Positions 1 through 64,000 of a stretch of 64,000 nucleotides of DNA are shown in pieces (the first letter of the stretch is position 1; every line of letters starts with the position of its first letter). The stretch comes from Kutzneria kofuensis (GTDB lineage: Bacteria; Actinomycetota; Actinomycetes; Mycobacteriales; Pseudonocardiaceae). Location: assembly GCF_014203355.1 (NCBI RefSeq), contig NZ_JACHIR010000003.1:124001-188000 (forward strand), in the 5' to 3' direction. A program made the translations under genes and the position numbers. The notes under the pieces are model-generated. The model had not been told where the DNA came from, did not search any database, and saw nothing but the letters and a program-made list of their open reading frames with translations.

Positions 1-776
1 GAGTCGAGCTTGCCCGCCACCGCGTCGTAGCCCGCGTTGCCGAGCACGAGTCGCTGCGGCGGGTTGTCCGTGCTCATCGCCGCGAGCACGGCCCGTGCGC
101 CGCGGTCGGGGTCGCCGGGCTGCTTTCCGTTGTCCTCGACGAAGGCCGCGCGGATCGCCGCCAGCATCGGCTGGTAGTCCGGGATGGCCTCGCCGATCGG
201 CTCGTCCTCGAAGCCGGCGTAGGCGTTGGTGCGGAAGGCGCCTGGTTCGACCGTCAACACCTTGATGCCCAACGGTTCCACCTCGCTGCGCAGTGATTCG
301 CCGAGGCCCTCCAGCGCGAACTTCGCCGCCGAGTAGTAGCCGAATCCCGTGACGCCGACCAGGCCCGCCACCGAGGACATGTTCACGATCCAGCCGCTGC
401 CGCGGGCTCGCATCCCCGGCAGCACGGCGCGAATCACGGCGACCGTGCCGAAGAAGTTGAGGTCGAACGTCCGGCGGACCACCTCGTCGGCGGTGCCCTC
501 GACCGACCCGTACCAGCCGCGGCCGGCGTTGTTGACCAGGACGTCGATGCCGCCGAACCGGGTTTCCGCCTCCTCGACGGCCTGCCGGATCTGCTTCTCG
601 TCCGTGACGTCCAGCGGCAGCACCAGCACGCGGTCGCCTTGCCGCCGCGCCCATTCCGCCAGCTCGTGCGGCCGACGCGCCGTCAGCGCCACGCGATCGC
701 CGGCATCGAGCGCCGCGTTCGCGTACGCCATGCCGAACCCGCCCGGCGTGCCGCCCGTGATGAACCAGGTACGCAT
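1..776 (-). CDS. SDR family oxidoreductase (C-terminus cut by window edge)
   Basis: Classical short-chain dehydrogenase, truncated by the window edge; 258 codons are present. The N-terminus carries a slightly altered nucleotide-binding loop, TGGTPGGFG (residues 8-16). It is followed by LDVTD, the NNAG motif, and an active site Ser-Tyr-x3-Lys seen as NMSSVAG and YYSAAK. It should be a cytoplasmic NAD(P)-dependent reductase or dehydrogenase of unknown substrate. The ATG at 774-776 is supported by the GAGGAGG ribosome site just upstream. It has its own promoter and an operator-like element (see 795-839). It lies downstream of the MarR gene in the same direction but is separated from it by a strong hairpin, so it is probably a separate transcription unit. 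Confidence 0.93.
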   Translation of the reverse strand, partial: MRTWFITGGTPGGFGMAYANAALDAGDRVALTARRPHELAEWARRQGDRVLVLPLDVTDEKQIRQAVEEAETRFGGIDVLVNNAGRGWYGSVEGTADEVVRRTFDLNFFGTVAVIRAVLPGMRARGSGWIVNMSSVAGLVGVTGFGYYSAAKFALEGLGESLRSEVEPLGIKVLTVEPGAFRTNAYAGFEDEPIGEAIPDYQPMLAAIRAAFVEDNGKQPGDPDRGARAVLAAMSTDNPPQRLVLGNAGYDAVAGKLD

Positions 777-794
777 GCCCGCCTCCTCTGCTAC

Positions 795-839
795 ATACGC
801 TATAGCAGACACTGTATCGACGTTACCCATCGCGTGCAA
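795..839 (-). promoter_or_regulatory. Sigma70-like promoter and operator-like half-sites of the SDR gene
   Basis: On the minus strand, TTGCAC (834-839) and TACAGT (811-816) are separated by exactly 17 bp, a good housekeeping promoter. Overlapping the -10 and the start site are half-sites TATAG (801-805) and CTGTA (812-816), an imperfect dyad of the size TetR-type repressors bind. The promoter is a strong match; the operator is inference. Confidence 0.55.
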
Positions 840-845
840 CGAGAC

Positions 846-898
846 GCCACATGCGCCTCCCATGTGGCACCAGGGCGCAGATGGGAAGCGCATGTGGC
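846..898 (-). terminator. 16-bp stem hairpin after the MarR gene
   Basis: Arms 846-861 and 883-898 pair over 16 bp with a single G-U wobble and a 21-nt loop, beginning 15 nt past the MarR stop codon. The heptamer ATGTGGC or its complement occurs three times (846-853 inverted, 861-868, 891-898), so alternative stems are possible. There is no U-tract, as is common for actinomycete terminators. It could also belong to a dispersed repeat class. Confidence 0.55.
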
Positions 899-913
899 AT
901 TACCCGAGGGCTG

Positions 914-1354
914 TTACTCGTCGGCTTCCGCGGCCGCGTTGAGGGCGTCCATGGCGTCGGCCATCTTGCGCAGGGCCTCGTCGTCGAGGCGGCGGAGCAG
1001 GCGGCGCTTGTTGTCGCGGCCGGCGTCGCGGAGGACGGCGAGGGTGGCGGAGCCCTTGTCGGTGAGGTAGATCCGGCGAACCCGACGGTCATGGGGGTCG
1101 ACGGCGCGGCGGATGAGGCCGCGAGCGGAGAGCCGGTGCGTGATGCCGGTGACGGCGGCGAGTCCGACGCCGAGCGCGCGGGCGAGGTCCTGGCCGGAGG
1201 CGCCGTCCTGGAAGGACAGGACGAGCAGCACCTTGAGCTGGCGCATGGTCAGGTCGGTGTCCTGGAGCGGGCCGGCCCCGGTACGCGAGGTGATGCGCAG
1301 GAAGCGGTCGTCGGCATGCTCGATCCGCTCGATGAGCCGATCCCTGTCGTCCAC
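914..1354 (-). CDS. MarR family transcriptional regulator
   Basis: 146-residue winged-helix regulator. The HTH is at about residues 34-75 (LTMRQLKVLL, then DLARALGVGLAAVTGITHRL). The wing carries the family signature DPHDRRVRRIYLTDKG. Start is a GTG at 1352-1354 preceded by GGGAGG. It is divergent from an FAD monooxygenase, with a 77-bp gap that contains a perfect TTCACAT-C-ATGTGAA dyad. This suggests that it represses itself and the monooxygenase until a phenolic or similar ligand binds. The ligand is unknown. Confidence 0.93.
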   Translation of the reverse strand: MDDRDRLIERIEHADDRFLRITSRTGAGPLQDTDLTMRQLKVLLVLSFQDGASGQDLARALGVGLAAVTGITHRLSARGLIRRAVDPHDRRVRRIYLTDKGSATLAVLRDAGRDNKRRLLRRLDDEALRKMADAMDALNAAAEADE

Positions 1355-1390
1355 GGCGCCTCCCGCTGATAGTTTACGGCATGCATACTG

Positions 1391-1405
1391 TTCACATCAT
1401 GTGAA
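1391..1405. promoter_or_regulatory. Palindromic operator between MarR and monooxygenase genes
   Basis: TTCACAT-C-ATGTGAA is a perfect 7-1-7 inverted repeat, 27 bp before the monooxygenase start and 37 bp before the MarR start. MarR proteins typically bind 15-20 bp dyads in such divergent gaps, so this is the probable operator for the regulator at 914-1354. Confidence 0.6.
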
Positions 1406-1431
1406 GTATTTCGCGTCAGGGGGAGGACGGC

Positions 1432-2898
1432 ATGGCGGACGTGTCGGTGCTGGTGGTCGGGGGCGGGCCGGTCGGCCTGTTCCTGGCGGCGGAGCTGCGG
1501 CTGGCGGGCGTGAAGCCGCTGGTGGTTGAGCGGCTGGCGCAGCCGGACCAGGGCAAGAGCGACGACGACCGGGGGCTGACGGCACGCACCGTGCAGACCC
1601 TCGACCTGCGTGGACTGGGTGACCCGGTGCGTGCGATGACGGCGGCGGCGCTGCGTCGCCTCGCCGGCTTCAGCGACGAGACCGCCGGCGAGGATCCCGG
1701 TGATCTCGCGGAGCTGATGGCCCGCCTCGGCATGGCGGACTTCAAGGGGGACTTCGCCGCGTTGCCGCTGATCGACCACGACGGCCAGTTGGGGGACCTG
1801 GCGCCGCCGCTGATCGTCATGCAGGGCGAGCTCGAGCAACTGCTGGCGGCCCGCGTCGCCGAGCTCGGCGTCGAGGTGCGGAAAGGCGCCGAAGTCGTCG
1901 ACATCGACGGCGGCACGGCCGTTCTCGCCGACGGCACGAGGATTTCCGCGGACTGGATCGTCGGCTGCGACGGCGGTCGGAGCACCGTGCGCCGCAAGGC
2001 CGGCTTCGACTTCCCCGGCACCGACCCGTCGATGCTGGCCCGGGTCGCGGTCGCCACGTACGCCGGCGAACTGCCGCTGGAGCCGGGGATTCACCGCCTT
2101 CCCGGCGGGATTCTCGCCGTCGCGCCGTCACCGTCGCCGAGCATGACCATCGAGTTCGACCCGGAGCCGTTCGACCGCGACTCCGTGCTGACCGCTGCCG
2201 AGTTCGAGGCCAGTCTGCGCCGGGTCAGCGGCCAGGACATCGCCGTCACGGCCGTCGAGCAGCCGATACGGATCACCGACAACGCCCGCCAGGCTTCGAC
2301 CTACCGCCGCGGCCGGGTCCTGATCGCCGGCGACGCCGCGCACGTCCACTCGCCGATCGGCGGCCAGGGCCTCAACCTCGGCCTCCAGGACGCCGCCAAC
2401 CTCGGTTGGAAGCTCGCCCTCGTCGCCCGTGGCCGCGCCGACTCCGAGTTGCTGGACACGTACACCGCCGAGCGGCATCCCGTTGGCGCACAGGTGCTTC
2501 GCGACAGCCGAGCGGAGAATGCCCTGCTCCGCACCGATCCGCAGACGGAGGCGCTCCGGGAAGTCCTCGGCGACGTCCTGCGTGAACCGCAAGCCGCCCG
2601 CACCCTGCTCGAACTCAGCCACGGACTGCGGATTCGGTACGGAGACGACAAGAACCCGCTCATCGGCACCTTCGCCGTCGACGTGAAACTCGAGGACGGA
2701 CGCGGTCGCTACATCGGCCCGGCAGGCGAAGTCGTTGCGCCGTGGGCGGATCGTGTCGCCATCGAGCACGCTGACGATGGCGGCACGCTGATCCGTCCGG
2801 ACGGCTACATCGCCTGGGTCGGCACCGACCCGGACGAGCTGCGCGCCGCCCTCGGCCGGTGGTTCGGGGCCTGTGCCGGAAACCTACATTCGGTGTGA
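1432..2898 (+). CDS. FAD-dependent monooxygenase (PheA/TfdB-type aromatic hydroxylase)
   Basis: 488 residues, group A flavoprotein hydroxylase. Three landmarks are visible: the dinucleotide fold GGGPVG (10-15), the DG motif GCDGGRSTVRR (about residue 180), and the GD motif GDAAHVHSPIGGQGLNLGLQ (about 302-321). The remaining C-terminal 100 residues correspond to a shortened thioredoxin-like domain of this class. It would hydroxylate an aromatic or polyketide-like substrate using NAD(P)H and O2 in the cytoplasm. Start ATG has the ribosome site GGGGGAGGA. It is divergent from MarR and overlaps the next MarR gene tail-to-tail by 15 nt. Confidence 0.92.
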   Translation: MADVSVLVVGGGPVGLFLAAELRLAGVKPLVVERLAQPDQGKSDDDRGLTARTVQTLDLRGLGDPVRAMTAAALRRLAGFSDETAGEDPGDLAELMARLGMADFKGDFAALPLIDHDGQLGDLAPPLIVMQGELEQLLAARVAELGVEVRKGAEVVDIDGGTAVLADGTRISADWIVGCDGGRSTVRRKAGFDFPGTDPSMLARVAVATYAGELPLEPGIHRLPGGILAVAPSPSPSMTIEFDPEPFDRDSVLTAAEFEASLRRVSGQDIAVTAVEQPIRITDNARQASTYRRGRVLIAGDAAHVHSPIGGQGLNLGLQDAANLGWKLALVARGRADSELLDTYTAERHPVGAQVLRDSRAENALLRTDPQTEALREVLGDVLREPQAARTLLELSHGLRIRYGDDKNPLIGTFAVDVKLEDGRGRYIGPAGEVVAPWADRVAIEHADDGGTLIRPDGYIAWVGTDPDELRAALGRWFGACAGNLHSV

Positions 2899-3378
2899 CG
2901 CTGAGCGGGACTCGCCGGGGTTGGCGTAGGCGCGCATGGCGGCGGTGACGTCGGTGAGGAAGGCCAGGACGGTGGTGGCCTCGGCCGGGCTGAGGTTGCC
3001 GACGATGGTGTCGATCTCCGTCAGCAGCGGCGAGAGCGCGGCATGGACGTCGCCGCGGGCGTGGTCGGTGGCGTGCAGGACGACCCGTCGGCGGTCATGC
3101 GGGTCGGGTTCGCGGCGGAGGTGGCCGGCGGCGACCAGGCGGTCCACCAGCGCGGTGGCGGAGGCGGAGCGGATACCGAGCCGGCTGCCCAACTCGACCG
3201 GGCCGAGCGGCTCGTCGGCGGACACGACGTGGTCGACGGCTTGCACGTCGGTGATCCGCACGCCCATCCGGCGCGCCACCGCGCTCTGCATCTCCCGGCC
3301 CGCCTGCAACATCCGGCGCAGCGCCAGGCTGATCGACTGGTCCCGCACGGACGCATCGTAGCTAGAAAATCTAGCCAT
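2884..3378 (-). CDS. MarR family transcriptional regulator
   Basis: 164 residues. The winged helix spans about residues 40-110, with recognition segment LGSRLGIRSASATALVDRLVAAGHL and the wing signature DPHDRRRVVLH. It is divergent from the next FAD monooxygenase with only 17 bp between the two ATG codons. Its first codons overlap a perfect GCTAGA-n3-TCTAGC palindrome that also occurs in the first codons of the monooxygenase. Autoregulation and repression of the neighbour are therefore very likely. Confidence 0.93.
   Translation of the reverse strand: MARFSSYDASVRDQSISLALRRMLQAGREMQSAVARRMGVRITDVQAVDHVVSADEPLGPVELGSRLGIRSASATALVDRLVAAGHLRREPDPHDRRRVVLHATDHARGDVHAALSPLLTEIDTIVGNLSPAEATTVLAFLTDVTAAMRAYANPGESRSASHRM
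3361..3375. promoter_or_regulatory. Operator copy 1, inside the MarR start codons
   Basis: GCTAGA-AAA-TCTAGC, a perfect 6-3-6 dyad, overlaps codons 2-6 of the MarR gene. An identical-arm copy lies 38 bp away (centre to centre) at 3399-3413, so the pair flanks the 17-bp gap. Confidence 0.7.
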
Positions 3379-3382
3379 CGGG

Positions 3383-3388
3383 TACGGT
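3383..3388 (+). promoter_or_regulatory. Candidate -10 box for a leaderless monooxygenase mRNA
   Basis: TACGGT ends 7 bp before the A of the monooxygenase ATG (3396). With such a short gap between divergent starts, transcription would begin at or next to the ATG, giving a leaderless message. No good ribosome site is present. Inference from spacing only. Confidence 0.35.
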
Positions 3389-3395
3389 GGGCGAC

Positions 3396-4586
3396 ATGGC
3401 TAGAACTTCTAGCGAATCAGCGTTGGTCGTCGGCGGCGGGCCGGGCGGCATGATGCTCGCCTACCTGCTGGGGCGGGCCGGCATCCGCGTGACGCTGCTG
3501 GAGGCGCACCGCGACTTCGACCGCGATTTCCGTGGCGACTCGCTGCACCCGTACACGCTGGAACTGCTCGACGAGCTTGGATTGGCCGAGCCGCTGCTGG
3601 AGTTGCCGCACGAGAAGGCCCGGCAGTTCCGGCTGCACACCACGGCCGGCTCGGTCACCACCGCCGACTACACCCGCCTGCGCACGCCGTTCAACTACGT
3701 GACGCTGATGCCGCAGGCGCGGTTCCTGGACTTCATGGCCGAGCGCTTCCGATCCCTGCCCGGCTGCGAGCTCCGCACCGGCTGCAAGGTGACCGAACTC
3801 GACGAGCGCGACGGCCGGATCGTGGGAGCCCAGGGCATCGAAGCGGACGTGGTGATCGGTGCGGACGGCCGGCACTCGCGGCTGCGCCGATTGGCCGACC
3901 TGCCGGCGCGGTCGCTCGGAGCGCGGACCGACCTGATCTGGTTCCGGCTCCCGCACCGGGACGGCGATCCGCCGGACGCCGACGTCGACCTGTTCTTCGG
4001 CCGCGACCACTATGTCGGCCTGCTCACCGGCACGGAGGGGTGGCAGCTCGGGTACAGCGTCCCGAAAGGCGGCTACGCCAAGGCCCGGGACGCCGGCGTC
4101 GAGCCGATCCGGCGGTTCCTCGACGAGCACGTGCCGTGGCTGGCCGGCCGCACGCACCTGCTGACCGACTTCACGCAGACGACCTTGCTGTCCGTGGACA
4201 TCTCCCGCGTGCAGCGGTGGTGGCGGCCGGGCCTGCTGCTGATCGGCGACGCCGCGCACGTCATTTCGCCGGTCGGAGGCAACGGCATCCTGATGGCGAT
4301 CCAGGACGCCGTCGCCGCCGCCAACCGCCTCGTGCCAGCACTGCGTCAAGGGCCGGTGCCGGACCACGTCCTCGCCGCCGTCCAGGCCGACCGGGAGCCG
4401 GCGATCAAGCTCGTGCAGGACGACCAGGTCCGGATCGAGCACCGGGCCGCCCGCGCCCGGGAGTCGGGCCGCCCGATCGTGCCGGCCAAACTGCTCCGGC
4501 TCATCACCGCTCTGCCCGGGGTGCGGAGGCGTGCAGCCCGCGCCAATGCCTACGGCCCCAACGCTCCTAGGCTGTCATTGCCTTGA
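3396..4586 (+). CDS. FAD-dependent monooxygenase
   Basis: 396 residues, p-hydroxybenzoate hydroxylase fold. FAD fold GGGPGG (about residue 12), DG motif GADGRHSRLRR (about 159), GD motif IGDAAHVISPVGGNGILMAIQDA. No C-terminal thioredoxin-like domain, unlike the first monooxygenase. The ATG at 3396 is preferred to an in-frame GTG 9 nt upstream because the operator overlaps codons 2-6 and a -10-like box sits just before it. It overlaps the next convergent gene by 20 nt. Control by the divergent MarR is expected; the substrate is unknown. Confidence 0.9.
   Translation: MARTSSESALVVGGGPGGMMLAYLLGRAGIRVTLLEAHRDFDRDFRGDSLHPYTLELLDELGLAEPLLELPHEKARQFRLHTTAGSVTTADYTRLRTPFNYVTLMPQARFLDFMAERFRSLPGCELRTGCKVTELDERDGRIVGAQGIEADVVIGADGRHSRLRRLADLPARSLGARTDLIWFRLPHRDGDPPDADVDLFFGRDHYVGLLTGTEGWQLGYSVPKGGYAKARDAGVEPIRRFLDEHVPWLAGRTHLLTDFTQTTLLSVDISRVQRWWRPGLLLIGDAAHVISPVGGNGILMAIQDAVAAANRLVPALRQGPVPDHVLAAVQADREPAIKLVQDDQVRIEHRAARARESGRPIVPAKLLRLITALPGVRRRAARANAYGPNAPRLSLP
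3399..3413. promoter_or_regulatory. Operator copy 2, inside the monooxygenase start codons
   Basis: GCTAGA-ACT-TCTAGC, a perfect 6-3-6 dyad with the same arms as 3361-3375, overlaps codons 2-6 of the monooxygenase. Both proteins consequently begin Met-Ala-Arg-x-Ser-Ser. A bound MarR dimer here would sit directly on the start of transcription. Confidence 0.7.
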
Positions 4587-5412
4587 AGCCGTCACGCCAG
4601 GACGGCCAGACCGGCTGCCAGCCGAGGCTGTGCCGGGCGTAGCCGTTGTCGGCGCCGCGGGCGAAGCCGGTGCGCTGATCCGACCGGGCCGGCGGCTCGG
4701 CGCCGACGGCGGCGCAGAACTCCGGCACCCACTCGAAGCCGGGAGCCGGCTCGTCGTCGCAGACGTTCACCGGGCCATTTCCCCAGTCCAGCGACCGCAG
4801 GGCAGCCGTGGCGGCGTCGTCGATGTGCACGAAGCTCGTCACGTCGCGGTTGGCGGCCAACGGCCCCGTGGCCATCAACCCGTCCGGGGCGTACCACGTG
4901 CCGGGACCGTAGAACGTGCCGTAGCGCAGCACGACGTGCGACGGAACACGAGCGGCCTGCGCCTCCAGTTCGGCGACACCGCGCACGGTCGTCCGCCGTG
5001 GTTCGTCGGCCTCGACGTCGAGCGGCGTGTCCTCGCGAGCCGGCGTGTCGCCCGGCTCGTAGGCGAAAGCGATGCTCTGCACGACAAATCGCCGCACGTC
5101 GGCGGCCAACGCCGCGTCGACGAGGTTCCGCGTGCCGACGACCCGGATCGCCGAGTTGGCGGCGAAGTCGCGGGACGCGAGGTCGGTCAGCTGGTGCATG
5201 ACGACGTCCGGCCGCGCGACCAGCACCGCCGCCCGCACGCTGTCCGCGTCGAGGGCATCACCGGCGGCGGGCTCGGCCCCGAGCTGCCGGATTCGGTCCG
5301 CGCTGGCGGTCGACCGGGCCAAACCGGTGACGTGGTGGCCGTCGGCGAGCAGGAGCGGGACGAGGCGCCGACCGAGGACGCCGGTCGCGCCGGCGAGGAA
5401 AACACGTGCCAT
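4567..5412 (-). CDS. NAD(P)-dependent epimerase/dehydratase family protein
   Basis: 281 residues, extended/atypical SDR. The N-terminal GATGVLG (8-14) binds NAD(P). DALDADSVRAAV and the region around YEPGDTPAREDTPLD are typical of the family. No clear Tyr-x3-Lys pair is visible in the expected place, so it may be an NmrA-like or atypical member. It is convergent with the monooxygenase. It has its own start at 5410-5412. Product unknown beyond the family. Confidence 0.85.
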   Translation of the reverse strand: MARVFLAGATGVLGRRLVPLLLADGHHVTGLARSTASADRIRQLGAEPAAGDALDADSVRAAVLVARPDVVMHQLTDLASRDFAANSAIRVVGTRNLVDAALAADVRRFVVQSIAFAYEPGDTPAREDTPLDVEADEPRRTTVRGVAELEAQAARVPSHVVLRYGTFYGPGTWYAPDGLMATGPLAANRDVTSFVHIDDAATAALRSLDWGNGPVNVCDDEPAPGFEWVPEFCAAVGAEPPARSDQRTGFARGADNGYARHSLGWQPVWPSWRDGFKAMTA

Positions 5413-5480
5413 GGGCAGACGCTATCCGGGGCCGCGGCGACAGGTGTGGACCAGCGCGCGGCCGGATTCCGGTACCAGGC

Positions 5481-5514
5481 CGCGCCGAGGGGCGGGCCAC
5501 GACCCCTCGGCGCG
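5481..5514 (-). terminator. Hairpin terminator after the small secreted gene
   Basis: CGCGCCGAGGGG (5481-5492) and CCCCTCGGCGCG (5503-5514) form a perfect 12-bp stem with a 10-nt loop. The hairpin starts 6 nt beyond the stop of the minus-strand gene at 5521-5829. Confidence 0.7.
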
Positions 5515-5520
5515 CGCCGG

Positions 5521-5829
5521 TCAGTCCCGGGTGAAGCTCTGCACGTCGTGGTTCAGGAAGCTGTGCAGGTCGGTCGCCGGGATGTGCAGCGCGGAGCCGC
5601 TGCAGTCCGGAGTGGTGTAGAGGTCGAAGCTGGCGTCGCTGTTGTTGAACTCGGAGTGCACGACGAACGGCAGCGTGGTGCACCCGGTGGTCGACGCGTC
5701 GTAGGTGACGCTCTGGCCACTGAAGTCGGCCTGCCAGAAGGTGATGCCGGTGGGCTCGTCGGCGGACGCGGTCCCGGCGACCGCGGCGACGAGGCCGAGT
5801 GCGGCGACGGCGGATGCGACAAGACGCAT
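5521..5829 (-). CDS. Small secreted protein, two cysteines
   Basis: 102 residues from the ATG at 5827-5829, which is preceded by GGGGAGA. A Sec signal peptide (RLVASAVAALGLVAAVAG, cleavage after TASA) leaves a mature chain of about 79 residues. This chain is rich in Thr, Ser and Asp and has two Cys likely joined in a disulfide. The alternation of aromatic and Asp residues recalls a single beta/gamma-crystallin-type Greek-key domain, but this is only a resemblance. Function unknown. It is divergent from another small secreted gene at 6111. Confidence 0.75.
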   Translation of the reverse strand: MRLVASAVAALGLVAAVAGTASADEPTGITFWQADFSGQSVTYDASTTGCTTLPFVVHSEFNNSDASFDLYTTPDCSGSALHIPATDLHSFLNHDVQSFTRD

Positions 5830-6110
5830 GGATTCTCCCCATTCCCGATGCGGCGGCACACTCGATCATCGTCGCCGCGCGCCGCGGTGGTCAAAGTTTT
5901 GTGACGACGTGGACAAAGTGACCGTTGACTTCGCCTCGACCGGAGCGTTCCGGACACCCGAGTCCGACAGTGCCGGTGACGCGAGCACTCGGCGCGTACG
6001 ACCTAGCCCGCCCTGACCTGCCGGTTCAACAAAACCTGCATCACGCCCCAATCCCGGCCGCCGAGCCTGGTCCTCGTAACGCTCCGCCATCGATCACAGG
6101 GAGAGTTGGT
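5830..6110. other. Divergent promoter region between two secreted-protein genes
   Basis: 281 bp without a gene. It holds a locally AT-richer patch (5891-5902) and two CAAAGT-containing repeats (5892-5897 and 5914-5919), possible promoter or operator elements for the two divergent secreted-protein genes. No stronger signal was recognised. Confidence 0.3.
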
Positions 6111-6572
6111 ATGCGAACCAGATTGGCGATCACCGTGCTCGCGGTGCTGGCCGCCGTGTTCGGCTTCGCCGGCGCCGCGAACGCGGCGACGCCCGCGCCG
6201 CAGCACGTCACAGTGCAGGGGGTCCTGGTCTCGCCGGACGGGCACGCGGTGTCGGTTCCGGCTGGCACGGACGGCGTGCTGCGGGCGGACGGCCTGGTGT
6301 GCATCGCACACCCGATCAACGCCTGCGGTTTCGTGTTCAGCAAGAGCCTGACCGAGACGATCTACACGTATGCCATCAAGAACGGGGTGAACGCGGCCGC
6401 CGCGTTCTGCGCGTCCCAGCTGAACGCGCACGGCTTCGGCTGGCTGAGCTGGGTCTGCAACGCGGCCGCCGACTACGTGAAGAAGCTGGCCGATCCCAGA
6501 GGCTCCTGCCTGTTCGTCGGTGCGGCCGGCCTGGTGCCGATCGCCGTGTACACGCACGACTCCTGCGCCTGA
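6111..6572 (+). CDS. Small secreted protein, four cysteines
   Basis: 153 residues with a clear Sec signal peptide (about 1-25, ending in GAANA). The mature protein has a beta-like N-terminal third and a helical C-terminal half containing Cys pairs (CIAHPINAC, then CASQ, WVCNAA, GSCLF, DSCA). Start ATG is preceded by AGGGAGAG. It has its own terminator directly downstream and precedes the SARP gene. I do not recognise the family. The Ala-rich helices with paired Cys resemble small exported actinomycete proteins of unknown role. Confidence 0.78.
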   Translation: MRTRLAITVLAVLAAVFGFAGAANAATPAPQHVTVQGVLVSPDGHAVSVPAGTDGVLRADGLVCIAHPINACGFVFSKSLTETIYTYAIKNGVNAAAAFCASQLNAHGFGWLSWVCNAAADYVKKLADPRGSCLFVGAAGLVPIAVYTHDSCA

Positions 6573-6579
6573 CCCGCCC

Positions 6580-6608
6580 GCGGGCGTCGCAGAGGGGTCG
6601 ACGCCCGC
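6580..6608 (+). terminator. Hairpin terminator after secreted-protein gene
   Basis: GCGGGCGTCG (6580-6589) pairs with CGACGCCCGC (6599-6608), a perfect 10-bp stem with a 9-nt loop, 8 nt after the stop codon. Confidence 0.65.
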
Positions 6609-6648
6609 ACCGACCCGGTTCCGCGAGATCTTCCCTACGGTGGCGACT

Positions 6649-6665
6649 TGGGGGATAGTCCCCCA
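6649..6665. promoter_or_regulatory. Perfect palindrome before the SARP regulator
   Basis: TGGGGGA-TAG-TCCCCCA is a perfect 7-3-7 dyad, 38 bp before the chosen SARP start. Its position fits an operator or auto-regulatory site. Confidence 0.5.
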
Positions 6666-6703
6666 TGCGCGTCGTGGGCAGGCGGGACCGGGTTGGGGGC
6701 CGT

Positions 6704-9700
6704 ATGGAGTTCCACGTGCTCGGGCCGGTGGAGTTCGTGGTTGCGGGCCGGGTGGTGCCGACCGGGCATCCCCGGCAGCGCTGTGTGCTGGCCGTGCTGC
6801 TCGCGGAGGCGAACCGCACCGTGCTCACCGAGCAGTTGATCGACCGGGTGTGGGGCGACGATCCGCCGAACCGCGTCCGCAACGTGCTCTCCGGCTACAT
6901 CACCAGGCTGCGGGCGGTGATCTCCGGCCCGAGCGTGGCGCTGGAGCGATGTCCCGGCGGCTACGCCGTTTCCGTTGACCCAAACGCGATCGACATGCAC
7001 CGGTTCCGCGATCTTGTCGGACGGGCCAGGCCGGCCGAGGATCCAGCTCTGCTGACGGAGGCGCTGGGACTGTGGCGCGGGCCGGCGTTCGCGGACACGT
7101 CGTCACGGTGGCTGGCCAACCTCGCGGCGACACTGGAGACGGAGCGGATGGCCGCGGTGTTGCTGCGCAACGACATCGCGCTGCGCGCCGGCGATCACGC
7201 CGAGCTGTTGGCGCAACTGTACGACCTCGCCGCGGCGCATCCGCTGGACGATCGGGTGACCCGGCAGCTGATGACCGCGCTGTACCGCTGCGGCCGGCAG
7301 GCCGAGGCGCTCGCCGTCCACGCCAAGGCCCGTGCGCTGTTGAAGGAGGAGCTGGGTCTCGATCCCAGCCCTGAACTTCAGGCACTGCAGAGCCAGATCC
7401 TCGACAACGACCCGGCACTCGCGGTCCCGCCGCCGAAGTCGGCCGCACGGCCGATTCCGCGGCAGCTTCCCGCCGTGACCTCGGCCTTTGCCGGGCGGGA
7501 CTGGGAAATCACGCAGCTGGACGCCGTTCGGGACACGCCGGTGGTAGCCATCGACGGCGCCGCCGGCATGGGCAAGACGGCGTTGGCGGTCCAGTGGAGC
7601 CGTCGCGTCGCGTCGCGTTTTCCGGACGGGCAGCTGTTCGTGAACCTGCGCGGCTATTCGCCGGGGCCGCCGCTGCATCCGCTCGGCGCGTTGACCCAGT
7701 TCCTGCGGGCGCTGGGAGTTCCACCCGATCAGCTGCCGCTGGACGTCGACGAAGCGGCCGCGCTGTATCGCAGCGTGCTGGCCGACCGTCGGGTCCTCGT
7801 CGTGCTCGACGACGCGCGCGGGCCGGAGCAGGTGCGGCCGCTCCTGCCGGGCAATCCGGACTGTGGCGTGGTGATCACCAGCCGGAACCGCCTCGGCGGG
7901 CTGGTGGCGCGAGAGGGCGCCTGGCGGCTCACGCTGGATGTGCTCTCCGATGACACAGCCGTCGAACTGCTGACGAAGCTGCTCGGCACGCAGCGTGTCT
8001 CGCTCGAAGCGGAGACCCTCACCGAGCTGGTCGCGCTGTGCGCGCATCTGCCGCTGGCGTTGCGGATCGCCGCGGCGAACCTGGCGAACCACCCGCAGCG
8101 GCGGATCGCCGACTACGTCAAGCAGTTGCGCGCAGGCGACCGGTTGGACGCGCTGCAGGTCGACGGCGATCAGGAGGCGGCTGTCCGTGCCGCGTTCGAG
8201 CTGTCGTACGCGACGTTGAAACCAGAGACACAGCTGCTGTTCCGCCGGATCGGCTTGCTGCCCGGCCCGGACATCACGGTGTCGTCGGTCTCCGCGCTCG
8301 TCGACGACGCCTCGCAGCTGGAGGTGCTCGCCGCCGCCCATCTCGTCGAATCCGTGGGAGAGGGCCGGTACCGGTGCCACGACCTGCTGAAGCTGTTCGC
8401 GGCCGAGCTTGCCCGGGACGATCCCGACCGCGACGCGGCCTTCACCCGGCTGGCCGCGTTCTATCTGGACGCGGCGGAGTCGGCCGCGGCCCTGCTGTAT
8501 CCGCAGATCCTGCGGCTGCCGGGGCGGCACGGGTATCGGGAGCGGTTCGCCGAGCACGCCGAGGCGCTGGCGTGGCTGGACGGCGAGCGGGTGAACCTTG
8601 TCGCCCTCGTCGCGCACGCCGCCGAGCACGGGCCGCATTCGCTGGCGTGGCAGCTGTCCGACGCCCTGCGCGGATATTTCTGGCTTCGCCGCCACGCCGG
8701 CGACTGGCTCGCTGTCGCCCGGACCGCACTCTCCGCGGCTTCCGGTGAGCCCCTCGCGGAGGCGTCTGCGCAGCTCAGCATCGCCGACGTGCACTGGAGC
8801 GTCGGCCGCCACGGCGAGGCCATCTCCGCTTACGCCGCCGCCCTGGACCTGGCTCGCCGCGCCGACTGGATCGACGGACAGGCGACGATCCTCGGCAACC
8901 TCGCCAGCGTCAACGTCGAACGCGGCGAGCTGGATCTGGCGCGGCAGCACTATTCGACGGCCCTGTCCATGCATCAGGACAAGGGCCGCCGCGCCGTGAC
9001 CTTGAGCAATCTGGGCAACGTGGACTGGGAACAGGGTGCCCTGGCCGACGCGGAGGCGCACTTCACGGAGGCCCTCGAGCTGCACGAATCCCTTGTCGCT
9101 CGGGCGAATTCGCTGCTGAACCTCGGTTCGGTCCGGCATGACCTGGGTCAGCTCGACGCCGCCATGGCCGACCTGTCCGATGCCCTGCGGCTCAGCCGCG
9201 AGGTCGGCGACGGCGCCGACGAGGCCACCGCGCTCGTCAGCATCGCTGCCGTGCAACGGGATCGCGGCCTGCTCGCCGAAGCCTTCGACGAGGCCCGCGC
9301 CGCACTCGTCCTCGCGCAACGCATCGACGGCCGGCGCATCGAGGCCAGCGCCGTCAACGTGCTCGGCACCATCTGCCAGCGGCTCGGTCGCCATCGTGAG
9401 GCCATCGGCCACCACGAGGCCGCCCTGCGGCTCGGGCAGGTCACCGCCGATCGCCGCGCCGAGGTCGAGGCCCTCATCGGCCTCGCCGACGCTCACCTGT
9501 CCTCCCGCCGCCTCGACCTCGCGGCCTCCCACGGCGACCGCGCCCTGGCCGCCGCCGAGCGAGCCGGGTATCGCCTGCTCGCGGGCTACGCCCACACCGT
9601 GCTCTCGGACGTGCACCGGCGCCTCGGCGACCACTCCGCCGCCGTCACCCACACCACCCGCGCCGCCGAGATCTTCGCCTCGACCGGCGGCCGGCTGTGG

Positions 9701-9730
9701 CTGTCCCGGCTGGATCGGGCAAGCAACTGA
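6704..9730 (+). CDS. AfsR/SARP family regulator with NB-ARC and TPR domains
   Basis: 1008 residues from the ATG at 6704, chosen because the family begins MEFxVLGPVE exactly here; an upstream ATG at 6665 would add 13 unlikely residues. Domains in order: OmpR-like winged helix (1-90), BTAD helical domain (about 95-240), NB-ARC STAND ATPase with P-loop GAAGMGKTAL (285-294) and Walker B VLVVLDDARG, then tetratricopeptide repeats over about 640-990. It is an AfsR-type activator, normally tuned by Ser/Thr kinases and controlling secondary metabolism or differentiation. No obvious target operon is adjacent. The palindrome at 6649 may be its control site. Two hairpins follow it. Confidence 0.93.
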   Translation: MEFHVLGPVEFVVAGRVVPTGHPRQRCVLAVLLAEANRTVLTEQLIDRVWGDDPPNRVRNVLSGYITRLRAVISGPSVALERCPGGYAVSVDPNAIDMHRFRDLVGRARPAEDPALLTEALGLWRGPAFADTSSRWLANLAATLETERMAAVLLRNDIALRAGDHAELLAQLYDLAAAHPLDDRVTRQLMTALYRCGRQAEALAVHAKARALLKEELGLDPSPELQALQSQILDNDPALAVPPPKSAARPIPRQLPAVTSAFAGRDWEITQLDAVRDTPVVAIDGAAGMGKTALAVQWSRRVASRFPDGQLFVNLRGYSPGPPLHPLGALTQFLRALGVPPDQLPLDVDEAAALYRSVLADRRVLVVLDDARGPEQVRPLLPGNPDCGVVITSRNRLGGLVAREGAWRLTLDVLSDDTAVELLTKLLGTQRVSLEAETLTELVALCAHLPLALRIAAANLANHPQRRIADYVKQLRAGDRLDALQVDGDQEAAVRAAFELSYATLKPETQLLFRRIGLLPGPDITVSSVSALVDDASQLEVLAAAHLVESVGEGRYRCHDLLKLFAAELARDDPDRDAAFTRLAAFYLDAAESAAALLYPQILRLPGRHGYRERFAEHAEALAWLDGERVNLVALVAHAAEHGPHSLAWQLSDALRGYFWLRRHAGDWLAVARTALSAASGEPLAEASAQLSIADVHWSVGRHGEAISAYAAALDLARRADWIDGQATILGNLASVNVERGELDLARQHYSTALSMHQDKGRRAVTLSNLGNVDWEQGALADAEAHFTEALELHESLVARANSLLNLGSVRHDLGQLDAAMADLSDALRLSREVGDGADEATALVSIAAVQRDRGLLAEAFDEARAALVLAQRIDGRRIEASAVNVLGTICQRLGRHREAIGHHEAALRLGQVTADRRAEVEALIGLADAHLSSRRLDLAASHGDRALAAAERAGYRLLAGYAHTVLSDVHRRLGDHSAAVTHTTRAAEIFASTGGRLWLSRLDRASN

Positions 9731-9765
9731 CGGTGTCCGAGCAGGCCGCTCGCCGCGGTGCTGGC

Positions 9766-9802
9766 CGGCAACCGCAGTCCCCCGCAGGCGTGGCGGTTGC
9801 CG
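9766..9802. terminator. Terminator hairpin downstream of SARP gene
   Basis: CGGCAACCGC (9766-9775) pairs perfectly with GCGGTTGCCG (9793-9802); the loop is 17 nt. With the second hairpin at 9830-9856 it separates the SARP gene from the convergent small-peptide gene. Confidence 0.55.
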
Positions 9803-9829
9803 ACCAGCTCTGTCGGCACGGTCCGGCCG

Positions 9830-9856
9830 CGCGGTCGAGGTGGCGCCTCGACCGCG
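9830..9856. terminator. Bidirectional terminator hairpin
   Basis: CGCGGTCGAGG (9830-9840) and CCTCGACCGCG (9846-9856) form a perfect 11-bp stem with a 5-nt loop. It lies 17 nt past the stop of the convergent peptide gene. Confidence 0.7.
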
Positions 9857-9873
9857 CAACCCGTATGACCTGG

Positions 9874-10029
9874 TCAGGCCAGCCCGTGACCGTGCCGCGT
9901 GGGCGTCGGCGTGCCGGTCGGCGCAGGAACGCCGCTCGCCGAGACGTGCGCGGCGGTATGTGCGGCCGCGATACCCCCAGTGACGGTCGCGGCGACCAAA
10001 GCCAGCGCGACCATCAGCCTGCTCACCAT
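9874..10029 (-). CDS. 51-residue exported or membrane-anchored peptide
   Basis: Short gene with a strong ribosome site (GGGGAGG, 6 nt before the ATG at 10027-10029). The N-terminal segment VSRLMVALALVAATVTGG is a signal peptide or single membrane helix. It is followed by an Ala/His stretch and a Pro-Thr-rich tail ending in HGHGLA. A terminator follows directly. Function unknown. It is convergent with the SARP gene. Confidence 0.6.
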   Translation of the reverse strand: MVSRLMVALALVAATVTGGIAAAHTAAHVSASGVPAPTGTPTPTRHGHGLA

Positions 10030-10133
10030 TACTGCCTCCCCTTGTCGGTTGACGCGGAGGAGCGTGACGGGCGGGGATTGAGGAAAAGTTGAGGCCGCGA
10101 ACGGGGGTGGATGGCCTAGCATCGGCGGCTGTC

Positions 10134-11135
10134 ATGGTGGGAAGCAGACAGCCGTCGCCGGTGGTGGAGTTCGGGTTCAGCAACCCGGACCGGCCCCGCC
10201 TCGGCCTGGAGGTGGTGGACTTCGCCCGGCTTGCCGCCCGGCTGCCGGCTTCGACGTTGTCCACAGTGCACCGCACGGACTTCCACCAGCTGTTCCTGAT
10301 CACCGGTGGTCGCGGCGCGCTGATGGTCGATTTCGTCGACCACCCGTGCGAGCCGGGCACGCTGGTGTCGGTGTGCCCGGGTCGGGTGCTGCGGCTTCCC
10401 CGGGCCACCGACGGCGGCCGGCTGGACGCGCTGATGGTGCTGTTCACCGACACGTTTCCGCAGCGGCTGGAGGCGATTCGTCCGCTGCTGAGCCCCTTCG
10501 GCCAGGTGGTCTGGACGGTGCCGGTCGACGAGCACAAGGAACTCGCCCGCGCGGTCCGGGAGTTGATGACGGAGTACCACCGCGCCGTCGACAAGGTCAC
10601 GGTGGATCTGCTCAGGCAGCTGCTGGGGGCGTTGCTGCTCCGCATCGCGCGGCTGCCGGCGGACGGGCCGCCGGCGGCGCACGAGGACACGTACGCGAGG
10701 TTCCAGCACGAGTTGGAGCGCTCGTTCGCCACCACTCGCAACGCCAACGACTACGCCGCCCGCGTCGGTTACTCGCTGCGCAGCCTGAACCGGGCCTGCC
10801 AGGCGGCGACGGGCCGGTCGGCCAAGGCGCTGATCGACGCCCGCGTGGCGCTGGAGGCCAAGCGGCTGCTCGTCCACACCGACCTGCCCGCCGCCGCGAT
10901 CGGCAACCGGCTCGGCTTCACCGAGCCGACCAACTTCGGCAAGTTCTTCCAGCGCGAGACCGGCGAATCCCCGGGCGCGTTCCGCGACCGCGAGCGGGTC
11001 AGCGCAGGCGGTAGTGTCCATTTCGATCGGTTCCTTCCCTCGGCTCGGGCGGGCTCGCACCGAGGGGCCGGAGTCGCCGGAGAATCCTCGACACGCGATG
11101 TCGAGGCGGGACGGCGGGGTCCGACCAGAGCGTGA
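10134..11135 (+). CDS. AraC family transcriptional regulator
   Basis: About 333 residues from the ATG at 10134; an in-frame TTG at 10089 would add 15 residues and neither has a good ribosome site. The N-terminal half is an AraC-type ligand/cupin region (LFLITGGRGALMVDF, then GTLVSVCPGRVLRL). The C-terminal half is the double HTH (YAARVGYSLRSLNRACQAATG, then GNRLGFTEPTNFGKFFQRETG and PGAFR). The last 45 residues beyond the HTH are Gly/Arg/Ser rich and untypical; a small frameshift near 11000 may have extended the protein. It may control the downstream YCII-sigma cluster or itself. Confidence 0.85.
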   Translation: MVGSRQPSPVVEFGFSNPDRPRLGLEVVDFARLAARLPASTLSTVHRTDFHQLFLITGGRGALMVDFVDHPCEPGTLVSVCPGRVLRLPRATDGGRLDALMVLFTDTFPQRLEAIRPLLSPFGQVVWTVPVDEHKELARAVRELMTEYHRAVDKVTVDLLRQLLGALLLRIARLPADGPPAAHEDTYARFQHELERSFATTRNANDYAARVGYSLRSLNRACQAATGRSAKALIDARVALEAKRLLVHTDLPAAAIGNRLGFTEPTNFGKFFQRETGESPGAFRDRERVSAGGSVHFDRFLPSARAGSHRGAGVAGESSTRDVEAGRRGPTRA

Positions 11136-11162
11136 CAGGCCCGCACACGAGGGAGCAGAGCC

Positions 11163-11516
11163 ATGAAGTACCTGCTGATGATCTACGGCAACAAGGAGAA
11201 GTGGGCGTCGCTGCCGGAGGAGCAGTGGCCGGAGGTGATTGCCGAGCAGGAGGCGTTCAACGCCCGCTACCGCGCGACCGGCGAGCTGCTCGGCGCCTAC
11301 GGCCTGGCCGACGCCGAGGAGGCGAAGCTGGTCCGCCGGGTGGACGGCGCGGCCGTGGTGACCGACGGCCCGTACCTGGAGACCAAGGAGTACATGGCCA
11401 GCTTCTACCTGCTCGACGTGGCCGACGAGGCCCGCGCCCGGGAGATCGCCGCGGACATGCCGATCGCCGGCACCGACCCGGTCGAGCTGTGGCCGGTGCC
11501 GCACGAGTCGGCGTGA
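11163..11516 (+). CDS. YCII-related (DGPF) domain protein
   Basis: 117 residues. Typical opening MKYLLMIYGN, the motif TDGPYLETKEYMASFYLLDV (about residues 61-80) and the closing VELWPVP identify the YCII/DGPF fold, a small dimeric alpha/beta-barrel. Family members often sit beside ECF sigma-factor genes, as here (the sigma gene starts 64 bp downstream). A role in the same response is inferred. Ribosome site GAGGGAG. No enzymatic role is established for this subgroup. Confidence 0.9.
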   Translation: MKYLLMIYGNKEKWASLPEEQWPEVIAEQEAFNARYRATGELLGAYGLADAEEAKLVRRVDGAAVVTDGPYLETKEYMASFYLLDVADEARAREIAADMPIAGTDPVELWPVPHESA

Positions 11517-11580
11517 TGTGACCTGCGTCTCACTTGGCCGTGCGGTGGGACGCGGGCGCGGGTAGCGGACAAGGACGGGT

Positions 11581-12138
11581 GTGACCTCGCTGATGGCCCG
11601 TGGCGCCGAGGGGGAGGCGGACCTGAAGGACGTGTTCGCCCGCCTCTTCGACGAGCACGCCCGCCCGCTGCGCGGCTACCTGGCTGGCCGGGTCGGCGCG
11701 GACACGGCCGACGATCTCGTCGCGGAGACGTTCCTGGTGGCGCTGCGCCGGTGGCCGAGCTTCGACCCGGCGCAGGCCCCGGTCCGCGGCTGGCTGTACG
11801 GCATCGCCACGAACCTGCTGCGCAACCACCTCCGCCAGGAGATCCGGGGCTATCGGGCGACGGCGCGGGCCGCCGCCGCGAGCGAGCAGGAGCCGCACGA
11901 CACCCGGGCCGCGGAGCGGGTCGACGCCGAGAACGCCACCCGGTCGCTCGCCGCCGCCCTGGCCGCGCTCGGGCGGCAGGAGCGGGACGTGCTCCTGCTG
12001 ACGTCGTGGGCGGGCCTGACACCGGCCGAGGTCGCGGTCGCCACGGGGGTGCCGGCCAGCACCGTCCGCTCCCAGCTGCACCGGGTGCGGGAGAAGTTGC
12101 GGGCGACGCTGGCCGCGAACGACGGGAGCGCCCGATGA
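11581..12138 (+). CDS. ECF-type RNA polymerase sigma factor
   Basis: 185 residues with a GTG start preceded by AAGGA. Region 2 runs about residues 17-80 (FDEHARPLRGYLAGR, DDLVAETFLVALRRW, GWLYGIATNLLRNH). Region 4 runs about 125-175 (LGRQERDVLLLTSWAGLTPAEVA, then ASTVRSQLHRVREKL). Its stop overlaps the start of the following membrane protein by ATGA, so the two are translationally coupled. The partner is presumably its regulator. Signal and promoter consensus are unknown. Confidence 0.93.
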   Translation: MTSLMARGAEGEADLKDVFARLFDEHARPLRGYLAGRVGADTADDLVAETFLVALRRWPSFDPAQAPVRGWLYGIATNLLRNHLRQEIRGYRATARAAAASEQEPHDTRAAERVDAENATRSLAAALAALGRQERDVLLLTSWAGLTPAEVAVATGVPASTVRSQLHRVREKLRATLAANDGSAR

Positions 12139-13139
12139 CCGCGGACCGCCTCGATGAGGCGCTGGACCGGCTCCACCAGGCCCAGCGCACCGAGGAACCC
12201 GACCTCGGGGCGATTCGGGCCAGGGTTCTGGCCGCCGCCGACCGGCCCCCACGCCGAACGCGACCCGTGCTGTGGCTGGCGGCGGCCGCCGCGCTGGCGT
12301 TGCTGGCCGCGTCCCAGGTCGTGCCGCGGCCGGTGGCGCGGGAACCGAAGATTTCGCTGGCGTCGGCCTCCGCTTTCCTCGACGCCGCCGCTGACCGGCA
12401 GGCCGACGAGCCGATCAAGCCGGGCCAATACCGTTACGTCGTCACGCATTCCTTCGACTCGGTGAGTCAGCAGCTGTCGGCGACGACCGGCTACTCCTAT
12501 CTCGTCGAGCACCGCCAGCAGCTGTGGATCCCGGCGGATCCCCAGCAGCAGTGGGTGATGCGCCGCGAGGTGCCGGAAACGACGCCGATGTGGCTGGGCG
12601 GCAGCATTCCACAGGCTCAGACCTCGCCGCCGGAGCCGGATCGGACGGCCAAGGGGGAGTGGCGGGCGGACTGCGGCGCGTTCTTCCCCAGCGCCAACGG
12701 GAAGCGGCCGTGCGAGGATCCGACCGACTCGGAGAGCCAGGCGTTCTACCGGAACCTGCCGCGCGATCCCCAGCAGCTGCTGGCCTTCCTGGCCACCCAC
12801 GGCTCCACGCCGCTGGCGCGATTCCGCTACGCCACCAGGGTTCTCGTCGACGGCCTGATGCCGGCGGATCTGCGGGCCGCCTGGTACCGGGCGATGGCGA
12901 TGATCCCGGGCGTGCGGATCACCGCCGATCAGGCCACTGTGGACGGTCGCGTCGGCGTCGCCATCGGCCTCGCCGACAGCGAGGAGCACGACGACGTGAT
13001 CATCGACGGCAGCTCCGGCCGGTTCATCGGCCTGCGCCAGCTCGTCGGCGAGCACTCGCAGGACTTCCCCTGGCTGGCGCCGGGAACCCTGCTCGAAAGC
13101 AGCGCCGTCACCACGACGACCGTGAACGGCATCGGCTGA
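12135..13139 (+). CDS. Membrane protein coupled to ECF sigma factor (CU044_5270 family)
   Basis: 334 residues. A short cytoplasmic N-terminus (1-44, with LDEALDRLHQAQRTEEPDL) is followed by one membrane helix (45-62) and a large outside domain of about 270 residues. That layout is like an anti-sigma factor but there is no zinc-binding HxxxCxxC motif. The family is regularly found in operon with ECF sigma factors. Here the coupling is ATGA. The outer domain contains two Cys likely in a disulfide. A sensory anti-sigma role is inferred, not shown. Confidence 0.8.
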   Translation: MTADRLDEALDRLHQAQRTEEPDLGAIRARVLAAADRPPRRTRPVLWLAAAAALALLAASQVVPRPVAREPKISLASASAFLDAAADRQADEPIKPGQYRYVVTHSFDSVSQQLSATTGYSYLVEHRQQLWIPADPQQQWVMRREVPETTPMWLGGSIPQAQTSPPEPDRTAKGEWRADCGAFFPSANGKRPCEDPTDSESQAFYRNLPRDPQQLLAFLATHGSTPLARFRYATRVLVDGLMPADLRAAWYRAMAMIPGVRITADQATVDGRVGVAIGLADSEEHDDVIIDGSSGRFIGLRQLVGEHSQDFPWLAPGTLLESSAVTTTTVNGIG

Positions 13140-13151
13140 AAGGCGCAGACC

Positions 13152-14459
13152 ATCAAGACGAGAACCATCGCACTGGCCGTTGCCCTCGCCCTGACCGGCT
13201 GCGCGGCACAAGCCCCGGCGACGACAACCACGGCGACAACCACGACAACGCCCAAGGCCCACGACGGCAAGGCGCTACAGGACGCCAGGCACCCGGCCGG
13301 CGCGTCTCAGCTTCCCAGCGGCCGCACCGGCTACCGTGTGCCCGCCGACATCCAGGCGGACGTCCAGCAGACCGTCGAGGCGCGGCCGGACATCGTGCGC
13401 ACGATCTCGTTGCCGCACAAGTCCGTTCTCGGCAGGGACGTGCCGGCCCTGGAGATCTCCCACCACGTCCGGGACAACGACGGCCGCCCGGTGTTCCTGC
13501 TGATGGGCGGCATCCACGCGAACGAGTGGCCGGGGGTGGAGGTGGCCACCGAGTTCGCCATGGACCTCGCCGAGCAGGACGGCCGCGACCCGCGGATCAC
13601 CGCCCTGCTCGACCGGGTCCGGGTGATCATCCTGCCGGTGGTCAACCCCGACGGCTACGAGGTCTCCCGCGGCGGCCGGATTCCGGACAAACGCAAGAAC
13701 TGCGACCCCACCTGCGGAACGGCGGTGGACCCCGACACCGGCTCCGACAGCGCCGGCGTCGACCTGAACCGCAACTTCGGCGTGAACTGGGGCGGTGTCG
13801 GCTCCGGCGGCGACAAGGCCGACGGCGACTACCGTGGCCCGAAGCCGTTCTCCGAGCCGGAGACGCAGAACATCCGCGACCTCGTCACCGGCCGCCAGGT
13901 GACGGTGCTGGTCGGCCTGCACACCTACGGCGACATGAACCTTCGCCCGCCCGGCCAGAACGCCAGCCCCCTCACGCCGGACGAGGCCGTGTACGCCGAA
14001 CTCGGCGACCAGATGGCCCAGGCCAACGGCTACCCGAGCAAGCTGAGCCGCGACCTGTACGAGACCAGCGGCACCGCCGAGGAATGGTCGTACCACACGA
14101 CCGGCGGCCTCGGCTTCGAGACGGAGCTGGCCGGCGAGACCAACCACGGACCGTTCACCACGAGCGTGCTGGACCAGTACCACGGCGAGCGGGAGGCGCT
14201 GCTCCGCGACGCCGAGGCCGCCGGCAATCCCCGATACCACAGCAGGATCACCGGCACGGCCCACGGCACGCTGGAGCTGTCCAAGCCCGGCCTGCACAGC
14301 ACGATGACCGCCGACGGCCCGTTCACCTGGGACGTGAACCCGTCGATCCGTCCGGGCACGGACGGCCGGAACATCCAGGAGAGCTGGACCCTGACATGCT
14401 CCGGCCGGACCGTGCCGGTGACCGTCGGCCGCGGTGAGACGACGACGGTCAGCTGTTAG
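13152..14459 (+). CDS. M14 zinc carboxypeptidase, predicted lipoprotein; start codon apparently ATC
   Basis: The catalytic domain is clear: zinc ligands H122 and E125 in GGIHANEWPG, substrate Arg in VDLNRNFGVNW, third ligand H257 in GLHTYGD, catalytic Glu in FETELAG (about E325). Upstream in the same frame lies a textbook lipoprotein signal (KTRTIALAVALALTGC) with lipobox LTGC and Cys at residue 17, then a Thr-rich linker. No ATG, GTG or TTG precedes this signal after the previous stop; the codon in the start position is ATC (13152), 6 nt after AAAGG. A GTG at 13338 would give a cytoplasmic form without the signal. It is probably in the sigma-factor operon and acts on peptides outside the membrane. 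Confidence 0.8.
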   Translation: MKTRTIALAVALALTGCAAQAPATTTTATTTTTPKAHDGKALQDARHPAGASQLPSGRTGYRVPADIQADVQQTVEARPDIVRTISLPHKSVLGRDVPALEISHHVRDNDGRPVFLLMGGIHANEWPGVEVATEFAMDLAEQDGRDPRITALLDRVRVIILPVVNPDGYEVSRGGRIPDKRKNCDPTCGTAVDPDTGSDSAGVDLNRNFGVNWGGVGSGGDKADGDYRGPKPFSEPETQNIRDLVTGRQVTVLVGLHTYGDMNLRPPGQNASPLTPDEAVYAELGDQMAQANGYPSKLSRDLYETSGTAEEWSYHTTGGLGFETELAGETNHGPFTTSVLDQYHGEREALLRDAEAAGNPRYHSRITGTAHGTLELSKPGLHSTMTADGPFTWDVNPSIRPGTDGRNIQESWTLTCSGRTVPVTVGRGETTTVSC

Positions 14460-15390
14460 CCAGGTAGCCACCCATCGTCTTGAAGTAGTCGCCGGCCGCG
14501 AGTTCGGCGCCGTCGGCGGTGCGCACCCGCTCGATCACCAGGCCCGGTGACGTGCCGCGCAGGGCGTCCGGGCCGGCGACGATCACCACGCCGTCGCCCT
14601 CCCGGATGAAGATCCGGCCCGGCGTGCCGCCGTAGTGGCCCTTCGACACGGACGCCTTGACCACCCGCAGCTCCTGGCCGCGGTGATAGGTGAAGGCGTT
14701 CGGGTAGGGGTCGGACTGGGCGCGCACCAGCCGTTCGATCCGGGCAGGCGGCCAGGTCCAGTCGATCAGGCTGTCCCGCTTGGCCCGCTTGTGGAAGAAG
14801 CTGGCCCTGGACCGGTCCTGCGGCGCCGGCGTGAAGCCCTGCTCGATCAGCTTGATCGCCTCGGCGGTGATCGGCGCGATCAGGTCCACGGTGCGGTGGA
14901 ACAGGTCGGTGGCGGTGTCGGTCGGTCCGACCGGCACCGACCGCTGCAGCACGATGCTGCCGGCGTCCAGCTCGCCGTCCATCATGTGCGCGGTGACGCC
15001 GACCTCGGGCTCGTCGTTGAGCAGCGCCCAGATGATGGGGGAGAAGCCGGCGTAGGCCGGCAGCAGCGAGTCGTGGATGTTGAGCGTGCCGTGCCGGGGA
15101 AGGTCGAACACCTCCGGCGGCAGCCAGGTCCGCCAGTTGTTGGCCACGATCAGGTCGAGGTCGGCGGCGCGCAGCTCGGCCAGCAACTCGGTGTCGTCGG
15201 GACGGTCCCGCAGCAGCACCCGGATGCCGTGCTCCTCGGCCAGGTCGGCCACCGAGTCGGCCCAGATCCGCTCGTACGCGTGGTCGCTCTTCGGGTGCGT
15301 GACGACCAGTGCGACGTCGTGGCCGGCGTCGATCAGGGCGCGCAGGGTGCGGTGACCCCAGGTCTGGTAGCCGAACATCGCGACGCGCAT
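14449..15390 (-). CDS. Formyltransferase family protein, iron-regulated (siderophore-type hydroxyornithine formyltransferase candidate)
   Basis: 313 residues, methionyl-tRNA-formyltransferase fold. The N10-formyl-THF domain shows IVANNWRTWLP, the catalytic Asn-His-Asp set (NIHDSLLPAYAGFSP and GVTAHMMDGELDAGSIV). The C-terminal domain is OB-like. It is not the housekeeping Fmt: it lacks the fmt/def context and sits under an IdeR/DmdR-type iron box. Homologues of this shape formylate N-hydroxyornithine for hydroxamate siderophores. No siderophore NRPS is in the window, so the partner genes would be elsewhere. It overlaps the carboxypeptidase gene end by 11 nt. Confidence 0.8.
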   Translation of the reverse strand: MRVAMFGYQTWGHRTLRALIDAGHDVALVVTHPKSDHAYERIWADSVADLAEEHGIRVLLRDRPDDTELLAELRAADLDLIVANNWRTWLPPEVFDLPRHGTLNIHDSLLPAYAGFSPIIWALLNDEPEVGVTAHMMDGELDAGSIVLQRSVPVGPTDTATDLFHRTVDLIAPITAEAIKLIEQGFTPAPQDRSRASFFHKRAKRDSLIDWTWPPARIERLVRAQSDPYPNAFTYHRGQELRVVKASVSKGHYGGTPGRIFIREGDGVVIVAGPDALRGTSPGLVIERVRTADGAELAAGDYFKTMGGYLANS

Positions 15391-15418
15391 GCGCAGGAGC
15401 CTTCCGTGATCGACGAGT

Positions 15419-15453
15419 AGGTCAGCCTAGCCTAACTTAGGCTAGGCTGACCT
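15419..15453. promoter_or_regulatory. 35-bp palindrome containing two overlapping iron boxes
   Basis: Arms 15419-15435 and 15437-15453 are perfectly complementary over 17 bp around a single central base. Each half reads TTAGGCTAGGCTGACC outward, matching 15 of 19 positions of the IdeR/DmdR consensus TTAGGTTAGGCTAACCTAA. It sits 28 bp upstream of the formyltransferase start. It could also act as a hairpin for the gene ending at 15465, but the consensus match favours an operator. Confidence 0.75.
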
Positions 15454-15464
15454 CTGTCGTTCGG

Positions 15465-16286
15465 CTAGGCCTTGGTCGCGGTGTAGTTCCTGAACAGCAG
15501 ATACGTGTCGAGGATGTCGGACTTGGCGCTCTGCACGGACCGGTAGATGCCCCACTTCGGCCGCACGTAGTCGCCCTGGTCAGGGATGTTCACATTGGAC
15601 ATGTGGCCCTGCGCGGCGATCGGGGCGCCGCTGCCGGCGCCGCTGCGGATGATCGCGGACGCCGAGCCCTTCGAGCCGGGTGTCAGCGTCAGCTCGATGT
15701 TGATCCACTTGTCCCGCAGCGGCGCCAGGTTCGTCTTGGCGATCGCCGGCGAACCCGAGTTGGCGTACGCGCGGACCTGGATGATCTCCGTGCTGCCGCT
15801 GCGGCTCAGGTCGATCGTCACCCACGGGCCGCCGTTGGTCGACGGCGTCTTGGTCTGGAAGATGTGGGTGAACTTGCTGGTGCCGTGCAGGGACGACGGC
15901 ATGTACATGTCGTAGGCGATGGTCCACGTCTCGCCGTTGCGCATCTTCAGCGTGGTGCCGTTCTGCACCATGCCCTTGGACTCGGTGCGCTGGCGGTCGC
16001 CGCCGCCGGTGGTGTCCCGGTCGTCGGCCCAGATGTTGAACCGGTAGTGGTCGCCGCCCTCCACCACGACGTACTTGCGGTCCGGGTGGTGGTTGCCGCG
16101 GTCGGCCTCGATGCCCTCGAACGCCTTCAGCCCGTCGGTGGCGGGATTCGGGTGCCAGAGCGGGGACGCGGTCGGTGCGGCGAAGGCGGAGGTCAGCGGA
16201 CGGAGTGCGATCGGCGCGGCGAGGGCCGTGACGGCCAGCGTGCGCAGAGCGGTCCGACGGGAGAAACCGGGCAGGGATTCCGGCAT
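15465..16286 (-). CDS. Tat-exported polysaccharide lyase-like protein
   Basis: 273 residues from the ATG at 16284-16286 (AAGGA upstream). The signal peptide has a twin-arginine motif SRRTALRT followed by a hydrophobic stretch and AFA cleavage region. The mature domain (about 40-273) is a beta-jelly-roll of the heparin-lyase/glucuronan-lyase-like type (DRKYVVVEGGDHYRFNIW, DRQRTESKGM, ETWTIAYDMYMP, FTHIFQTK). It probably cleaves or binds an acidic polysaccharide outside the cell. No transporter or other carbohydrate gene is adjacent. Confidence 0.75.
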   Translation of the reverse strand: MPESLPGFSRRTALRTLAVTALAAPIALRPLTSAFAAPTASPLWHPNPATDGLKAFEGIEADRGNHHPDRKYVVVEGGDHYRFNIWADDRDTTGGGDRQRTESKGMVQNGTTLKMRNGETWTIAYDMYMPSSLHGTSKFTHIFQTKTPSTNGGPWVTIDLSRSGSTEIIQVRAYANSGSPAIAKTNLAPLRDKWINIELTLTPGSKGSASAIIRSGAGSGAPIAAQGHMSNVNIPDQGDYVRPKWGIYRSVQSAKSDILDTYLLFRNYTATKA

Positions 16287-16575
16287 CTTCGGTGTGTCCT
16301 TCCTGGCGGCGTACGACAGGGGTACACATCGGGCGGCGGGAGAACGGCCCTGGGGGCAGAACATCCGATGTCTTGCGCCAGCGACCATAGGCCCGTTCGA
16401 ACCTGACTGTCAATGGAAAGGCATACATCCGAGCACTGCTAGTGCTGTGGGCAGCGGAAAGTCCGAAACGCCACCGTGCCCGCCATGCGTCCGCTCACGT
16501 GATCGCCGATGCGGTCACGCGGTCATCAACTTCTCCAGTGGCCGACCGAGCTGATCGCGTTCCGAGCCGGGCCGT
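16287..16575. other. Intergenic region upstream of the lyase gene
   Basis: 289 bp without a supported gene. It must hold the lyase promoter and the end of the ABC operon. I see no clear promoter, operator or terminator in it. Confidence 0.3.
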
Positions 16576-16806
16576 CTACGCCAACGGCGCTGCCATCTGG
16601 GCAAGCTGTTCCCTGGAACGCGCCCACTGCTCGTGGGCGCGTTGTCGGAGCCACTGGATTTCCGCCGCCGTCTCGACGGCTCCCTGCGGATTACTGTCCA
16701 CAATGGTCAGAGCAACTTCGACGACACCCGGCGGTACGTCGACGCCGTCGCACTGTCCGAAGAGGGTGTACGAACACAACGCCCGCCGGGTGTATCCGTG
16801 TCTCAC
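16576..16806 (-). CDS. Small hypothetical protein, third gene of the ABC exporter operon
   Basis: A 76-residue frame opens with a GTG that overlaps the permease stop as GTGA (16803-16806), the usual sign of translational coupling. The N-terminal third is basic with two Cys; the C-terminal half (about 45-72) is a strongly amphipathic helix rich in Gln, Arg and Glu. Codon use is GC-rich at third positions, as in neighbouring genes. No family recognised. It could be an accessory subunit of the exporter, or a chance extension. Confidence 0.45.
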   Translation of the reverse strand: MRHGYTRRALCSYTLFGQCDGVDVPPGVVEVALTIVDSNPQGAVETAAEIQWLRQRAHEQWARSREQLAQMAAPLA

Positions 16807-19268
16807 TGTTCGGTCATTGCAGCACTGAGCGACTCCTTCGTGGCGCGGCGGGCGGGAATGAGCGCGGCGAGGGGAGCGGCCAGCACGGCCGCGCCGATCA
16901 GGACGCCGAGCCGGTCCCACGGCAGCGTGAACAGAACCGGCTCGGCGTCGGTCGACGCCACCCGGGTCAGCAGCCACGCCGACACGATGCCGACGCCCAG
17001 CCCGCAGACCGCCCCGAGCAGCGCCACGAACACCGACTCCGTCATCACGGTCGCGCCCAGACCGCCCCTGGTCAGGCCGAGCGCCCGCAGCAGCGCCGAC
17101 TCCCGCGTGCGCTCCAGCACCGACAGCGACAGCGTGTTGGCGATGCCGGCGAAGGCGATCAGCACCGCCAGCGCGGTCAGCGCCCACAGCAGGTCGAGCG
17201 TGCCCTGCAGCGGTTCGGACAGCTGCGCCTTGATGTCCGCGATGCTGTTCAGCTGGGCCAACGGGTCGCCGGACAATGCCCGCTCGATCTGTGGCCGCAC
17301 CCGGTTGACGTCCGCGGTGGACGCCAGCTTGACCAGCACGCTCTCGTCGTAGCTGGCGGCGCCCTCCGGCGTGATCGCCGGTTGCTGCGCGAGGTCGACC
17401 AGCGCCAGGCCGAGGTCGGCGCCGGGGGCGTTCACGCTGTCGTAGACGGCGACGACGTGCAGCGGCACCTTGGCCGGCACGGTGTCGCCGACCTTGAGTC
17501 CGGTCTCCGTGGCGAGTTGCTTGCTGACGGCTATCTCACCAGCGCCGAGGCGGTCGAGTTTGCCGGACAGCACGACCGGGCGCAGCACCTTGCCCAGGGC
17601 GTCCCCTTGGACGGCGGACAGGCCGTAGCCGCCGTACGAGCCGAGGTCGCCGGAGAACGACACCCGACGCGCGGTCGCCTCGACGCCGGGCACCGTCGCC
17701 AGCGTCGCCGCCAGGTTGTCCGGCAGCGGCCGGTTGCTGACGGCGCTGGTGATGGTGAAGTCCGCCGTCAGTTGCTGGTCGACGCCCCGGCTCTGCCCGG
17801 CCTCGATGCCGGCCGTCATGGTCGTCACCAGCGACACCACGGCCAGCCCGATCGTGAGCGCGGCGGCGGTAGCGGCCGTGCGCTTGGGGTTGCGGTCGGC
17901 GTTGAGCGCCGCCAGCTTCGCCGGCTGCCCCAGCATCGGCGCGAACACCGCGGCGAACGCGCGCACGACCGGCCCCACCAGCAACGGACCGGCGGCCAGG
18001 GCCGCCACCAGCAGCGCCACCATGGCGGCGACCACCAGCGCCGTGGCGGCGTCCAGGTCGGCGCTGCCGAGCGCCAGCGCACCGGCCCCGACACCCACCA
18101 GCAGCGCTATGACGGCACCGACGGTGCGTAGCTTGCCGGCGCGGGCGGTCTTGCCTTCGAGCGGCGTGCGCAGCGCCTCCACCGGCGCGACCCGGGTTGC
18201 CGCCCGCGCCGGCAGCGCGGCGGCGAGGGCCGTCACGAGCACGCCGATGGCCACCGACTCGACGGCCGTCCGCACACTGAGCGGCACGTGCACACCTGCC
18301 GGGTTCCCCGTCTGCAACAACGCCGCGACGCCCAGCCCGCCGAACAGGCCGGCCAGGGACGCCACCGCCCCCACCACGACAGCCTCGATCAGCACGCCGG
18401 TGAACACCTGTGCCTTGCCGGCGCCGACACAGCGCAGCAGCGCCAGCTCACGGGCCCGCTGCGTGACGAGGATGGTGAACGAGTTGACGATCACCAGCGC
18501 GGCCACCACCATCGCCAGCACCGCGAACGCCGTGAAGAACTTGGTCAGACGGGCCGAGTCCGACGCCGCGGTGCCGAGCAGCTTCGCCGCCGCCTGCTCG
18601 CCGGTCGCCACATCGGTGCCGGGCACCGCCTGCGCGATGCGGTCCCCGAGCTCCGTGTCGCTCACGCCTGGCGCCGCGCGGACGGCGATCTCGTAGTAGC
18701 CGTCACCCGGCACCAGCTGGCGTGCGGCCTCCGGCGTGAGCACCAGCTTCGACGAGCCGATGCCGGCGTCGGTCGGCCGGCTGAACGTGCCGACCACCGT
18801 GAACCGGTGCTGCTGGCCGCTCTGGTCGAACAGTGTCACCTGCTGGCCGGGCGAGTACCCGGCCTCGGTGGCGGTCGCCAGATCGTCCGCCTTGCCCGGC
18901 CACCGCCCGTCGGCCAGGTCGAACGGCCGGAGCTGCTCGTCCGCCGGCAGCGCCGTCGCGCCCTCGCTCCGCGCATGGCCGTCGACCAGCAGGGGCGCTT
19001 CGACCTCGATGCGCCCCTCGGCGGCGGCCACGCCCGGAAGCCGACGCACCTTGTTCAGGACGGCGTCGTCCAGGGCGCCGTGCTTGGCGGTGATGTCGAT
19101 GTCGACGCCACGCAGCTGGTACGCGACGGCGGCGCGCACCCCCGCGTGCACGGCGTCGGCCAGGATGAGCGAGCCCGACACGAACGCCACGCCGAGCGCG
19201 ATCGCGACCGCCGACAGCAGCAGCCGCTTGGGCCGGGCCTTCAGCCCGGCGATGACCGTACGCAGCAT
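16803..19268 (-). CDS. ABC transporter permease, FtsX/MacB type (duplicated domain)
   Basis: 821 residues with two FtsX-like units. Unit one has a membrane helix at about 15-40, a large extracytoplasmic domain (about 45-250) and three helices (about 265-400). Unit two repeats the pattern with ALNADRNPKRTAATAAAL near the middle and a final three-helix block. The start ATG overlaps the ATPase stop by one base (TGATG). Together with the ATPase it forms a MacB-like exporter that extrudes peptides, lipids or drugs. The divergent two-component system and shared repeats suggest stress control. Confidence 0.92.
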   Translation of the reverse strand: MLRTVIAGLKARPKRLLLSAVAIALGVAFVSGSLILADAVHAGVRAAVAYQLRGVDIDITAKHGALDDAVLNKVRRLPGVAAAEGRIEVEAPLLVDGHARSEGATALPADEQLRPFDLADGRWPGKADDLATATEAGYSPGQQVTLFDQSGQQHRFTVVGTFSRPTDAGIGSSKLVLTPEAARQLVPGDGYYEIAVRAAPGVSDTELGDRIAQAVPGTDVATGEQAAAKLLGTAASDSARLTKFFTAFAVLAMVVAALVIVNSFTILVTQRARELALLRCVGAGKAQVFTGVLIEAVVVGAVASLAGLFGGLGVAALLQTGNPAGVHVPLSVRTAVESVAIGVLVTALAAALPARAATRVAPVEALRTPLEGKTARAGKLRTVGAVIALLVGVGAGALALGSADLDAATALVVAAMVALLVAALAAGPLLVGPVVRAFAAVFAPMLGQPAKLAALNADRNPKRTAATAAALTIGLAVVSLVTTMTAGIEAGQSRGVDQQLTADFTITSAVSNRPLPDNLAATLATVPGVEATARRVSFSGDLGSYGGYGLSAVQGDALGKVLRPVVLSGKLDRLGAGEIAVSKQLATETGLKVGDTVPAKVPLHVVAVYDSVNAPGADLGLALVDLAQQPAITPEGAASYDESVLVKLASTADVNRVRPQIERALSGDPLAQLNSIADIKAQLSEPLQGTLDLLWALTALAVLIAFAGIANTLSLSVLERTRESALLRALGLTRGGLGATVMTESVFVALLGAVCGLGVGIVSAWLLTRVASTDAEPVLFTLPWDRLGVLIGAAVLAAPLAALIPARRATKESLSAAMTEQ

Positions 19269-19999
19269 CACGCCCCCACATTCGCCAGTGCGGACAGCAC
19301 GGCGTCGGCAGTCGGCCGCTGGAGGTGCGCCGCGATGCGACCGTCCGCCAGCAGCACGCCGTGATCGGTGTACGAGGCGGCGACCGGATCGTGCGTCACC
19401 ATCACGACGGTCTGCCCCATCTCGTGCACGGACGCGCGCAGGAAGCCCAGCACCTCCGCGCCGGACCGCGAGTCGAGGTTGCCGGTCGGCTCGTCGGCGA
19501 ACACCACGTCCGGCCGTCCCACCAGCGCCCGCGCACATGCCACGCGCTGCTGCTGGCCACCCGACAGCTCACCCGGCTTGTGCCCGAGCCTCGCGCGCAG
19601 GCCCAGCACGTCCACCACGGTGTCGAACCACTGCCGGTCCGGTTGCCGGCCCGCCAGCCGTAGACCGAGCAAGATGTTCTCCTCGGCGGTCAGCGTCGGC
19701 AGGAGGTTGAAGGACTGGAACACGAAGCCCACGTGATTCCGCCGCAGCCGGGTCAGCGCGGCGTCGGACAGGCCCGTCACGTCGTGCCGTCCGATCCGCA
19801 CCCGTCCCGAGTCGACGGCGTCCAGTCCGGCCAGGCAGTGCATCAGTGTCGACTTCCCCGAGCCGGACGGTCCCATGATGGCGGTGAACCGTTGGGCCAG
19901 GAAGTTGACCGACACGTGGTTGAGCGCCCGTACCGCGGTGTCACCGCGGCCGTACACCTTCACCACATCGGTCACCTCGGCCGCTGTCGGACTGTCCAC
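19268..19999 (-). CDS. ABC transporter ATP-binding protein (MacB/LolD-like)
   Basis: 243 residues from a GTG at 19997-19999 preceded by GGGAGAG; a longer in-frame ATG upstream would run through the regulatory repeats and is rejected. Walker A GPSGSGKST, Q-loop FVFQSFNLLPTLTAEEN, signature LSGGQQQR, Walker B VVFADEPTGNLD and H-loop VTHDP are all intact. It energises the adjacent FtsX-type permease (TGATG overlap). Confidence 0.95.
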   Translation of the reverse strand: MDSPTAAEVTDVVKVYGRGDTAVRALNHVSVNFLAQRFTAIMGPSGSGKSTLMHCLAGLDAVDSGRVRIGRHDVTGLSDAALTRLRRNHVGFVFQSFNLLPTLTAEENILLGLRLAGRQPDRQWFDTVVDVLGLRARLGHKPGELSGGQQQRVACARALVGRPDVVFADEPTGNLDSRSGAEVLGFLRASVHEMGQTVVMVTHDPVAASYTDHGVLLADGRIAAHLQRPTADAVLSALANVGA

Positions 20000-20050
20000 T
20001 GTGCTCTCCCAGCTCGCTCGACGACTGCCCGGCGAGCATGCCCGTCCGAC

Positions 20051-20094
20051 CCTGAACGGCTCCTGAAGCAACCTGAAGTTCCCTTCAGGAGCCG
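20051..20094. promoter_or_regulatory. Phased CCTGAA repeats and dyad between ABC operon and two-component system
   Basis: CCTGAAC (20051), CCTGAAG (20062) and CCTGAAG (20072) are direct repeats spaced 11 and 10 bp, followed by the inverted CTTCAGG (20083-20089). An outer perfect 12-bp dyad spans 20057-20068 and 20083-20094. Helical-turn spacing of direct repeats is the usual binding pattern of OmpR-family regulators, so the regulator at 20121 probably binds here and controls both directions. Confidence 0.65.
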
Positions 20095-20120
20095 CCGGCG
20101 GCATCTGGGAGGATCGACGC

Positions 20121-20795
20121 ATGCGAGTGCTCGTCGTGGAGGATGAGAGGCGGCTGGCCGAGTCGCTCCAGTGGGGACTGGAGGCGGAGGGCTACGCCGT
20201 CGACCTCGCGTACGACGGGATGGAGGGGCTCGAACTCGCGCAGGAGAACCCGTACCAGGTGATCGTGCTCGACATCATGCTGCCCAAGCTGAACGGGTAC
20301 AAGGTGTGCGCGGTGCTGCGGGAGCGCGGCGTGACGACGCCGATCCTCATGCTCACCGCCAAGAACGGCGAGTACGACGAGGCCGAGGCCCTCGACACCG
20401 GCGCCGACGACTTCCTGAGCAAGCCTTTCTCCTATGTGGTGCTGACGGCCCGGCTGCGCGCCCTGACCCGGCGCGGGCGGGCGAGCGCGTCGGCCACGCT
20501 GACGTTCGGCGACCTCGTGCTGGATCCGGCCAAGCGCACGGTTCGGCGCGCGGGGCAGCCGGTGACGTTGACGTCCAAGGAGTTCGCGGTGCTGGAATGC
20601 CTGCTGCGGCACGACGGGCAGGTGGTGGCCAAGCACGAGATCCTGGACCAGGTGTGGGACATGGCGTACCGCGGCGACCCGAACATCGTGGAGGTGTACG
20701 TGAGCGCGCTGCGCCGCAAGCTCGACACCCCGTTCGGGCGGCGCACCATCGCCACCGTGCGCGGCCTCGGCTACCGGCTGGTCGACGATGAGTAG
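20121..20795 (+). CDS. OmpR family response regulator
   Basis: 224 residues. Receiver domain 1-115 with acidic pair ED (7-8), phospho-acceptor D51 in VIVLDIMLPKLNG, Thr in MLTAKNG and Lys in LSKPFSY. The C-terminal winged helix (about 130-222) ends TVRGLGYRLV. The stop overlaps the kinase start by 8 nt. It is likely to bind the phased CCTGAA repeats just upstream and activate the divergent ABC exporter. Confidence 0.95.
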   Translation: MRVLVVEDERRLAESLQWGLEAEGYAVDLAYDGMEGLELAQENPYQVIVLDIMLPKLNGYKVCAVLRERGVTTPILMLTAKNGEYDEAEALDTGADDFLSKPFSYVVLTARLRALTRRGRASASATLTFGDLVLDPAKRTVRRAGQPVTLTSKEFAVLECLLRHDGQVVAKHEILDQVWDMAYRGDPNIVEVYVSALRRKLDTPFGRRTIATVRGLGYRLVDDE

Positions 20796-22158
20796 GTGGT
20801 GGCCGGCGTCGGTCCGGCGCGGCACGACGCTGGCGGCCTTCCTGGCGTGCGGGGTGATTCTCACGCTGGGATGGCTGGGGACTCGGGCGTTCGTGGAGAC
20901 GAACCTCACCAGCCAGGCCACGAACCTGGCGCGCAGCCGGGTGGATCGGCTGGTCGCCTCGCTCGGCGACGGCAGTGACCCGGCGTTGAGCGGCGACGCG
21001 ATGTTCGTCGTGGTGGACGGCGCCGGCCGGGTGGTCTCGGTCAGCGACGCCATCACCCGGCTGAATCCACAGTGGACGCCACCGCCGCCGGCACCCGTTG
21101 GCGCGCCGGCGAACTGGGAGGGCACGGCGCAGGTGACGCTGCGATCCGAGGCCCATCCGCAGTGGCGCGAGTTCCGCACATACACCGCGGTGGGGCGGGT
21201 CGCCGGTCCGCTCACCGCGTACATGTTCGTGCTGCCCTGGGACACGCTGTACACGCTGCAGCTGTTCGACGACACGATGGCGTTCTTCGTGCCGCTGGGC
21301 ATGGTGATCGCCGCCCTGGTGACGTGGTTCGCGCTGCGACGGACGCTGCGGGCCGTGGAGGCGATCCGCCGGGAGCTGTCCGGGGTCAGCGGCAGCCGGC
21401 TGGACCGGCGGGTGCCGGTGCCGCCGTCCCGTGACGAGATCGCCAGGCTCGCCTCGACCACCAACGAGACGCTCGACCGGCTGCAGCAGGCCCACGACCA
21501 GCAGGAACGCTTCGTCGCCGACGCCAGCCACGAACTGCGCAGCCCACTGGCCAGCCTCCGCACCGGACTGGAGGTGGCGCTGGCGCACCCCGACCGGGCC
21601 AACTGGCCCTCGGTCGCCCGGCGGTCGTTGCTGGACGTGCAGCGGCTCCAGCGGATCACCACCGACCTGCTCCAGCTGACCGTGGAGGACAAGCCGGTGT
21701 CGGCGGAGGTGGTGGATTTCGCCGACGTGGTGGCGGAGCAGGTGGCCGTGCAGACGGTGGGCGCCGGGCCGACGGTGCGGGCCTCCGTGCAGTATCCGGC
21801 GATGGTGCGCGGCGAGCTCGTGCAGCTGGAGCGGCTACTGCGCAACCTGCTCGACAACGCCGTCCGGCACGCCGCCACCACCGTCACGGTGACACTGTCC
21901 GTCGGCGACGAGGTGGTGCTGGAGATCCTCGACGACGGCCCCGGCATCCCCGTCGGCGACCGCGAACGGGTGTTCGACCGGTTCGTCCGGCTGGACGACG
22001 CCCGGGCCCGCGACGTCGGCGGCTCCGGCCTGGGGCTGACGCTGGCCCGGGACATCGCGGTCCGGCACGGCGGCTCGCTCCGGGTCGAGGACAGCGACTC
22101 CGGAGCCCGATTCGTCGCCCGCTTGCCCGGTGCGTGGGGCGCGGCCGGGTTACCGTGA
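20788..22158 (+). CDS. Sensor histidine kinase
   Basis: 456 residues. Membrane helices at about 15-34 and 165-184 enclose an extracytoplasmic sensor of about 130 residues. HAMP 185-240; HisKA with phospho-acceptor H248 in ADASHELRSPLASLR; HATPase with N-box LLDNAVRHA, G1 DDGPGIP and G2 GSGLGLTLARDI. It forms a two-component pair with the upstream regulator. The stimulus is unknown, though the neighbouring exporter suggests an envelope or antimicrobial signal. Confidence 0.95.
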   Translation: MSRWWPASVRRGTTLAAFLACGVILTLGWLGTRAFVETNLTSQATNLARSRVDRLVASLGDGSDPALSGDAMFVVVDGAGRVVSVSDAITRLNPQWTPPPPAPVGAPANWEGTAQVTLRSEAHPQWREFRTYTAVGRVAGPLTAYMFVLPWDTLYTLQLFDDTMAFFVPLGMVIAALVTWFALRRTLRAVEAIRRELSGVSGSRLDRRVPVPPSRDEIARLASTTNETLDRLQQAHDQQERFVADASHELRSPLASLRTGLEVALAHPDRANWPSVARRSLLDVQRLQRITTDLLQLTVEDKPVSAEVVDFADVVAEQVAVQTVGAGPTVRASVQYPAMVRGELVQLERLLRNLLDNAVRHAATTVTVTLSVGDEVVLEILDDGPGIPVGDRERVFDRFVRLDDARARDVGGSGLGLTLARDIAVRHGGSLRVEDSDSGARFVARLPGAWGAAGLP

Positions 22159-22162
22159 GCGG

Positions 22163-23113
22163 GTGGCGAGCCCGGTCGAACTGGACGTCGACGGCTACCC
22201 GGTGCGGATCTCCAACCCGGACCGGGTCTACTTCGCCGCCCGCGGCGAGACCAAGCTGGACCTGGCCAACTACTACCTGGCCGTCGGACCCGGCATCGTG
22301 CGGGCGCTGCGGGAGCGGCCCTGCATGATGCACCGGTTCCCGACCGGGACCAGCGGCGAGAAGGTGCACCAGAAGCGGGTCCCGGCCGGTGCGCCGCCGT
22401 GGCTGGAAACCGTGCGTGTGCACTTCCCCCGGTACAACCGGCACGCCGACGAGCTGTGCGTCACCAAGCTGGCGGACGTGATCTGGTCGGTGCAGATGTC
22501 GACAGTGGAGTTCCACCCGTGGAACTCGCGGCGGGCCGACACCGAGCGTCCCGACGAGTGGCGGATCGACCTCGATCCGATGCCCGAGTGCGGGTTCGAC
22601 ACCGTGCGCCGGGTGGCCGACGTCGTGCACGGGCTGCTGGACGAGCTGAAGATCACCGGCTACCCGAAGACCTCCGGCGGCCGTGGCCTGCACGTCTACG
22701 TGCGGATCCGGCCCGACTGGGAGTTCGGCGAGGTGCGCCGGGCCGCGCTGGCGTTCGCCCGCGAGGTGGAGCGGCGGGCGCCCGACGTCGTCACCACGAC
22801 CTGGTGGCGGCGGGACCGCGACCCCCGGACGCTGTTCGTCGACTACAACCAGAACGCCCGGGACCACACCATCGCCAGCGCCTACTCGGTTCGCGGCGTG
22901 CCCGAGGCGACGGTGTCGACGCCCATCCGCTGGGAGGAGCTGCCGGACATCGAGCCGGAGGACTTCACCATCGCGACCGTGCCGGCCCGGTTCGCCGAGC
23001 TCGGGGACCTGCACGAAGGCATCGACGACGTCGCGCACTCGCTGGAGCCGCTGCTGGAGTGGGCGGAGCGGGACGGCGTCGACGAGGACCCGGACGAGTC
23101 AGCAGGTGCTTGA
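22163..23113 (+). CDS. Stand-alone LigD polymerase (PolDom) protein
   Basis: 316 residues from the GTG at 22163, 4 nt past the kinase stop. Archaeo-eukaryotic primase fold of the LigD polymerase domain: N-terminal ISNPDRVYF, metal ligands D136 and D138 in IDLDPMPE, SGGRGLHVYVRI with H177, and D227 in LFVDYNQNARDHTIASAYS. In the best studied systems this domain fills or extends ends during Ku/LigD end joining. Here it has no ligase or nuclease domain and no ku gene nearby. It overlaps the next convergent gene by 15 nt. Confidence 0.92.
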   Translation: MASPVELDVDGYPVRISNPDRVYFAARGETKLDLANYYLAVGPGIVRALRERPCMMHRFPTGTSGEKVHQKRVPAGAPPWLETVRVHFPRYNRHADELCVTKLADVIWSVQMSTVEFHPWNSRRADTERPDEWRIDLDPMPECGFDTVRRVADVVHGLLDELKITGYPKTSGGRGLHVYVRIRPDWEFGEVRRAALAFAREVERRAPDVVTTTWWRRDRDPRTLFVDYNQNARDHTIASAYSVRGVPEATVSTPIRWEELPDIEPEDFTIATVPARFAELGDLHEGIDDVAHSLEPLLEWAERDGVDEDPDESAGA

Positions 23114-24745
23114 GTTGCAGGGCCGGCGGCTGAGGGCGTCGAAGAAGACGGCTCGGAAGGCGGCCCCGTCCAGCGCCTGATACGCCTTGCCGCCGGTGGC
23201 GGCCGCGATCTGGTTGAGCACCGTCATGTCGGCATCCGGCCCGAGCCCGATGCCGATGATCTCGACCGGGCGGGTGGGGTCGGCCTGCGACCGCAGCCGG
23301 GCCAGCAGGCCGTTGAGGTCGAGCCCGCCGGCGCGTTCGTTGCGGCCGTCGGTGATGAGCACCTCGGCGTTGACCTTGGTCGGGTCGAAATCGCTCTTCA
23401 ACGCCTCGTAGCCGGCGAGGGCGGTGTCGTAGAGGGCGGTGCTGCCGCCGACGCGGCCGGGCAGCGTGGCGCCGGCCCGCTGCAGCGCCAGCCGCTGGGG
23501 CACGCCCCGGTCCAGCCCGCCGAGCGGCCCCAGCGGCACGAGTTCGGTCGTGGTCAGCGAGAACGTCCACAGACCGACGGACGTGGTGTCCGGCATGAGC
23601 GACAGCCCGGCGAGCGCGCCGTCGCGGGCCACTTCGATGCGGGACTGGCCGTCGGGCATCGGGTCCTTCATGGAGCCGGAGGTGTCGATCACCGCCAGGG
23701 TGCGGCCGTCGAGGTGCACGACGCTCCACGCCCGCATCACCGTCGTGACCTGGTCGGCGGTGGGGGCGGGGATGAGCTTCGGGGTCTGGGCGCGGACGCC
23801 GTCCTTGCCGCCCCAGGACGCGGAGGCGACGGCGTGCGGGTCGCGGAAGCCGGCGGCGCTGAGGATGCCCATCGACCGGGCGGAGCGGAGTTCCGCCTCG
23901 AAGGCGGCCGCGGCGACGCCAGTGCCGGCCGGCTCGGTGGCGGTGGTGACCCGGACGACGGGGTAGTCGAACAGGACGCTGCCCTCGGTGGGGTACACGG
24001 CGGCGGCCTTGGTGGCGGCGGTGGCGTTGTAGGAGACGACGGACTGCTCGGTGGCGGTGAACACCGTGTCGGGATGTTGTTGCAAGACCCGAAAAGCCGC
24101 GGCGGTGCTGTCCACAGTGGCGTTACGGAGCTTCAGCAGCACGGCGATGAGCTGCGGCGGCGGGGCGCCGGTGGACGCGGGGGAGAGGCGCTGCGCGAGG
24201 GCGAGGGTGGCGATGCCCTCGGTGTTGCTGAGCGGATCGGCGATCGTCACGTTGCCGGACACCAGTTGCCGCCAGGACGTGAGCTTGCCGGCCTGCTGCT
24301 CGGAGGCGGCGATCACCAGCGGCGACGAGGCGATCGAGGGATGCTCGGCCAGCTGCGGGGTCTTGCCGGTGACCTTGCCCTCGAGCTGCTGCGCGGTCGG
24401 AACCCAGAGCGCGGAGTCGGGGACCCAGAGCGCCGGCGGGTCGACCGGGTTGACCGGCAGGTCCTGGACGACCTGCGCCGCCGGCTCGGCGGTGACGTCC
24501 ACTGTGGCGCACTGGCCGTCGGCGTTGGTGACGTCGTGGTTGAAGGCGTCGGCGATGGCGTGCACGGGGGTGAGCATCGCCGGGGTGACGACGACGCGGA
24601 GCGGGATGTCCGAGCCGTGGCAATGGGGGGAGGCGGCGGCGTTGGCCACGACCAGGCCGGTGACGGCCAAGGATGCGACCAGCAGGGGTAGGAGGAACGG
24701 GCGCAGCGGATGCTGCGGGGCGCGAGACTGGTGATGGGCCGCCAT
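23099..24745 (-). CDS. Substrate-binding-like plus VWA domain protein, membrane-anchored or secreted
   Basis: 548 residues from the ATG at 24743-24745 (GAGGAGAGG upstream). One N-terminal membrane helix/signal (about 13-36) precedes a periplasmic-binding-protein-like domain (about 40-330) and a von Willebrand A domain (about 345-545). The MIDAS is intact: D354-T-S-G-S (356, 358), with a later TDGRN. Actinomycetes carry such SBP-VWA fusions of unknown ligand; a metal-dependent adhesion or sensing role outside the cell is plausible. Final residues RRPCNSSTC contain two Cys. Confidence 0.8.
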   Translation of the reverse strand: MAAHHQSRAPQHPLRPFLLPLLVASLAVTGLVVANAAASPHCHGSDIPLRVVVTPAMLTPVHAIADAFNHDVTNADGQCATVDVTAEPAAQVVQDLPVNPVDPPALWVPDSALWVPTAQQLEGKVTGKTPQLAEHPSIASSPLVIAASEQQAGKLTSWRQLVSGNVTIADPLSNTEGIATLALAQRLSPASTGAPPPQLIAVLLKLRNATVDSTAAAFRVLQQHPDTVFTATEQSVVSYNATAATKAAAVYPTEGSVLFDYPVVRVTTATEPAGTGVAAAAFEAELRSARSMGILSAAGFRDPHAVASASWGGKDGVRAQTPKLIPAPTADQVTTVMRAWSVVHLDGRTLAVIDTSGSMKDPMPDGQSRIEVARDGALAGLSLMPDTTSVGLWTFSLTTTELVPLGPLGGLDRGVPQRLALQRAGATLPGRVGGSTALYDTALAGYEALKSDFDPTKVNAEVLITDGRNERAGGLDLNGLLARLRSQADPTRPVEIIGIGLGPDADMTVLNQIAAATGGKAYQALDGAAFRAVFFDALSRRPCNSSTC

Positions 24746-24813
24746 GTGCCTCTCCTCGCGAGTGCGTGGACGTGGGTCGCCACACTCTGATACGCGAGGA
24801 GGGCGCGGACGGT

Positions 24814-25494
24814 TCAGGCGGTCAGCACCTCCAGGGCCTTTGTCGCGGCGTCGATCACGTCCGTCCACCGTGGATCCCTGACGAACCGGTCATAGGGGTA
24901 ATCGGTGCCGAGGTCGGCGACCATCGACTCCACCAGTGCGACCAGCGGTGTGACGGCTGCCGCCTCACGGTCGTCACGGAGCGCGTCAGCGAGGTCCCGG
25001 TCGACCAGGAACTGCCATGCCCAGCTGTCGCCGCGAGCAAGGAAACACAGCCGCTCCAGCAGCTCGACGCGTTTGCGCGGCTTGTCCACGTCGGTCGCCC
25101 CGGCGCTGACACGGTTCCACCACTGCGCCGTCTCCTCGGCGACGTCCCGGGTCTCCCACAGCCGCAGCGGGTGGTCGCCCCACGGTTCCCAGCGGCGCAT
25201 GAGCTCCCGGTACACGGCGGGGCTGTAGATGCCACGGACCCGGAAGTTGGTCAGGTGGTAGCGGTCGATCACCAGCCGGGCGAGCCTGCCGGTGCCGCGG
25301 CCGCGATGGTGGCCGACGACGAACAGCTTCTCCCCGCCGTCGCCCCACTGCGGCGGCAGCACCCAGAGTTTGGCGCCGGGGGCGAAGTGCTTGAGGCCCC
25401 GTCGGACCTCGACGCCGTCGGGGCCGTGCGTGGTGTGCGCGGCCACGTTGGCGACCACGCACCACGCCAGCACCTCGGCCTCGGAGTCCCCCAT
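24814..25494 (-). CDS. Uncharacterised protein
   Basis: 226 residues from the ATG at 25492-25494 (another ATG 9 nt upstream is possible; neither has a good ribosome site). No signal peptide or membrane helix. Conserved-looking blocks are AWCVVANVAAHT, KLWVLPPQWGDGGEKLFVVG and GIYSPAVYRELMRRW; the C-terminal half is helical. I do not recognise the family with certainty. It stands upstream of the SBP-VWA gene on the same strand with a 68-bp gap. Confidence 0.7.
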   Translation of the reverse strand: MGDSEAEVLAWCVVANVAAHTTHGPDGVEVRRGLKHFAPGAKLWVLPPQWGDGGEKLFVVGHHRGRGTGRLARLVIDRYHLTNFRVRGIYSPAVYRELMRRWEPWGDHPLRLWETRDVAEETAQWWNRVSAGATDVDKPRKRVELLERLCFLARGDSWAWQFLVDRDLADALRDDREAAAVTPLVALVESMVADLGTDYPYDRFVRDPRWTDVIDAATKALEVLTA

Positions 25495-25528
25495 GCCGGC
25501 CATTCTGGCAAACGGCGGAAACCGAATT

Positions 25529-25915
25529 TCAGCAGTCGCGGAGCTCCGGGCCCTGGTTGAGCAACTGCCCGCGCGGCGACACGAACGCGCGGTGGCGGTC
25601 ACCGTCCACTGCGGACGGGCGGAACGCCGCGACCCGATGGCAGTTCTGGAACGCCAGCGTCACGCCGAGGTGGCGTTCCAGCCCGCCGCGGATGGCGTCC
25701 GATGCCAGCGCTCGCAGCAGCTGCCCGCGTTCGGCCTCGCTCGGCGGGGGAGTGGCGTGGTCCGCGAAGTCGCCGTCGCCGAGGTCGGCGACGACGCCGC
25801 TGATCACCTGCCACGCGTACGGCAGCGAGTCGCGGACGCAGGTGACGAACTCGTCGTCGGTGACGTCGCCGCTGGTGGCGCGGGCGTGCAGGGCGGCGGA
25901 CACACCCATGTGCAT
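25529..25915 (-). CDS. SCO5389 family protein
   Basis: 128 residues. Characteristic blocks are FVTCVRDSLPYAW, ADHATPPPSEAERGQLLRALASDAIRG, LAFQNCHRVAAF and the ending QLLNQGPELRDC. The family is widely conserved in actinomycetes and, as I recall, in Streptomyces lies beside an ATP-binding protein gene (SCO5390). Here the divergent neighbour is a ruined copy of that ATPase. Function unknown. The start is uncertain between ATGs at 25915 and 25909. Confidence 0.85.
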   Translation of the reverse strand: MHMGVSAALHARATSGDVTDDEFVTCVRDSLPYAWQVISGVVADLGDGDFADHATPPPSEAERGQLLRALASDAIRGGLERHLGVTLAFQNCHRVAAFRPSAVDGDRHRAFVSPRGQLLNQGPELRDC

Positions 25916-25928
25916 GGGGTTACCCGAA

Positions 25929-26256
25929 TGAAGATCGCCTTCGTCGGCAAGGGCGGCAGCGGCAAGACCGCTCACCGACGACGATCTCGGCGTCGCCTGC
26001 TACCACTCCAAGGTCGGGGCGGCCGAGCTACGCCAAGGACTTCGGCATTCGCGTGGCCGTGATCGGCAACAAGGTCTGCGACCGGGACGACCTGGACTTC
26101 CTGCGCGGCCAGGTCGGCGACGACCTGCTGTGCTGGCTCGGCCGCTCACCGCACGTCCGGTCCGCCGAACGCGGCCGGGTGCTGCCGATTTCCGCGCTGG
26201 AGCAGAAGAACCTCGCCGCGCAGGTGGATCCGGATTTCGTGCCCGTGGGTCACTGA
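25929..26256 (+). pseudogene. Remnant of MinD/CooC-like ATP-binding protein (SCO5390-type)
   Basis: The start is intact: MKIAFVGKGGSGKT with a Walker A motif. The frame then shifts into LTDDDLGVACYHSKVGAAEL, then shifts again after a deletion into YAKDFGIRVAVIGNKV followed by DDLDFLRGQVGDDLL. It ends in LAAQVDPDFVPVGH before TGA. These are successive blocks of a roughly 300-residue ATPase with large internal deletions and frame changes, leaving 328 bp. The Walker B region is missing, so it cannot be functional. It is divergent from the intact SCO5389-family gene, the usual partner arrangement. Confidence 0.85.
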
Positions 26257-26280
26257 CGTCGGGGCGGGATCGCCCGCCGG

Positions 26281-26481
26281 TCACTCGTCGTCGGGGTCCG
26301 CGTAGGTGATCGAATCGATCCGACCGGCCTGGATCACGGTGTGCGGGTCCCCGTTCACCGTGTTCCGGGTCGTGCCCGGCTCGCTCTCCGTGCTCTCGGC
26401 GTGCGCGTTGTCGCCGACCGCGATGTTGTCGGCGTTGATCGTGCCACCGAACATCTGGATGCCCTTGTTCACGTGCGCCAT
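26281..26481 (-). CDS. Small 66-residue protein with amyloid-motif-like segments
   Basis: Short acidic protein with no membrane helix. Two segments stand out: GGTINADNIAVGDNAHA (about 12-28) and NTVIQAGRIDSITY (about 40-53). They resemble the Asn/Gln-Gly-rich pseudo-palindromic segments of bacterial amyloid signalling and effector-associated proteins (pattern h-x-Q-x-G-x-I). No effector gene is adjacent. Ribosome site is weak. Assignment as a gene rests on composition and position between the remnant and GNAT gene. Confidence 0.55.
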   Translation of the reverse strand: MAHVNKGIQMFGGTINADNIAVGDNAHAESTESEPGTTRNTVNGDPHTVIQAGRIDSITYADPDDE

Positions 26482-26564
26482 GCGCCCATCGTCGCCGCCC
26501 GGCCGCCGGCCGTCGCCCCCATCCCCGCCGCATCACCCGAACGGCCCGTCGCGGACCTAGGATC

Positions 26565-26900
26565 ATGGGCGTGACCGACACCGAGGTGCTTCGCAAGGAC
26601 AATCGCTACGAGCTGTGGGTCGACGGCAAGCTCGCGGGGCTCGCGGCGTACGCGGACCGCGATGAGCAGCGGGTTTTCCACCACACGGAGGTCAACCACG
26701 CCTACCGTGGGCAGGGATTGTCCACTGTGCTCATCGAGCGGGCGCTGGCGGACGCGAAGGCGTCGGGGAAGCGGATCGTGCCGGTGTGCCCGGCGGTGGC
26801 GGCGTATCTGGGCAAGCATGACGGGTTCGCCGACGTGACGGACCCGGTGACGGACGAGACGCTGGACTGGATCGAGGGGCTGTTCGACAAGAAGCGCTAG
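26565..26900 (+). CDS. GNAT family N-acetyltransferase (YjdJ type)
   Basis: 111 residues, the short single-domain GNAT subfamily. Typical features are HHTEVNHAYRGQGLSTVLIERAL (about residues 40-62), containing the acetyl-CoA loop RGQGLS, and the closing VCPAVAAYLGKH. Substrate unknown; small GNATs of this group may act on protein or small-molecule amines. Its stop codon TAG lies on CTAG, shared with the stop of the convergent TetR gene. Confidence 0.9.
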   Translation: MGVTDTEVLRKDNRYELWVDGKLAGLAAYADRDEQRVFHHTEVNHAYRGQGLSTVLIERALADAKASGKRIVPVCPAVAAYLGKHDGFADVTDPVTDETLDWIEGLFDKKR

Positions 26901-27520
26901 GGGAGCACGTTCCTGAGGTCGATCGACACCGGCGGCGGCAGCGGCCCGGCGTGTTCGGCGCGAAACGAGTTGAGCAGGTACGCGACGAGTCGCCGGGACG
27001 CCGCCAGTGTGGCCTCCGGTGTGTCGGCGACGATGCCGTTGTTGGCCATCAACAGCAGGGTCAGGTCCTCGGGCACGAAGTCGGCCCGCAGCTGCCCGGT
27101 CTGCTTGGCCCGTTCGACCAGCACGGAGACTTCCCGCACGGCGCGGTCCCGTTCCCGCTCGATGTCGACGGCGGCGGGGAAGGACGCCAGGAACGCGGCG
27201 CCGAACCCCCGGTCGACGGCCTGCATCGCGCAGATCTTCTCGACCGCGCGGCACAGCCCGCGCCACGGGTCGGGATCGGCCAGAGCCTCGTCCATGCTGG
27301 CCACACACGTCCGGAACTGGTCCTCGAACACCTCGGCGACCAGCGACTCCTTGGTCGGGAAGCGACGGTAGAGGGTGGCGACGCCGACCCCGGCCCGGCG
27401 CGCGATCGTGGCCATCTGCACATCGATTCCGCGTGACGCGAACAGCTCGCGGGCGACCGCGAGGATGCGGTCGCGGTTCTGCGCGGCGTCCGACCGGAGT
27501 TGAGACTTCTCGGGGCTCAT
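26897..27520 (-). CDS. TetR family transcriptional regulator
   Basis: 207 residues. N-terminal HTH (about 15-60): ILAVARELFASRGIDVQMATIARRAGVGVATLYRRFPTKE is typical, split here by the family turn; the C-terminal ligand domain is helical. Start ATG at 27518-27520. It is divergent from a DUF385 protein, and the gap contains AAGTGGA-n8-TCCACTT. It probably represses the neighbour and itself. The stop is shared on CTAG with the GNAT gene. Confidence 0.92.
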   Translation of the reverse strand: MSPEKSQLRSDAAQNRDRILAVARELFASRGIDVQMATIARRAGVGVATLYRRFPTKESLVAEVFEDQFRTCVASMDEALADPDPWRGLCRAVEKICAMQAVDRGFGAAFLASFPAAVDIERERDRAVREVSVLVERAKQTGQLRADFVPEDLTLLLMANNGIVADTPEATLAASRRLVAYLLNSFRAEHAGPLPPPVSIDLRNVLP

Positions 27521-27538
27521 GTCTCTCACTTTAGACGC

Positions 27539-27560
27539 AAGTGGACTAGGTGCTCCACTT
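27539..27560. promoter_or_regulatory. TetR operator candidate
   Basis: AAGTGGA (27539-27545) and TCCACTT (27554-27560) form a perfect 7-8-7 inverted repeat, 18 bp from the TetR start and 41 bp from the DUF385 gene start. Size and position fit a TetR dimer site. Confidence 0.6.
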
Positions 27561-27601
27561 CCGGTGATAGGGTTCGGGTAATTGGCGATCTGGAGGATGA
27601 A

Positions 27602-27949
27602 ATGAGTTTTCAGGGAACCACCGCCGGTCGGGTCATCACCCGATTCAACGGAGTGGTCGACCGGCTGCGTTCCTCCCGGCTGCTCGGTCCGCTCGTCGGC
27701 CGGTACCTCACCGTCGTCAGCTACACCGGCCGCCGGTCCGGCCGCACCTTCCGGACCCCGGTCGGCTACCGGCGCACCGGCGACGTGGTCTCCATCCAGG
27801 TGATGCTCGCGGACACCAAGAACTGGTGGCGCAACTTCACCGGCGACGGCGGGCCGCTCACGCTGGACCTGCCGGGCGACCCGGTCACCGGCCACGCCGT
27901 CGCCGAACGGGTCCGGGAGAATCGAGTGAATGTCACCGTGCGGTTGTGA
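27602..27949 (+). CDS. Nitroreductase/quinone reductase family protein (DUF385, deazaflavin-type)
   Basis: 115 residues from an ATG with ribosome site GGAGG. The split-barrel signature is visible in VSYTGRRSGRTFRTPVGYRR and NWWRNFTGDGGPLTLDL, typical of the F420-dependent Ddn-like family. It would reduce quinones or nitro compounds using F420H2, though several members only bind the cofactor. It is controlled, by inference, by the divergent TetR. Confidence 0.85.
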   Translation: MSFQGTTAGRVITRFNGVVDRLRSSRLLGPLVGRYLTVVSYTGRRSGRTFRTPVGYRRTGDVVSIQVMLADTKNWWRNFTGDGGPLTLDLPGDPVTGHAVAERVRENRVNVTVRL

Positions 27950-28234
27950 ACGTCATTTCGCGCCCCGGGTCCGCGGGAATTTGAGCATTTCTGCTTGTCG
28001 TACGACGAACAGAACGGCGGTGGCATGTTCGCGGGTCGAGGAGGATGCGCTGTCCTCCGCAGGCCGGGGTGGGGCGGGAAATCAACCGGAATTTGCCGGA
28101 TCTGCTGACCGAAGACGGGTCCTCGGGGGCGCGGTCAGGATGGACGTGCAGACCTGACCGACCGGGCAGCGCACCTTCGCTATTCGGGCGCGGGCGAGGC
28201 CGGAACCGCGGGGAATCGGCGCTACCCTCCGATC
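27950..28234. other. Intergenic region before LAL regulator
   Basis: 285 bp without a supported gene. It contains a perfect 10-bp palindrome GTCGTACGAC (27997-28006) that could be a regulatory site. Otherwise no clear element is seen. Confidence 0.3.
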
Positions 28235-30985
28235 GTGCTCGTGGGTCGCGCTGCCGAACTCGACCTCTTCCGCGCGCTGCTGCGGGACCTGGTCGCCGGG
28301 CGCGGCCGTTCGGTACTGGTGGAGGGCGAACCGGGAATCGGGAAGTCGGCCCTTGTCACGGCGGGGTTCGGCATGGCCCGCACGCTGGGGTGTCGCGTGT
28401 TGTGGGCGACGGCCGACGAGCTGGTGAGTCGTTTTCCGTTGCGTACGCTGCTCGACGCACTGTCGCCGGAAGAACGGGAAACATTCGACGCACGCCCGGC
28501 GGCGGGCGACGCGGTGCTGGCCGGGGTCGAGCAGTTTCTGGCCCTGATCGACCAGTTGTGCGCGAAATCGCCGGTGGTACTGGTGCTGGACGACGTGCAC
28601 TGGGCGGACGAGGCGAGCCTGCTGGTGTGGGGCCGGCTGGGCCGAGCGGTCGACCAGCTGCCGCTGCTGCTGGTGGGCGCGGCCCGGCCGATGCCGCGCC
28701 GGTCGCAGGTCGCCGAGCTGCGGCGCACGCTGACCGGCCAGGGGGCCATGGTGATGCGCCTGCGGGAACTGCCGGCACAGCAGGTGGACGAGCTCGTGGA
28801 CGACCTCGTCGGCGCGCCGTCGGGCCCACGGCTGCGGGCGATGGCGCGGCAGGCCGGCGGCAATCCGCTGTACGTGCGCGAGTTGGTCGACGCCCTGGTC
28901 CGGGAGAACCGCGTCGAGCGCGAGGATGCGGGCTTCGCCGAGCTGGCGGCGGACGTGGAGCGGGCGCCGGCGTCGCTGGGCACCGCGATCGCCGACCGGT
29001 TGGCGTTCCTGTCCGATCCGACGCTCCACGACCTCCGCCCGGCGGTGTTGCTCGGCACGGAATTCTCCGTCGCCGATCTCGCGGCCGTCAGCGGACGGAC
29101 GGTGGTCGACGTGGCCGAGGGCATCGAAGAGGCGCTGACGGCGGGCGTCCTGGCCGAGCGGGGCGACCGGTTCGCCTTCCGGCACCCGCTGATCCGGCAG
29201 GCCCTGTACGCGGCGATTCCCGAGGCGCTGCGCTCGGCGCTGCACCAGGACGCCGCCTACGCCCTCGTACGCACGAACGGCGCTGTGGAACGGATTGCCG
29301 CGCAGTTGCTCGCCGCCCGCGGGGACATGGCCGACTGGGTGCCGCAGTGGTTGGCCGAGCACGCCACCTTCCTGACGCAGCAGGCGCCGCAGATCGCCGA
29401 GCAGCTGATGGGCTGGGCGCTGGAGCGGATCCCGCCGGACGACCGGCTGCACGACCGGCTGGAGTCGCAGCTGGCCGTCGCGGCTTACCTGCAGGGCAAC
29501 GGGGAACTGTGCGAGCGCATGGCGCGCAAGGTGTTGGCGCGGACCACCGATCCCGACCAGGCGGCCCGGATGACCTGGGCGCTGGCGAGCACCCTCCAGC
29601 GGTCGCGGCGGTTCGCCGCGGCACGGGACACTCTGGACACCACGCTGCAAGATCCGGGTATCTCCCCGACGTGGCAGGCCCGCCTGCTGGCGATGAGCGC
29701 CCGGCTGTGGCGCTCCGGCCGCCGGTTCGACGACAGCGCGGCCGACAAGGCCCTGGCCCACGCGGAACTCGCCGAGGACCCCACCGCGATCGGGTACGCG
29801 CTGCACGAGGTGAGCCTGGTCCGGTTGCGCCGGCGCGACACCGCCGGTGCGCTGCGAGCCGTTCGCCGTGCGCTGGAAGTGATCGGCGACGACCCGTACA
29901 CCCTCGATCTGCGCCAGATGCTGCTGATCAACCAGACGGCGTTCGTCGCCGTGTTCGACGACTGGGACGAGACGCGGACGTCCATGCGGGCGGCGATCGC
30001 CCTGGCCGAGCGGACCGGAACGCCCCGCCTGTGCACGGTCCACACCACAGCCGCCGACTGCCTGTGCGCCATGGGGGAGTGGGATGACGCCATGGCCGCG
30101 ACGGAGGTGGCCGTCGACTACCTGCCCGAGGCCGACGCGTGGCCGGAGCTGTGGGAGCGCGTCTACAGCATCAGGGCGTTGATCGCGGGACACCGCGACG
30201 ACATCACCTCCGTCGAGGCGGACCTGGCCCGCCCGCCCGTGCGCGGCTCCGACTCCATCCTGCTGATCCGGGCCCGGGCGCTGCCGGAGGAGCGGGCCGG
30301 TCGGCCGGAGCGGGCGTTGGCCGTGCTCAAGGAGACCCTGGACCCGGATCGCGCCGAGAAGTACCAGTACTGGCGGCACCGCTGGTCGCCGCAGCTGGTG
30401 CGGCTGGCCGTGGAACTGGGGGAGTTGGACACCGCCATGGCCGCGGTGGAGCTGCTCGAGTACGAGGCCGAGCAGGAGCCGACGCCGCACAAGCTGGCGG
30501 CCGTGCAGTGGTGCCGTGGCCTGCTGGCCGGCGACCCGGCCGGGGTGCTGCGGGCGGCGGAGTACTTCCGCCGGACGAAGCGTCCCCTTGAGCTGGGCAA
30601 TTGCCTGGAGGACGCCGCCGTGCTGATGGCCGACGAGGACCGGACGGCCGCGCTGGCCACCCTCACCGACGCCGTCGACGTCTACCTGTCGCTCGGAGCC
30701 ACCTGGGACGTGATGCGGGCCGACGCCAGGGCCCGCCGGCACGGTGTCCGCCGGGGCCGGCGCGGCCCGCGCAACCGCCCGGCGACCGGCTGGGACGCCC
30801 TCACCGGCGCCGAGCTCAAGGTCGCCGTCCTGGTCGCGGACGGACTGTCCAATCCGGACATCGCCGCGATGCTGTTCCTCTCCCGGCGGACGGTTCAGAC
30901 GCACGTCTCGCACATCCTGGCCAAGCTCGGCGCGCAGTCCCGCGTCGAGATCGCCAGGATGGCGGGCGAGCGTCGGCCCACGTAG
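28235..30985 (+). CDS. LuxR family regulator of the large ATP-binding (LAL) type
   Basis: 916 residues with a GTG start. N-terminal AAA/STAND ATPase: Walker A GEPGIGKSA (31-39) and Walker B VVLVLDDVHWAD (about 113-124). The middle 500 residues are helical TPR-like repeats. The C-terminal LuxR HTH (about 850-910) reads LTGAELKVAVLVADGLSNPDIA followed by SRRTVQTHVSHILAKL. LAL proteins often activate biosynthetic or catabolic operons. The next gene, convergent and 7 bp away, is a SARP-like regulator. Confidence 0.93.
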   Translation: MLVGRAAELDLFRALLRDLVAGRGRSVLVEGEPGIGKSALVTAGFGMARTLGCRVLWATADELVSRFPLRTLLDALSPEERETFDARPAAGDAVLAGVEQFLALIDQLCAKSPVVLVLDDVHWADEASLLVWGRLGRAVDQLPLLLVGAARPMPRRSQVAELRRTLTGQGAMVMRLRELPAQQVDELVDDLVGAPSGPRLRAMARQAGGNPLYVRELVDALVRENRVEREDAGFAELAADVERAPASLGTAIADRLAFLSDPTLHDLRPAVLLGTEFSVADLAAVSGRTVVDVAEGIEEALTAGVLAERGDRFAFRHPLIRQALYAAIPEALRSALHQDAAYALVRTNGAVERIAAQLLAARGDMADWVPQWLAEHATFLTQQAPQIAEQLMGWALERIPPDDRLHDRLESQLAVAAYLQGNGELCERMARKVLARTTDPDQAARMTWALASTLQRSRRFAAARDTLDTTLQDPGISPTWQARLLAMSARLWRSGRRFDDSAADKALAHAELAEDPTAIGYALHEVSLVRLRRRDTAGALRAVRRALEVIGDDPYTLDLRQMLLINQTAFVAVFDDWDETRTSMRAAIALAERTGTPRLCTVHTTAADCLCAMGEWDDAMAATEVAVDYLPEADAWPELWERVYSIRALIAGHRDDITSVEADLARPPVRGSDSILLIRARALPEERAGRPERALAVLKETLDPDRAEKYQYWRHRWSPQLVRLAVELGELDTAMAAVELLEYEAEQEPTPHKLAAVQWCRGLLAGDPAGVLRAAEYFRRTKRPLELGNCLEDAAVLMADEDRTAALATLTDAVDVYLSLGATWDVMRADARARRHGVRRGRRGPRNRPATGWDALTGAELKVAVLVADGLSNPDIAAMLFLSRRTVQTHVSHILAKLGAQSRVEIARMAGERRPT

Positions 30986-30992
30986 GGCGTAC

Positions 30993-32855
30993 TCAGCGCA
31001 GATGGTCGGCAACGGGCCCCAGAGTGACGAGACCGCTGCCGGCGCCGGCGAGTTCGGCGCCGGCCGGAGCGACGCGGGCGCGGAGTTCGGCCAGCAGGCC
31101 GCGGTCGTCAACCGCTTTGGCGGCGATGATCCGCAGGCAGCACAGGAGTTCGTACATCAGGTCGGCGGGCGGCTCGGGGGCGGCGTGGAGCGCGTCGCGG
31201 GCGGCGGCGTGATCTCCGTTGTCCAGCAACAGGAAGGGCTCGATCCACGGCCGGTACGGACCCCAGTCCGCCGCCGGATCCGCCTCGGAGTCCAGGGAGA
31301 ACAGGGCCAGCGGCAGCAGACCCCGTTCCACGCCCGGCATCCCGGTGCCCTCAAGCAGCAAGGCCGCTTCACGATAGGCCGAGGCGGAACGAGCGCGCAT
31401 GGCTCGGTACCAAGCGGTGAAGACGCCGACGAGCGGCAGTTCATGCCGTGCGGCAAGGCGATCCGCGGCGGCGGCGTGCGCGGAGGCGGCAGTGAAGTCG
31501 GCGACCGCGCTGCGGGCCTGCAGCCGGATGAGATGCCCGAGCACCTCGAAGGTGACCAGGTCATGCCGGGCAGCGAGCTCGATCAGTTCGGCGCCGACGG
31601 CGTCCCGTTGCGGCGACATGCCGGCCCGGGTGCAGGACTGCATGAACCGTCCATTGAGGGCGAAGGCGAGCAGCGCGGGGTCACCGAGTTCGCGGGCGAT
31701 GTCCTCGGCCTGGCCAGCGGCTTGCGGCCCGCGCGGTGACCGGGTGCCGCGCATCTCCAACGCCACGGTGGCCAGCAAACGGCAGCGAGAGGCGGGAATG
31801 TCCGGCAGCACGGCCAAAGTGCGCTCGGCGGCGGCGACGACCTCCCGTGCCTGCACGGGATCGTCGCTGCGGGTCCAGATCGCCGGAACGTCGTAGGCGC
31901 CGATCACCCGGGCGGTCAACGCCGGATCGCCGAACTCCTCGGCGGCGGTGATGGCGGCGAGCCGGTGTTCCTGTGCCGCCCGAAGGCCCCCGGTGACGGC
32001 GAGCGTGCGCAGCAGGCCGACCGTCGACTCCAGCCGGGCCCGCGAACCGACGGCCACGGTGCGGTCGTACACCTCGGCGGCACGCGTCCACACCCCGGGC
32101 GGATCGAGCCGGGGATCCTGGGCCAGCACATCGGCTTCGAGGCGGCGCAACCGGGGCCCGGGATCGAGCCCCAACTGGTCGGCCAGCATCGCCCGCGCCC
32201 GCCGCAGCACCGCCAACGCATCCGCCTGTCGGCCGGACTGGTACAAGGCCAGCGCCAGCAGCCGCCAACCCTCCTCGCGCCACGGGTGTTCCGTCACGTG
32301 AGCGTCGAGGTCGGGCACGGCCTGTGCCGCCGCGCCGGCAGCAAGCCTGGACGCCGCAAGGTTTTCCACGGCCCGCAAGCGCAACTCCGCCAGCCGGGAA
32401 CGCTCGGCCGCAGCCCACGGCTCCGAGGCGAACTCCGCGTAGGCCGGCCCGCGCCACAAGGCCAACGCCGCCGGAATCCGGTCGGCTACGAGGGATTCGA
32501 ACTCCCAGGCGTCCACATCCGTTGCCAGCAGGGCGTATCCGGGGCCATCCGTGACCAGCAGTCGGGACGGGGTACGCGGCGGACGCGAAGGCTCCAGCAC
32601 CCGGCGCAGGTCGGCGACGAAGGTCTGCACGGCCCCGACGGTGCCAGCCGGCGGCTCCTCCCACAGGTCCGCCACCAGCCGCGAGACCGGCACGACCCGG
32701 CGGCGGGCGACGATCAACCGGGCCAGCACGGCACGGTGCCGAAGTCCCTTCAACGCCAACGGCTCGCCACCGGCCCAGGCGGCGACGGGGCCGAGCACCC
32801 CGAACCGGACGGCTTGCTGATCGGTTGCTGATTGGCGGCCGGCAGGCTCGTGCAC
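30993..32855 (-). CDS. SARP-like regulator (winged helix + BTAD, no NB-ARC)
   Basis: 620 residues from a GTG at 32853-32855. OmpR-like winged helix (about 16-110, VRFGVLGPVAAWAGGEPL and VADLWEEPPAG), BTAD helical domain (about 115-260, WREEGWRLLALALYQSGRQADAL), then about 350 residues of helical repeats. There is no P-loop, unlike the SARP at 6704. The start codon abuts the ATG of the divergent hydrolase (GTGCAC|ATG), leaving no intergenic DNA. Target unknown; the adjacent hydrolase is a candidate. Confidence 0.88.
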   Translation of the reverse strand: MHEPAGRQSATDQQAVRFGVLGPVAAWAGGEPLALKGLRHRAVLARLIVARRRVVPVSRLVADLWEEPPAGTVGAVQTFVADLRRVLEPSRPPRTPSRLLVTDGPGYALLATDVDAWEFESLVADRIPAALALWRGPAYAEFASEPWAAAERSRLAELRLRAVENLAASRLAAGAAAQAVPDLDAHVTEHPWREEGWRLLALALYQSGRQADALAVLRRARAMLADQLGLDPGPRLRRLEADVLAQDPRLDPPGVWTRAAEVYDRTVAVGSRARLESTVGLLRTLAVTGGLRAAQEHRLAAITAAEEFGDPALTARVIGAYDVPAIWTRSDDPVQAREVVAAAERTLAVLPDIPASRCRLLATVALEMRGTRSPRGPQAAGQAEDIARELGDPALLAFALNGRFMQSCTRAGMSPQRDAVGAELIELAARHDLVTFEVLGHLIRLQARSAVADFTAASAHAAAADRLAARHELPLVGVFTAWYRAMRARSASAYREAALLLEGTGMPGVERGLLPLALFSLDSEADPAADWGPYRPWIEPFLLLDNGDHAAARDALHAAPEPPADLMYELLCCLRIIAAKAVDDRGLLAELRARVAPAGAELAGAGSGLVTLGPVADHLR

Positions 32856-33692
32856 ATGACCACTATTCCCGGCTTCCGGACCCACCGCATCCCCGTCGCC
32901 GAGGGCGTCGCGCTGCACGTCGCGGTCGGCGGAACCGGCCGGCCGATCGTGCTGCTGCACGGGTTCCCGCAGACGCACCTGATGTGGCGGTACGTCGCCG
33001 CCGACCTGGCCGCCGACCACACGGTGATCTGCCCCGACCTGCGCGGCTACGGGGCCAGCGACAAGCCGGACCACGGCTACGACAAGCGCACGATGGCCGC
33101 CGACATCGTCGCGGTGGCCGGTGAACTCGGCCACGACGAGTTCGCGCTCGCCGGCCACGACCGCGGCGCCCTCGTCGCCTTCCGCGCCGGCCTGGACCAC
33201 CCGGACAAGATCACGCACCTGACCTGCCTGGACGTGGTGCCCACTCTTGACATGTGGGACGTCATGCACGGGACGGCCGCCGCGGTCGGCTTCCACCTGT
33301 ACCTGATGGCGCAGCCGCCCGGCCTGCCGGAGCGGTTGATCGCCGCCAGCCCCGACGTGTTCTTCGGCCACTTCCTCGACGCCTGGACCCGCGACCCCGG
33401 GGCGATCCCGCCGGACGTCCGGGCCCACTACCTCGACGCGTGCCGACACGCCGTGCCGTCGATCGTGCGGGATTTTCGCGCATCGTCCACGATCGACGTC
33501 GAGCACGACACCCAGGACAAGGGCGACAACCAGCTCCGGATGCCCGTGACCGTGCTCCAACAGGACTGGGGTCTCGGCGGCGAGGAGCTGTGGCGGGCGT
33601 GGGCCCCGAAGCTCGACCACCGCACGGTGACCTGCGGCCACTTCATGGCCGAGGAGGATCCGAAGCTGATCGCGGACGTGCTCAGGGCTTGA
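32856..33692 (+). CDS. Alpha/beta hydrolase, dehalogenase/epoxide-hydrolase type
   Basis: 278 residues. HGFPQTHLMW (oxyanion region, 35-44), DLRGYGASDKP (61-71) and nucleophile elbow GHDRG with D102 point to the haloalkane dehalogenase/fluoroacetate dehalogenase/epoxide hydrolase branch. The catalytic His is H262 in CGHFMAEEDP. An Asp nucleophile excludes a simple esterase. The start ATG at 32856 directly adjoins the SARP start. It overlaps the TetR gene tail-to-tail by 11 nt. Confidence 0.9.
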   Translation: MTTIPGFRTHRIPVAEGVALHVAVGGTGRPIVLLHGFPQTHLMWRYVAADLAADHTVICPDLRGYGASDKPDHGYDKRTMAADIVAVAGELGHDEFALAGHDRGALVAFRAGLDHPDKITHLTCLDVVPTLDMWDVMHGTAAAVGFHLYLMAQPPGLPERLIAASPDVFFGHFLDAWTRDPGAIPPDVRAHYLDACRHAVPSIVRDFRASSTIDVEHDTQDKGDNQLRMPVTVLQQDWGLGGEELWRAWAPKLDHRTVTCGHFMAEEDPKLIADVLRA

Positions 33693-34167
33693 GGGCCCGG
33701 ATCTCGGCCACGACCTCCGCGCCGGACGGAGCGGTGTCGGGATCCACCAGCCATTGCAGCATCAGGCCGGTCAGGATCGCGTTCGGCACCGAGCCGCCGA
33801 GTCCCTCCCGTGCCTCGCGCTGCCCGGCGGCCAGGTGCTCGCGGATCTCCTCGTTCCGCTCGGCCTGCACGATCGCCTCCAGCTGGGCCACCCACAGCGT
33901 CCGGTGCGTGGTGAAGGTGTCGATCAGCGCCTGCCACCGGTGTTCCGGGTCGACGTCGGCCAGCCGGCTGGCCATCTCGTCGCCGAGCTCGTCCATCGCC
34001 TCCATGACGGCCTGGGTGAGCAGCGCCTCCCGGGAGCCGAAGTGGTAGCCGATGGCCGCGTGGTTCACGCCGGCGGCGGCGGCGATGTCGCGGACGGTGG
34101 TGCGCGCCCAGCCACGCTCGATCAGGCACTGCTTGGCGCCGGCCAGCAGATCCTCACGGTTGCCCAT
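33682..34167 (-). CDS. TetR family transcriptional regulator
   Basis: 161 residues. HTH at about 10-55 with TTVRDIAAAAGVNHAAIGYHF and REALL; the C-terminal ligand domain is short. It is divergent from an FAD monooxygenase, with an 84-bp gap full of dyads and a direct CCAAATGGAT repeat. It probably represses that monooxygenase and itself. Confidence 0.92.
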   Translation of the reverse strand: MGNREDLLAGAKQCLIERGWARTTVRDIAAAAGVNHAAIGYHFGSREALLTQAVMEAMDELGDEMASRLADVDPEHRWQALIDTFTTHRTLWVAQLEAIVQAERNEEIREHLAAGQREAREGLGGSVPNAILTGLMLQWLVDPDTAPSGAEVVAEIRALKP

Positions 34168-34189
34168 GCCGGAGAGCCTAGCCCAGGGC

Positions 34190-34232
34190 TTAACCAAGCG
34201 GTTTATCCAAATGGATTGACCAAATGGATAAG
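34190..34232. promoter_or_regulatory. Clustered operator-like repeats between TetR and monooxygenase
   Basis: CCAAATGGAT occurs twice (34207-34216, 34220-34229, 13 bp apart). The first copy lies in the dyad ATCCA-AA-TGGAT, and an outer dyad TTATCCA/TGGATAA spans 34203-34231. A further AACC-AAGC-GGTT dyad (34192-34203) precedes it. The arrangement suggests more than one TetR dimer. Confidence 0.55.
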
Positions 34233-34251
34233 ACGTGGCTACGGTGACGCC

Positions 34252-35283
34252 ATGACCAAGGTGCTGATCTCCGGCGCGAGCGTGGCGGGACCCGCCCTCG
34301 CCTACTTCCTGTCCGACCACTGCGACGTGACGGTGGTCGAGCGGGCGCCGGGGCCGCGGGACAGCGGCTGGGCGATCGACTTCCGCGGCGGCGCCATCGA
34401 GGTGCTGGCCGAACTCGGCATCTCGGACCGGATCCGCGACCTCGACACGAGGTCCCGCGGCACGGCGGTGCTGGACGCGGACGGCGCGAAGACCGGGGAG
34501 CTGCCGCGGGAGGTGTTCTCCGGTGAGCTGGAGGTGCCCAAGCGGGACCTGACCCGGCTGCTGCACGAGATCACCGCCGACCGTGCGCGCTACGTCTTCG
34601 ATGACTCGATTACGTCCATCCGGGACGGGCACGTCGAGTTCGAGCGGAGCCCGGCCGCCGACTACGACCTGGTGATCGGCGCGGACGGCGTGTACTCGAA
34701 GGTCCGCCGGCTGGCGTTCGGCCCGGCCGGCCTGCTCCACCTGGGCCTGTCCGGGGTCGGCTTCAGCATGCCCAACCACCTGGGCCTGGACCACAGTGGA
34801 CTGCTCTGGCAGCACGGCGGCGCGTTCGTCTACCTGTTCAGCGGCAACGATCCGGACCGTCTCACCGTGGGCCTGTCGTTCGGCACGGAGTCACCGGAAC
34901 TGGACCGGCGCTCCCGGGCCGAGCAGGAGCGGGCCACCCGGGCCGCGTTCGCCGGCCACGGCTGGGAGATCCCGCGCCTGCTGGACGCGATGGCCGCCGC
35001 CGACGACTTCTGGTTCGGCTCCACCTGCCAGGTGCGGATCGACTCCTGGTCGGCCGGCCGGGTCGCGCTGGTCGGCGACGCCGGCTACTGCGCCGCGCCG
35101 ACCAGCGGCATGGGCACCTCGCAGGCGTTGATCGGGGCGCGGACCCTGGCCCGGTGCCTCCTTGAGACCAGCGACCACGAGGCGGCGCTCGTGGCGTACG
35201 AGCGGGAACTCCGTCCGTACGTGGCCGAGAACCAGGAGATCGGCCGGGCGCACGCTCAGAGCTTGACGGCCACTCCCGCGTAA
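34252..35283 (+). CDS. FAD-dependent monooxygenase
   Basis: 343 residues. FAD fold ISGASVAGPALAYFL (6-20) with the GxSxxG variant, RGGAIEVLAELGI, DG motif GADGVYSKVRR and GD motif VGDAGYCAAPTSGMGTSQALIGA. It is closely similar in layout to the monooxygenase at 56087-57298, so the two are probably paralogues of the TetX/aklavinone-hydroxylase-like group. Regulation by the divergent TetR is expected. The substrate is unknown. It overlaps the following convergent methyltransferase gene by 28 nt. Confidence 0.9.
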   Translation: MTKVLISGASVAGPALAYFLSDHCDVTVVERAPGPRDSGWAIDFRGGAIEVLAELGISDRIRDLDTRSRGTAVLDADGAKTGELPREVFSGELEVPKRDLTRLLHEITADRARYVFDDSITSIRDGHVEFERSPAADYDLVIGADGVYSKVRRLAFGPAGLLHLGLSGVGFSMPNHLGLDHSGLLWQHGGAFVYLFSGNDPDRLTVGLSFGTESPELDRRSRAEQERATRAAFAGHGWEIPRLLDAMAAADDFWFGSTCQVRIDSWSAGRVALVGDAGYCAAPTSGMGTSQALIGARTLARCLLETSDHEAALVAYERELRPYVAENQEIGRAHAQSLTATPA

Positions 35284-36071
35284 CCGGCGTTCGGGATGTC
35301 GAACGCGGGGCCGGCGTCGGCCGGATCCGGGCGCCAGTCGGGAATCCACACCACGCCCGGCTCGACCAGTTCCCACCCGTGGAACAGGGCCTGAACCTCC
35401 CGCCGGGTGCGCAGCCGCACCTGGGCGACGGACTTCTCGTACATCTCGCGCGCCCCGTGCAGGTGCTCGTCCGGCATGTTCTCCGTGTTGGGGCTGCCGT
35501 GGGCGATCGCCAGCATGCTGCCGGGCGGCAGCGCCTCCCGGAACCTCGCCAGGATCCCGACCGGATCGTCCTCGTCCCGGATGAAGTGCAGGATCATGAT
35601 CAGCATGACCGCTACCGGCCGGTCGAGGTCCAGGGTGCCGCGCAGCTCCGGGCTGTCCAGGATCTCCACCGGGTCGCGCAGGTCGCCCCGCAGCACGGTG
35701 GTCGTCGGGTCGTCGCCCAGCATCTGCCGCGTGTGGCTGACGGCGACCGGATCGGTGTCCACGTACACCACCCGCGACTGCGGGTCGGCGGCGCGGGCGA
35801 TCTCGTGCACGTTGCCGACGGTCGGGATGCCGGAGCCGATGTCCAGGAACTGGGTCACGCCCGACGCGGCGCACATCCGCACCGCGCGGCGCAGGAACGC
35901 CCGGCTGGCCTGCGCCATCCGCGGCCCCTCCGGCATCAGCCGCAGCATCTGCTTGGCCACCTCGCGGTCCACCGCGAAGTTGTGCGAGCCGTCCAGGAAC
36001 CAGTCCCAGATGCGGCTGATGCTGGGCTGGTCGATGTCCACGTCCGGCGGCGCCCAGGCGGGTCGTTCCAT
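35256..36071 (-). CDS. SAM-dependent methyltransferase, DUF574 family
   Basis: 271 residues from the ATG at 36069-36071 with AGGGTGA upstream. Family hallmarks: N-terminal PDVDIDQPSISRIWDWFLDG, NFAVDRE, FLDIGSGIPTVGNVHEIA (SAM site, about 93-110) and VYVDTDPVAVSH. DUF574 methyltransferases are abundant in actinomycetes, often in several copies, with largely unknown substrates. A second copy lies at 50422 (similar start: ERPxWAPxDVDI). Confidence 0.9.
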   Translation of the reverse strand: MERPAWAPPDVDIDQPSISRIWDWFLDGSHNFAVDREVAKQMLRLMPEGPRMAQASRAFLRRAVRMCAASGVTQFLDIGSGIPTVGNVHEIARAADPQSRVVYVDTDPVAVSHTRQMLGDDPTTTVLRGDLRDPVEILDSPELRGTLDLDRPVAVMLIMILHFIRDEDDPVGILARFREALPPGSMLAIAHGSPNTENMPDEHLHGAREMYEKSVAQVRLRTRREVQALFHGWELVEPGVVWIPDWRPDPADAGPAFDIPNAGYAGVAVKL

Positions 36072-36106
36072 GACCGTCACCCTAGAACACCGCCGGACCC
36101 CGGTTG

Positions 36107-37279
36107 CTAACGATCGAACTCCGGGATCAGCTCGCCGATCAGCCGGATGCTGGTGTCCACCGCCTCGTCGGGGATGCTGCCGATCTGGTGCAGGCACATC
36201 AGCCGGTCGATGCCCAGGTCGGCGTAGGTGCTCAGCTTCTCCCGGCACGTCTCGGGGCTGCCGACGATCAGCGACTGCTGCGCGCTGAGCACCGTGAACA
36301 GCTCCTCCTCCGGCACGTCCTCGCCCTGCAGCACCCGGCCGATCAGCAGCTGGGCGTCGGTCGGGGCGTTGTCGATCTCGCCGCGCAGGAAGTCGCCGGT
36401 GAGCCCGCCGCCGTCGGGGGAGTCCAGCAGCTCCTGGTGGCGCTGCATGGTGGCGGCGAACTCGGTTGCCGCCTCGAAGAAGCGCAGCGCCGTCACGGTG
36501 TACCAGGCGGCGGCCGCGGCGGCGCCGTTGCGCATCGCCTGCTCGTCGGTCTCCGCGCAGTGCACGAACGTGAAGTAGCCGACCTGATTGTTCACGAACG
36601 AGCCCACCGGCTCGGTGCAGGCCTCGGCCGCCGCCCGGTACAGCTTGATCATTCGGCCGACCCGTTCCAGCGACTCCCACATGGTCGTGCCCAGCACGCC
36701 GACGCCGCGCCGGCCGGCGTCCTCGAACGACGTGGGGCTGGCCGCCGCCTGCCACAGCGGCGGGTGCGGCCGCTGCAGCGGCTTCGGTCCGATCGAGACG
36801 TTCTCGATCCGGTAGTTCTCGCTGTGGTAGGAGAAATCGTCGGTGGTCCACATCTTGGGGACCATCTCGAACGCCTCCTGCGTCTGCGCCCGGGCCTGCG
36901 CCGGCTCGATGCCGAACAGCCGCCACTCCGGGATGGTGGAGCGGGTCAGGCCCAGTTCGACGCGGCCGCCGCTGAGGTGGTCCAGCGTCGCCGCCCGCTC
37001 CGCCACCCGGATCGGGTGGTTGAACCGGCCGGGCGCCAGCACAGCGGAGTGGCCGATCCGGATCCGGTTGGTGTGCTGGGCGATCGCGGCCAGCACCAGT
37101 TCCGGCGCCGAGGACAGGCTGAACTCGCCGGCCCCGTGGTGCTCGACCTGCCACCAGCAGCCGTAGCCCAGCTCGTCGGCCAGCTTCGCCTGCTCGATGG
37201 CCCGCCGGAAGCGGTGCTGCTCGTGGCCCGGCGGCCACGGCCGGGGATTCTGGATCTCGTTGAACAGATCGATCTTCAC
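36107..37279 (-). CDS. LLM class flavin-dependent oxidoreductase (luciferase-like)
   Basis: 390 residues from a GTG at 37277-37279. Bacterial-luciferase TIM-barrel: KIDLFNEIQNPRPWPPGHE start, WWQVEHHGAG, NRIRIGHSAVLAP, RVAERAATLDHLSGGRVELGL and YRAAAE. It uses FMNH2 or F420 from a partner reductase and inserts oxygen into an unknown substrate. It is upstream of the DUF574 gene on the same strand with a 35-bp gap, so the two may form an operon. Confidence 0.92.
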   Translation of the reverse strand: MKIDLFNEIQNPRPWPPGHEQHRFRRAIEQAKLADELGYGCWWQVEHHGAGEFSLSSAPELVLAAIAQHTNRIRIGHSAVLAPGRFNHPIRVAERAATLDHLSGGRVELGLTRSTIPEWRLFGIEPAQARAQTQEAFEMVPKMWTTDDFSYHSENYRIENVSIGPKPLQRPHPPLWQAAASPTSFEDAGRRGVGVLGTTMWESLERVGRMIKLYRAAAEACTEPVGSFVNNQVGYFTFVHCAETDEQAMRNGAAAAAAWYTVTALRFFEAATEFAATMQRHQELLDSPDGGGLTGDFLRGEIDNAPTDAQLLIGRVLQGEDVPEEELFTVLSAQQSLIVGSPETCREKLSTYADLGIDRLMCLHQIGSIPDEAVDTSIRLIGELIPEFDR

Positions 37280-37557
37280 GGCGGACGCCCCTTCGTCGCG
37301 ACGGTCACTGCACGCTGATGTCTGCCGACCGAGCGTGGTCGTTACAGGGCGGCGTTTACCTGGGCGTATGTCCGGGAACGCTCCCGCAGAGTTCCCTGGG
37401 AATCCCTCGACGGAGCGCGGGTGGCGAAGGTACGGTCTCCCCGCCGGCTCGCGACAGATCGGGCAACTGGGGGCGGCTTTCGGACAGGGGTGTCCGGGAG
37501 TGTCGTCGTCGTGCCGGCTCCCTGCGCTGGTTGGAATCCACAAGAAGGAGCGCAACG
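37280..37557. other. Divergent region between LLM and MpaB-family genes
   Basis: 278 bp without a gene. It contains GGGAAC (37374-37379) and GTTCCC (37391-37396) as a 6-11-6 dyad, and an overlapping TTCCC-T-GGGAA dyad (37392-37402). These could be operator half-sites for either gene. The strong ribosome site AAGAAGGAG (37542-37550) of the MpaB-family gene lies at its end. Confidence 0.4.
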
Positions 37558-38388
37558 TTGTCGCCGGTCAACCTGCCTGTTGCCGCCGTTACGTGTGAGT
37601 CCCTGCGTCCGCTGCGTGACGGGTTCGACACGCCGCGTACCCGGACCGACGGCGGCCTCGTCAGCGACGACTCGGTCCTGCGCCGCTACTGCGCGCCCTG
37701 GCTGCCGATGGTGCTCGGCGGCTGGTCGGCGTACACCACGCTGGTCCTGGTGGACCACATGAGACAGTCCATTTCGATGGCGATGGCCCGTCGGCCCAAC
37801 TTCAACGAGTTCCGCCAACTCACGCGGGGCATGCTGATCGCCATCTTCGGTGACACCGAACAGGTTGAGGCCCAGCGCAAGGGCGCCTGGGAGGCGCACG
37901 ACCGGTTGCGTGGGATCGATGCGGACGGTCGCGAGTGGACGGCGAACGACCCGGAGCTGACCACCCGGGTGTACACCGTGCTGATCCGTCATCTGCTTGC
38001 CGCCCAGGAGAGGCTGATCGGCCCGCTCGATGAGTCCGATCGGGACGCCTACTGCGCGGACGCGGTGCGCACGGTCGGTCACGTGTTCGGCACAACCCGT
38101 GCTCTCCCCGTCACTTTCGCCGAACTGTCCACACAGTACGACCACATCGTGGCCGAGGAGCTGACCGTCACGCCGGAGGCGCTGGAGGTGTTCCGGGAGA
38201 ACCGGACGCTGTGCGTCAAGGGCGTGCCGATGGAGGACCTGGTGCGGGCCACCGCCGACCTGCTCGACCCGGAGGTGGCGGAGATCTTCGGCATCGACCG
38301 GTCACTGCCGGTCTGCTTCCCCCCGATCGATCTGGCCACGGTGACCGAGGACGACCTGCTGCCGCTGGCCTGCCTCAGCCGGCGGTAG
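37558..38388 (+). CDS. MpaB/DUF2236 family heme oxygenase, TTG start
   Basis: 276 residues. The TTG at 37558 is chosen because AAGAAGGAG stands 7 nt upstream. Family features are the RQLTRGMLIAIFGDTEQVEA block, the H-D-R segment EAHDRLRGIDADGREW, ELTTRVYTVLIRHLLAA and a later QYDHIVAEEL. Members (MpaB', rubber oxygenase Lcp) bind heme b and cleave or oxidise substrates with O2. The substrate here is unknown. It overlaps the FAD monooxygenase of the XRE-ImmA operon by 14 nt, convergent. Confidence 0.8.
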   Translation: MSPVNLPVAAVTCESLRPLRDGFDTPRTRTDGGLVSDDSVLRRYCAPWLPMVLGGWSAYTTLVLVDHMRQSISMAMARRPNFNEFRQLTRGMLIAIFGDTEQVEAQRKGAWEAHDRLRGIDADGREWTANDPELTTRVYTVLIRHLLAAQERLIGPLDESDRDAYCADAVRTVGHVFGTTRALPVTFAELSTQYDHIVAEELTVTPEALEVFRENRTLCVKGVPMEDLVRATADLLDPEVAEIFGIDRSLPVCFPPIDLATVTEDDLLPLACLSRR

Positions 38389-39547
38389 TGCGGTCGCTGT
38401 CCCAGTCGATGTGGTGCAGGTGCAGCCAGTCGACGTCGGGGTTGCGCGCGCGGCGGGCGACGGCCCGATCCCGCAGCAGCCGTCGCAACGGCCCGGGGAC
38501 GCGCGGCCCGAGCTTGCGGAACCCGGTGCGCACAACGCGTTCCACCCGTTCCCGCCGGAGCCGCTCGTAGGCGAGCAGGGCGGCAGTGGTGTCCGGATCG
38601 TCGCGCAGGCACTTGGCCAGCGTGACGGCGTCCTCGATGGCCATGGACGCACCCTGTGTGGTCGACGGTGAGGCGACGTGCAGCGCGTCGCCGACCAGAG
38701 TCATGCCGGCGCGGGACCAGGTCGGCAGGGAAGGCAGTTGGTAGCACGCGGTCGCGGTGAGTTGCTCGTCGGCCGTCGCCCGGATCGCCTGTACGGTGCC
38801 GATCCGGTCGCCGGCGAACAGATCGCCGAGCCGTTGTCGCAGCACGGCGGGGGAGACGCCGGCCAATTCCTGTTCGCCACAGGGAACATTGGCGAACCAC
38901 CACGTCTCGCCGTCCGGCGCGGTGATGTGCCCGCACGTGGCGCGGCGGCCGAAGTACATGTAGTAGCAATCCCGGTGGCTGGCCGGCAGCACGTCCCGGG
39001 CCGCGCCCATCGCGATGTTCCAGCCGGTGTAGGCGGGTTGCGGGGCGTTCGGGTCGATCAGGGTACGGGTCGTCGAGTGCACGCCGTCCGCGCCGATCAG
39101 CAGATCGCCGCCGGTGCGGGTGCCGTCGCCGAAGAACGCCGTCACGCTGCCGTGATGGCGGACGCCGACCAGCCGCTTGCCGTGCACGATCTCGACCCCG
39201 CGCCGCCGCGCCTCCTCGACGAGCACCCGGTACAGGTCGGCGCGGCGCATCGTGCGCGGGCCGTGCTCCGGATCGGGACTGGGGATGGTGAGCACGCCGA
39301 GCCGGCGGTCGTGGCCGTTGAGCATGCGCACCTCCTTGGAGGCGAACGACCGGTCGAGCACCAGGTGCTCGGCGTCGATCGCGCGCAGCGCGTCCAGGCC
39401 GTTGGCCATGATCGTCAGGAATGCGCCCCTGCCGTCGGCGCCGGTCGGGTGCGCCTCGTACACGGCGGCGTTCATGCCGGCATGGCGCAGCGCGATCGCT
39501 GTCGTCAGGCCGGAAATCCCGCCGCCGACGACCAGCACCCGGCTCAT
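38375..39547 (-). CDS. FAD-dependent monooxygenase, last gene of the XRE-ImmA operon
   Basis: 390 residues. FAD fold VLVVGGGISGLTTAIALRHAG (split 4-24), DG motif GADGVHSTTRTL, GD motif VGDALHVASPSTTQGASMAIED. The C-terminal tail is basic then acidic. Its ATG overlaps the stop of the upstream membrane protein as ATGA (39544-39547), so it is translationally coupled to that gene and to the peptidase and HTH genes before it. It therefore likely acts in the same pathway as the seven-helix protein. Confidence 0.9.
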   Translation of the reverse strand: MSRVLVVGGGISGLTTAIALRHAGMNAAVYEAHPTGADGRGAFLTIMANGLDALRAIDAEHLVLDRSFASKEVRMLNGHDRRLGVLTIPSPDPEHGPRTMRRADLYRVLVEEARRRGVEIVHGKRLVGVRHHGSVTAFFGDGTRTGGDLLIGADGVHSTTRTLIDPNAPQPAYTGWNIAMGAARDVLPASHRDCYYMYFGRRATCGHITAPDGETWWFANVPCGEQELAGVSPAVLRQRLGDLFAGDRIGTVQAIRATADEQLTATACYQLPSLPTWSRAGMTLVGDALHVASPSTTQGASMAIEDAVTLAKCLRDDPDTTAALLAYERLRRERVERVVRTGFRKLGPRVPGPLRRLLRDRAVARRARNPDVDWLHLHHIDWDSDRTTAG

Positions 39548-40632
39548 ACGCGCAGTTCCTGGGACAGTGCGACGAGTTCACGCACATCGGCTTCGAGGCC
39601 ACCATCGGCCGGCACCGCGACCGGTTGCGCCGCAACCACTTGGACTTCGCGAGGCTCGCCAAGGGCGCTGCGCAGCCACGCGGCGACGGCGGCCGGTTCG
39701 GCCGGGCAGTCGCCGGGCAGGCGGCCGCTGGCCCGCACGAGGCCGTCACGGCATTCGATGACACGGCGGTAGAAGCGGCGGTTGATGGCGCGCAGGCTGA
39801 GGGTGTCCCGCCAGGGGCTCGCCGGGGCGCGGCTGAGCGCGTCCTCGGGGAACGCCTCGTGCAACATGGTCCATAGTGGACGAAGCTGGTGGTAGTCGCG
39901 CAGGTGTCGCCACCAGACCCGGGCCGCCACCCAGCGCACGCGGGCCCCGGGGATGATGAAGCCGACCAGAACCACCAGATTGGCCATCAGCACAACGGGA
40001 GTCGGCAGCTCCAGCGCGATCGCCGTCTCCGGATCGGCCAGGCGGATCACCATCGAGACGGCGATCAGCACCGACCCGACGCCGATCACCGACAGCCCGG
40101 CCGACGCGGTCGTCAGCCCCCGTGCCAGCCAGCGCTGGGTGATCTTCGCGTGGCGGTGCATCCACACGATGCACGTGATGACGCCGTACACCGTGTAGAC
40201 GTTGGCGACAAAGCGAAACGCGTCCAGGGTGGCCCGCGGGTACTCGGCCGGCGACAGGTGCTGCGGCACAGTCGCGGCGAGCGTTCCCAGCACCGCCAAC
40301 GTGAACACGAGCCGGACGGCCTCACGCGCGGCCTGCTGCCAGGCCCGTTTCCCTTGCCCGGCCGAGAAGACGAACACACAGATCAGCGAGTACAGCATCG
40401 TCAGCAGCAGGGCCTCGCCCAGCCACATCAGCCAGATCGGGCCCGCGCCGGACACGCCGCCCTCGACGCCCACGCCGGCATGCGGCGTCACGGCGAACGC
40501 CGCCGCCGACAGCGCGAAACAGGCGACGACCCACCACAGCGAGATCCGCTTCGGGGTCCGGGCCAGCTGGGACGCCTTCCAGACGCCGATGCCGACGGCG
40601 GCCAGCACCTGCACCGTCATGTTCAGGTTCAC
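39544..40632 (-). CDS. MAB_1171c family membrane protein (putative transporter, seven helices)
   Basis: 362 residues from a GTG that overlaps the ImmA stop as GTGA (40629-40632). About seven membrane helices fill residues 5-240 (for example WWVVACFALSAAAFAV, EALLLTMLYSLICVFVF, VVLMANLVVLVGFIIPG). A cytoplasmic C-terminal domain of about 120 residues follows (RWVAARVWWRHL, RRFYRRVIECRDGL). The family is annotated as a putative transporter but the seven-helix plus cytoplasmic domain layout would also suit a receptor. Its usual neighbours are an HTH gene and an ImmA/IrrE peptidase, as here. Confidence 0.85.
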   Translation of the reverse strand: MNLNMTVQVLAAVGIGVWKASQLARTPKRISLWWVVACFALSAAAFAVTPHAGVGVEGGVSGAGPIWLMWLGEALLLTMLYSLICVFVFSAGQGKRAWQQAAREAVRLVFTLAVLGTLAATVPQHLSPAEYPRATLDAFRFVANVYTVYGVITCIVWMHRHAKITQRWLARGLTTASAGLSVIGVGSVLIAVSMVIRLADPETAIALELPTPVVLMANLVVLVGFIIPGARVRWVAARVWWRHLRDYHQLRPLWTMLHEAFPEDALSRAPASPWRDTLSLRAINRRFYRRVIECRDGLVRASGRLPGDCPAEPAAVAAWLRSALGEPREVQVVAAQPVAVPADGGLEADVRELVALSQELRV

Positions 40633-41174
40633 AGCCACCCCAGCCGGTCGCTCAGCGCGGCGTCGACACCTTCGGCCGCGTCGGAACTCTGTGGCAGCCG
40701 CATGGCGTCCAGGATCGACGCCCACTCCAGGATGATCGTGGCCACCGTCTCGGCCTCGCGCTCCTCCCGCTCCTCGTAGGCGGTGCGGCAGCGCAGCGCG
40801 TCCGGCGGCTCCGGCATCTCGCCGCCGGGGCCGGCCAGCATGTCGCACAGGTGGTCCGCGCCCTCGTCGGACGGGTGGTCGGCGAGGATGTGGCCGACCT
40901 CGTGCAGGATGATGTGCCGCTGGTGCGGCTTGGTGGTGTGCTCCTGGTAGACGATGAAGTCGGTGGTGCGGCCCTTGAACCACAGCCCGAACGGCCCGTC
41001 CGCCCACAGCGGGTAGGGGACCAGCTTGATCGGGCGGCCGCGCACCACGGCCAGCCGGGCGCAGAACTCGTGCACGTCCAGGGGCGGCTGCACGTCCAGC
41101 TCACGCAGCAGCCCGCGGCAGCGTTTGCGCAGCTCGCGCTCGCTGGTTCCGTTGTCGCGGCGGGCGAATCGCAT
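40629..41174 (-). CDS. ImmA/IrrE family metallopeptidase
   Basis: 181 residues. Zinc motif HEVGH at 91-95, with the downstream Glu-rich segment (about 132-150, YEEREEREAETVA) supplying the third ligand. The N-terminal helices (residues 10-40) match the family. ImmA/IrrE peptidases cleave or relieve HTH repressors, e.g. ImmR in ICEBs1 and DdrO in Deinococcus. The preceding HTH protein gene, 7 bp away, is the obvious partner. The stop overlaps the membrane-protein start (GTGA). Confidence 0.92.
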   Translation of the reverse strand: MRFARRDNGTSERELRKRCRGLLRELDVQPPLDVHEFCARLAVVRGRPIKLVPYPLWADGPFGLWFKGRTTDFIVYQEHTTKPHQRHIILHEVGHILADHPSDEGADHLCDMLAGPGGEMPEPPDALRCRTAYEEREEREAETVATIILEWASILDAMRLPQSSDAAEGVDAALSDRLGWL

Positions 41175-41181
41175 CGGCTCC

Positions 41182-41667
41182 TCAGCTCCCGGTACCCGAC
41201 AGCGCCTCGCCGCCGCCCGGGTCGATCACTTCGATCATCTCCACCAGCATGCGCAGCCGCTCCGGGCTCATCCGCCCGGCCCGCATCGCGATGGCCCGCA
41301 CCTGCTCGGCCCGTTCCGGCAGCGGCTGCGGGCTCGCCGGCGGTTCGTCGTCGCCCTCGGCCAGCAGCCAGGCGGCGGTCACCCGCGGCGCGCCCTCGGG
41401 CCGGTGGTCGTCGAAGAACTTGGCGATGGCCCGGACCTTCTCCATGGTCGGGTTCGCCTTGCCCTCACGGACCTTCCACAGCGTCACCCGCGAGATGGAG
41501 ATCGGATGTGAAGGATCCTCGGTGATCGCGGCGGCGACCTCGGGCGTGGAGTAGCGCACCGGCCGGCCACGCTTGTCGACGGCCTTCACGGTGGTGTTGA
41601 ACAGGTGATTGAGCCGGCGTGCCAACGCGAACTCCGGCGGGGCAGCCCCCTCGCTGCTGGCGTCCAC
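41182..41667 (-). CDS. Helix-turn-helix (XRE/EspR-like) regulator
   Basis: 161 residues from a GTG at 41665-41667 with AGGGAGGG upstream. The HTH covers about residues 38-95 (YSTPEVAAAITED, ISISRVTLWKVREGKANPTMEKVRAIAKFF), and the C-terminal tail is helical (RMSPERLRMLVEMIEVI). It resembles the EspR/SinR-like arrangement. It is the first gene of the four-gene operon with ImmA, the membrane protein and the FAD monooxygenase, and is the likely target of the peptidase. Confidence 0.88.
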   Translation of the reverse strand: MDASSEGAAPPEFALARRLNHLFNTTVKAVDKRGRPVRYSTPEVAAAITEDPSHPISISRVTLWKVREGKANPTMEKVRAIAKFFDDHRPEGAPRVTAAWLLAEGDDEPPASPQPLPERAEQVRAIAMRAGRMSPERLRMLVEMIEVIDPGGGEALSGTGS

Positions 41668-41959
41668 GGCAGCCCTCCCTTGTTGCGTGGAACGCCCCGA
41701 TGTTAACCGGAACTGCGCCAGTGGGGACAGCTGGTTGCGCCAAGCGGGTGATTCGGACCGGATTGTGTGACTCCCGTTAATTATAATGTAGCGTGAGCGG
41801 CGTTGGGTCACGCCCGGGTTCATCGCGGTGACGCGGAGTTCCCGGCGCCGCGCGGGTTCCCTGGGGGCGAACCCGCGCAGGGCCCCGCGCGCATCAGGCC
41901 GGTTGCTACGGGGGGTAGCCGCTGGTCGCTCTGTGGGGAGGGAGGCGCGCGGGGCCACC
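41668..41959. other. Promoter region of the XRE-ImmA operon
   Basis: 292 bp without a gene. It holds the AT-rich palindromic -10 island at 41777-41787 and, on the right, the 3' end region of the response-regulator gene. No clear terminator for the latter is visible. Confidence 0.35.
41780..41787 (-). promoter_or_regulatory. Symmetric ATTATAAT -10 island
   Basis: ATTATAAT is self-complementary and presents TATAAT on both strands (plus 41782-41787; minus 41785-41780). It is embedded in TTAATTATAA, the most AT-rich spot in this GC-rich stretch. On the minus strand it could serve the XRE-ImmA operon, starting about 105 bp upstream of the GTG; a plausible -35 is weak. Confidence 0.45.
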
Positions 41960-42589
41960 CTACGACGCCATGGTCCGGATGAGGCCGTGCTGGACGGCGG
42001 TCATCAGCGCCTGGGCGCGGTTGCTGGCGCCGAGCTTGTCGTACAGGCGCGTGACGTAGGTCTTCGCCGTCGACTGCGTGACGTGCATCAGCTCCGCGAT
42101 CGCCGGCACGGACAGCCCGCGGCTCAGCAGCTGCAGCGTCTCCCGCTCGCGCGGGCTGAGCATGGACCGTGCCTGCCGCCGGGCGAACGCGCCGATCAGA
42201 CCCGTTGCGGTGAAAGAGGAAGCGGCCACGGCGGCGTGCCGCACCGCGCCGAGCACCTCGGCCGTGGGCGCGGTCTTCGGCACGAACGCGGACGCGCCGG
42301 TCTCCATCGCCCGGAACAGCACGTCGTCCTCGTCGCGCGAGGTCAGCACGACGATGCCCAGATCCGGGTAGCGGTCCCGCAGGCCACGGGCCAACCGCAT
42401 GCCGTCGATGTCGGGCAGGCTGACCGCCAGCGTGACGACCGTCGGCCGCTGCGTGGCGACGAGCCGGAGCGCCTCGGCGCCGGAGCACGCCTCGCCGGCG
42501 AACGCCATGTCCGGCTGCTCCTCGATGAGCCGGGCGAGCCCGTAGCGGGTCAGCGTGTGTTCCTCGATGACTGCCACTGTGATCGCCAT
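41960..42589 (-). CDS. LuxR-type response regulator lacking the phospho-acceptor Asp
   Basis: 209 residues. The receiver domain (1-118) has E9-E10 as the acidic pair, Thr in VVLTSRDED and Lys in VPKTAPTAEV. However, the position of the conserved Asp is Ala55 (PTVVTLAVSLPDIDG). The C-terminal HTH (about 140-205) is LSPRERETLQLLSRGLSVPAIA then STAKTYVTRLYDKLGA. It is therefore probably an aspartate-less receiver that is not activated by phosphorylation. No kinase adjoins it; the next genes are prepilin peptidase and CpaE-like ATPase. Confidence 0.9.
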   Translation of the reverse strand: MAITVAVIEEHTLTRYGLARLIEEQPDMAFAGEACSGAEALRLVATQRPTVVTLAVSLPDIDGMRLARGLRDRYPDLGIVVLTSRDEDDVLFRAMETGASAFVPKTAPTAEVLGAVRHAAVAASSFTATGLIGAFARRQARSMLSPRERETLQLLSRGLSVPAIAELMHVTQSTAKTYVTRLYDKLGASNRAQALMTAVQHGLIRTMAS

Positions 42590-42663
42590 GGCGTGCCGTC
42601 CTGTCAGGTGGTGCGTGGTGGTGTTGTCATCGCGACGGCGCGACTTGTGCTACATCTGGTGCC

Positions 42664-43287
42664 ATGGGGGATGCCGTGCTCGCGGTGGTCGTCGGGGCGT
42701 TCGGGCTGGTCGTGGGGGCTGCGCTCGGCCCGCTCATCGGCCGGTCGTTGCCGAACCGTGATGTGAGGGTCCGTCCGCGAGCGGTCATCGTGCCGGTGAC
42801 GGGCCTGCTGTTCGCGGCGACGGCGCTGCGGATCGAGGCGCCTTCGCTGCCGGCTTACCTGTACTTCGTCGCGGTGTGCGTGGCGCTGGCGGTGATCGAC
42901 CTGGCGGCTCGGCGGCTGCCCAACGCGATCGTGCTGCCGTCCTATCCGGTCATCGCGGTTCTGCTGACGGCGTCTTCGTTGTGGCGGCACGACTTCTGGC
43001 CGCTGGCGTGGGCCGGCATCGGCGGTGCGCTGCTGCTCGTGTTCTTCACGGTGCTCGCGACGGCGCAGCCGGCGAGCATGGGCTTCGGTGACGTCAAACT
43101 CGCCGGCCTCATCGGGCTGGCCCTCGGATACCTGTCGTGGACGGCGTTGCTGGTCGGCGCATTCGCGGGAGTGCTGCTCGGCGGCATCGCGGCCGTCGTG
43201 CTGATCGCGCGCGGCCGAGGCCGGGACGCGACGTTTCCGTTCGGTCCCTTCCTGATCGCCGGGGCGCTGCTGGGAATGCTCGTCTAG
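42664..43287 (+). CDS. Prepilin peptidase (A24 family, catalytic domain only)
   Basis: 207 residues, highly hydrophobic, about six membrane helices. Catalytic Asp pair D79 (VIDLAARRLPN) and D143 in GFGDVKLAGLIG. The N-terminal CxxC methylase domain is absent, as usual for TadV/CpaA-type enzymes. It would process Flp-type pilins. Its stop lies on CTAG shared with the stop of the convergent CpaE-like gene. No pilin, TadA or TadB gene is in the window. Confidence 0.9.
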   Translation: MGDAVLAVVVGAFGLVVGAALGPLIGRSLPNRDVRVRPRAVIVPVTGLLFAATALRIEAPSLPAYLYFVAVCVALAVIDLAARRLPNAIVLPSYPVIAVLLTASSLWRHDFWPLAWAGIGGALLLVFFTVLATAQPASMGFGDVKLAGLIGLALGYLSWTALLVGAFAGVLLGGIAAVVLIARGRGRDATFPFGPFLIAGALLGMLV

Positions 43288-44300
43288 ACGTGGTCGATGC
43301 ACGTCTCGGTGAAACGGCGCAGGGCGCGGGCGAACGGGTGGTCGGGGATGGCGGTGGCCAGCGGCACGCCCTGGTTGATCGACGCCGGCACGGCCCGCGT
43401 CGCCGGTAGCTCACCGTCCACACGGTTGTGCACGAGGGCGTCGACCTCGCGCGCGCCGAGACGGACCTCCGGATCCACCCGGTTCAGCACGATGCGGCGG
43501 CCGCGCGGGTCGTAGGTGAGCAGGTCGAGCATGTCCAGCGCCAGCCGCATCGCCTTCAGCGACGGCCGCTCGGACGTGCCGACGACCACGTGGTGGCGGG
43601 CGGCGTCGAGGGCGGTCAGCACCTGCTCGGTGAACCGGGTCGGCGTGTCCACCACGACGTGGTCGTACTCGCCTTCCAGCGCCACCAGCAGCTCGGCGAC
43701 GAAGGTGGGGGAGAACAGCTCGCCCGGTTTCGCCTGTGCGAGCGCGCAGTCCAGGCCCGGCACGTACGGCGTCACCAGCGGCGACACCGGGTCGATCCCC
43801 AGCGCACCGGCCAGGCCGCCGGTGTCGAGGCTCAGGTCGACCAGGCACACCTGTGCGCCGGTCGCCGCCAGCACGGAGGCGAGGTTGATCGCGATCGTCG
43901 TCTTGCCGCAGCCGCCGGTCGAGCCCAGGACGACGGTGATCTGCCCCGGACGGTAGGAGACCTCGGACGGATGGGCGCGTCGGCATGCGTCGACGATCGC
44001 CGTCCGGTCGTTGGCGTCCACGACGACCAGCACGCCGCCGCGGACTGCCCGCGCCAGCACGTCGTCGTCGATCACCTTGCGCAGCAACACGATTCCGACA
44101 CCCGGTCGGGCCAGCCTCGCCTCGGCCGCGTACTCCAGTGCCTTGGACATCGGCAGGCCGGGGCCGATGACCACCACCGACTCGAGGGCCTTGGTCAGCG
44201 CCGCGGTGGTCGCCTCCCGCGTGGTCGCGATGCGCAGGTCCGGGATGACGGTCAGCAGGCGGACCGCGAGGACCGGGTTCGGTTCGTACAGGAGAGTCAC
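43284..44300 (-). CDS. CpaE-like MinD/ParA family ATPase
   Basis: 338 residues. An N-terminal degenerate receiver-like domain (1-115) precedes a P-loop ATPase whose Walker A reads GSTGGCGKTT (126-135). The Lys-Gly of the usual deviant motif is replaced by Ser-Thr-Gly-Gly. Later elements are VCLVDLSLDTGGLAGALGI, DHVVVDTPTRFTE, and RIVLNRVDPEVRLG. CpaE/TadZ proteins localise Tad pilus machinery. It is convergent with prepilin peptidase. Whether it hydrolyses ATP is uncertain. Confidence 0.88.
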   Translation of the reverse strand: MTLLYEPNPVLAVRLLTVIPDLRIATTREATTAALTKALESVVVIGPGLPMSKALEYAAEARLARPGVGIVLLRKVIDDDVLARAVRGGVLVVVDANDRTAIVDACRRAHPSEVSYRPGQITVVLGSTGGCGKTTIAINLASVLAATGAQVCLVDLSLDTGGLAGALGIDPVSPLVTPYVPGLDCALAQAKPGELFSPTFVAELLVALEGEYDHVVVDTPTRFTEQVLTALDAARHHVVVGTSERPSLKAMRLALDMLDLLTYDPRGRRIVLNRVDPEVRLGAREVDALVHNRVDGELPATRAVPASINQGVPLATAIPDHPFARALRRFTETCIDHV

Positions 44301-44341
44301 ATGCTCAGCGTGACCTTTCCGGCCCGATCGTCACAGAGGGT

Positions 44342-44389
44342 GAACGGCCGACGGGGTGTCGTCGATCCGGCGACACCCGTCGGCCGTTC
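44342..44389 (-). terminator. Strong terminator after the secreted-protein gene
   Basis: The left arm 44342-44361 and right arm 44371-44389 pair over 19 bp with a single bulged G; the loop is 9 nt. It begins 12 nt past the stop of the minus-strand gene at 44401 and also insulates the CpaE-like gene start at 44300. Confidence 0.75.
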
Positions 44390-44400
44390 GGTCGACACGG

Positions 44401-44823
44401 TCAGAGCACGACCAGCGCGAACACGTCCGAGTAGGCGGCGGCGTACAGCGTGGTCTCGGGGTGGAACACCCGCAGCGACAGGGTGGCGGAGACGTCGAAG
44501 CTGACGTCGATGGAGAAGGCGCCGTTCGGACGGCAGCCCCCGGTGGCCACGTTCACCCAGACACCGGCCCGCAGCTCCTGCACGATCAGCGTCTCCACGT
44601 CGGTGGTCGCGGACCGCGCCGAGTCGTCGATGCGACCCTTGATCTGGGTCTGCTCGTGCTTCTTGACGTGGCCCTTGGCCGGCTGGGCCTGGACCTTCAT
44701 CTTGTGCTTGGCCGGCGCCTGCACGGCCACGGGAGCGGCGGAGGCGGCGACGGGCGTGACGGCGAGTGCCGCAAAGCCCACCGTCAGTGCGGCGAGCGTG
44801 CGGGTCAGTGGCGACATGTTCAT
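44401..44823 (-). CDS. Secreted protein of unknown function
   Basis: 140 residues. A Sec signal (SPLTRTLAALTVGFAALAV) is followed by PVAASA. The mature chain is Lys/Gln-rich at first (PAKHKMKVQAQPAKGHVKKH) and then has a beta-sandwich-like region (TQIKGRID, VETLIVQELRAGVWVNV, GAFSIDVSFDVSATLSLRVFH) without Cys pairs except one. The start is uncertain: ATGs at 44823 and 44817. It has a strong terminator. No family recognised with confidence. Confidence 0.7.
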   Translation of the reverse strand: MNMSPLTRTLAALTVGFAALAVTPVAASAAPVAVQAPAKHKMKVQAQPAKGHVKKHEQTQIKGRIDDSARSATTDVETLIVQELRAGVWVNVATGGCRPNGAFSIDVSFDVSATLSLRVFHPETTLYAAAYSDVFALVVL

Positions 44824-44876
44824 GAACGCAGTGCAGCGCACGACCGTGAACGCTCACGGAGGCGCGCCGGACAAGA

Positions 44877-45737
44877 TCATTTGATCAGCCGTTCGAGTGA
44901 CGTAGGGGCCCGTCGTGCGGCGTCGGTGTCGAGGAGTTCGCCCCGCGCCAGGACAGCGCTGATCCGGGCGGCGTCCGCCGGCTCGGCCCGGAACGTGACG
45001 AGCTTCTGCTCCGGGTCGTCGGCGACCTGCAGCACCAGCAGCCCGAGATCGAGCCGGCCCAGCTCCGGGTGGTGCAGGATCTTCCGCCCGGACGTGAGCG
45101 GGGCGACGTCGTGGCGCCGCCACCAGTCCCGAACCTCCTTGCTGCACAAGCGAAGCCGTTCGAGCAACGCCTCGTACGCCGGATCCTCCGGATGCCGCGC
45201 GGCGGCCGCGCGGAACCGTGCCAGCTGCGCCCGCGCCTCCGCCTCCCACTCCACGAGCACGGTCCGCGCCCGGGGGTCGGCAAAGGTCCACCACAGGATG
45301 TTGCGCTCCGCCGGCGGCAGCGCCGGCCAGTCCGTCCACAGTGCACGCGCCGACTTGTTGGCGTGCAACACATCCCAGTGGCGACCGCTGACGTACGCCG
45401 GATGCGGGTCGAGACGGTCCACCAGGTCTGCCACTCCCGGCACGAGCACTTCCGGCGGCCGGGCTTCTCGCGCGCCGTGCACCAGGGCCCGCATGTGGTC
45501 GTGTTCCGCCGGCGTGAGCCGCAGCGCCCGGGCGAGGGCGTCGAGGATCTGCCGTGACGGGCTGACGTCCCGACCCTGCTCCAGGAACGTGTAGTACGTC
45601 GTCGAGATCCCGGCCAGTTGCGCCACTTCCTCGCGCCGCAGGCCCGGCGTGCGGCGCCGGCCGTGCGGCGGCAGACCCACGTCCGCCGGCTGGAGCGCCT
45701 CCCGGCGGGTGCGCAGCAAATCGGCCAGCTCACTCAT
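44877..45737 (-). CDS. XRE family (MmyB-type) transcriptional regulator
   Basis: 286 residues. Typical start ELADLLRTRREALQP with the signature RRTPGLRREEVAQLAGIS then YYTFLEQGRD (HTH, about 8-75). The C-terminal ligand-binding MmyB domain contains WDVLHANKSARALWTDW and LVTFRAEP at the end. Such regulators usually control a divergent SDR or hydrolase. Here the divergent neighbour is a dienelactone-hydrolase-family gene (68-bp gap). Confidence 0.92.
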   Translation of the reverse strand: MSELADLLRTRREALQPADVGLPPHGRRRTPGLRREEVAQLAGISTTYYTFLEQGRDVSPSRQILDALARALRLTPAEHDHMRALVHGAREARPPEVLVPGVADLVDRLDPHPAYVSGRHWDVLHANKSARALWTDWPALPPAERNILWWTFADPRARTVLVEWEAEARAQLARFRAAAARHPEDPAYEALLERLRLCSKEVRDWWRRHDVAPLTSGRKILHHPELGRLDLGLLVLQVADDPEQKLVTFRAEPADAARISAVLARGELLDTDAARRAPTSLERLIK

Positions 45738-45805
45738 CCTGGTACCCGTCTTACCACTAAGAACAGCAGCTGGCTCGCAGCCTAGCCTCCGGATAGCGTC
45801 ACCGC

Positions 45806-46540
45806 GTGAAGATCGAAAACCGCTGGCTCGACGTGCCCGTCGCCGGCGAGGCCGAGCCCATGTCCGCCTATCTCGCCCGCCCCGCCGCGCCCGGTCCGCA
45901 CGCGACCGTACTGGTGGGCTTCGAGATGTTCGGCGTGACCGACTACGTGCGGGCCGTCGCCGACCGCATCGCCGCCCTCGGCTACACCGCCGTCGTGCCG
46001 GACTTCTACCACCGCTCCGGCCGCCGCATCTGTCTGCCCGCCACCGCCGAAGGCCGCTCCCGCGGCCTCGAACTGCTGTCGCAGGTCACCCGTGACGGCG
46101 TCGACCGTGACATTCAGGCCCTGCTCGACCAGCTTCCCGGCCCGCACGCCATGGTCGGCCTCAGCGTCGGCGGCCACATCGCCTACTACTCCGCGACCCG
46201 CTTCCCGTTCGCCGCCGTCGCCGCGTTCTATCCCGGCTGGCTCACCGACGACACCATCCCCCTCGGCCGCCCCACGCCCACGCTGGAGCTCACGGCCGGC
46301 ATCGCCGAGCACGGCACCCGCCTGCTCCTGCTCGTCGGCGACGGCGACCACCTCTTCACCCGTGCCCAACTCGACGAGATCGCCTCCCGCCTCGACGCTG
46401 ACGGCGTCGACCACGACCTCGTCGTCTACCCCGACACCCCGCACGGCTTCTTCTGCCACGAACGCGACACCTACCGCCCCGACGCCGCCGATGACGCCTT
46501 CGCCCGCGTCACGTCGATGCTGGCGGATCACCTGCGCTGA
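45806..46540 (+). CDS. Dienelactone hydrolase family protein with Ser nucleophile
   Basis: 244 residues with a GTG start. Dienelactone hydrolases use a Cys-Asp-His triad with Cys in GxCxGG; here the elbow reads VGLSVGGHIAYY with Ser120. Other landmarks: VLVGFEMFGVTDYVRAVADR and the late His in DTPHGFFCHERD. Ser suggests esterase-like chemistry rather than true dienelactone hydrolysis. Regulation by the divergent MmyB-type regulator is inferred. It overlaps the SGNH gene tail-to-tail by 13 nt. Confidence 0.85.
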   Translation: MKIENRWLDVPVAGEAEPMSAYLARPAAPGPHATVLVGFEMFGVTDYVRAVADRIAALGYTAVVPDFYHRSGRRICLPATAEGRSRGLELLSQVTRDGVDRDIQALLDQLPGPHAMVGLSVGGHIAYYSATRFPFAAVAAFYPGWLTDDTIPLGRPTPTLELTAGIAEHGTRLLLLVGDGDHLFTRAQLDEIASRLDADGVDHDLVVYPDTPHGFFCHERDTYRPDAADDAFARVTSMLADHLR

Positions 46541-47673
46541 TCGCCGGCTAGCGGACCGTCCGGGCCGAAAGCCAGCGGCGCGAAGCGAGAGCCGATGAGG
46601 CGATGCGTCTCGGCGTCGGGGTGGAGGTTGTCGGGCAGCGCGGGATCACCCTCGCCGTAGAGCTCCAGGCCGTCGAGGTAGTGCAGGTCGGGGTCGTCGG
46701 CGGCGCGCTGCTTGACGATGCGGGAGAGCTCGTCGCGAATGACGGTCAGGGTGAGCTTGCCGGGTGCCGGTTCGCCGGTGGCCTGGAACCGCAGGGTGTC
46801 GCCGTCGCGGAAGGGCATGGCCGGGCCGGGAGTGTGCTCGTGGATGGGGCAGTGGATCGGCGAGATGACCAGCAGCGGCGTGTTCGGGTGGCCTTCGCGG
46901 ATGGTGTCGAGGAAGCCGTGCACCGCCGGGCCGAAGGCGCGCAGCCGCATCAGGTCGTGGTTCACGAGGTTGATGCCGAGCTTGAGGCTGATCACGTCGG
47001 CGGCGGTGTCCCGGATCGCCCTGGCGGTGAAGGGATCGAGCAGGGCGCTGCCGCCGAAGCCGAGATTGATGAGCTCGACGCCGGCCGTCGCCGCCGCCAG
47101 CGCCGGCCAGGTGGCGCTGGGGCTGGCCGCGTTCGAGCCGTGGCTGATCGAGCTGCCGTGGTGCAGCCACACCCGGCGATCCGTCACGACCGGCTCGATC
47201 GGGGCGTCGGTGCGCAGGGCGACGAGCTCGGTGATCTCGTTGTACGGCAGCCAGATCGCCACCTCCTTCGACCCGGTCGGCAGGTCGAACCGGACCGTGC
47301 CGACCGGGCCGGGGACGGTCTCGGCGGCGCCGGTGGCCATGGTGATCCGCAGCATGTTGCCGCCGGTGACACCGGCCTGGCCGTGCAGGCGGCCGTCGAC
47401 CAGCAGGTCGTACACGCCGTCGGGCCGCTCCGGCCCGTCGACGTAGAAGTTCTTCGTCCGCAACGCGTCCAGCTCCACGGCCGTGGCCTCGGTGCGGAAC
47501 ACCAGCCGCACCCCCGACGGCTGCGCCTCCGCCAGCGCCAGCTGGCCGTCCGGGATCTGCACCCTCGCCCGGGCCGGCAGCCGGTGCGGCAGCACGCCCC
47601 GCTCGGTCCGCTCCAGCTCCAGCGCCCCGCGCACCAGCTCGGCGGTGATCGGAGTGGTGATCCAGTCGCTCAT
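46528..47673 (-). CDS. SGNH/GDSL hydrolase family protein
   Basis: 381 residues from the ATG at 47671-47673 (GGGTGGGGG upstream). An N-terminal beta-rich domain (about 1-150) precedes the SGNH hydrolase: block I GSSISHGSN (Ser), block II NLGFGGSALL, block III KLGINLVN, and block V DNLHPDAETH (Asp and His). No signal peptide. It is a carbohydrate-esterase or lipase-like enzyme of unknown substrate, probably an acyl-esterase. Confidence 0.88.
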   Translation of the reverse strand: MSDWITTPITAELVRGALELERTERGVLPHRLPARARVQIPDGQLALAEAQPSGVRLVFRTEATAVELDALRTKNFYVDGPERPDGVYDLLVDGRLHGQAGVTGGNMLRITMATGAAETVPGPVGTVRFDLPTGSKEVAIWLPYNEITELVALRTDAPIEPVVTDRRVWLHHGSSISHGSNAASPSATWPALAAATAGVELINLGFGGSALLDPFTARAIRDTAADVISLKLGINLVNHDLMRLRAFGPAVHGFLDTIREGHPNTPLLVISPIHCPIHEHTPGPAMPFRDGDTLRFQATGEPAPGKLTLTVIRDELSRIVKQRAADDPDLHYLDGLELYGEGDPALPDNLHPDAETHRLIGSRFAPLAFGPDGPLAGDQRR

Positions 47674-47929
47674 GGCCCCCACCCTGTCACACGCCGAACA
47701 GTGCCGGCCCGGCCCGGTTCGCGGGCCGACGCTGGGCCGGCGATTACGCCGGAAATCGACCGCTGACCGCTGCGGACGTGCCGCTGAGCGGCCGAAACGT
47801 GCCGCTGGGCAGTTGTTCTGCCCGAAAGGCTAACGATCAGCGGCACCCTCGCGAATAGCCCCGTAGCCGGGATTCCCAAAGGCCCTACCCGGTGCCGCGT
47901 GGTCCCCCTGTCACCCCCGAGCGGGGGGA
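47674..47929. repeat. Intergenic region with GTGCCGCTG repeats
   Basis: 256 bp without a gene. ACGTGCCGCTGAGC (47776-47789) and ACGTGCCGCTGGGC (47797-47810) are direct repeats 21 bp apart; an inverted copy GATCAGCGGCAC (47835-47846) follows. The left portion contains several CCGCTG and GGCCGG repeats. Clusters of this kind can be found in Pseudonocardiales intergenic DNA, as I recall; function unknown. Confidence 0.5.
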
Positions 47930-48812
47930 TCACGTCGGCCGGAAGAAGTCACGGACGGCCCCGGCGACAAGATCGGGCTGTTCCTCCGGCAGGTAGTGGT
48001 CGCTGGGCAGCGCCTCCCCGGTCACGTCGGCGGCATACCCGCGCCAGACATCGAGAACGTCGTAGGTGCGGCCGACGAAGCCGTGCTCACCCCAGAGCAC
48101 CAGCAGCGGGCACTCGATCCGGCGGTCGGCGTCGGCGTTGTCGTGCACGAGATCCAGGCCTGCGGCGGCCCGGTAGTCGGAGCAGGAGGCGGCGATCGCG
48201 GCCGGGTCGGAGAAACAGCGCACGTACTCGTCGACGGCGGCCGGGTCGAACGGCGCGCCGCCGTGGTGGCGGGAGTTCATCCGCGACCGGATCCAGAACT
48301 CCGGCTCGGCGCCGAGCAGGCGCTCCGGGATCCCGTTGCCGGCGGCCAGGAAGAACCAGTGGAAGTACCCCAAACCGAACGTTTTGTCGGCGCGCTCGAA
48401 GGCGTGCCGCGTCGGCACGATGTCCAGCACGGCCAGGCGCTCCACGGCCTCCGGTGAGTCCAGGGCCACCGGTGCGCGACCCGCCCGCCGCGGTCGTGCC
48501 CGACGACGCCGAACCGGTCGAAACCGAAGTGCCGCATCAGCGAAACCTGGTCGGCGGCCATGGCCCGCTTGGTGTACTCCGCATCGCCTTGCGACGGTGC
48601 GGGCTTGTCGCTGTCGCCGTAACCGCGCAGATCAGCCAGCACAACCGTGTAGTCGTCGGCCAGCTGAGGGGCGACGCGGTGCCAGATCAGGTGCGTCTGC
48701 GGATAGCCGTGCAGCAGGAGCAGCGGCGGACCGTCACCCGCGACGGCGCAGTGGATGCGCACCTCGCCGGTGTGGATGTCGTGGTAGGCAAAGCTTTCCG
48801 GCAGCGGCACGC

Positions 48813-48816
<4 letters not shown>
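47930..48816 (-). pseudogene. Frameshifted alpha/beta hydrolase (dehalogenase/epoxide-hydrolase type)
   Basis: From the GTG at 48814-48816 the frame reads HGYPQTHLIWHRV, ADLRGYGDSDKP and the elbow GHDRGGRVAHR, then breaks. The next frame continues at once as ALDSPEAVERLAVLDIVPTRHAFERAD and runs to a normal end with the late His in SDHYLPEEQPDL. The total length is 887 nt, one base short of 296 codons: a single-base deletion near 48470. All catalytic parts are present on both sides. The start overlaps the stop of the upstream dehydrogenase as GTGA, so it was translationally coupled. Real inactivation or assembly error cannot be told apart here. Confidence 0.85.
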
Positions 48817-49868
<1,052 letters not shown>

Positions 49869-49937
49869 GCCTCGATCACAACACCGGTTCGGAGGTGCGG
49901 TCCAAGACCGGATTCCAGCCCGCCTGATAGGCGTTGC

Positions 49938-50271
49938 CTATGACACGCTCGCCATGAAGGCCGCGGCCGCCGGGCTCAGCGCGTCCGGCCGGGTGGCGAG
50001 GGAGATGTGCAGATGGGCCGCCGGTTCCAGGTCGTGCACCCGCGCGCCGCTCCGCTCCGCCAACCCCGCCCAGGCGTCCGACAGCCAGCCCCGCGTCGTT
50101 GAGCACCAGCCTTCGGCCGATCCGGTGGAACAGCGGCTGTCCCAGGTCCCGCTCCAACGTCCTCAGCGCCTGCGATAGCGACGGTTGCGCGACATGGAGT
50201 GCCGCCGCGGCCCGGCCCATGCCGCCGTGGTCCACCACCGCCAGGAAGTACTCCAGCTGCCGAGCGTCCAC
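49938..50271 (-). pseudogene. LysR family regulator remnant
   Basis: The N-terminus is intact: DARQLEYFLAVVDHGGMGRAAAALHVAQPSLSQ, split by the normal HTH turn, ending RRLVLNDAG (about 60 residues). Then a large internal deletion and a frame change join it to a typical LysR C-terminus (HLHISLATRPDALSPAAAAF, then MASVS and TAG at 49938). The whole effector-binding domain, about 160 residues, is missing. It therefore could bind DNA at most. It lies beside the tartrate dehydrogenase gene, which it probably once regulated. Confidence 0.8.
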
Positions 50272-50421
50272 AGTGGGCAGTATCGTCGATCGTCACCCCG
50301 ATCGACGGGGAGTCGCGCGGCAGATACACGATCGCCGATCTGTCACCCGTTCCGGGGTATGTCGGCGCACCCACGGTGATCACTAGGCTGGTCGGCGACT
50401 TCGAGGAAGAGGTGGCAACGG

Positions 50422-51228
50422 GTGGAGCGACCGGACTGGGCCCCCAAGGACGTCGACATCGAAAAGGCCAGCGCCGCGCGGCTGTACGACTACTTCCTGG
50501 GCGGCAGCTACAACTTCGAGGTCGACCGCGCGCTCGGCCGGCAGATCGAGAAGGCCGCGCCCGGTGTGCCCGAATTCGCCTTCCTCAACCGCGCCTACCT
50601 GCGGCGGGCAGTGCGGTTCATGCTGTCACGGGGCGTGGACCAGTTCCTGGATCTCGGCTCGGGCATCCCGACGGCGGGCAACGTGCACGAGATCGCCCAG
50701 AACACGAATCCGGACGCGCGTGTCGTGTACGTCGACAACGAGCCGGTGGCGGTGGCGCACGCGGACCTGCTGCTGGAGGACAACCCGAACGCGGTGGCGA
50801 TCGAGGCGGACCTGCAGGACTACGCGACGGTCCTCGGCCACGAGAAGACCCGCGGGCTGCTGGACTTCAGCCGGCCCATCGGGCTGCTCGCCGTGGCGGT
50901 GCTGCACTTCCTGCCGGCGGACGTCGACCCCTACGCGGTGCTGGCGGAATACCACCGTGCCCTGCCCGCCGGCAGCTACTTCGCGCTGTCGCACCTGACC
51001 CACGACGTCGGCAGCGACCAAGTGGACCAGATCATCCGCCTCTACGCCCAGTCGCAGAACCCGATCATCGCCCGTGGCCGGGACGACATCGCCGCCATGT
51101 TCACCGGCTTCGACCTGGTGGAGCCGGGCATCGTGTTCACGCCGCTGTGGCACCCGGAGTCGCCGGAGGACGTCGGCGAGCACCCGGACCGCAGCGGCGC
51201 CTTCGTCGGGGTCGGCCGCAAGCGGTAG
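50422..51228 (+). CDS. SAM-dependent methyltransferase, DUF574 family
   Basis: 268 residues with a GTG start preceded by AGAGGTGG. N-terminal ERPDWAPKDVDIEKASAARLYDYFLGG, FEVDRALGRQIE, FLDLGSGIPTAGNVHEIA (SAM site), VYVDNEPVAVAHADLLL, the ALSHLTHDV region, and GRDDIAAMFTGFDLVEPGIVF. Similar to the DUF574 protein at 35256 but with the canonical YDYFLGG. Convergent with the MMPL gene with no gap. Confidence 0.93.
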   Translation: MERPDWAPKDVDIEKASAARLYDYFLGGSYNFEVDRALGRQIEKAAPGVPEFAFLNRAYLRRAVRFMLSRGVDQFLDLGSGIPTAGNVHEIAQNTNPDARVVYVDNEPVAVAHADLLLEDNPNAVAIEADLQDYATVLGHEKTRGLLDFSRPIGLLAVAVLHFLPADVDPYAVLAEYHRALPAGSYFALSHLTHDVGSDQVDQIIRLYAQSQNPIIARGRDDIAAMFTGFDLVEPGIVFTPLWHPESPEDVGEHPDRSGAFVGVGRKR

Positions 51229-53361
51229 TCAGGCGTCGACCTTCTCGCGTTCTTCCGGTGAGACGGCGGTGAGCCGAGCGCCCTCCAGGTCGAGGCTGGG
51301 CAGCCAGCGCAGCCAAGCCGGCAGCCACCATGCGACCCTGCCCAGCAGGGCCAGCGCCGCCGGCACGAGCACCATGCGCACGACGAACGCGTCGAACAGG
51401 ATGCCGATGGCCAGCGCGAACGCGATGGACTTGACGGTGGCCTCGCCGGCGGGCACGAAGCCGGCGAACACCGAGAACATGATCAGGGCGGCCGCGACGA
51501 CCACCGGGGCGGCCTGCCGGAAGCCGGTGGTGATGGCCTCGCGGGCGGACACGCCGCCGTGGTGGGCCTCGTGCATGCGGGACACCAGGAACACCTGGTA
51601 GTCCATGGCCAGTCCGAACAGGATCCCGGTGACGATGATCGGCGTGAGGCTGATCAGCGGCCCGGCGCTGTCCAGGTTGACGGCATCGGCGAGCCAGCCC
51701 CACTGGAACACCGCGACGGTCGCGCCGAGCGAGGCCCCGATGGTGAGCAGGAAGCCGACCACGCCGACCAGCGGCACGAGCAGCGACCGGAACACCAGCA
51801 CCAGCAGGATGAGCGCGAGGCCGACCACGAGCAGCAGGTAGATCGGCAGCGCGTGGTCCAGCGAGGCCGCGACGTCGACGCTGACGGCGGTGGCGCCGGT
51901 GACCGACACGGTGGCGCCGCCGAAGCCGGCGAGGTGGTTGCGCAGGTCGCCGACCAGCCGCTCCGTGTCCGCGCTGGTGGGCCCGGACTTGGGGATCACG
52001 GTGAGCAGGGCGGCGGTGCCGGCCTTGTCCGGGATCGCCGGTGCGACGACGGCGACGTCGTCCAGCTTCTGCACGGTCGCAGTCGCCTTGTGGGCCGTGG
52101 CAGCGGCGTTGTCGCCCTCGAACAGCACGATCAGCGGACCGTTGAATCCGGCGCCGAACGCGTCGGACAGCAGCTGGGTCGCCTTGGCCTGGGTGGATCC
52201 CTGCGCCGCGGCGGGCACCAGGGTGGTCCGCATCGACGCGGCGGGGATGGCGAGCACGCCGAGCCCGACCACGGCGAGCAGCAGCGCGGCCACCGGCCGC
52301 CGGAGCACCGACGCGATCCAGCCGAGCTGGAAACCCTTGTCGCGGCGTGGTTTGCGGGGCAGCGCGCGGCGACCCAGGTAGCTGAGCACGGCCGGCACGA
52401 GCGTGATCGCGACCAGCACCGCGACGGCGATGGTCAGCGCCGCCGCGATCCCCATCTGGGTCAGGAACGGGATTCCGGCCACGGCCAGGCAGGCGAGTGC
52501 GATGACGACCGTCGAACCGGCGGTGACGACCGCGGTGCCGGCCGTGCCGACCGCCGTGGCGATGGCCGGGCCGACCTCCGCGCCGCCACGCAGTTCCTGT
52601 CGGAACCGGCTGATGATGAACAAGGCGTAGTCGATGCCCACGGCGAGGCCGAGCATCGTCGCCAGGATCGGGGTGGTCGACTGCAGCTGCAGGAAGCCGG
52701 TGGCGATGGTGACGCCGAGCGCGCCGATCCCGACGCCGACGGCGGCCGTTAGCAGGTTCATCCCGGCGGCGACCAGCGATCCGTACGTCAGGGCCAGGAT
52801 GACCAGTGCGGCGATCACGCCCACCGCCTCGCCGGCGCCGCCGATGTCGGTCGGGTCGGTGATCGCCTGGCCGGTGACTTCCACCGTGAAACCGTTGGTG
52901 CGGGCGGCATTCACCGTGTCGAGCAGCGCGTGCTGCTCGTCCGCGGTGACGTCGCCGACGCCGGCCTTGTAGGTCACCGTGCTGTAGGCGGTGGTCTGCT
53001 TGGCGTCGATCCCCGGAGCCTGCGGGTTCAGCGGGTTGGACGCGGACCGCACGCCGGGCAGCCCCGACAGCTTGGTCACCAGGTCGCCGAGGGTCTTGGC
53101 GTTGGCCGGCGTCGTGAGCTGCTGACCGGCCGGGGCCTTGACGACCACCTGTGCCGTCGCGCCACCCGAGTCGAACTCGGTTTGGATCCGGTCCTGGGCA
53201 TTGGTGGATTCCTGGCCCGGAATGGAGATCGCGGTGGTGGTGTGGCCGCCTGATGTCACCGCCCCGGCACCGGCGGCAGCCAGGATCACCAGCCAGAGCA
53301 GGACGAAGACGAGACGGCGCCGGTGCGCGAGCGCGCCGAGTCGCTGGAGGAGACGTGCCAC
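51229..53361 (-). CDS. MMPL family RND transporter
   Basis: 710 residues from a GTG at 53359-53361, 5 nt after the TetR stop (TGA), with GGAAGG upstream. Twelve membrane helices in two repeats, each preceded by a large external loop. Motifs LGLAVGIDYALFIISRFRQEL and FGLAMDYQVFLVSRMHEAH are the family's conserved Asp-Tyr pairs that carry protons. It exports lipids, drugs or metabolites. It is co-transcribed with the TetR regulator upstream, which probably represses the pair through tandem operators. Confidence 0.95.
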   Translation of the reverse strand: MARLLQRLGALAHRRRLVFVLLWLVILAAAGAGAVTSGGHTTTAISIPGQESTNAQDRIQTEFDSGGATAQVVVKAPAGQQLTTPANAKTLGDLVTKLSGLPGVRSASNPLNPQAPGIDAKQTTAYSTVTYKAGVGDVTADEQHALLDTVNAARTNGFTVEVTGQAITDPTDIGGAGEAVGVIAALVILALTYGSLVAAGMNLLTAAVGVGIGALGVTIATGFLQLQSTTPILATMLGLAVGIDYALFIISRFRQELRGGAEVGPAIATAVGTAGTAVVTAGSTVVIALACLAVAGIPFLTQMGIAAALTIAVAVLVAITLVPAVLSYLGRRALPRKPRRDKGFQLGWIASVLRRPVAALLLAVVGLGVLAIPAASMRTTLVPAAAQGSTQAKATQLLSDAFGAGFNGPLIVLFEGDNAAATAHKATATVQKLDDVAVVAPAIPDKAGTAALLTVIPKSGPTSADTERLVGDLRNHLAGFGGATVSVTGATAVSVDVAASLDHALPIYLLLVVGLALILLVLVFRSLLVPLVGVVGFLLTIGASLGATVAVFQWGWLADAVNLDSAGPLISLTPIIVTGILFGLAMDYQVFLVSRMHEAHHGGVSAREAITTGFRQAAPVVVAAALIMFSVFAGFVPAGEATVKSIAFALAIGILFDAFVVRMVLVPAALALLGRVAWWLPAWLRWLPSLDLEGARLTAVSPEEREKVDA

Positions 53362-53366
53362 GGTGA

Positions 53367-53921
53367 TCAGGCCTTCCGCTCGTGGCCGAGTGCGTCGAAA
53401 CAGGTTGCGATGATCTGGGCCCGCCACAGCGTCCGGTCGCCGATCTGGTGGGCGGCAAGGCAAAGCACCGCGAGCGCGCCGAGGGCGCCGGTCACGCGGA
53501 TCAGTCGGTCCGGATCGCCGGCCTCGGGGTCCACGGCGAACGCCTCGAAGGCGAAGACGTCGCCCTCGGCCAGGACGTCCGCCTCCATCGTGGTCAGCGG
53601 CCGCAGCAGCAGGGCGACCAGGCCGGGCCGGTCCAACGCGATGTCGGTCATCACCTCGATGGCCCGGCGGTCCCGCGCCGGCCCCGGCGGCAGGCCCCCG
53701 ACCTGCTCCAGCGCCCGGCGCGCGTGCGTCCGCCCCTCCTCGATGGCCGCCGCGTAGAGGGCGTCCTTGCTCGGGAAGTGGTGCAGCAGCCCGGCTTTGG
53801 ACAGCCCGACCGCATCTGCCAGCGACTGCAGCGACGTGTGCGCGAAGCCGTGCTGCGCGAACAGCGCCGCGGCGCGATCCAGGATGCCCTGGTCCACCTG
53901 CTGTCGGAACTGACGTGCCAT
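53367..53921 (-). CDS. TetR family regulator of the MMPL exporter
   Basis: 184 residues from the ATG at 53919-53921; an upstream start would add ten residues. HTH (about 10-58): AAALFAQHGFAHTSLQSLADAVGLSKAGLLHHF then PSKDALYAAAI, split by the usual helix boundary. It precedes the MMPL gene by 5 nt. Two operator-like dyads stand upstream (53942-53962 and 53964-53982). Confidence 0.93.
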   Translation of the reverse strand: MARQFRQQVDQGILDRAAALFAQHGFAHTSLQSLADAVGLSKAGLLHHFPSKDALYAAAIEEGRTHARRALEQVGGLPPGPARDRRAIEVMTDIALDRPGLVALLLRPLTTMEADVLAEGDVFAFEAFAVDPEAGDPDRLIRVTGALGALAVLCLAAHQIGDRTLWRAQIIATCFDALGHERKA

Positions 53922-53941
53922 GTCCCCGACCGTACGCCGCC

Positions 53942-53982
53942 TACCTACCAATTCGGTAGGTAAACCGACCGGATCGGTAGGT
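53942..53982. promoter_or_regulatory. Tandem TetR operators upstream of TetR-MMPL operon
   Basis: TACCTACC-AATTC-GGTAGGTA (53942-53962) is a perfect 8-5-8 dyad. ACCGACC-GGATC-GGTAGGT (53964-53982) is a 6-of-7 match with the same spacing. Their centres are 21 bp apart, two helical turns, so both dimers would bind the same face of the DNA. The spot is 20 bp upstream of the TetR start. Confidence 0.75.
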
Positions 53983-53996
53983 GACGCTCGTCGCAG

Positions 53997-54392
53997 TCAG
54001 CGCACCGGCTTGATGTCCAGCACGGGCGTGCCGTCGATCGCCTCGAGATGCCGCACGGTGATGCCGTCGGCCGAGACCTCGGTGATGGTGACGGTGTGCA
54101 GCCCGATGGGATTGGGGCGGTCGGGGGAGCGCGTGGAGAAGACGCCCTGCTGCGGGCGGGAGGTGTCGCCGCGCGGATGGACGGAGAGCACATCGCGCCG
54201 GCTCTGGTGCAGCCAGGTGAGCAGGACGACGTCGTCGCCGACGCGGAGATCGGCGGCCGCGGGCAGCGCCGCGGGATGGAACACGACCCGCGCGGCCGGC
54301 GCGTTCTCCTCGGGCTGGCGCGGGGCGGCGGAGCGGTCGGTCAGCACGGAACTGATCCAGCCGATGGGCCGCACCTCGTAACAGGGATCGGT
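53997..54392 (-). CDS. trmO: TrmO (TsaA-type) tRNA m6t6A37 methyltransferase family protein
   Basis: About 131 residues from the GTG at 54390-54392 (another GTG at 54413 would add seven). Landmarks YEVRPIGWI near the start, RDVLSVHPRGD, and the signature RPNPIGLHTVTITEV (about 91-105) then DGTPVLDIKP. It is the short actinomycete version of the TsaA/TrmO fold; in E. coli the protein adds a methyl to t6A37 in tRNA-Thr. It is divergent from the TetR operators. Confidence 0.85.
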   Translation of the reverse strand, partial: TDPCYEVRPIGWISSVLTDRSAAPRQPEENAPAARVVFHPAALPAAADLRVGDDVVLLTWLHQSRRDVLSVHPRGDTSRPQQGVFSTRSPDRPNPIGLHTVTITEVSADGITVRHLEAIDGTPVLDIKPVR

Positions 54393-54453
54393 CACGGCGG
54401 CGAGACTAGCCACCGGGTGCTGCGCCGGCAGGGTATCGGCGCAGCCCCGGGCA

Positions 54454-55548
54454 TCAGTCCCGCTCGGCGCGGGCGGCGGCGTGCCGGAACTTGTGCCGGT
54501 AGCTGCGGGCGGTGGTGCCGACGTGCCGCTGGAAGTTGCGGCGCAGCGTCTCCGGCGAGCCGAAGCCGACCATGGCGGCGATCTCCGCGACCGGGTGGTC
54601 GGTGGTCTCCAGCAGCAGCTTGGCCCGGTCGATCCGCTCCCGGTTGACCCAGTCGAAGATGGTGGTGCCGGTGGCGGCGCGGAACTTGCGCACCAGGCTG
54701 CGCTCGCTGATGTACGACTGCTCGGCGACCTTGGCCAGCGACAGCGGCTCGTGCAGGTGCTCGCGCAGCCACGCCATCACCGGCGCCATCGGCTCCCGGT
54801 CGTCCCGCCGTGCACGGGCGTCGCCCCGCCACGGCGCCGCGATCACGGCCCGGCCCACGGCTTCGGCGCGGGCTTGGCCCACATCCATGGCCAGCAGGTG
54901 CAGCGCCAGGTCGACGCCGGACAGCACGCCGCCGCCGGTGTGCACCCGGTCGTCGTCGACGTACGAGATCTCGGTGTCCACACGAACGGAAGGGAAGCGG
55001 TCGCGGAATTCGCGGGCATACTTCCAATGCGTGGTTGCGCGCCGGCCGTCGAGCACACCGGCATAGCCGAGCAGGAATACCCCGCTGCCGAAGCCGACCA
55101 TCCGAGCGCCGGTGGCATAGGCGCCGCGCAAAGCGTCGATGAGTGCGGTGCTGCGCGGCGCGAGCGGATTCTCGACACCCGGAACGATGACGGTGTCCGC
55201 CGTCACCATTGTCTCCAGCGGAGCCAACTCGTCACCGTCGGTGTTGCTTTGCTCGCCGCACAGCAGTACTTCGTACTGGCCGGCGACATCGGACTCGGCA
55301 ACGGCCCGCGGGTCGAATACCTGCCGAACGACGGCGATATCGAGGGAAACGGCGTCGGCGGGCACGACGAGCGCGATGACGTGGCGGTAGCGGCCACGCG
55401 ACAGCGCGGGCCGGCCTGCGCCGCGAACAGGCGTGGTGCCGGTGCGCATCACGACGGCTCGCTGGCCGTGCGGCGTGGCCCGCCACAGTCTGCCGCGGTC
55501 GGTGGCGAAGGTGGTGTAGGTCGGGTACACCTGCATCGGCGTCGCCAT
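54454..55548 (-). CDS. GlxA family AraC-type regulator with DJ-1/PfpI domain
   Basis: 364 residues from the ATG at 55546-55548 (GGAAGGCGCC upstream). The N-terminal domain (about 50-220) is DJ-1/PfpI-like (VIALVVPADAVSLDIAVV, MVGFGSGVFLLGYAGVLDG, ATTHWKY). The nucleophilic Cys in the usual GxCTGAF position is replaced by Gly-Ser-Gly, so there is no enzyme activity. The C-terminal AraC HTH (about 265-360) has SLAKVAEQSYISERSLVRKF and VAEIAAMVGFGSPETLRRNFQ. The ligand is unknown. Confidence 0.92.
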   Translation of the reverse strand: MATPMQVYPTYTTFATDRGRLWRATPHGQRAVVMRTGTTPVRGAGRPALSRGRYRHVIALVVPADAVSLDIAVVRQVFDPRAVAESDVAGQYEVLLCGEQSNTDGDELAPLETMVTADTVIVPGVENPLAPRSTALIDALRGAYATGARMVGFGSGVFLLGYAGVLDGRRATTHWKYAREFRDRFPSVRVDTEISYVDDDRVHTGGGVLSGVDLALHLLAMDVGQARAEAVGRAVIAAPWRGDARARRDDREPMAPVMAWLREHLHEPLSLAKVAEQSYISERSLVRKFRAATGTTIFDWVNRERIDRAKLLLETTDHPVAEIAAMVGFGSPETLRRNFQRHVGTTARSYRHKFRHAAARAERD

Positions 55549-56086
55549 GGGCGCCTTCCTTTCGGGGTGTCGACGCAGGTTCGCACGGCGTCTGCCGCTC
55601 TCACTCCGTCGCGCATCGGCGCACGCTCCTACGGGGTTTGCGGGGGTTGTCGAGAACGTACCCATCCGGGCCGGGAATGAGCATCAGTCATCCGACCGGT
55701 GATGTGTAGGTAGCCCGTTACGTCATCCCGCGAATTGGCGGCCGCCGTGGTCGATCTGGCGCACGCTGGGCGATCGAACGCGCCATGGCGAAAGCCGTTC
55801 CCCCGGTGCTGTGAGATCGCCGTGAAGGAGAACGTTCGCATTTCAACTTCCCGAAGCATACGGCCGCGAGCGGCGGCGGACCAGACCGATTCCCGCCTAC
55901 TCGCCAGCCACCCGCGTGGGGTCCGGCCGGCGCTCCGGCTTGTCACCGAACGAGATGTCCAGGGTCCACTTGTGCCCCTGGGGCGAGCGGTAGCCGAGGC
56001 CGGGACAGAGTCCGTCCGGATAGGACGGATCCGTGTTCCGGACGCCGGTACGGCAGTCCGAGGCTCACCGCGCCCGAGGCGGTGGC
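55549..56086. other. Gene-poor stretch between GlxA-type regulator and monooxygenase
   Basis: 538 bp. It holds the promoter region of the GlxA gene (right of 55549), a degenerate gene remnant at 55897-56064, and the end of the monooxygenase. No intact gene is supported in it. Confidence 0.5.
55897..56064 (-). pseudogene. Gene remnant: 55-codon C-terminal fragment without a start
   Basis: An open stretch between an in-frame TGA (56065-56067) and a TAG (55897) reads SDCRTGVRNTDPSYPDGLC, GYRSPQGHKWTLDISFGDK and PERRPDPTRVAGE. It has a coding-like composition but no initiation codon and no upstream continuation, so it looks like the surviving C-terminus of a deleted gene, perhaps of a secreted Cys-containing protein. 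Family unknown. Low certainty. Confidence 0.4.
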
Positions 56087-57298
56087 CTACGGCCTCGCGG
56101 AGGACTCCGAGGCCCCGGAGTCCGGCACCCCGGCGTAGTCGGGCAGTTCGACGCCGTTGATCGCGCGGTCGATCAGCGCGGTGAACGCCTCCATGTCGGG
56201 CTCCGGGCTCGGCTCGGCGTCCGCCCCGGGGGCGAGGCTGTGCACGTGCAGCCGGCCGATCTCCTGGTTGGCCTCGACGAACGGGCGCATCCGCGCCTCG
56301 TAGCCGGCGAACCCGGCCTCGGGGTCCCAGTCGGCGGCGGCCAGTTCTCCGGCCAGTAGGTACGCGCCGACCAGGGCCAGCCCGGTGCCCCCGCCGGACA
56401 TCGGCGACGAGCTGAACGCCGCGTCTCCGAGCAGCCCCACCCGTCCGCTCGACCAACGGTCCATCACGACCTGCGCGACCTGGTCGAGGTAGAAGTCCGG
56501 GGTGTCGTCCAGGTGCGCGAGGATGCGCGGGGTCAACCAGCCCAGGCCGGCCGTCCGCTCACGGAGCAGGCGCTTCTGAGCCGCGACGTCGCGGTGGTCG
56601 ACGTCGAAGTCGGCCGCGGGGAAGGAGAACATGGCCATCGCTCGGGCGGCGTCCTGGATGGGCCGCAGGAGGGCGGAGCGCCCCGACTCCTGGTGCTGGT
56701 ACTCGATCAGCCAGCGGTCCAGCCCGAACTCGTTGGGCACGCTGTAGAAGGCCAGCACCAGCCCGAGGTGGCGGACGAACCGCTCGCGCGGCCCGAAGAC
56801 CATCGCGCGCAGCGCCGAGTGCAGCCCGTCCGCCCCGACCACCAGGTCGAAGCGTCGCCGGTCGCCGCCCGCGAACGCCACGTCGACCCCGTCCGCGTCC
56901 TGGGTGAGCTCGGTGATCCGGTCGCCGAAGAGGTACTCGACACCGTCCCGAGTGTCCTCGTAGAGCACCTGGGACAGGTCCCCGCGCAGGATCTCGATCT
57001 CCGAGATGTACCCGTCGCCGCCGTCGTCGTCCGCGCGGTAGGTCTCCAGCACGTTGCCGTCCACGTCCACGGTGTACGCGCCGGCGGTCTCGGTGCGGGC
57101 CGCGCGCACCGCCGCGTCCAGCCCCATCCGCCGGATGACCTCCTTGGCCACGCCGCGCGCGTCCACCGCCTGCCCGCCGGGACGCAGCTCGGGCGCCCGC
57201 TCCACGACGGTCACCTCGGCCCCCCGCCGGCGCAACCAGTGGGCCAGCGCCGGCCCCGCGATGCTTGCCCCCGCCACCAACACCCTGATACCGCTCAC
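56087..57298 (-). CDS. FAD-dependent monooxygenase
   Basis: 403 residues from a GTG at 57296-57298 (AGGGGGGCGCG upstream). FAD fold VLVAGASIAGPALAHWLRRRG (split at about 5-25), ERAPELRPGGQAVDARG, DG motif GADGLHSALRAM and GD motif LGDAAFSSSPMSGGGTGLALVGA. Similar to the monooxygenase at 34252 in order and length (343 versus 403). It has no adjacent dedicated regulator. Substrate unknown. Confidence 0.92.
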   Translation of the reverse strand: MSGIRVLVAGASIAGPALAHWLRRRGAEVTVVERAPELRPGGQAVDARGVAKEVIRRMGLDAAVRAARTETAGAYTVDVDGNVLETYRADDDGGDGYISEIEILRGDLSQVLYEDTRDGVEYLFGDRITELTQDADGVDVAFAGGDRRRFDLVVGADGLHSALRAMVFGPRERFVRHLGLVLAFYSVPNEFGLDRWLIEYQHQESGRSALLRPIQDAARAMAMFSFPAADFDVDHRDVAAQKRLLRERTAGLGWLTPRILAHLDDTPDFYLDQVAQVVMDRWSSGRVGLLGDAAFSSSPMSGGGTGLALVGAYLLAGELAAADWDPEAGFAGYEARMRPFVEANQEIGRLHVHSLAPGADAEPSPEPDMEAFTALIDRAINGVELPDYAGVPDSGASESSARP

Positions 57299-57412
57299 CG
57301 CGCCCCCCTGCTCGCCCCTCCGGATCGGAGTCCGAATCGTACAGTGACGCCGAGTCCGCCTCGGCCACTACGAATGACGCGGCCACCCACTCACCTGACC
57401 GCCGTTGCAGTG

Positions 57413-59002
57413 CTAGTCGACGAGTTCGCGTTGGGACAGCCGGACCTCCTCGATGTCCAACCGGGCCTGAATCTGCCGCAGCACGGTGTCGTCGATGCGG
57501 TTCTCGTCGCGCAGCCGAACGACGGTCGCCCGCTTGCGGGCCAGCAGCGCCAGGCGCAGCGCGGTGTAGTGCTGGTCGTGCCGCAGCGCCGGCCCGTCGG
57601 CGTCGTCCTCCTCGGTGCCGGCGTGCAACACGTGCAGGTGCTTCTGGAACTCCCGGTTGAGCCGTTCGACCACATCGGGATCGGTGCCGAGTTCCTCCGC
57701 GACGAGCGGCATCGCGGCCATCGCCTCCTCGGTGGCGGTCCGCTGGGCCATCAGGCGTTCCTCCGCGACGGAGTTGTCCTGGGGCAGGTGGGCCCACCGC
57801 ACCACGCCCGGCAACACCAGTCCCTGTGCCACGAGCGTGACGATGATGACGCCCGCGGTGACGAACACGATCATGTCCCGATCCGGGAAACCGGCCCCGG
57901 AGACGACCGTCTCCGGCACGGCCAGCGCCGCCGCGAGCGACACGGCGCCGCGGAAGCCGGACAGGCCGCTGACGATGCGGCTGCGATGGCTGACCCGGCG
58001 AAGTCGTTGCGAGGGACGGCGGTCGACGGCCCGGATGATGTAGACGGAGACGAACAGGAACACGATCCGCACCGCCACCAACACCACGCACACCGCGCCG
58101 ACGGTGATCAGCCCGCGGACGAGGTTGGCGCTGGCCAGCCCGCGCACCGCCGCGTGCGACTCCAACCCCACCAGCACGAACAGCGCGCCGTTGAGGATGA
58201 ACGTGGCCAGGCCCCAGAAACCCTGCGACAGCTGGCGGGTCTCGGCGCGGCCGATCCGCGGCCCGACCTGGCTCATGATCAGCCCGGCGGTGACGACGGC
58301 CAGCACGCCGGAGGCCTCGATCGCCTCGGCGAGCAGGAAGGCGAGGAACGGGGTGAGAATCATCGCCACGTTGGCCAGCAGCGGATCCGCCAGCCGCCTG
58401 CGCACCGGGATCATCGCGGTCGCCGTCACCACCCCGGCCGCCGCGCCGCCGAGATAGGCCAGCAGGAACAGCCCGCCGACGTGCACGGCGTCGAACTCCT
58501 CCTGGCCGACGGTGACACCGACGGCGATGGCGAAGATCACCAGCGCGGTGCCGTCGTTCACCAGGCTTTCGGCCCGCAGCACGGTGATCAACCGGCGCGG
58601 CAGCATCCGGGCCAGCACCCCGACCGCCGTCGCGTCCGTCGGCGCGACCGCCGCGCCGAGCACCCACGCGGGGCCCCAGGGCATGCCGAGCCAATGCGCC
58701 GTCGCCGCCACCGCGCCGGCTGTGACGACCACGAGCACGGTGCTCACCAGCACGATGCCGCGCAGGTTGAACCGGATCTCCCGCAGCGACGTCGTCAGGC
58801 TCTCCCAATACAGCAGCGCCGGCAGGAAGAGCAGCAACACCACTTCGGACGGCAGGTGCACGTCAAGCACCGCGGGCACGAACCCCAGCAGCGCGCCACA
58901 GGTGAGCAGCACCACCGGCGGGGCGACCCGGAAGCGTTGCGCCACCACGCCGGACACCAGCACCGCCACGCCCAGCGCCACCACGAGTTCCAGACCGAGC
59001 AC
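57413..59002 (-). CDS. Na+/H+ antiporter, CPA1 family
   Basis: 529 residues from a GTG at 59000-59002 with AAGGAGG upstream. About 12 membrane helices (1-400); conserved transport residues in VAPTDATAVGVLARM and AESLVNDGTALVIFAIA. Cytoplasmic C-terminal tail of about 120 residues is predicted to be helical and regulatory (EEAMAAMPLVAEELG and the final EEVRLSQRELVD). It exchanges Na+ or K+ for H+ across the plasma membrane. Confidence 0.95.
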   Translation of the reverse strand: MLGLELVVALGVAVLVSGVVAQRFRVAPPVVLLTCGALLGFVPAVLDVHLPSEVVLLLFLPALLYWESLTTSLREIRFNLRGIVLVSTVLVVVTAGAVAATAHWLGMPWGPAWVLGAAVAPTDATAVGVLARMLPRRLITVLRAESLVNDGTALVIFAIAVGVTVGQEEFDAVHVGGLFLLAYLGGAAAGVVTATAMIPVRRRLADPLLANVAMILTPFLAFLLAEAIEASGVLAVVTAGLIMSQVGPRIGRAETRQLSQGFWGLATFILNGALFVLVGLESHAAVRGLASANLVRGLITVGAVCVVLVAVRIVFLFVSVYIIRAVDRRPSQRLRRVSHRSRIVSGLSGFRGAVSLAAALAVPETVVSGAGFPDRDMIVFVTAGVIIVTLVAQGLVLPGVVRWAHLPQDNSVAEERLMAQRTATEEAMAAMPLVAEELGTDPDVVERLNREFQKHLHVLHAGTEEDDADGPALRHDQHYTALRLALLARKRATVVRLRDENRIDDTVLRQIQARLDIEEVRLSQRELVD

Positions 59003-59075
59003 GTCGACCTCCTTCGACAGCGGTAATCATGCCGCCTGTCGAGGCGTGCGCCAGCCTCGCGTGCACTGTGGATGG

Positions 59076-60065
59076 TTACGAACGGAGCGCGGTGCTCGCC
59101 CTCGGGGTCAGCCGCGGCGCCAACAGTCGAGTCTCGGGCTGCGCGTCCCGGCCCAGCTGCCGGATGATCATCTCGACCGCGAGCTCGCCCAGCTCCACAG
59201 TCGGGATCGGAACCGTGGTCAGCGGCACGGCCCCGCTCGTCGCCGCGCTGTCCGAGCACACGGCCACCACGGAGATGTCGTCCGGCACCCGAAGCCCGCG
59301 CCGGTGCAGCTCGGCCAGCACGGTCGGCAGCACCGCCTCGTTGTTCACCACGAGCCCGGTCGGCTCCGTGGCCAGCAGCGCGTCCAGGCAGGCGCGGACC
59401 GCGTCGTAGTTGTGCGCGCACGGCCGCGCCTTGGCCACGACGCCGTGTGCCTGGGCGGCATCCGTGAGGCCGCTCAGGAACCGGCCGGCGGAGCTGATGC
59501 CGCGCTGGTACACCGACGGCGCCGGGCCCACCATCGCGATCGACCGGTGCCCCAGGTCGGCCAGGTGCTCGACGCAGCGGCCGCCCGCCGCCGCGAAGTC
59601 CAGGTCCACGCTGCTGAGGTCGACCGGCTGGTCCGGGGCGCCGATCAGCACCACGGGGCGGTCCAGCGCGAGCAGCGTCGGAACCCGCGGATCCGCCGCC
59701 TCCACCTCCATCACGATCAGCGCGTCCGCGATCGCCGACGAGATCACCCGGCGCAGGGCGGCCGGGCCCTCGTCCTTGGTGAGCAGCAACAGGTCCTGGT
59801 CGTGGTTGCGGGCCGCGGTCGCCACCGCCGCCACGAAGTCCATCACGGTCAGGTCCTCGCGCAGCGGCGCCACCAGCGCCAGCACGTTCGTGCGGCTGGT
59901 GGCCAGCGATCTCGCGCCGGCGTGCGGGTGGTAGCCCAGCTTGCGGATGCTCTGCTCCACCGCCCGCCGGGTCTGCGGCGAGATCGACCGCTTCCCACTG
60001 AGCACGTACGACACCGTGCTCGGCGCGACGCCCGCCGCCCGTGCGACATCGATGATGGTCACCAC
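59076..60065 (-). CDS. LacI family transcriptional regulator
   Basis: 329 residues from a GTG at 60063-60065 (second GTG next to it). Canonical HTH VTIIDVARAAGVAPSTVSYV then LSGKRSISPQTRRAVE, and the hinge YHPHAGARSLAT. The C-terminal sugar-binding domain is complete (LALVAPLREDLTVMDFV, GPAPSVYQRGISSAG, LVVNNEAVLPTVLAEL). No sugar transport or catabolic operon is adjacent, so its target and effector are unknown. The leader contains a short tandem repeat. Confidence 0.93.
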   Translation of the reverse strand: MVTIIDVARAAGVAPSTVSYVLSGKRSISPQTRRAVEQSIRKLGYHPHAGARSLATSRTNVLALVAPLREDLTVMDFVAAVATAARNHDQDLLLLTKDEGPAALRRVISSAIADALIVMEVEAADPRVPTLLALDRPVVLIGAPDQPVDLSSVDLDFAAAGGRCVEHLADLGHRSIAMVGPAPSVYQRGISSAGRFLSGLTDAAQAHGVVAKARPCAHNYDAVRACLDALLATEPTGLVVNNEAVLPTVLAELHRRGLRVPDDISVVAVCSDSAATSGAVPLTTVPIPTVELGELAVEMIIRQLGRDAQPETRLLAPRLTPRASTALRS

Positions 60066-60439
60066 GGAAATTCGTCCCCTCGCGGAAGTCGGCCCCTCAT
60101 GGAAGTCGGCCCTCATGGAAGTTGGAGCGCATCGACGACCCGTTCGACGCTAGAACACGCGATCCCGGCTGTGCAAGAAGGAGTTGAAAGCCTTCGAAAC
60201 ATTCGGGAATCCGAGACTGCAAACGGTTGTCGAATCCGTCGAACGTGCTGGTCCGTGACTTCTGTATCGATCACGCGATGTCCGTTTGTCGGTGCGGTTG
60301 TGCCCGACCGACGGGGAATTGCGCTGCGTTACCCGCCCATTTCAATTCGCAGTCGACGGAGGCCGCCGAACCGGTTCAGTCGAGTGACGCTCACCCGGCC
60401 GGGCCGATATTCGGTGGCGGCCGTTCCTAGGCTGATCAG
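60066..60439. other. Intergenic region between LacI and methyltransferase genes
   Basis: 374 bp without a gene. It holds the tandem repeat at 60084-60126, a LacI-operator-like TGCAAACGGTTGTC (60218-60231, centre CG), and the leader of the methyltransferase gene. Nothing else was recognised. Confidence 0.4.
60084..60126. repeat. 2.6-copy tandem repeat in the LacI leader
   Basis: GGAAGTCGGCCCCTCAT (60084-60100), GGAAGTCGGCCCTCAT (60101-60116) and the partial GGAAGTTGGA (60117-60126) are tandem 16-17 bp units. On the minus strand the full units begin ATGAGGG, so the array duplicates ATG-AGGGG-like sequences ahead of the LacI start. Confidence 0.6.
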
Positions 60440-61228
60440 GTGTCGAACACGAGTTGGGAGTGGGACGAGACGCTGTACGCCGGCAGCGCGGCCTACTACG
60501 CGCGCGGCCGGGTGCCGTACCCGACCGCGGTCGCGGAGGTCCTGGCCGAGGAGCTCGGTCTCGACGGATCGGGGCGGTTGCTGGACGTCGGCTGCGGGCC
60601 GGGCACGTTGACGCTGTTGCTGGCCGACAAGGTCGAGTGGGCGGTGGGGATCGACGCCGACCGCGGCATGATCGAGACGGCTTCCCGTTCCGGCGCAACG
60701 AATGTGGAGTGGCTCCGGCTGCGGGCCGAGCACCTGCCGGCCGGGCTGGGGGAGTTCCGGCTGATCACCTTCGCCCAGTCGTTCCACTGGATGGACCGGC
60801 CCCGGGTCGCGGCCGCCGCGCACGCGATGCTGACCGCCGACGGGGCCTGCGCGCATGTGCATGCCACCACCCACGAGGGTGTGTCCGGCGACGTCCCGCA
60901 CGAGGCCATCGGGGAGCTGGTTCGCAGCTTCCTCGGGCCGGTGCGGCGAGCCGGGAAGGGATTCCTGCCCGAGGGAACCGCGGGCGGCGAGACCGAGATC
61001 TACCGGGCCGCCGGCTTCACCGGCCCGACCCGGCTGGAAATCCCCGGCTGGGACGTCCCGCGGACCGCCGACGAGATCGTCGCCGCGGTGTTCTCCCTGT
61101 CCGGCTCCACGCCCCACCTGTTCGGCGACCGGCGGGCCGAGTTCGAGGCCGCGCTGCGCGAACTCCTCGGCGACCGCGTGTACCACGAGCGGATGCGGGA
61201 GATCGCCATCGACGTGTGGCGGCCATGA
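60440..61228 (+). CDS. Class I SAM-dependent methyltransferase
   Basis: 262 residues with a GTG start. Methyltransferase domain: motif I LLDVGCGPGTLTLLLA (about 47-62), motif II VGIDADRGMIE, RLRAEHLPAG, FAQSFHWMDRPRVAA. It belongs to the methyltransferase_11 type acting on small molecules. Convergent with the amidase gene, with a perfect terminator hairpin in the 39-bp gap. Substrate unknown. Confidence 0.9.
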   Translation: MSNTSWEWDETLYAGSAAYYARGRVPYPTAVAEVLAEELGLDGSGRLLDVGCGPGTLTLLLADKVEWAVGIDADRGMIETASRSGATNVEWLRLRAEHLPAGLGEFRLITFAQSFHWMDRPRVAAAAHAMLTADGACAHVHATTHEGVSGDVPHEAIGELVRSFLGPVRRAGKGFLPEGTAGGETEIYRAAGFTGPTRLEIPGWDVPRTADEIVAAVFSLSGSTPHLFGDRRAEFEAALRELLGDRVYHERMREIAIDVWRP

Positions 61229-61232
61229 CCAA

Positions 61233-61259
61233 CCGGTTGGGTCGCGACGACCCAACCGG
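61233..61259. terminator. Bidirectional terminator between methyltransferase and amidase
   Basis: CCGGTTGGGTCG (61233-61244) and CGACCCAACCGG (61248-61259) form a perfect 12-bp stem with a 3-nt loop, placed between two convergent stop codons (61228 and 61268). Confidence 0.8.
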
Positions 61260-61267
61260 CTCGGTCG

Positions 61268-62788
61268 TCACGGTGTCGTGGGCAGGAAGGTCGGCGCCCG
61301 CCGGGCGTTGCTGACGCGTTCGAACGCCGAGGCGAGGCCGATGAGCCGTGCGTCGGCGTTCCTGCCGGCCATGAACGACACGCCGATGGGCAGCGCGCCG
61401 GCAAAGCCCGCCGGCACGGTGATGTCCGGGTAGCCGGCCACGGCGGCGGGCGTGGAGGAGCCGATGAGGTCGACGTCACCGGTGGCGTAGTCGGTGAGCC
61501 ACGCCGGCCCGTTGGTCGGCGCGATGATCGCGTCGAGCCGGTCGGCGGCGATCAGGTCGTCGATCGAGCGCCGCGCGAGGTCGGTCGCGGTGGCCCGCTG
61601 CTGCCGGTACGTCGGATCGGTGACCGGCGGCGCGGCCTGCGCCTGCTCGAACAGCTCCTGGCCGAACTTGGACAGCTCCACCGGGTCCCGCCGGTTGAAC
61701 GTGATCAGGTCGGCGAGGGTCTGCGGCACGCCGGGCCGCATCGCGAGATAGGCGTTGAGATCGTGCTTGAACTCCGTGAGCAGGGCGGGAAGCTCGTCGG
61801 CGCCGATCTCGTCCTGGTTGGCGGGCACCACGTCCACGATTGTCGCGCCGGCCTGGCGAAGCGTGTCGACGGTGTGCTGCATGACCTTGTCGACGCCGGC
61901 ATCGATGTCGGCCATCGCCCACACGCCGATTCGCTTGCCCCGCAACGAAGTCGCGTTCGGGACATAGTCCTTGCCGGCCAGCACGGACAGCGTGATGGCG
62001 GCGTCGACGACGTGCCGGGCGAACGGGCCGGCGGTGTCCTGCTCGTGCGAGATCGGCACGATGCCGTCGCCGTCGACCACGCCCAGAGTCGGCTTGATGC
62101 CGACGATCCCGTTGACACCACCGGGACACACGATCGACCCGTCGGTCTCGGTGCCGATCGACACCTGCGCCAGCGACGCCGCCACCGCGACCGCCGACCC
62201 CGACGAGGACCCGCACGGATTCCGGTCCAGCACATAGGGATTGTTGGTCTGGCCGCCCACACCCGACCAGCCCGACGTCGACTTCGTGGAGCGGAAGTTG
62301 GCCCACTCGGACAGGTTCGTCTTGCCCAGGATCACCGCGCCCGCGTCCCGCAGCTTGTGCACCAGCGGTGCGTCCCGCCGTGGCTTGGCCGCCAGCAGCG
62401 CCCGCGAACCGGCGGTCGTCGGCAGGTCCCGGGTGTCGATGTTGTCCTTGAGCAGTACCGGAATCCCGTCCAGGGGACCCAGCACGCGGCCGCTCCGCCG
62501 CCGCTCGTCGCTGGCGCGTGCCTGGCTCAGCGCCGTCGGGTCGAGGAACACGATCGAGTGGACCTTCGGCTCCAGCTCGTGGATGCGCCCCAGGTACGCC
62601 TCCGTCAGCCGCACCGCTGTCAGGCTGCCCTTCGCCATGCGCGCCTGCAGGTCGGGGATCGTCGCCGCGTCGAGCGTCACGGCGTTCAGGGTAGGGGCCG
62701 GCGCGCCGTCGGCGCCGACGGGCGAGACAGCCACCGCAGCGGTCGCGGCCATCGCCAGGGTCAGTGTGGCAAGGCTCAGTCTTCGCAC
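61268..62788 (-). CDS. Secreted amidase (amidase signature family)
   Basis: 506 residues from a GTG at 62786-62788. An N-terminal signal peptide (RRLSLATLTLAMAATAAVAV, then SPVGA) indicates export. Catalytic triad of the amidase signature: K114 in LLKDNID, cis-Ser in NPCGSSSGSAVA (194-196), nucleophile S218 in GTETDGSIVCPGG. It is full-length and related to GatA but exported, so it hydrolyses amides outside the cell rather than serving tRNA amidation. Confidence 0.93.
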   Translation of the reverse strand: MRRLSLATLTLAMAATAAVAVSPVGADGAPAPTLNAVTLDAATIPDLQARMAKGSLTAVRLTEAYLGRIHELEPKVHSIVFLDPTALSQARASDERRRSGRVLGPLDGIPVLLKDNIDTRDLPTTAGSRALLAAKPRRDAPLVHKLRDAGAVILGKTNLSEWANFRSTKSTSGWSGVGGQTNNPYVLDRNPCGSSSGSAVAVAASLAQVSIGTETDGSIVCPGGVNGIVGIKPTLGVVDGDGIVPISHEQDTAGPFARHVVDAAITLSVLAGKDYVPNATSLRGKRIGVWAMADIDAGVDKVMQHTVDTLRQAGATIVDVVPANQDEIGADELPALLTEFKHDLNAYLAMRPGVPQTLADLITFNRRDPVELSKFGQELFEQAQAAPPVTDPTYRQQRATATDLARRSIDDLIAADRLDAIIAPTNGPAWLTDYATGDVDLIGSSTPAAVAGYPDITVPAGFAGALPIGVSFMAGRNADARLIGLASAFERVSNARRAPTFLPTTP

Positions 62789-62837
62789 GCCCCCACCGCA
62801 CTCACCCCGGCCGCCGCAGTCAACCCCTCCAAAGTCG

Positions 62838-62874
62838 GGTCCGGGCCGGCCGCGCGGAGCGACCGGCCCGGACC
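62838..62874 (-). terminator. Terminator after katG
   Basis: GGTCCGGGCCGG (62838-62849) pairs perfectly with CCGGCCCGGACC (62863-62874), a 12-bp stem with a 13-nt loop, about 10 nt downstream of the katG stop codon. Confidence 0.75.
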
Positions 62875-62884
62875 ACCAGCTGTC

Positions 62885-64000
<1,116 letters not shown>

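What the first reader, a model, noticed from the sequence alone, without database searches (positions are those of the whole stretch)
38375..41667. Four-gene coupled operon: XRE regulator, ImmA/IrrE peptidase, seven-helix membrane protein, FAD monooxygenase
The genes overlap by GTGA and ATGA or are 7 bp apart, so they are made together. The first two resemble the repressor/protease switch known from ICEBs1 (ImmR/ImmA) and Deinococcus (DdrO/IrrE). The third is an MAB_1171c-type membrane protein whose seven helices plus cytoplasmic domain could be a receptor rather than a transporter. The fourth is a flavin oxygenase. A model in which the membrane protein senses a compound, the peptidase relieves the HTH protein, and the oxygenase modifies the compound is attractive and, as far as I know, undescribed. 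An MpaB-family oxygenase is convergent next door.
Basis: partly seen in the sequence, partly recalled or inferred. Interest (0 to 1): 0.72.

Follow-up and report, generated by a model that had tools for sequence, protein, structure and literature searches.

The report
Membrane receptor–protease–EspR-type switch with enzyme
Four overlapping genes in a soil actinomycete look like a recurrent signalling switch in which a seven-helix membrane protein probably controls a protease that acts on a gene regulator of the EspR kind, and related gene sets suggest that the tuberculosis regulator EspR may once have had such a controller too.

Summary
The operon is real and the coordinates are right: HTH – M78 (IrrE-like) peptidase – MAB_1171c seven-helix protein – FAD monooxygenase, in a Kutzneria-type genome with nine MAB_1171c genes. 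The first three genes form a recurrent module: the peptidase lies upstream of MAB_1171c at 74 of 80 named loci, the full triad at 57 of 80. The fourth gene is variable cargo: FAD monooxygenase, amidohydrolase, DNA ligase, P450, phytoene synthase and others. New here: by profile the HTH family is that of EspR (E 1e-28; the window protein alone does not reach it). In a genus that I take to be Mycobacterium, espR faces a distant MAB–IrrE pair (60 of 62 MAB-bearing genomes). In 102 fetched loci EspR segment 100–112 is 94.5% conserved with the pair and 66% without, the HTH domain 94.7% in both. K. buriramensis has a locus without peptidase and MAB; its HTH lacks that segment, yet HTH and FAD gene keep the operator motif. 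Best reading: a 7TM receptor gates a peptidase that acts on the regulator's dimerisation domain and so controls the enzyme gene. Cleavage, ligand and substrate are unproven.

The parts
41182..41667 (-). EspR-type HTH regulator (161 aa); C-terminal segment with A-x-R-A (A127, R129, A130 invariant in 16 relatives)
   Evidence: (profile hits EspR chains 3r1f, 3qf3, 4ndw, E about 1e-28); negative for the single protein:
40629..41174 (-). M78/IrrE-type zinc peptidase (181 aa), HEVGH at 91-95 and E138; no GAF-like sensor domain
   Evidence: (H91, E92, H95, E138 invariant in 16 and in 38 sequences)
39544..40632 (-). MAB_1171c-family seven-helix membrane protein (362 aa) with cytosolic DUF6545 domain; proposed receptor
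38375..39547 (-). FAD-dependent monooxygenase (390 aa) of the FAD_binding_3 kind; cargo enzyme
41698..41708 (-). Operator-like motif 2 GGTTAACATCG, 30 bp before the HTH start; contains TAACAT, a possible -10
   Evidence: single copy in the genome
41776..41790 (-). Operator-like motif 1 TACATTATAATTAAC
37558..38388 (+). MpaB/Lcp-type oxygenase, convergent, 3' end overlaps the FAD gene (start uncertain: 37558 or 37660); neighbour in Kutzneria only
36107..37279 (-). Luciferase-like (LLM) flavin oxidoreductase, syntenic with the FAD gene in Kutzneria

Best explanation
The first three genes encode a receptor–protease–regulator switch. The EspR-type HTH protein binds a multi-site operator upstream of its own gene and sets expression of the operon. 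The seven-helix MAB_1171c protein sits N-out/C-in in the membrane; its variable membrane half senses a hydrophobic or small ligand and its conserved cytosolic DUF6545 domain holds and gates the soluble M78 peptidase, which lacks the built-in sensor domain of PprI. On signal the peptidase clips, or otherwise acts on, the A-x-R-A segment of the regulator's C-terminal dimerisation domain, cooperative DNA binding is lost, and the operon with its enzyme gene is switched. The enzyme (here a FAD hydroxylase, elsewhere others) most likely alters or makes the sensed compound, comparable in logic to BlaR1-BlaI-BlaZ with receptor and protease split into two proteins. Shown here: gene order, family placement, recurrence, catalytic residues, fold, topology signals, operator-like motifs with one copy per genome, covariation of the EspR segment with the presence of the peptidase pair. 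Inferred: ligand sensing, gating, cleavage, repression rather than activation, role of the enzyme.
For: Recurrence (same strand, peptidase within about 1.25 kb upstream of MAB; profiles trained on loci of this set): 8/9 own, 74/80 named, 15/20 phylum-sample loci; HTH upstream on the same strand at 7/9, 57/80 and 6/20, plus 1 own and 4 phylum loci with an HTH in another orientation. IrrE and MAB genes overlap or abut (gap 0 or less) in 56 of 68 called pairs, 41 by 4 bp; their distances covary among 8 own paralogs (r 0.64, p 1e-4) and all three covary in 51 named triads (r 0.68-0.87, species kinship not removed). MAB: seven helices plus cytosolic helices, pLDDT 88; positive-inside N-out/C-in; cytosolic 233-304 more conserved than the TM helices (entropy 0.96 against 1.84), own paralogs 19% identical in TM against 35% there. 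Peptidase: HExxH and Glu invariant, IrrE/PprI as best folds. Regulator segment: in 102 espR loci AARTVGLS in 50 of 52 with the pair and 0 of 50 without; HTH domain equally conserved. K. buriramensis: the locus without peptidase and MAB has an HTH that ends before this segment. Operator: GGTTAACATCG occurs once in each of 4 genomes of the genus, at this promoter, and twice in K. buriramensis, before the relocated triad and before HTH-FAD. EspR without its last 10 residues still binds DNA but does not dimerise or activate (PMC3315491, passages); DdrO is cut in a loop of its C-terminal dimerisation domain (PMC10904395, passages).
Against: No cleavage, ligand or expression data exist. Pair status in the mycobacterial-type set changes only about twice on a 97-row tree, so the covariation amounts to one or two events. 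The window proteins are far from the mycobacterial ones: HTH 29% identity (E 9e-6), peptidase 25% (E 4e-4), MAB 23% over part (E 0.003) in pairwise BLASTP, and the mycobacterial MAB scores 42.6 bits against the NF042915 cut-off of 100. The window HTH alone does not hit EspR in the PDB. HTH-MAB covariation among own paralogs is not significant (r 0.10, p 0.36), HTH-IrrE weak (r 0.35, p 0.08). 17 of 80 named loci have IrrE-MAB without a detected HTH, 6 of 80 have MAB alone. The FAD gene joined or left such loci several times (7 changes, at least 4 forced). GPCR-like Foldseek matches of MAB are weak (best E 0.08). EspR of M. tuberculosis is reported as an activator and nucleoid protein, so repression is not given.
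Confidence: 0.6

Rival explanations
1. CapH-CapP-like DNA-damage switch: the peptidase itself is triggered by single-stranded DNA or metal/redox stress, cleaves the HTH, and the membrane protein and enzyme are merely the effectors that are released.
For: PADLOC's capH (E 1.6e-6) and capP (E 2.8e-4) are the only PADLOC hits of the HTH and the peptidase; chain 7t5u (recalled as CapH) is hit at E 2.5e-4; a DNA ligase follows the triad in 17 loci, mostly Lentzea.
Against: The peptidase is 181 aa and has only helices after residue 80, without the GAF-like domain that PprI needs for ssDNA; MAB is coupled to the peptidase gene and far more constant than the cargo; most cargo identified is metabolic, not defence.
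Confidence: 0.14
2. MAB_1171c is a transporter (as its family name says) that exports or imports a compound handled by the enzyme; HTH and peptidase are an ordinary local switch that senses the compound inside the cell.
For: NCBIfam name; a M. abscessus MAB_1171c mutant makes about half the biofilm and was discussed there as transport (PMC8707978, passages).
Against: No transport assay of MAB_1171c in the passages seen; conservation lies in the cytosolic domain more than in the membrane part; no transporter among the 50 listed of 617 Foldseek matches; MAB stands with the peptidase even where no HTH was found (17 of 80).
Confidence: 0.13
3. The peptidase does not cut the regulator: MAB and the IrrE-like protein together bind the C-terminal segment and tether or titrate the regulator at the membrane.
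For: The covariation data fit binding as well as cutting; among own paralogs IrrE-MAB covary more strongly than either does with the HTH.
Against: The metal ligands are invariant in 38 relatives, which binding alone would not demand.
Confidence: 0.1
4. The FAD gene is a hitch-hiker: a flavin oxygenase placed behind a good promoter, unrelated to what the receptor senses.
For: FAD follows MAB directly at only 12 of 80 named loci; several gains or losses; FAD paralogs of 39-50% identity stand elsewhere in the same genome without MAB.
Against: 4-bp coupling of MAB and FAD in several genera; in K. buriramensis, where the operon is split, the FAD gene keeps an adjacent HTH and the operator motif; other identified cargo is again mostly small-molecule chemistry.
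Confidence: 0.25

Closest known systems
EspR of Mycobacterium tuberculosis
   Same: HTH plus C-terminal domain aligned nearly end to end (profile E 1e-28); upstream regions of other triads hold CAG-containing half-sites in both orientations, as the espR promoter has CAGCAAA-16-TTTGCTC
   Different: EspR is reported as a nucleoid protein with hundreds of sites; here the motif has one site per genome. No peptidase or receptor partner of EspR showed in the listings (capped lists) or in the passages read of one EspR paper
CapH-CapP (controller of defence operons)
   Same: HTH repressor plus M78 peptidase controlling the adjacent operon (passages); weak PADLOC matches
   Different: CapP is activated by ssDNA; here no GAF-like domain, and an overlapping membrane-protein gene; cargo is mostly metabolic
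DdrO-IrrE/PprI of Deinococcus; ImmR-ImmA of ICEBs1
   Same: Peptidase fold and active-site motif; for DdrO, target region in the regulator's C-terminal dimerisation domain
   Different: Regulator closer to EspR; no GAF domain; membrane partner; no sign of a mobile element in the searches made
BlaR1-BlaI-BlaZ (recalled, no call)
   Same: Logic: membrane receptor, HExxH protease, HTH regulator, enzyme that acts on the sensed compound
   Different: BlaR1 is receptor and protease in one polypeptide; here two proteins of other families
MAB_1171c family putative transporter (NF042915, DUF6545)
   Same: Full-length match, 237 bits
   Different: Transport is a name only as far as seen; here a receptor role is proposed

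Membership tests
EspR family | Homology over HTH and C-terminal dimerisation domain | tested here: met
   Profile A3 (16 HTHs, window's included) hits EspR chains at E about 1e-28 over 6-141 of 147 positions; window HTH against mycobacterial EspR 29% identity through the A-x-R segment, E 9e-6. Against: the window HTH alone gave no PDB match at E 0.1
EspR family | Dimer of dimers bridging distant DNA sites | not testable with these tools
   Two operator-like motifs 26-67 bp apart in five genomes of the genus are compatible, no more
M78 / IrrE-ImmA peptidases | HExxH plus downstream Glu zinc ligand | tested here: met
   H91, E92, H95, E138 invariant; role of the Glu recalled
M78 / IrrE-ImmA peptidases | Pfam PF06114 gathering score | tested here: not met
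   19.2 bits against 22 for the window protein; 30 of 38 aligned relatives match at E 0.01 or better
M78 / IrrE-ImmA peptidases | Peptidase fold | tested here: met
   Foldseek top two of the PDB: 8sln PprI, 3dte IrrE, probability 1.00, E about 2e-3, TM 0.43-0.44; model pLDDT 76
M78 / IrrE-ImmA peptidases | Cleaves its cognate regulator | not testable with these tools
   Indirect: EspR segment conserved only with the pair
CapH-CapP | C-terminal ssDNA-sensing domain on the peptidase | tested here: not met
   181 aa, helices only after residue 80
CapH-CapP | Adjacent defence operon | tested here: not met
   Neighbours are FAD, MpaB, LLM and response-regulator genes; PADLOC was run on five proteins only
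MAB_1171c family | NF042915 above its cut-off | tested here: met
   237 against 100 bits; the mycobacterial partner of espR is below it (42.6 bits)
MAB_1171c family | Transport activity implied by the name | not testable with these tools
   No assay in the passages seen
Group A flavin monooxygenase | FAD_binding_3, GxGxxG, DG and GD motifs | tested here: met
   80 bits against 22; GxGxxG at 8, DG at 154, GD at 286 among several DG/GD (motif names recalled)
BlaR1-type receptor | Peptidase within the membrane receptor | tested here: not met
   Peptidase and membrane protein are separate genes wherever both were called

The most novel reading that the evidence does not exclude
EspR, the global regulator of tuberculosis virulence, belongs to a family of regulators that in actinomycetes are governed by a membrane receptor–peptidase pair; about half of the sampled mycobacterial-type genomes still carry such a pair beside espR, and the lineage of M. 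tuberculosis has lost it, freeing EspR's C-terminus from control. The Kutzneria operon is a self-contained version of this pathway, one of several in its genome, most with their own receptor, peptidase and cargo.
Probability: 0.48. Interest if true: 0.92.

Novelty: new variant of a known kind. Interest (0 to 1): 0.8.

Why it matters
If true, this is a recurrent kind of transmembrane signalling in Actinobacteria (nine MAB genes in this genome) built from a 7TM protein, a soluble peptidase and an EspR-type regulator, which none of the listings and passages seen here describes. It gives DUF6545/MAB_1171c proteins a testable job, offers handles on unknown ligands where a cargo enzyme stands beside the receptor, and makes the question of what governs EspR approachable, because a pair sits beside espR in half of the sampled genomes and predicts the segment (100-112) on which control acts.

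Tried and rejected
Mobile-element reading: no phage record encodes a P0003 relative at E 1e-3; 13 plasmid records do, all actinobacterial; the window operon is syntenic in Kutzneria, so not pursued. Anti-phage defence: weak capH/capP matches only, and a weak desaturase-named hit of the FAD protein. RNA features: no tRNA, no Rfam match. Motif 1 with 2 mismatches gave one further place in the genome (L144), taken as chance and not annotated. MpaB as fifth member: dropped, since it was seen beside the FAD gene only in Kutzneria. Not examined: relatives beyond the best 80 of 134 loci, 9 weak places of the 38 listed, most places. The tree used 38 of 44 FAD proteins (6 duplicates of the same genomes dropped; L066 relabelled as linked by me; the 18 unlinked rows come from 20 places that I picked, two of which proved linked).

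Literature: (EspR, Streptomyces, IrrE) matched mostly unrelated words, 20 of 121 listed; one search listed 25 of 85; one search listed 20 of 22; one search listed 8 of 76; one search returned no paper with its first term among 15 listed; one search gave one paper, not read. Any statement on novelty rests in open-licence PMC papers only. Papers of which I saw passages: PMC8707978, PMC3315491, PMC10904395, PMC13373217; outline with abstract: PMC10904395, PMC10233336; all others listing only.
Full report
What is there. The minus strand of 38375-41667 carries four tightly packed genes: HTH 41182-41667, peptidase 40629-41174 after 7 bp, MAB_1171c protein 39544-40632 with a GTGA overlap, and FAD monooxygenase 38375-39547 with an ATGA overlap. 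Three genomes of the genus (G002, G005, G006) hold the same four genes at 78-93% protein identity, with the convergent MpaB gene and an LLM oxidoreductase beside them.

The membrane protein. It matches NF042915 at 237 bits and belongs to a family with nine members over the cut-off in this genome. An AlphaFold2 model from 59 sequences (pLDDT 88) shows seven long helices and a helical C-terminal domain. Charges put the N-terminus outside and the C-terminal domain in the cytosol. Of 22 invariant columns in 59 sequences, 19 lie from G224 on. The cytosolic stretch 233-304 has mean entropy 0.96 against 1.84 in the helices, and nine own paralogs share on average 19% identity in the helices and 35% there. 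A variable membrane half with a constant cytosolic half fits a family of receptors better than a transporter. The 50 Foldseek matches listed of 617 are nearly all GPCRs, but with E 0.08 or worse and TM-scores up to about 0.5; I take this as generic seven-helix resemblance.

The peptidase. HExxH and a downstream Glu are invariant in 16 and in 38 relatives. Sequence scores are marginal, but the model's two best PDB matches are PprI and IrrE, at E about 2e-3 and TM 0.43-0.44. PprI needs its C-terminal GAF-like domain for ssDNA activation (PMC10904395, passages); the window protein of 181 aa has only helices after residue 80. The sensor is thus missing in cis, and a membrane-protein gene overlaps the peptidase gene. 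In the named set 68 IrrE-MAB neighbours were called, 41 with a 4-bp overlap and 56 with a gap of 0 or less.

The regulator. A profile of 16 HTHs hits EspR of M. tuberculosis at E about 1e-28 over both domains. The window HTH alone gives no PDB match; it is 29% identical to a mycobacterial EspR through the C-terminal segment (E 9e-6). Invariant in the 16 are A82, F84, F85 and A127, R129, A130. A-x-R-[ATS] after residue 80 is present in 71 of 77 HTHs near the peptidase gene, against 12.4 in shuffles. PADLOC's capH and capP are weaker matches.

Recurrence. By six-frame profile search (peptidase on the same strand within about 1.25 kb upstream of MAB, HTH within 4.5 kb; the profiles were trained on loci of these sets) the peptidase stands upstream of MAB at 8 of 9 own loci, 74 of 80 named loci and 15 of 20 phylum-sample loci (MAB was re-detected in 19 of the 20). 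An HTH upstream on the same strand completes the triad at 7 of 9, 57 of 80 and 6 of 20, and an HTH in another orientation is near at 1, 0 and 4. In the window's genome 8 of 9 strong peptidase hits are at MAB loci. The named set is biased to relatives of the window's protein (best 80 of 134). IrrE-MAB distances covary among eight own paralogs (r 0.64, p 1e-4), HTH-IrrE weakly (0.35, p 0.08), HTH-MAB not (0.10, p 0.36); in 51 named triads all three pairs covary (0.68-0.87), with species kinship not removed. One divergent locus has an HTH, an HTH-peptidase fusion, MAB and an LLM oxidoreductase (L161).

The fourth gene. Directly after MAB on the same strand (within 200 bp): FAD monooxygenase 12 of 80, other 40; convergent gene 19, gap over 200 bp 6, no MAB called 2, contig end 1. 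Among the non-FAD genes in the first two places behind MAB, forms one cluster of 18 (amidohydrolases; Pfam run on 3 of them) and two of 17 (ATP-dependent DNA ligase and UPF0029; Pfam run on one of each). Own and phylum loci add alpha/beta hydrolase (between HTH and peptidase), P450, squalene/phytoene synthase, NAD-dependent epimerase-like protein, amidase and one more FAD protein just over its cut-off (L178; L174 stays below, L169 and L172 match nothing). On a tree of 38 FAD proteins linkage to MAB changes 7 times, at least 4 of them forced. The enzyme is exchangeable cargo.

A natural split. K. buriramensis has a triad without FAD (L054) and, at the place syntenic to the window, response regulator – RibD_C protein – HTH – 7 bp – FAD – LLM, without peptidase, MAB or MpaB (L145). 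This HTH has 117 aa and stops before the A-x-R-A segment. One deletion could explain both losses, so this is a single observation in one genome. Two motifs conserved before the HTH in five triads of the genus are also before the HTH of L145. GGTTAACATCG occurs once in each of four genomes, at this promoter, and twice in K. buriramensis, at the triad and at HTH-FAD; about one chance copy per genome is expected. The second motif gives the same picture, but that pattern was written to fit these sites. So the FAD gene seems to stay in the regulator's reach after the split.

EspR itself. In two genomes of a genus that I take to be Mycobacterium (unnamed; its EspR is about 81% identical to the M. 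tuberculosis chain by my count of the alignment) espR faces a MAB-IrrE pair. This pair is distant from the window's. In 118 genomes of that genus EspR is found in 117 and MAB in 62; in 60 of the 62 MAB is convergent with espR within 391 bp, one is 1.6 kb away and one on another contig. I fetched 102 espR loci of the 117 genomes (52 with the pair, 50 without). In all 50 without, the match to the 218-aa protein whose gene otherwise lies beyond the pair begins 72-209 nt from espR, and tblastn finds no trace of the pair (E 1e-6 in 50, E 0.01 in the first ten). HTH residues 1-82 are 94.7% identical within either group; 83-131 are 87.6% against 67.0%; 100-112 are 94.5% against 66.1%. AARTVGLS is in 50 of 52 with the pair and 0 of 50 without. 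At matched synonymous divergence (0.2-0.3) nonsynonymous change is 0.043 against 0.037 in the HTH but 0.049 against 0.354 in the segment. The M. tuberculosis chain has a segment of the 'without' type. The limit: pair status changes about twice on the 97-row tree, and the test on independent pairs has too few pairs to be significant; so this is one or two events, though the relaxed constraint is specific to this domain. Gain of the pair is not excluded, but triads with a like segment in other actinobacteria make loss likelier to me.

Mechanism. EspR lacking ten C-terminal residues still binds DNA but neither dimerises nor activates (PMC3315491, passages), and DdrO is cut in its C-terminal dimerisation domain. 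A peptidase acting on the A-x-R-A segment would switch such a regulator without removing its HTH. The receptor gating, the cleavage and the enzyme's role are inferences.

Verdict.

Noticed in passing
L182 5340-7416 and further espR loci (L184-L194, L245-L284): espR convergent with a MAB-IrrE pair in about half of the sampled genomes of a genus taken to be Mycobacterium; no trace of the pair in the 50 other loci (L195-L244).
   Followed up: yes
L145 10000-10353 (K. buriramensis): EspR-type HTH truncated before its C-terminal segment, directly followed by the FAD gene; peptidase and MAB absent.
   Followed up: partly
L161 7868-11541: Divergent triad with an HTH-peptidase fusion protein and a luciferase-like oxidoreductase as fourth gene.
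   Followed up: partly
L049 5939-8438 (G000:C1 near 6.687 Mb): Peptidase-MAB followed with 4-bp overlap by a squalene/phytoene synthase; HTH convergent.
   Followed up: no
Lentzea-type loci such as L091 9127-10787: An ATP-dependent DNA ligase and a UPF0029 protein follow the triad in 17 loci.
   Followed up: no
L169, L175, L176: Two MAB_1171c genes in tandem behind one peptidase gene; in L176 a protein with a weak match to the FAD profile follows.
   Followed up: no
G000:C1:2776451, C1:3524836, C1:4609803, C2:488819-489738: EspR-type HTHs and a peptidase of this subfamily away from MAB genes over the cut-off, and a stretch with two HTH matches and a weak peptidase match, in the window's genome.
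   Followed up: no
window 34252-37279: A second FAD-type gene, an SAM-methyltransferase-like gene and an LLM oxidoreductase beside the operon, syntenic in relatives (only the LLM gene was Pfam-checked; the other two names are recalled from the sequence).
   Followed up: no
upstream regions of other triads: CAGTTGA/CAGTGGA-type half-sites in 30 of 69 upstream regions, often near -80 or -115; CAGTTGA in 16 of 57 regions against 0.95 in shuffles.
   Followed up: partly
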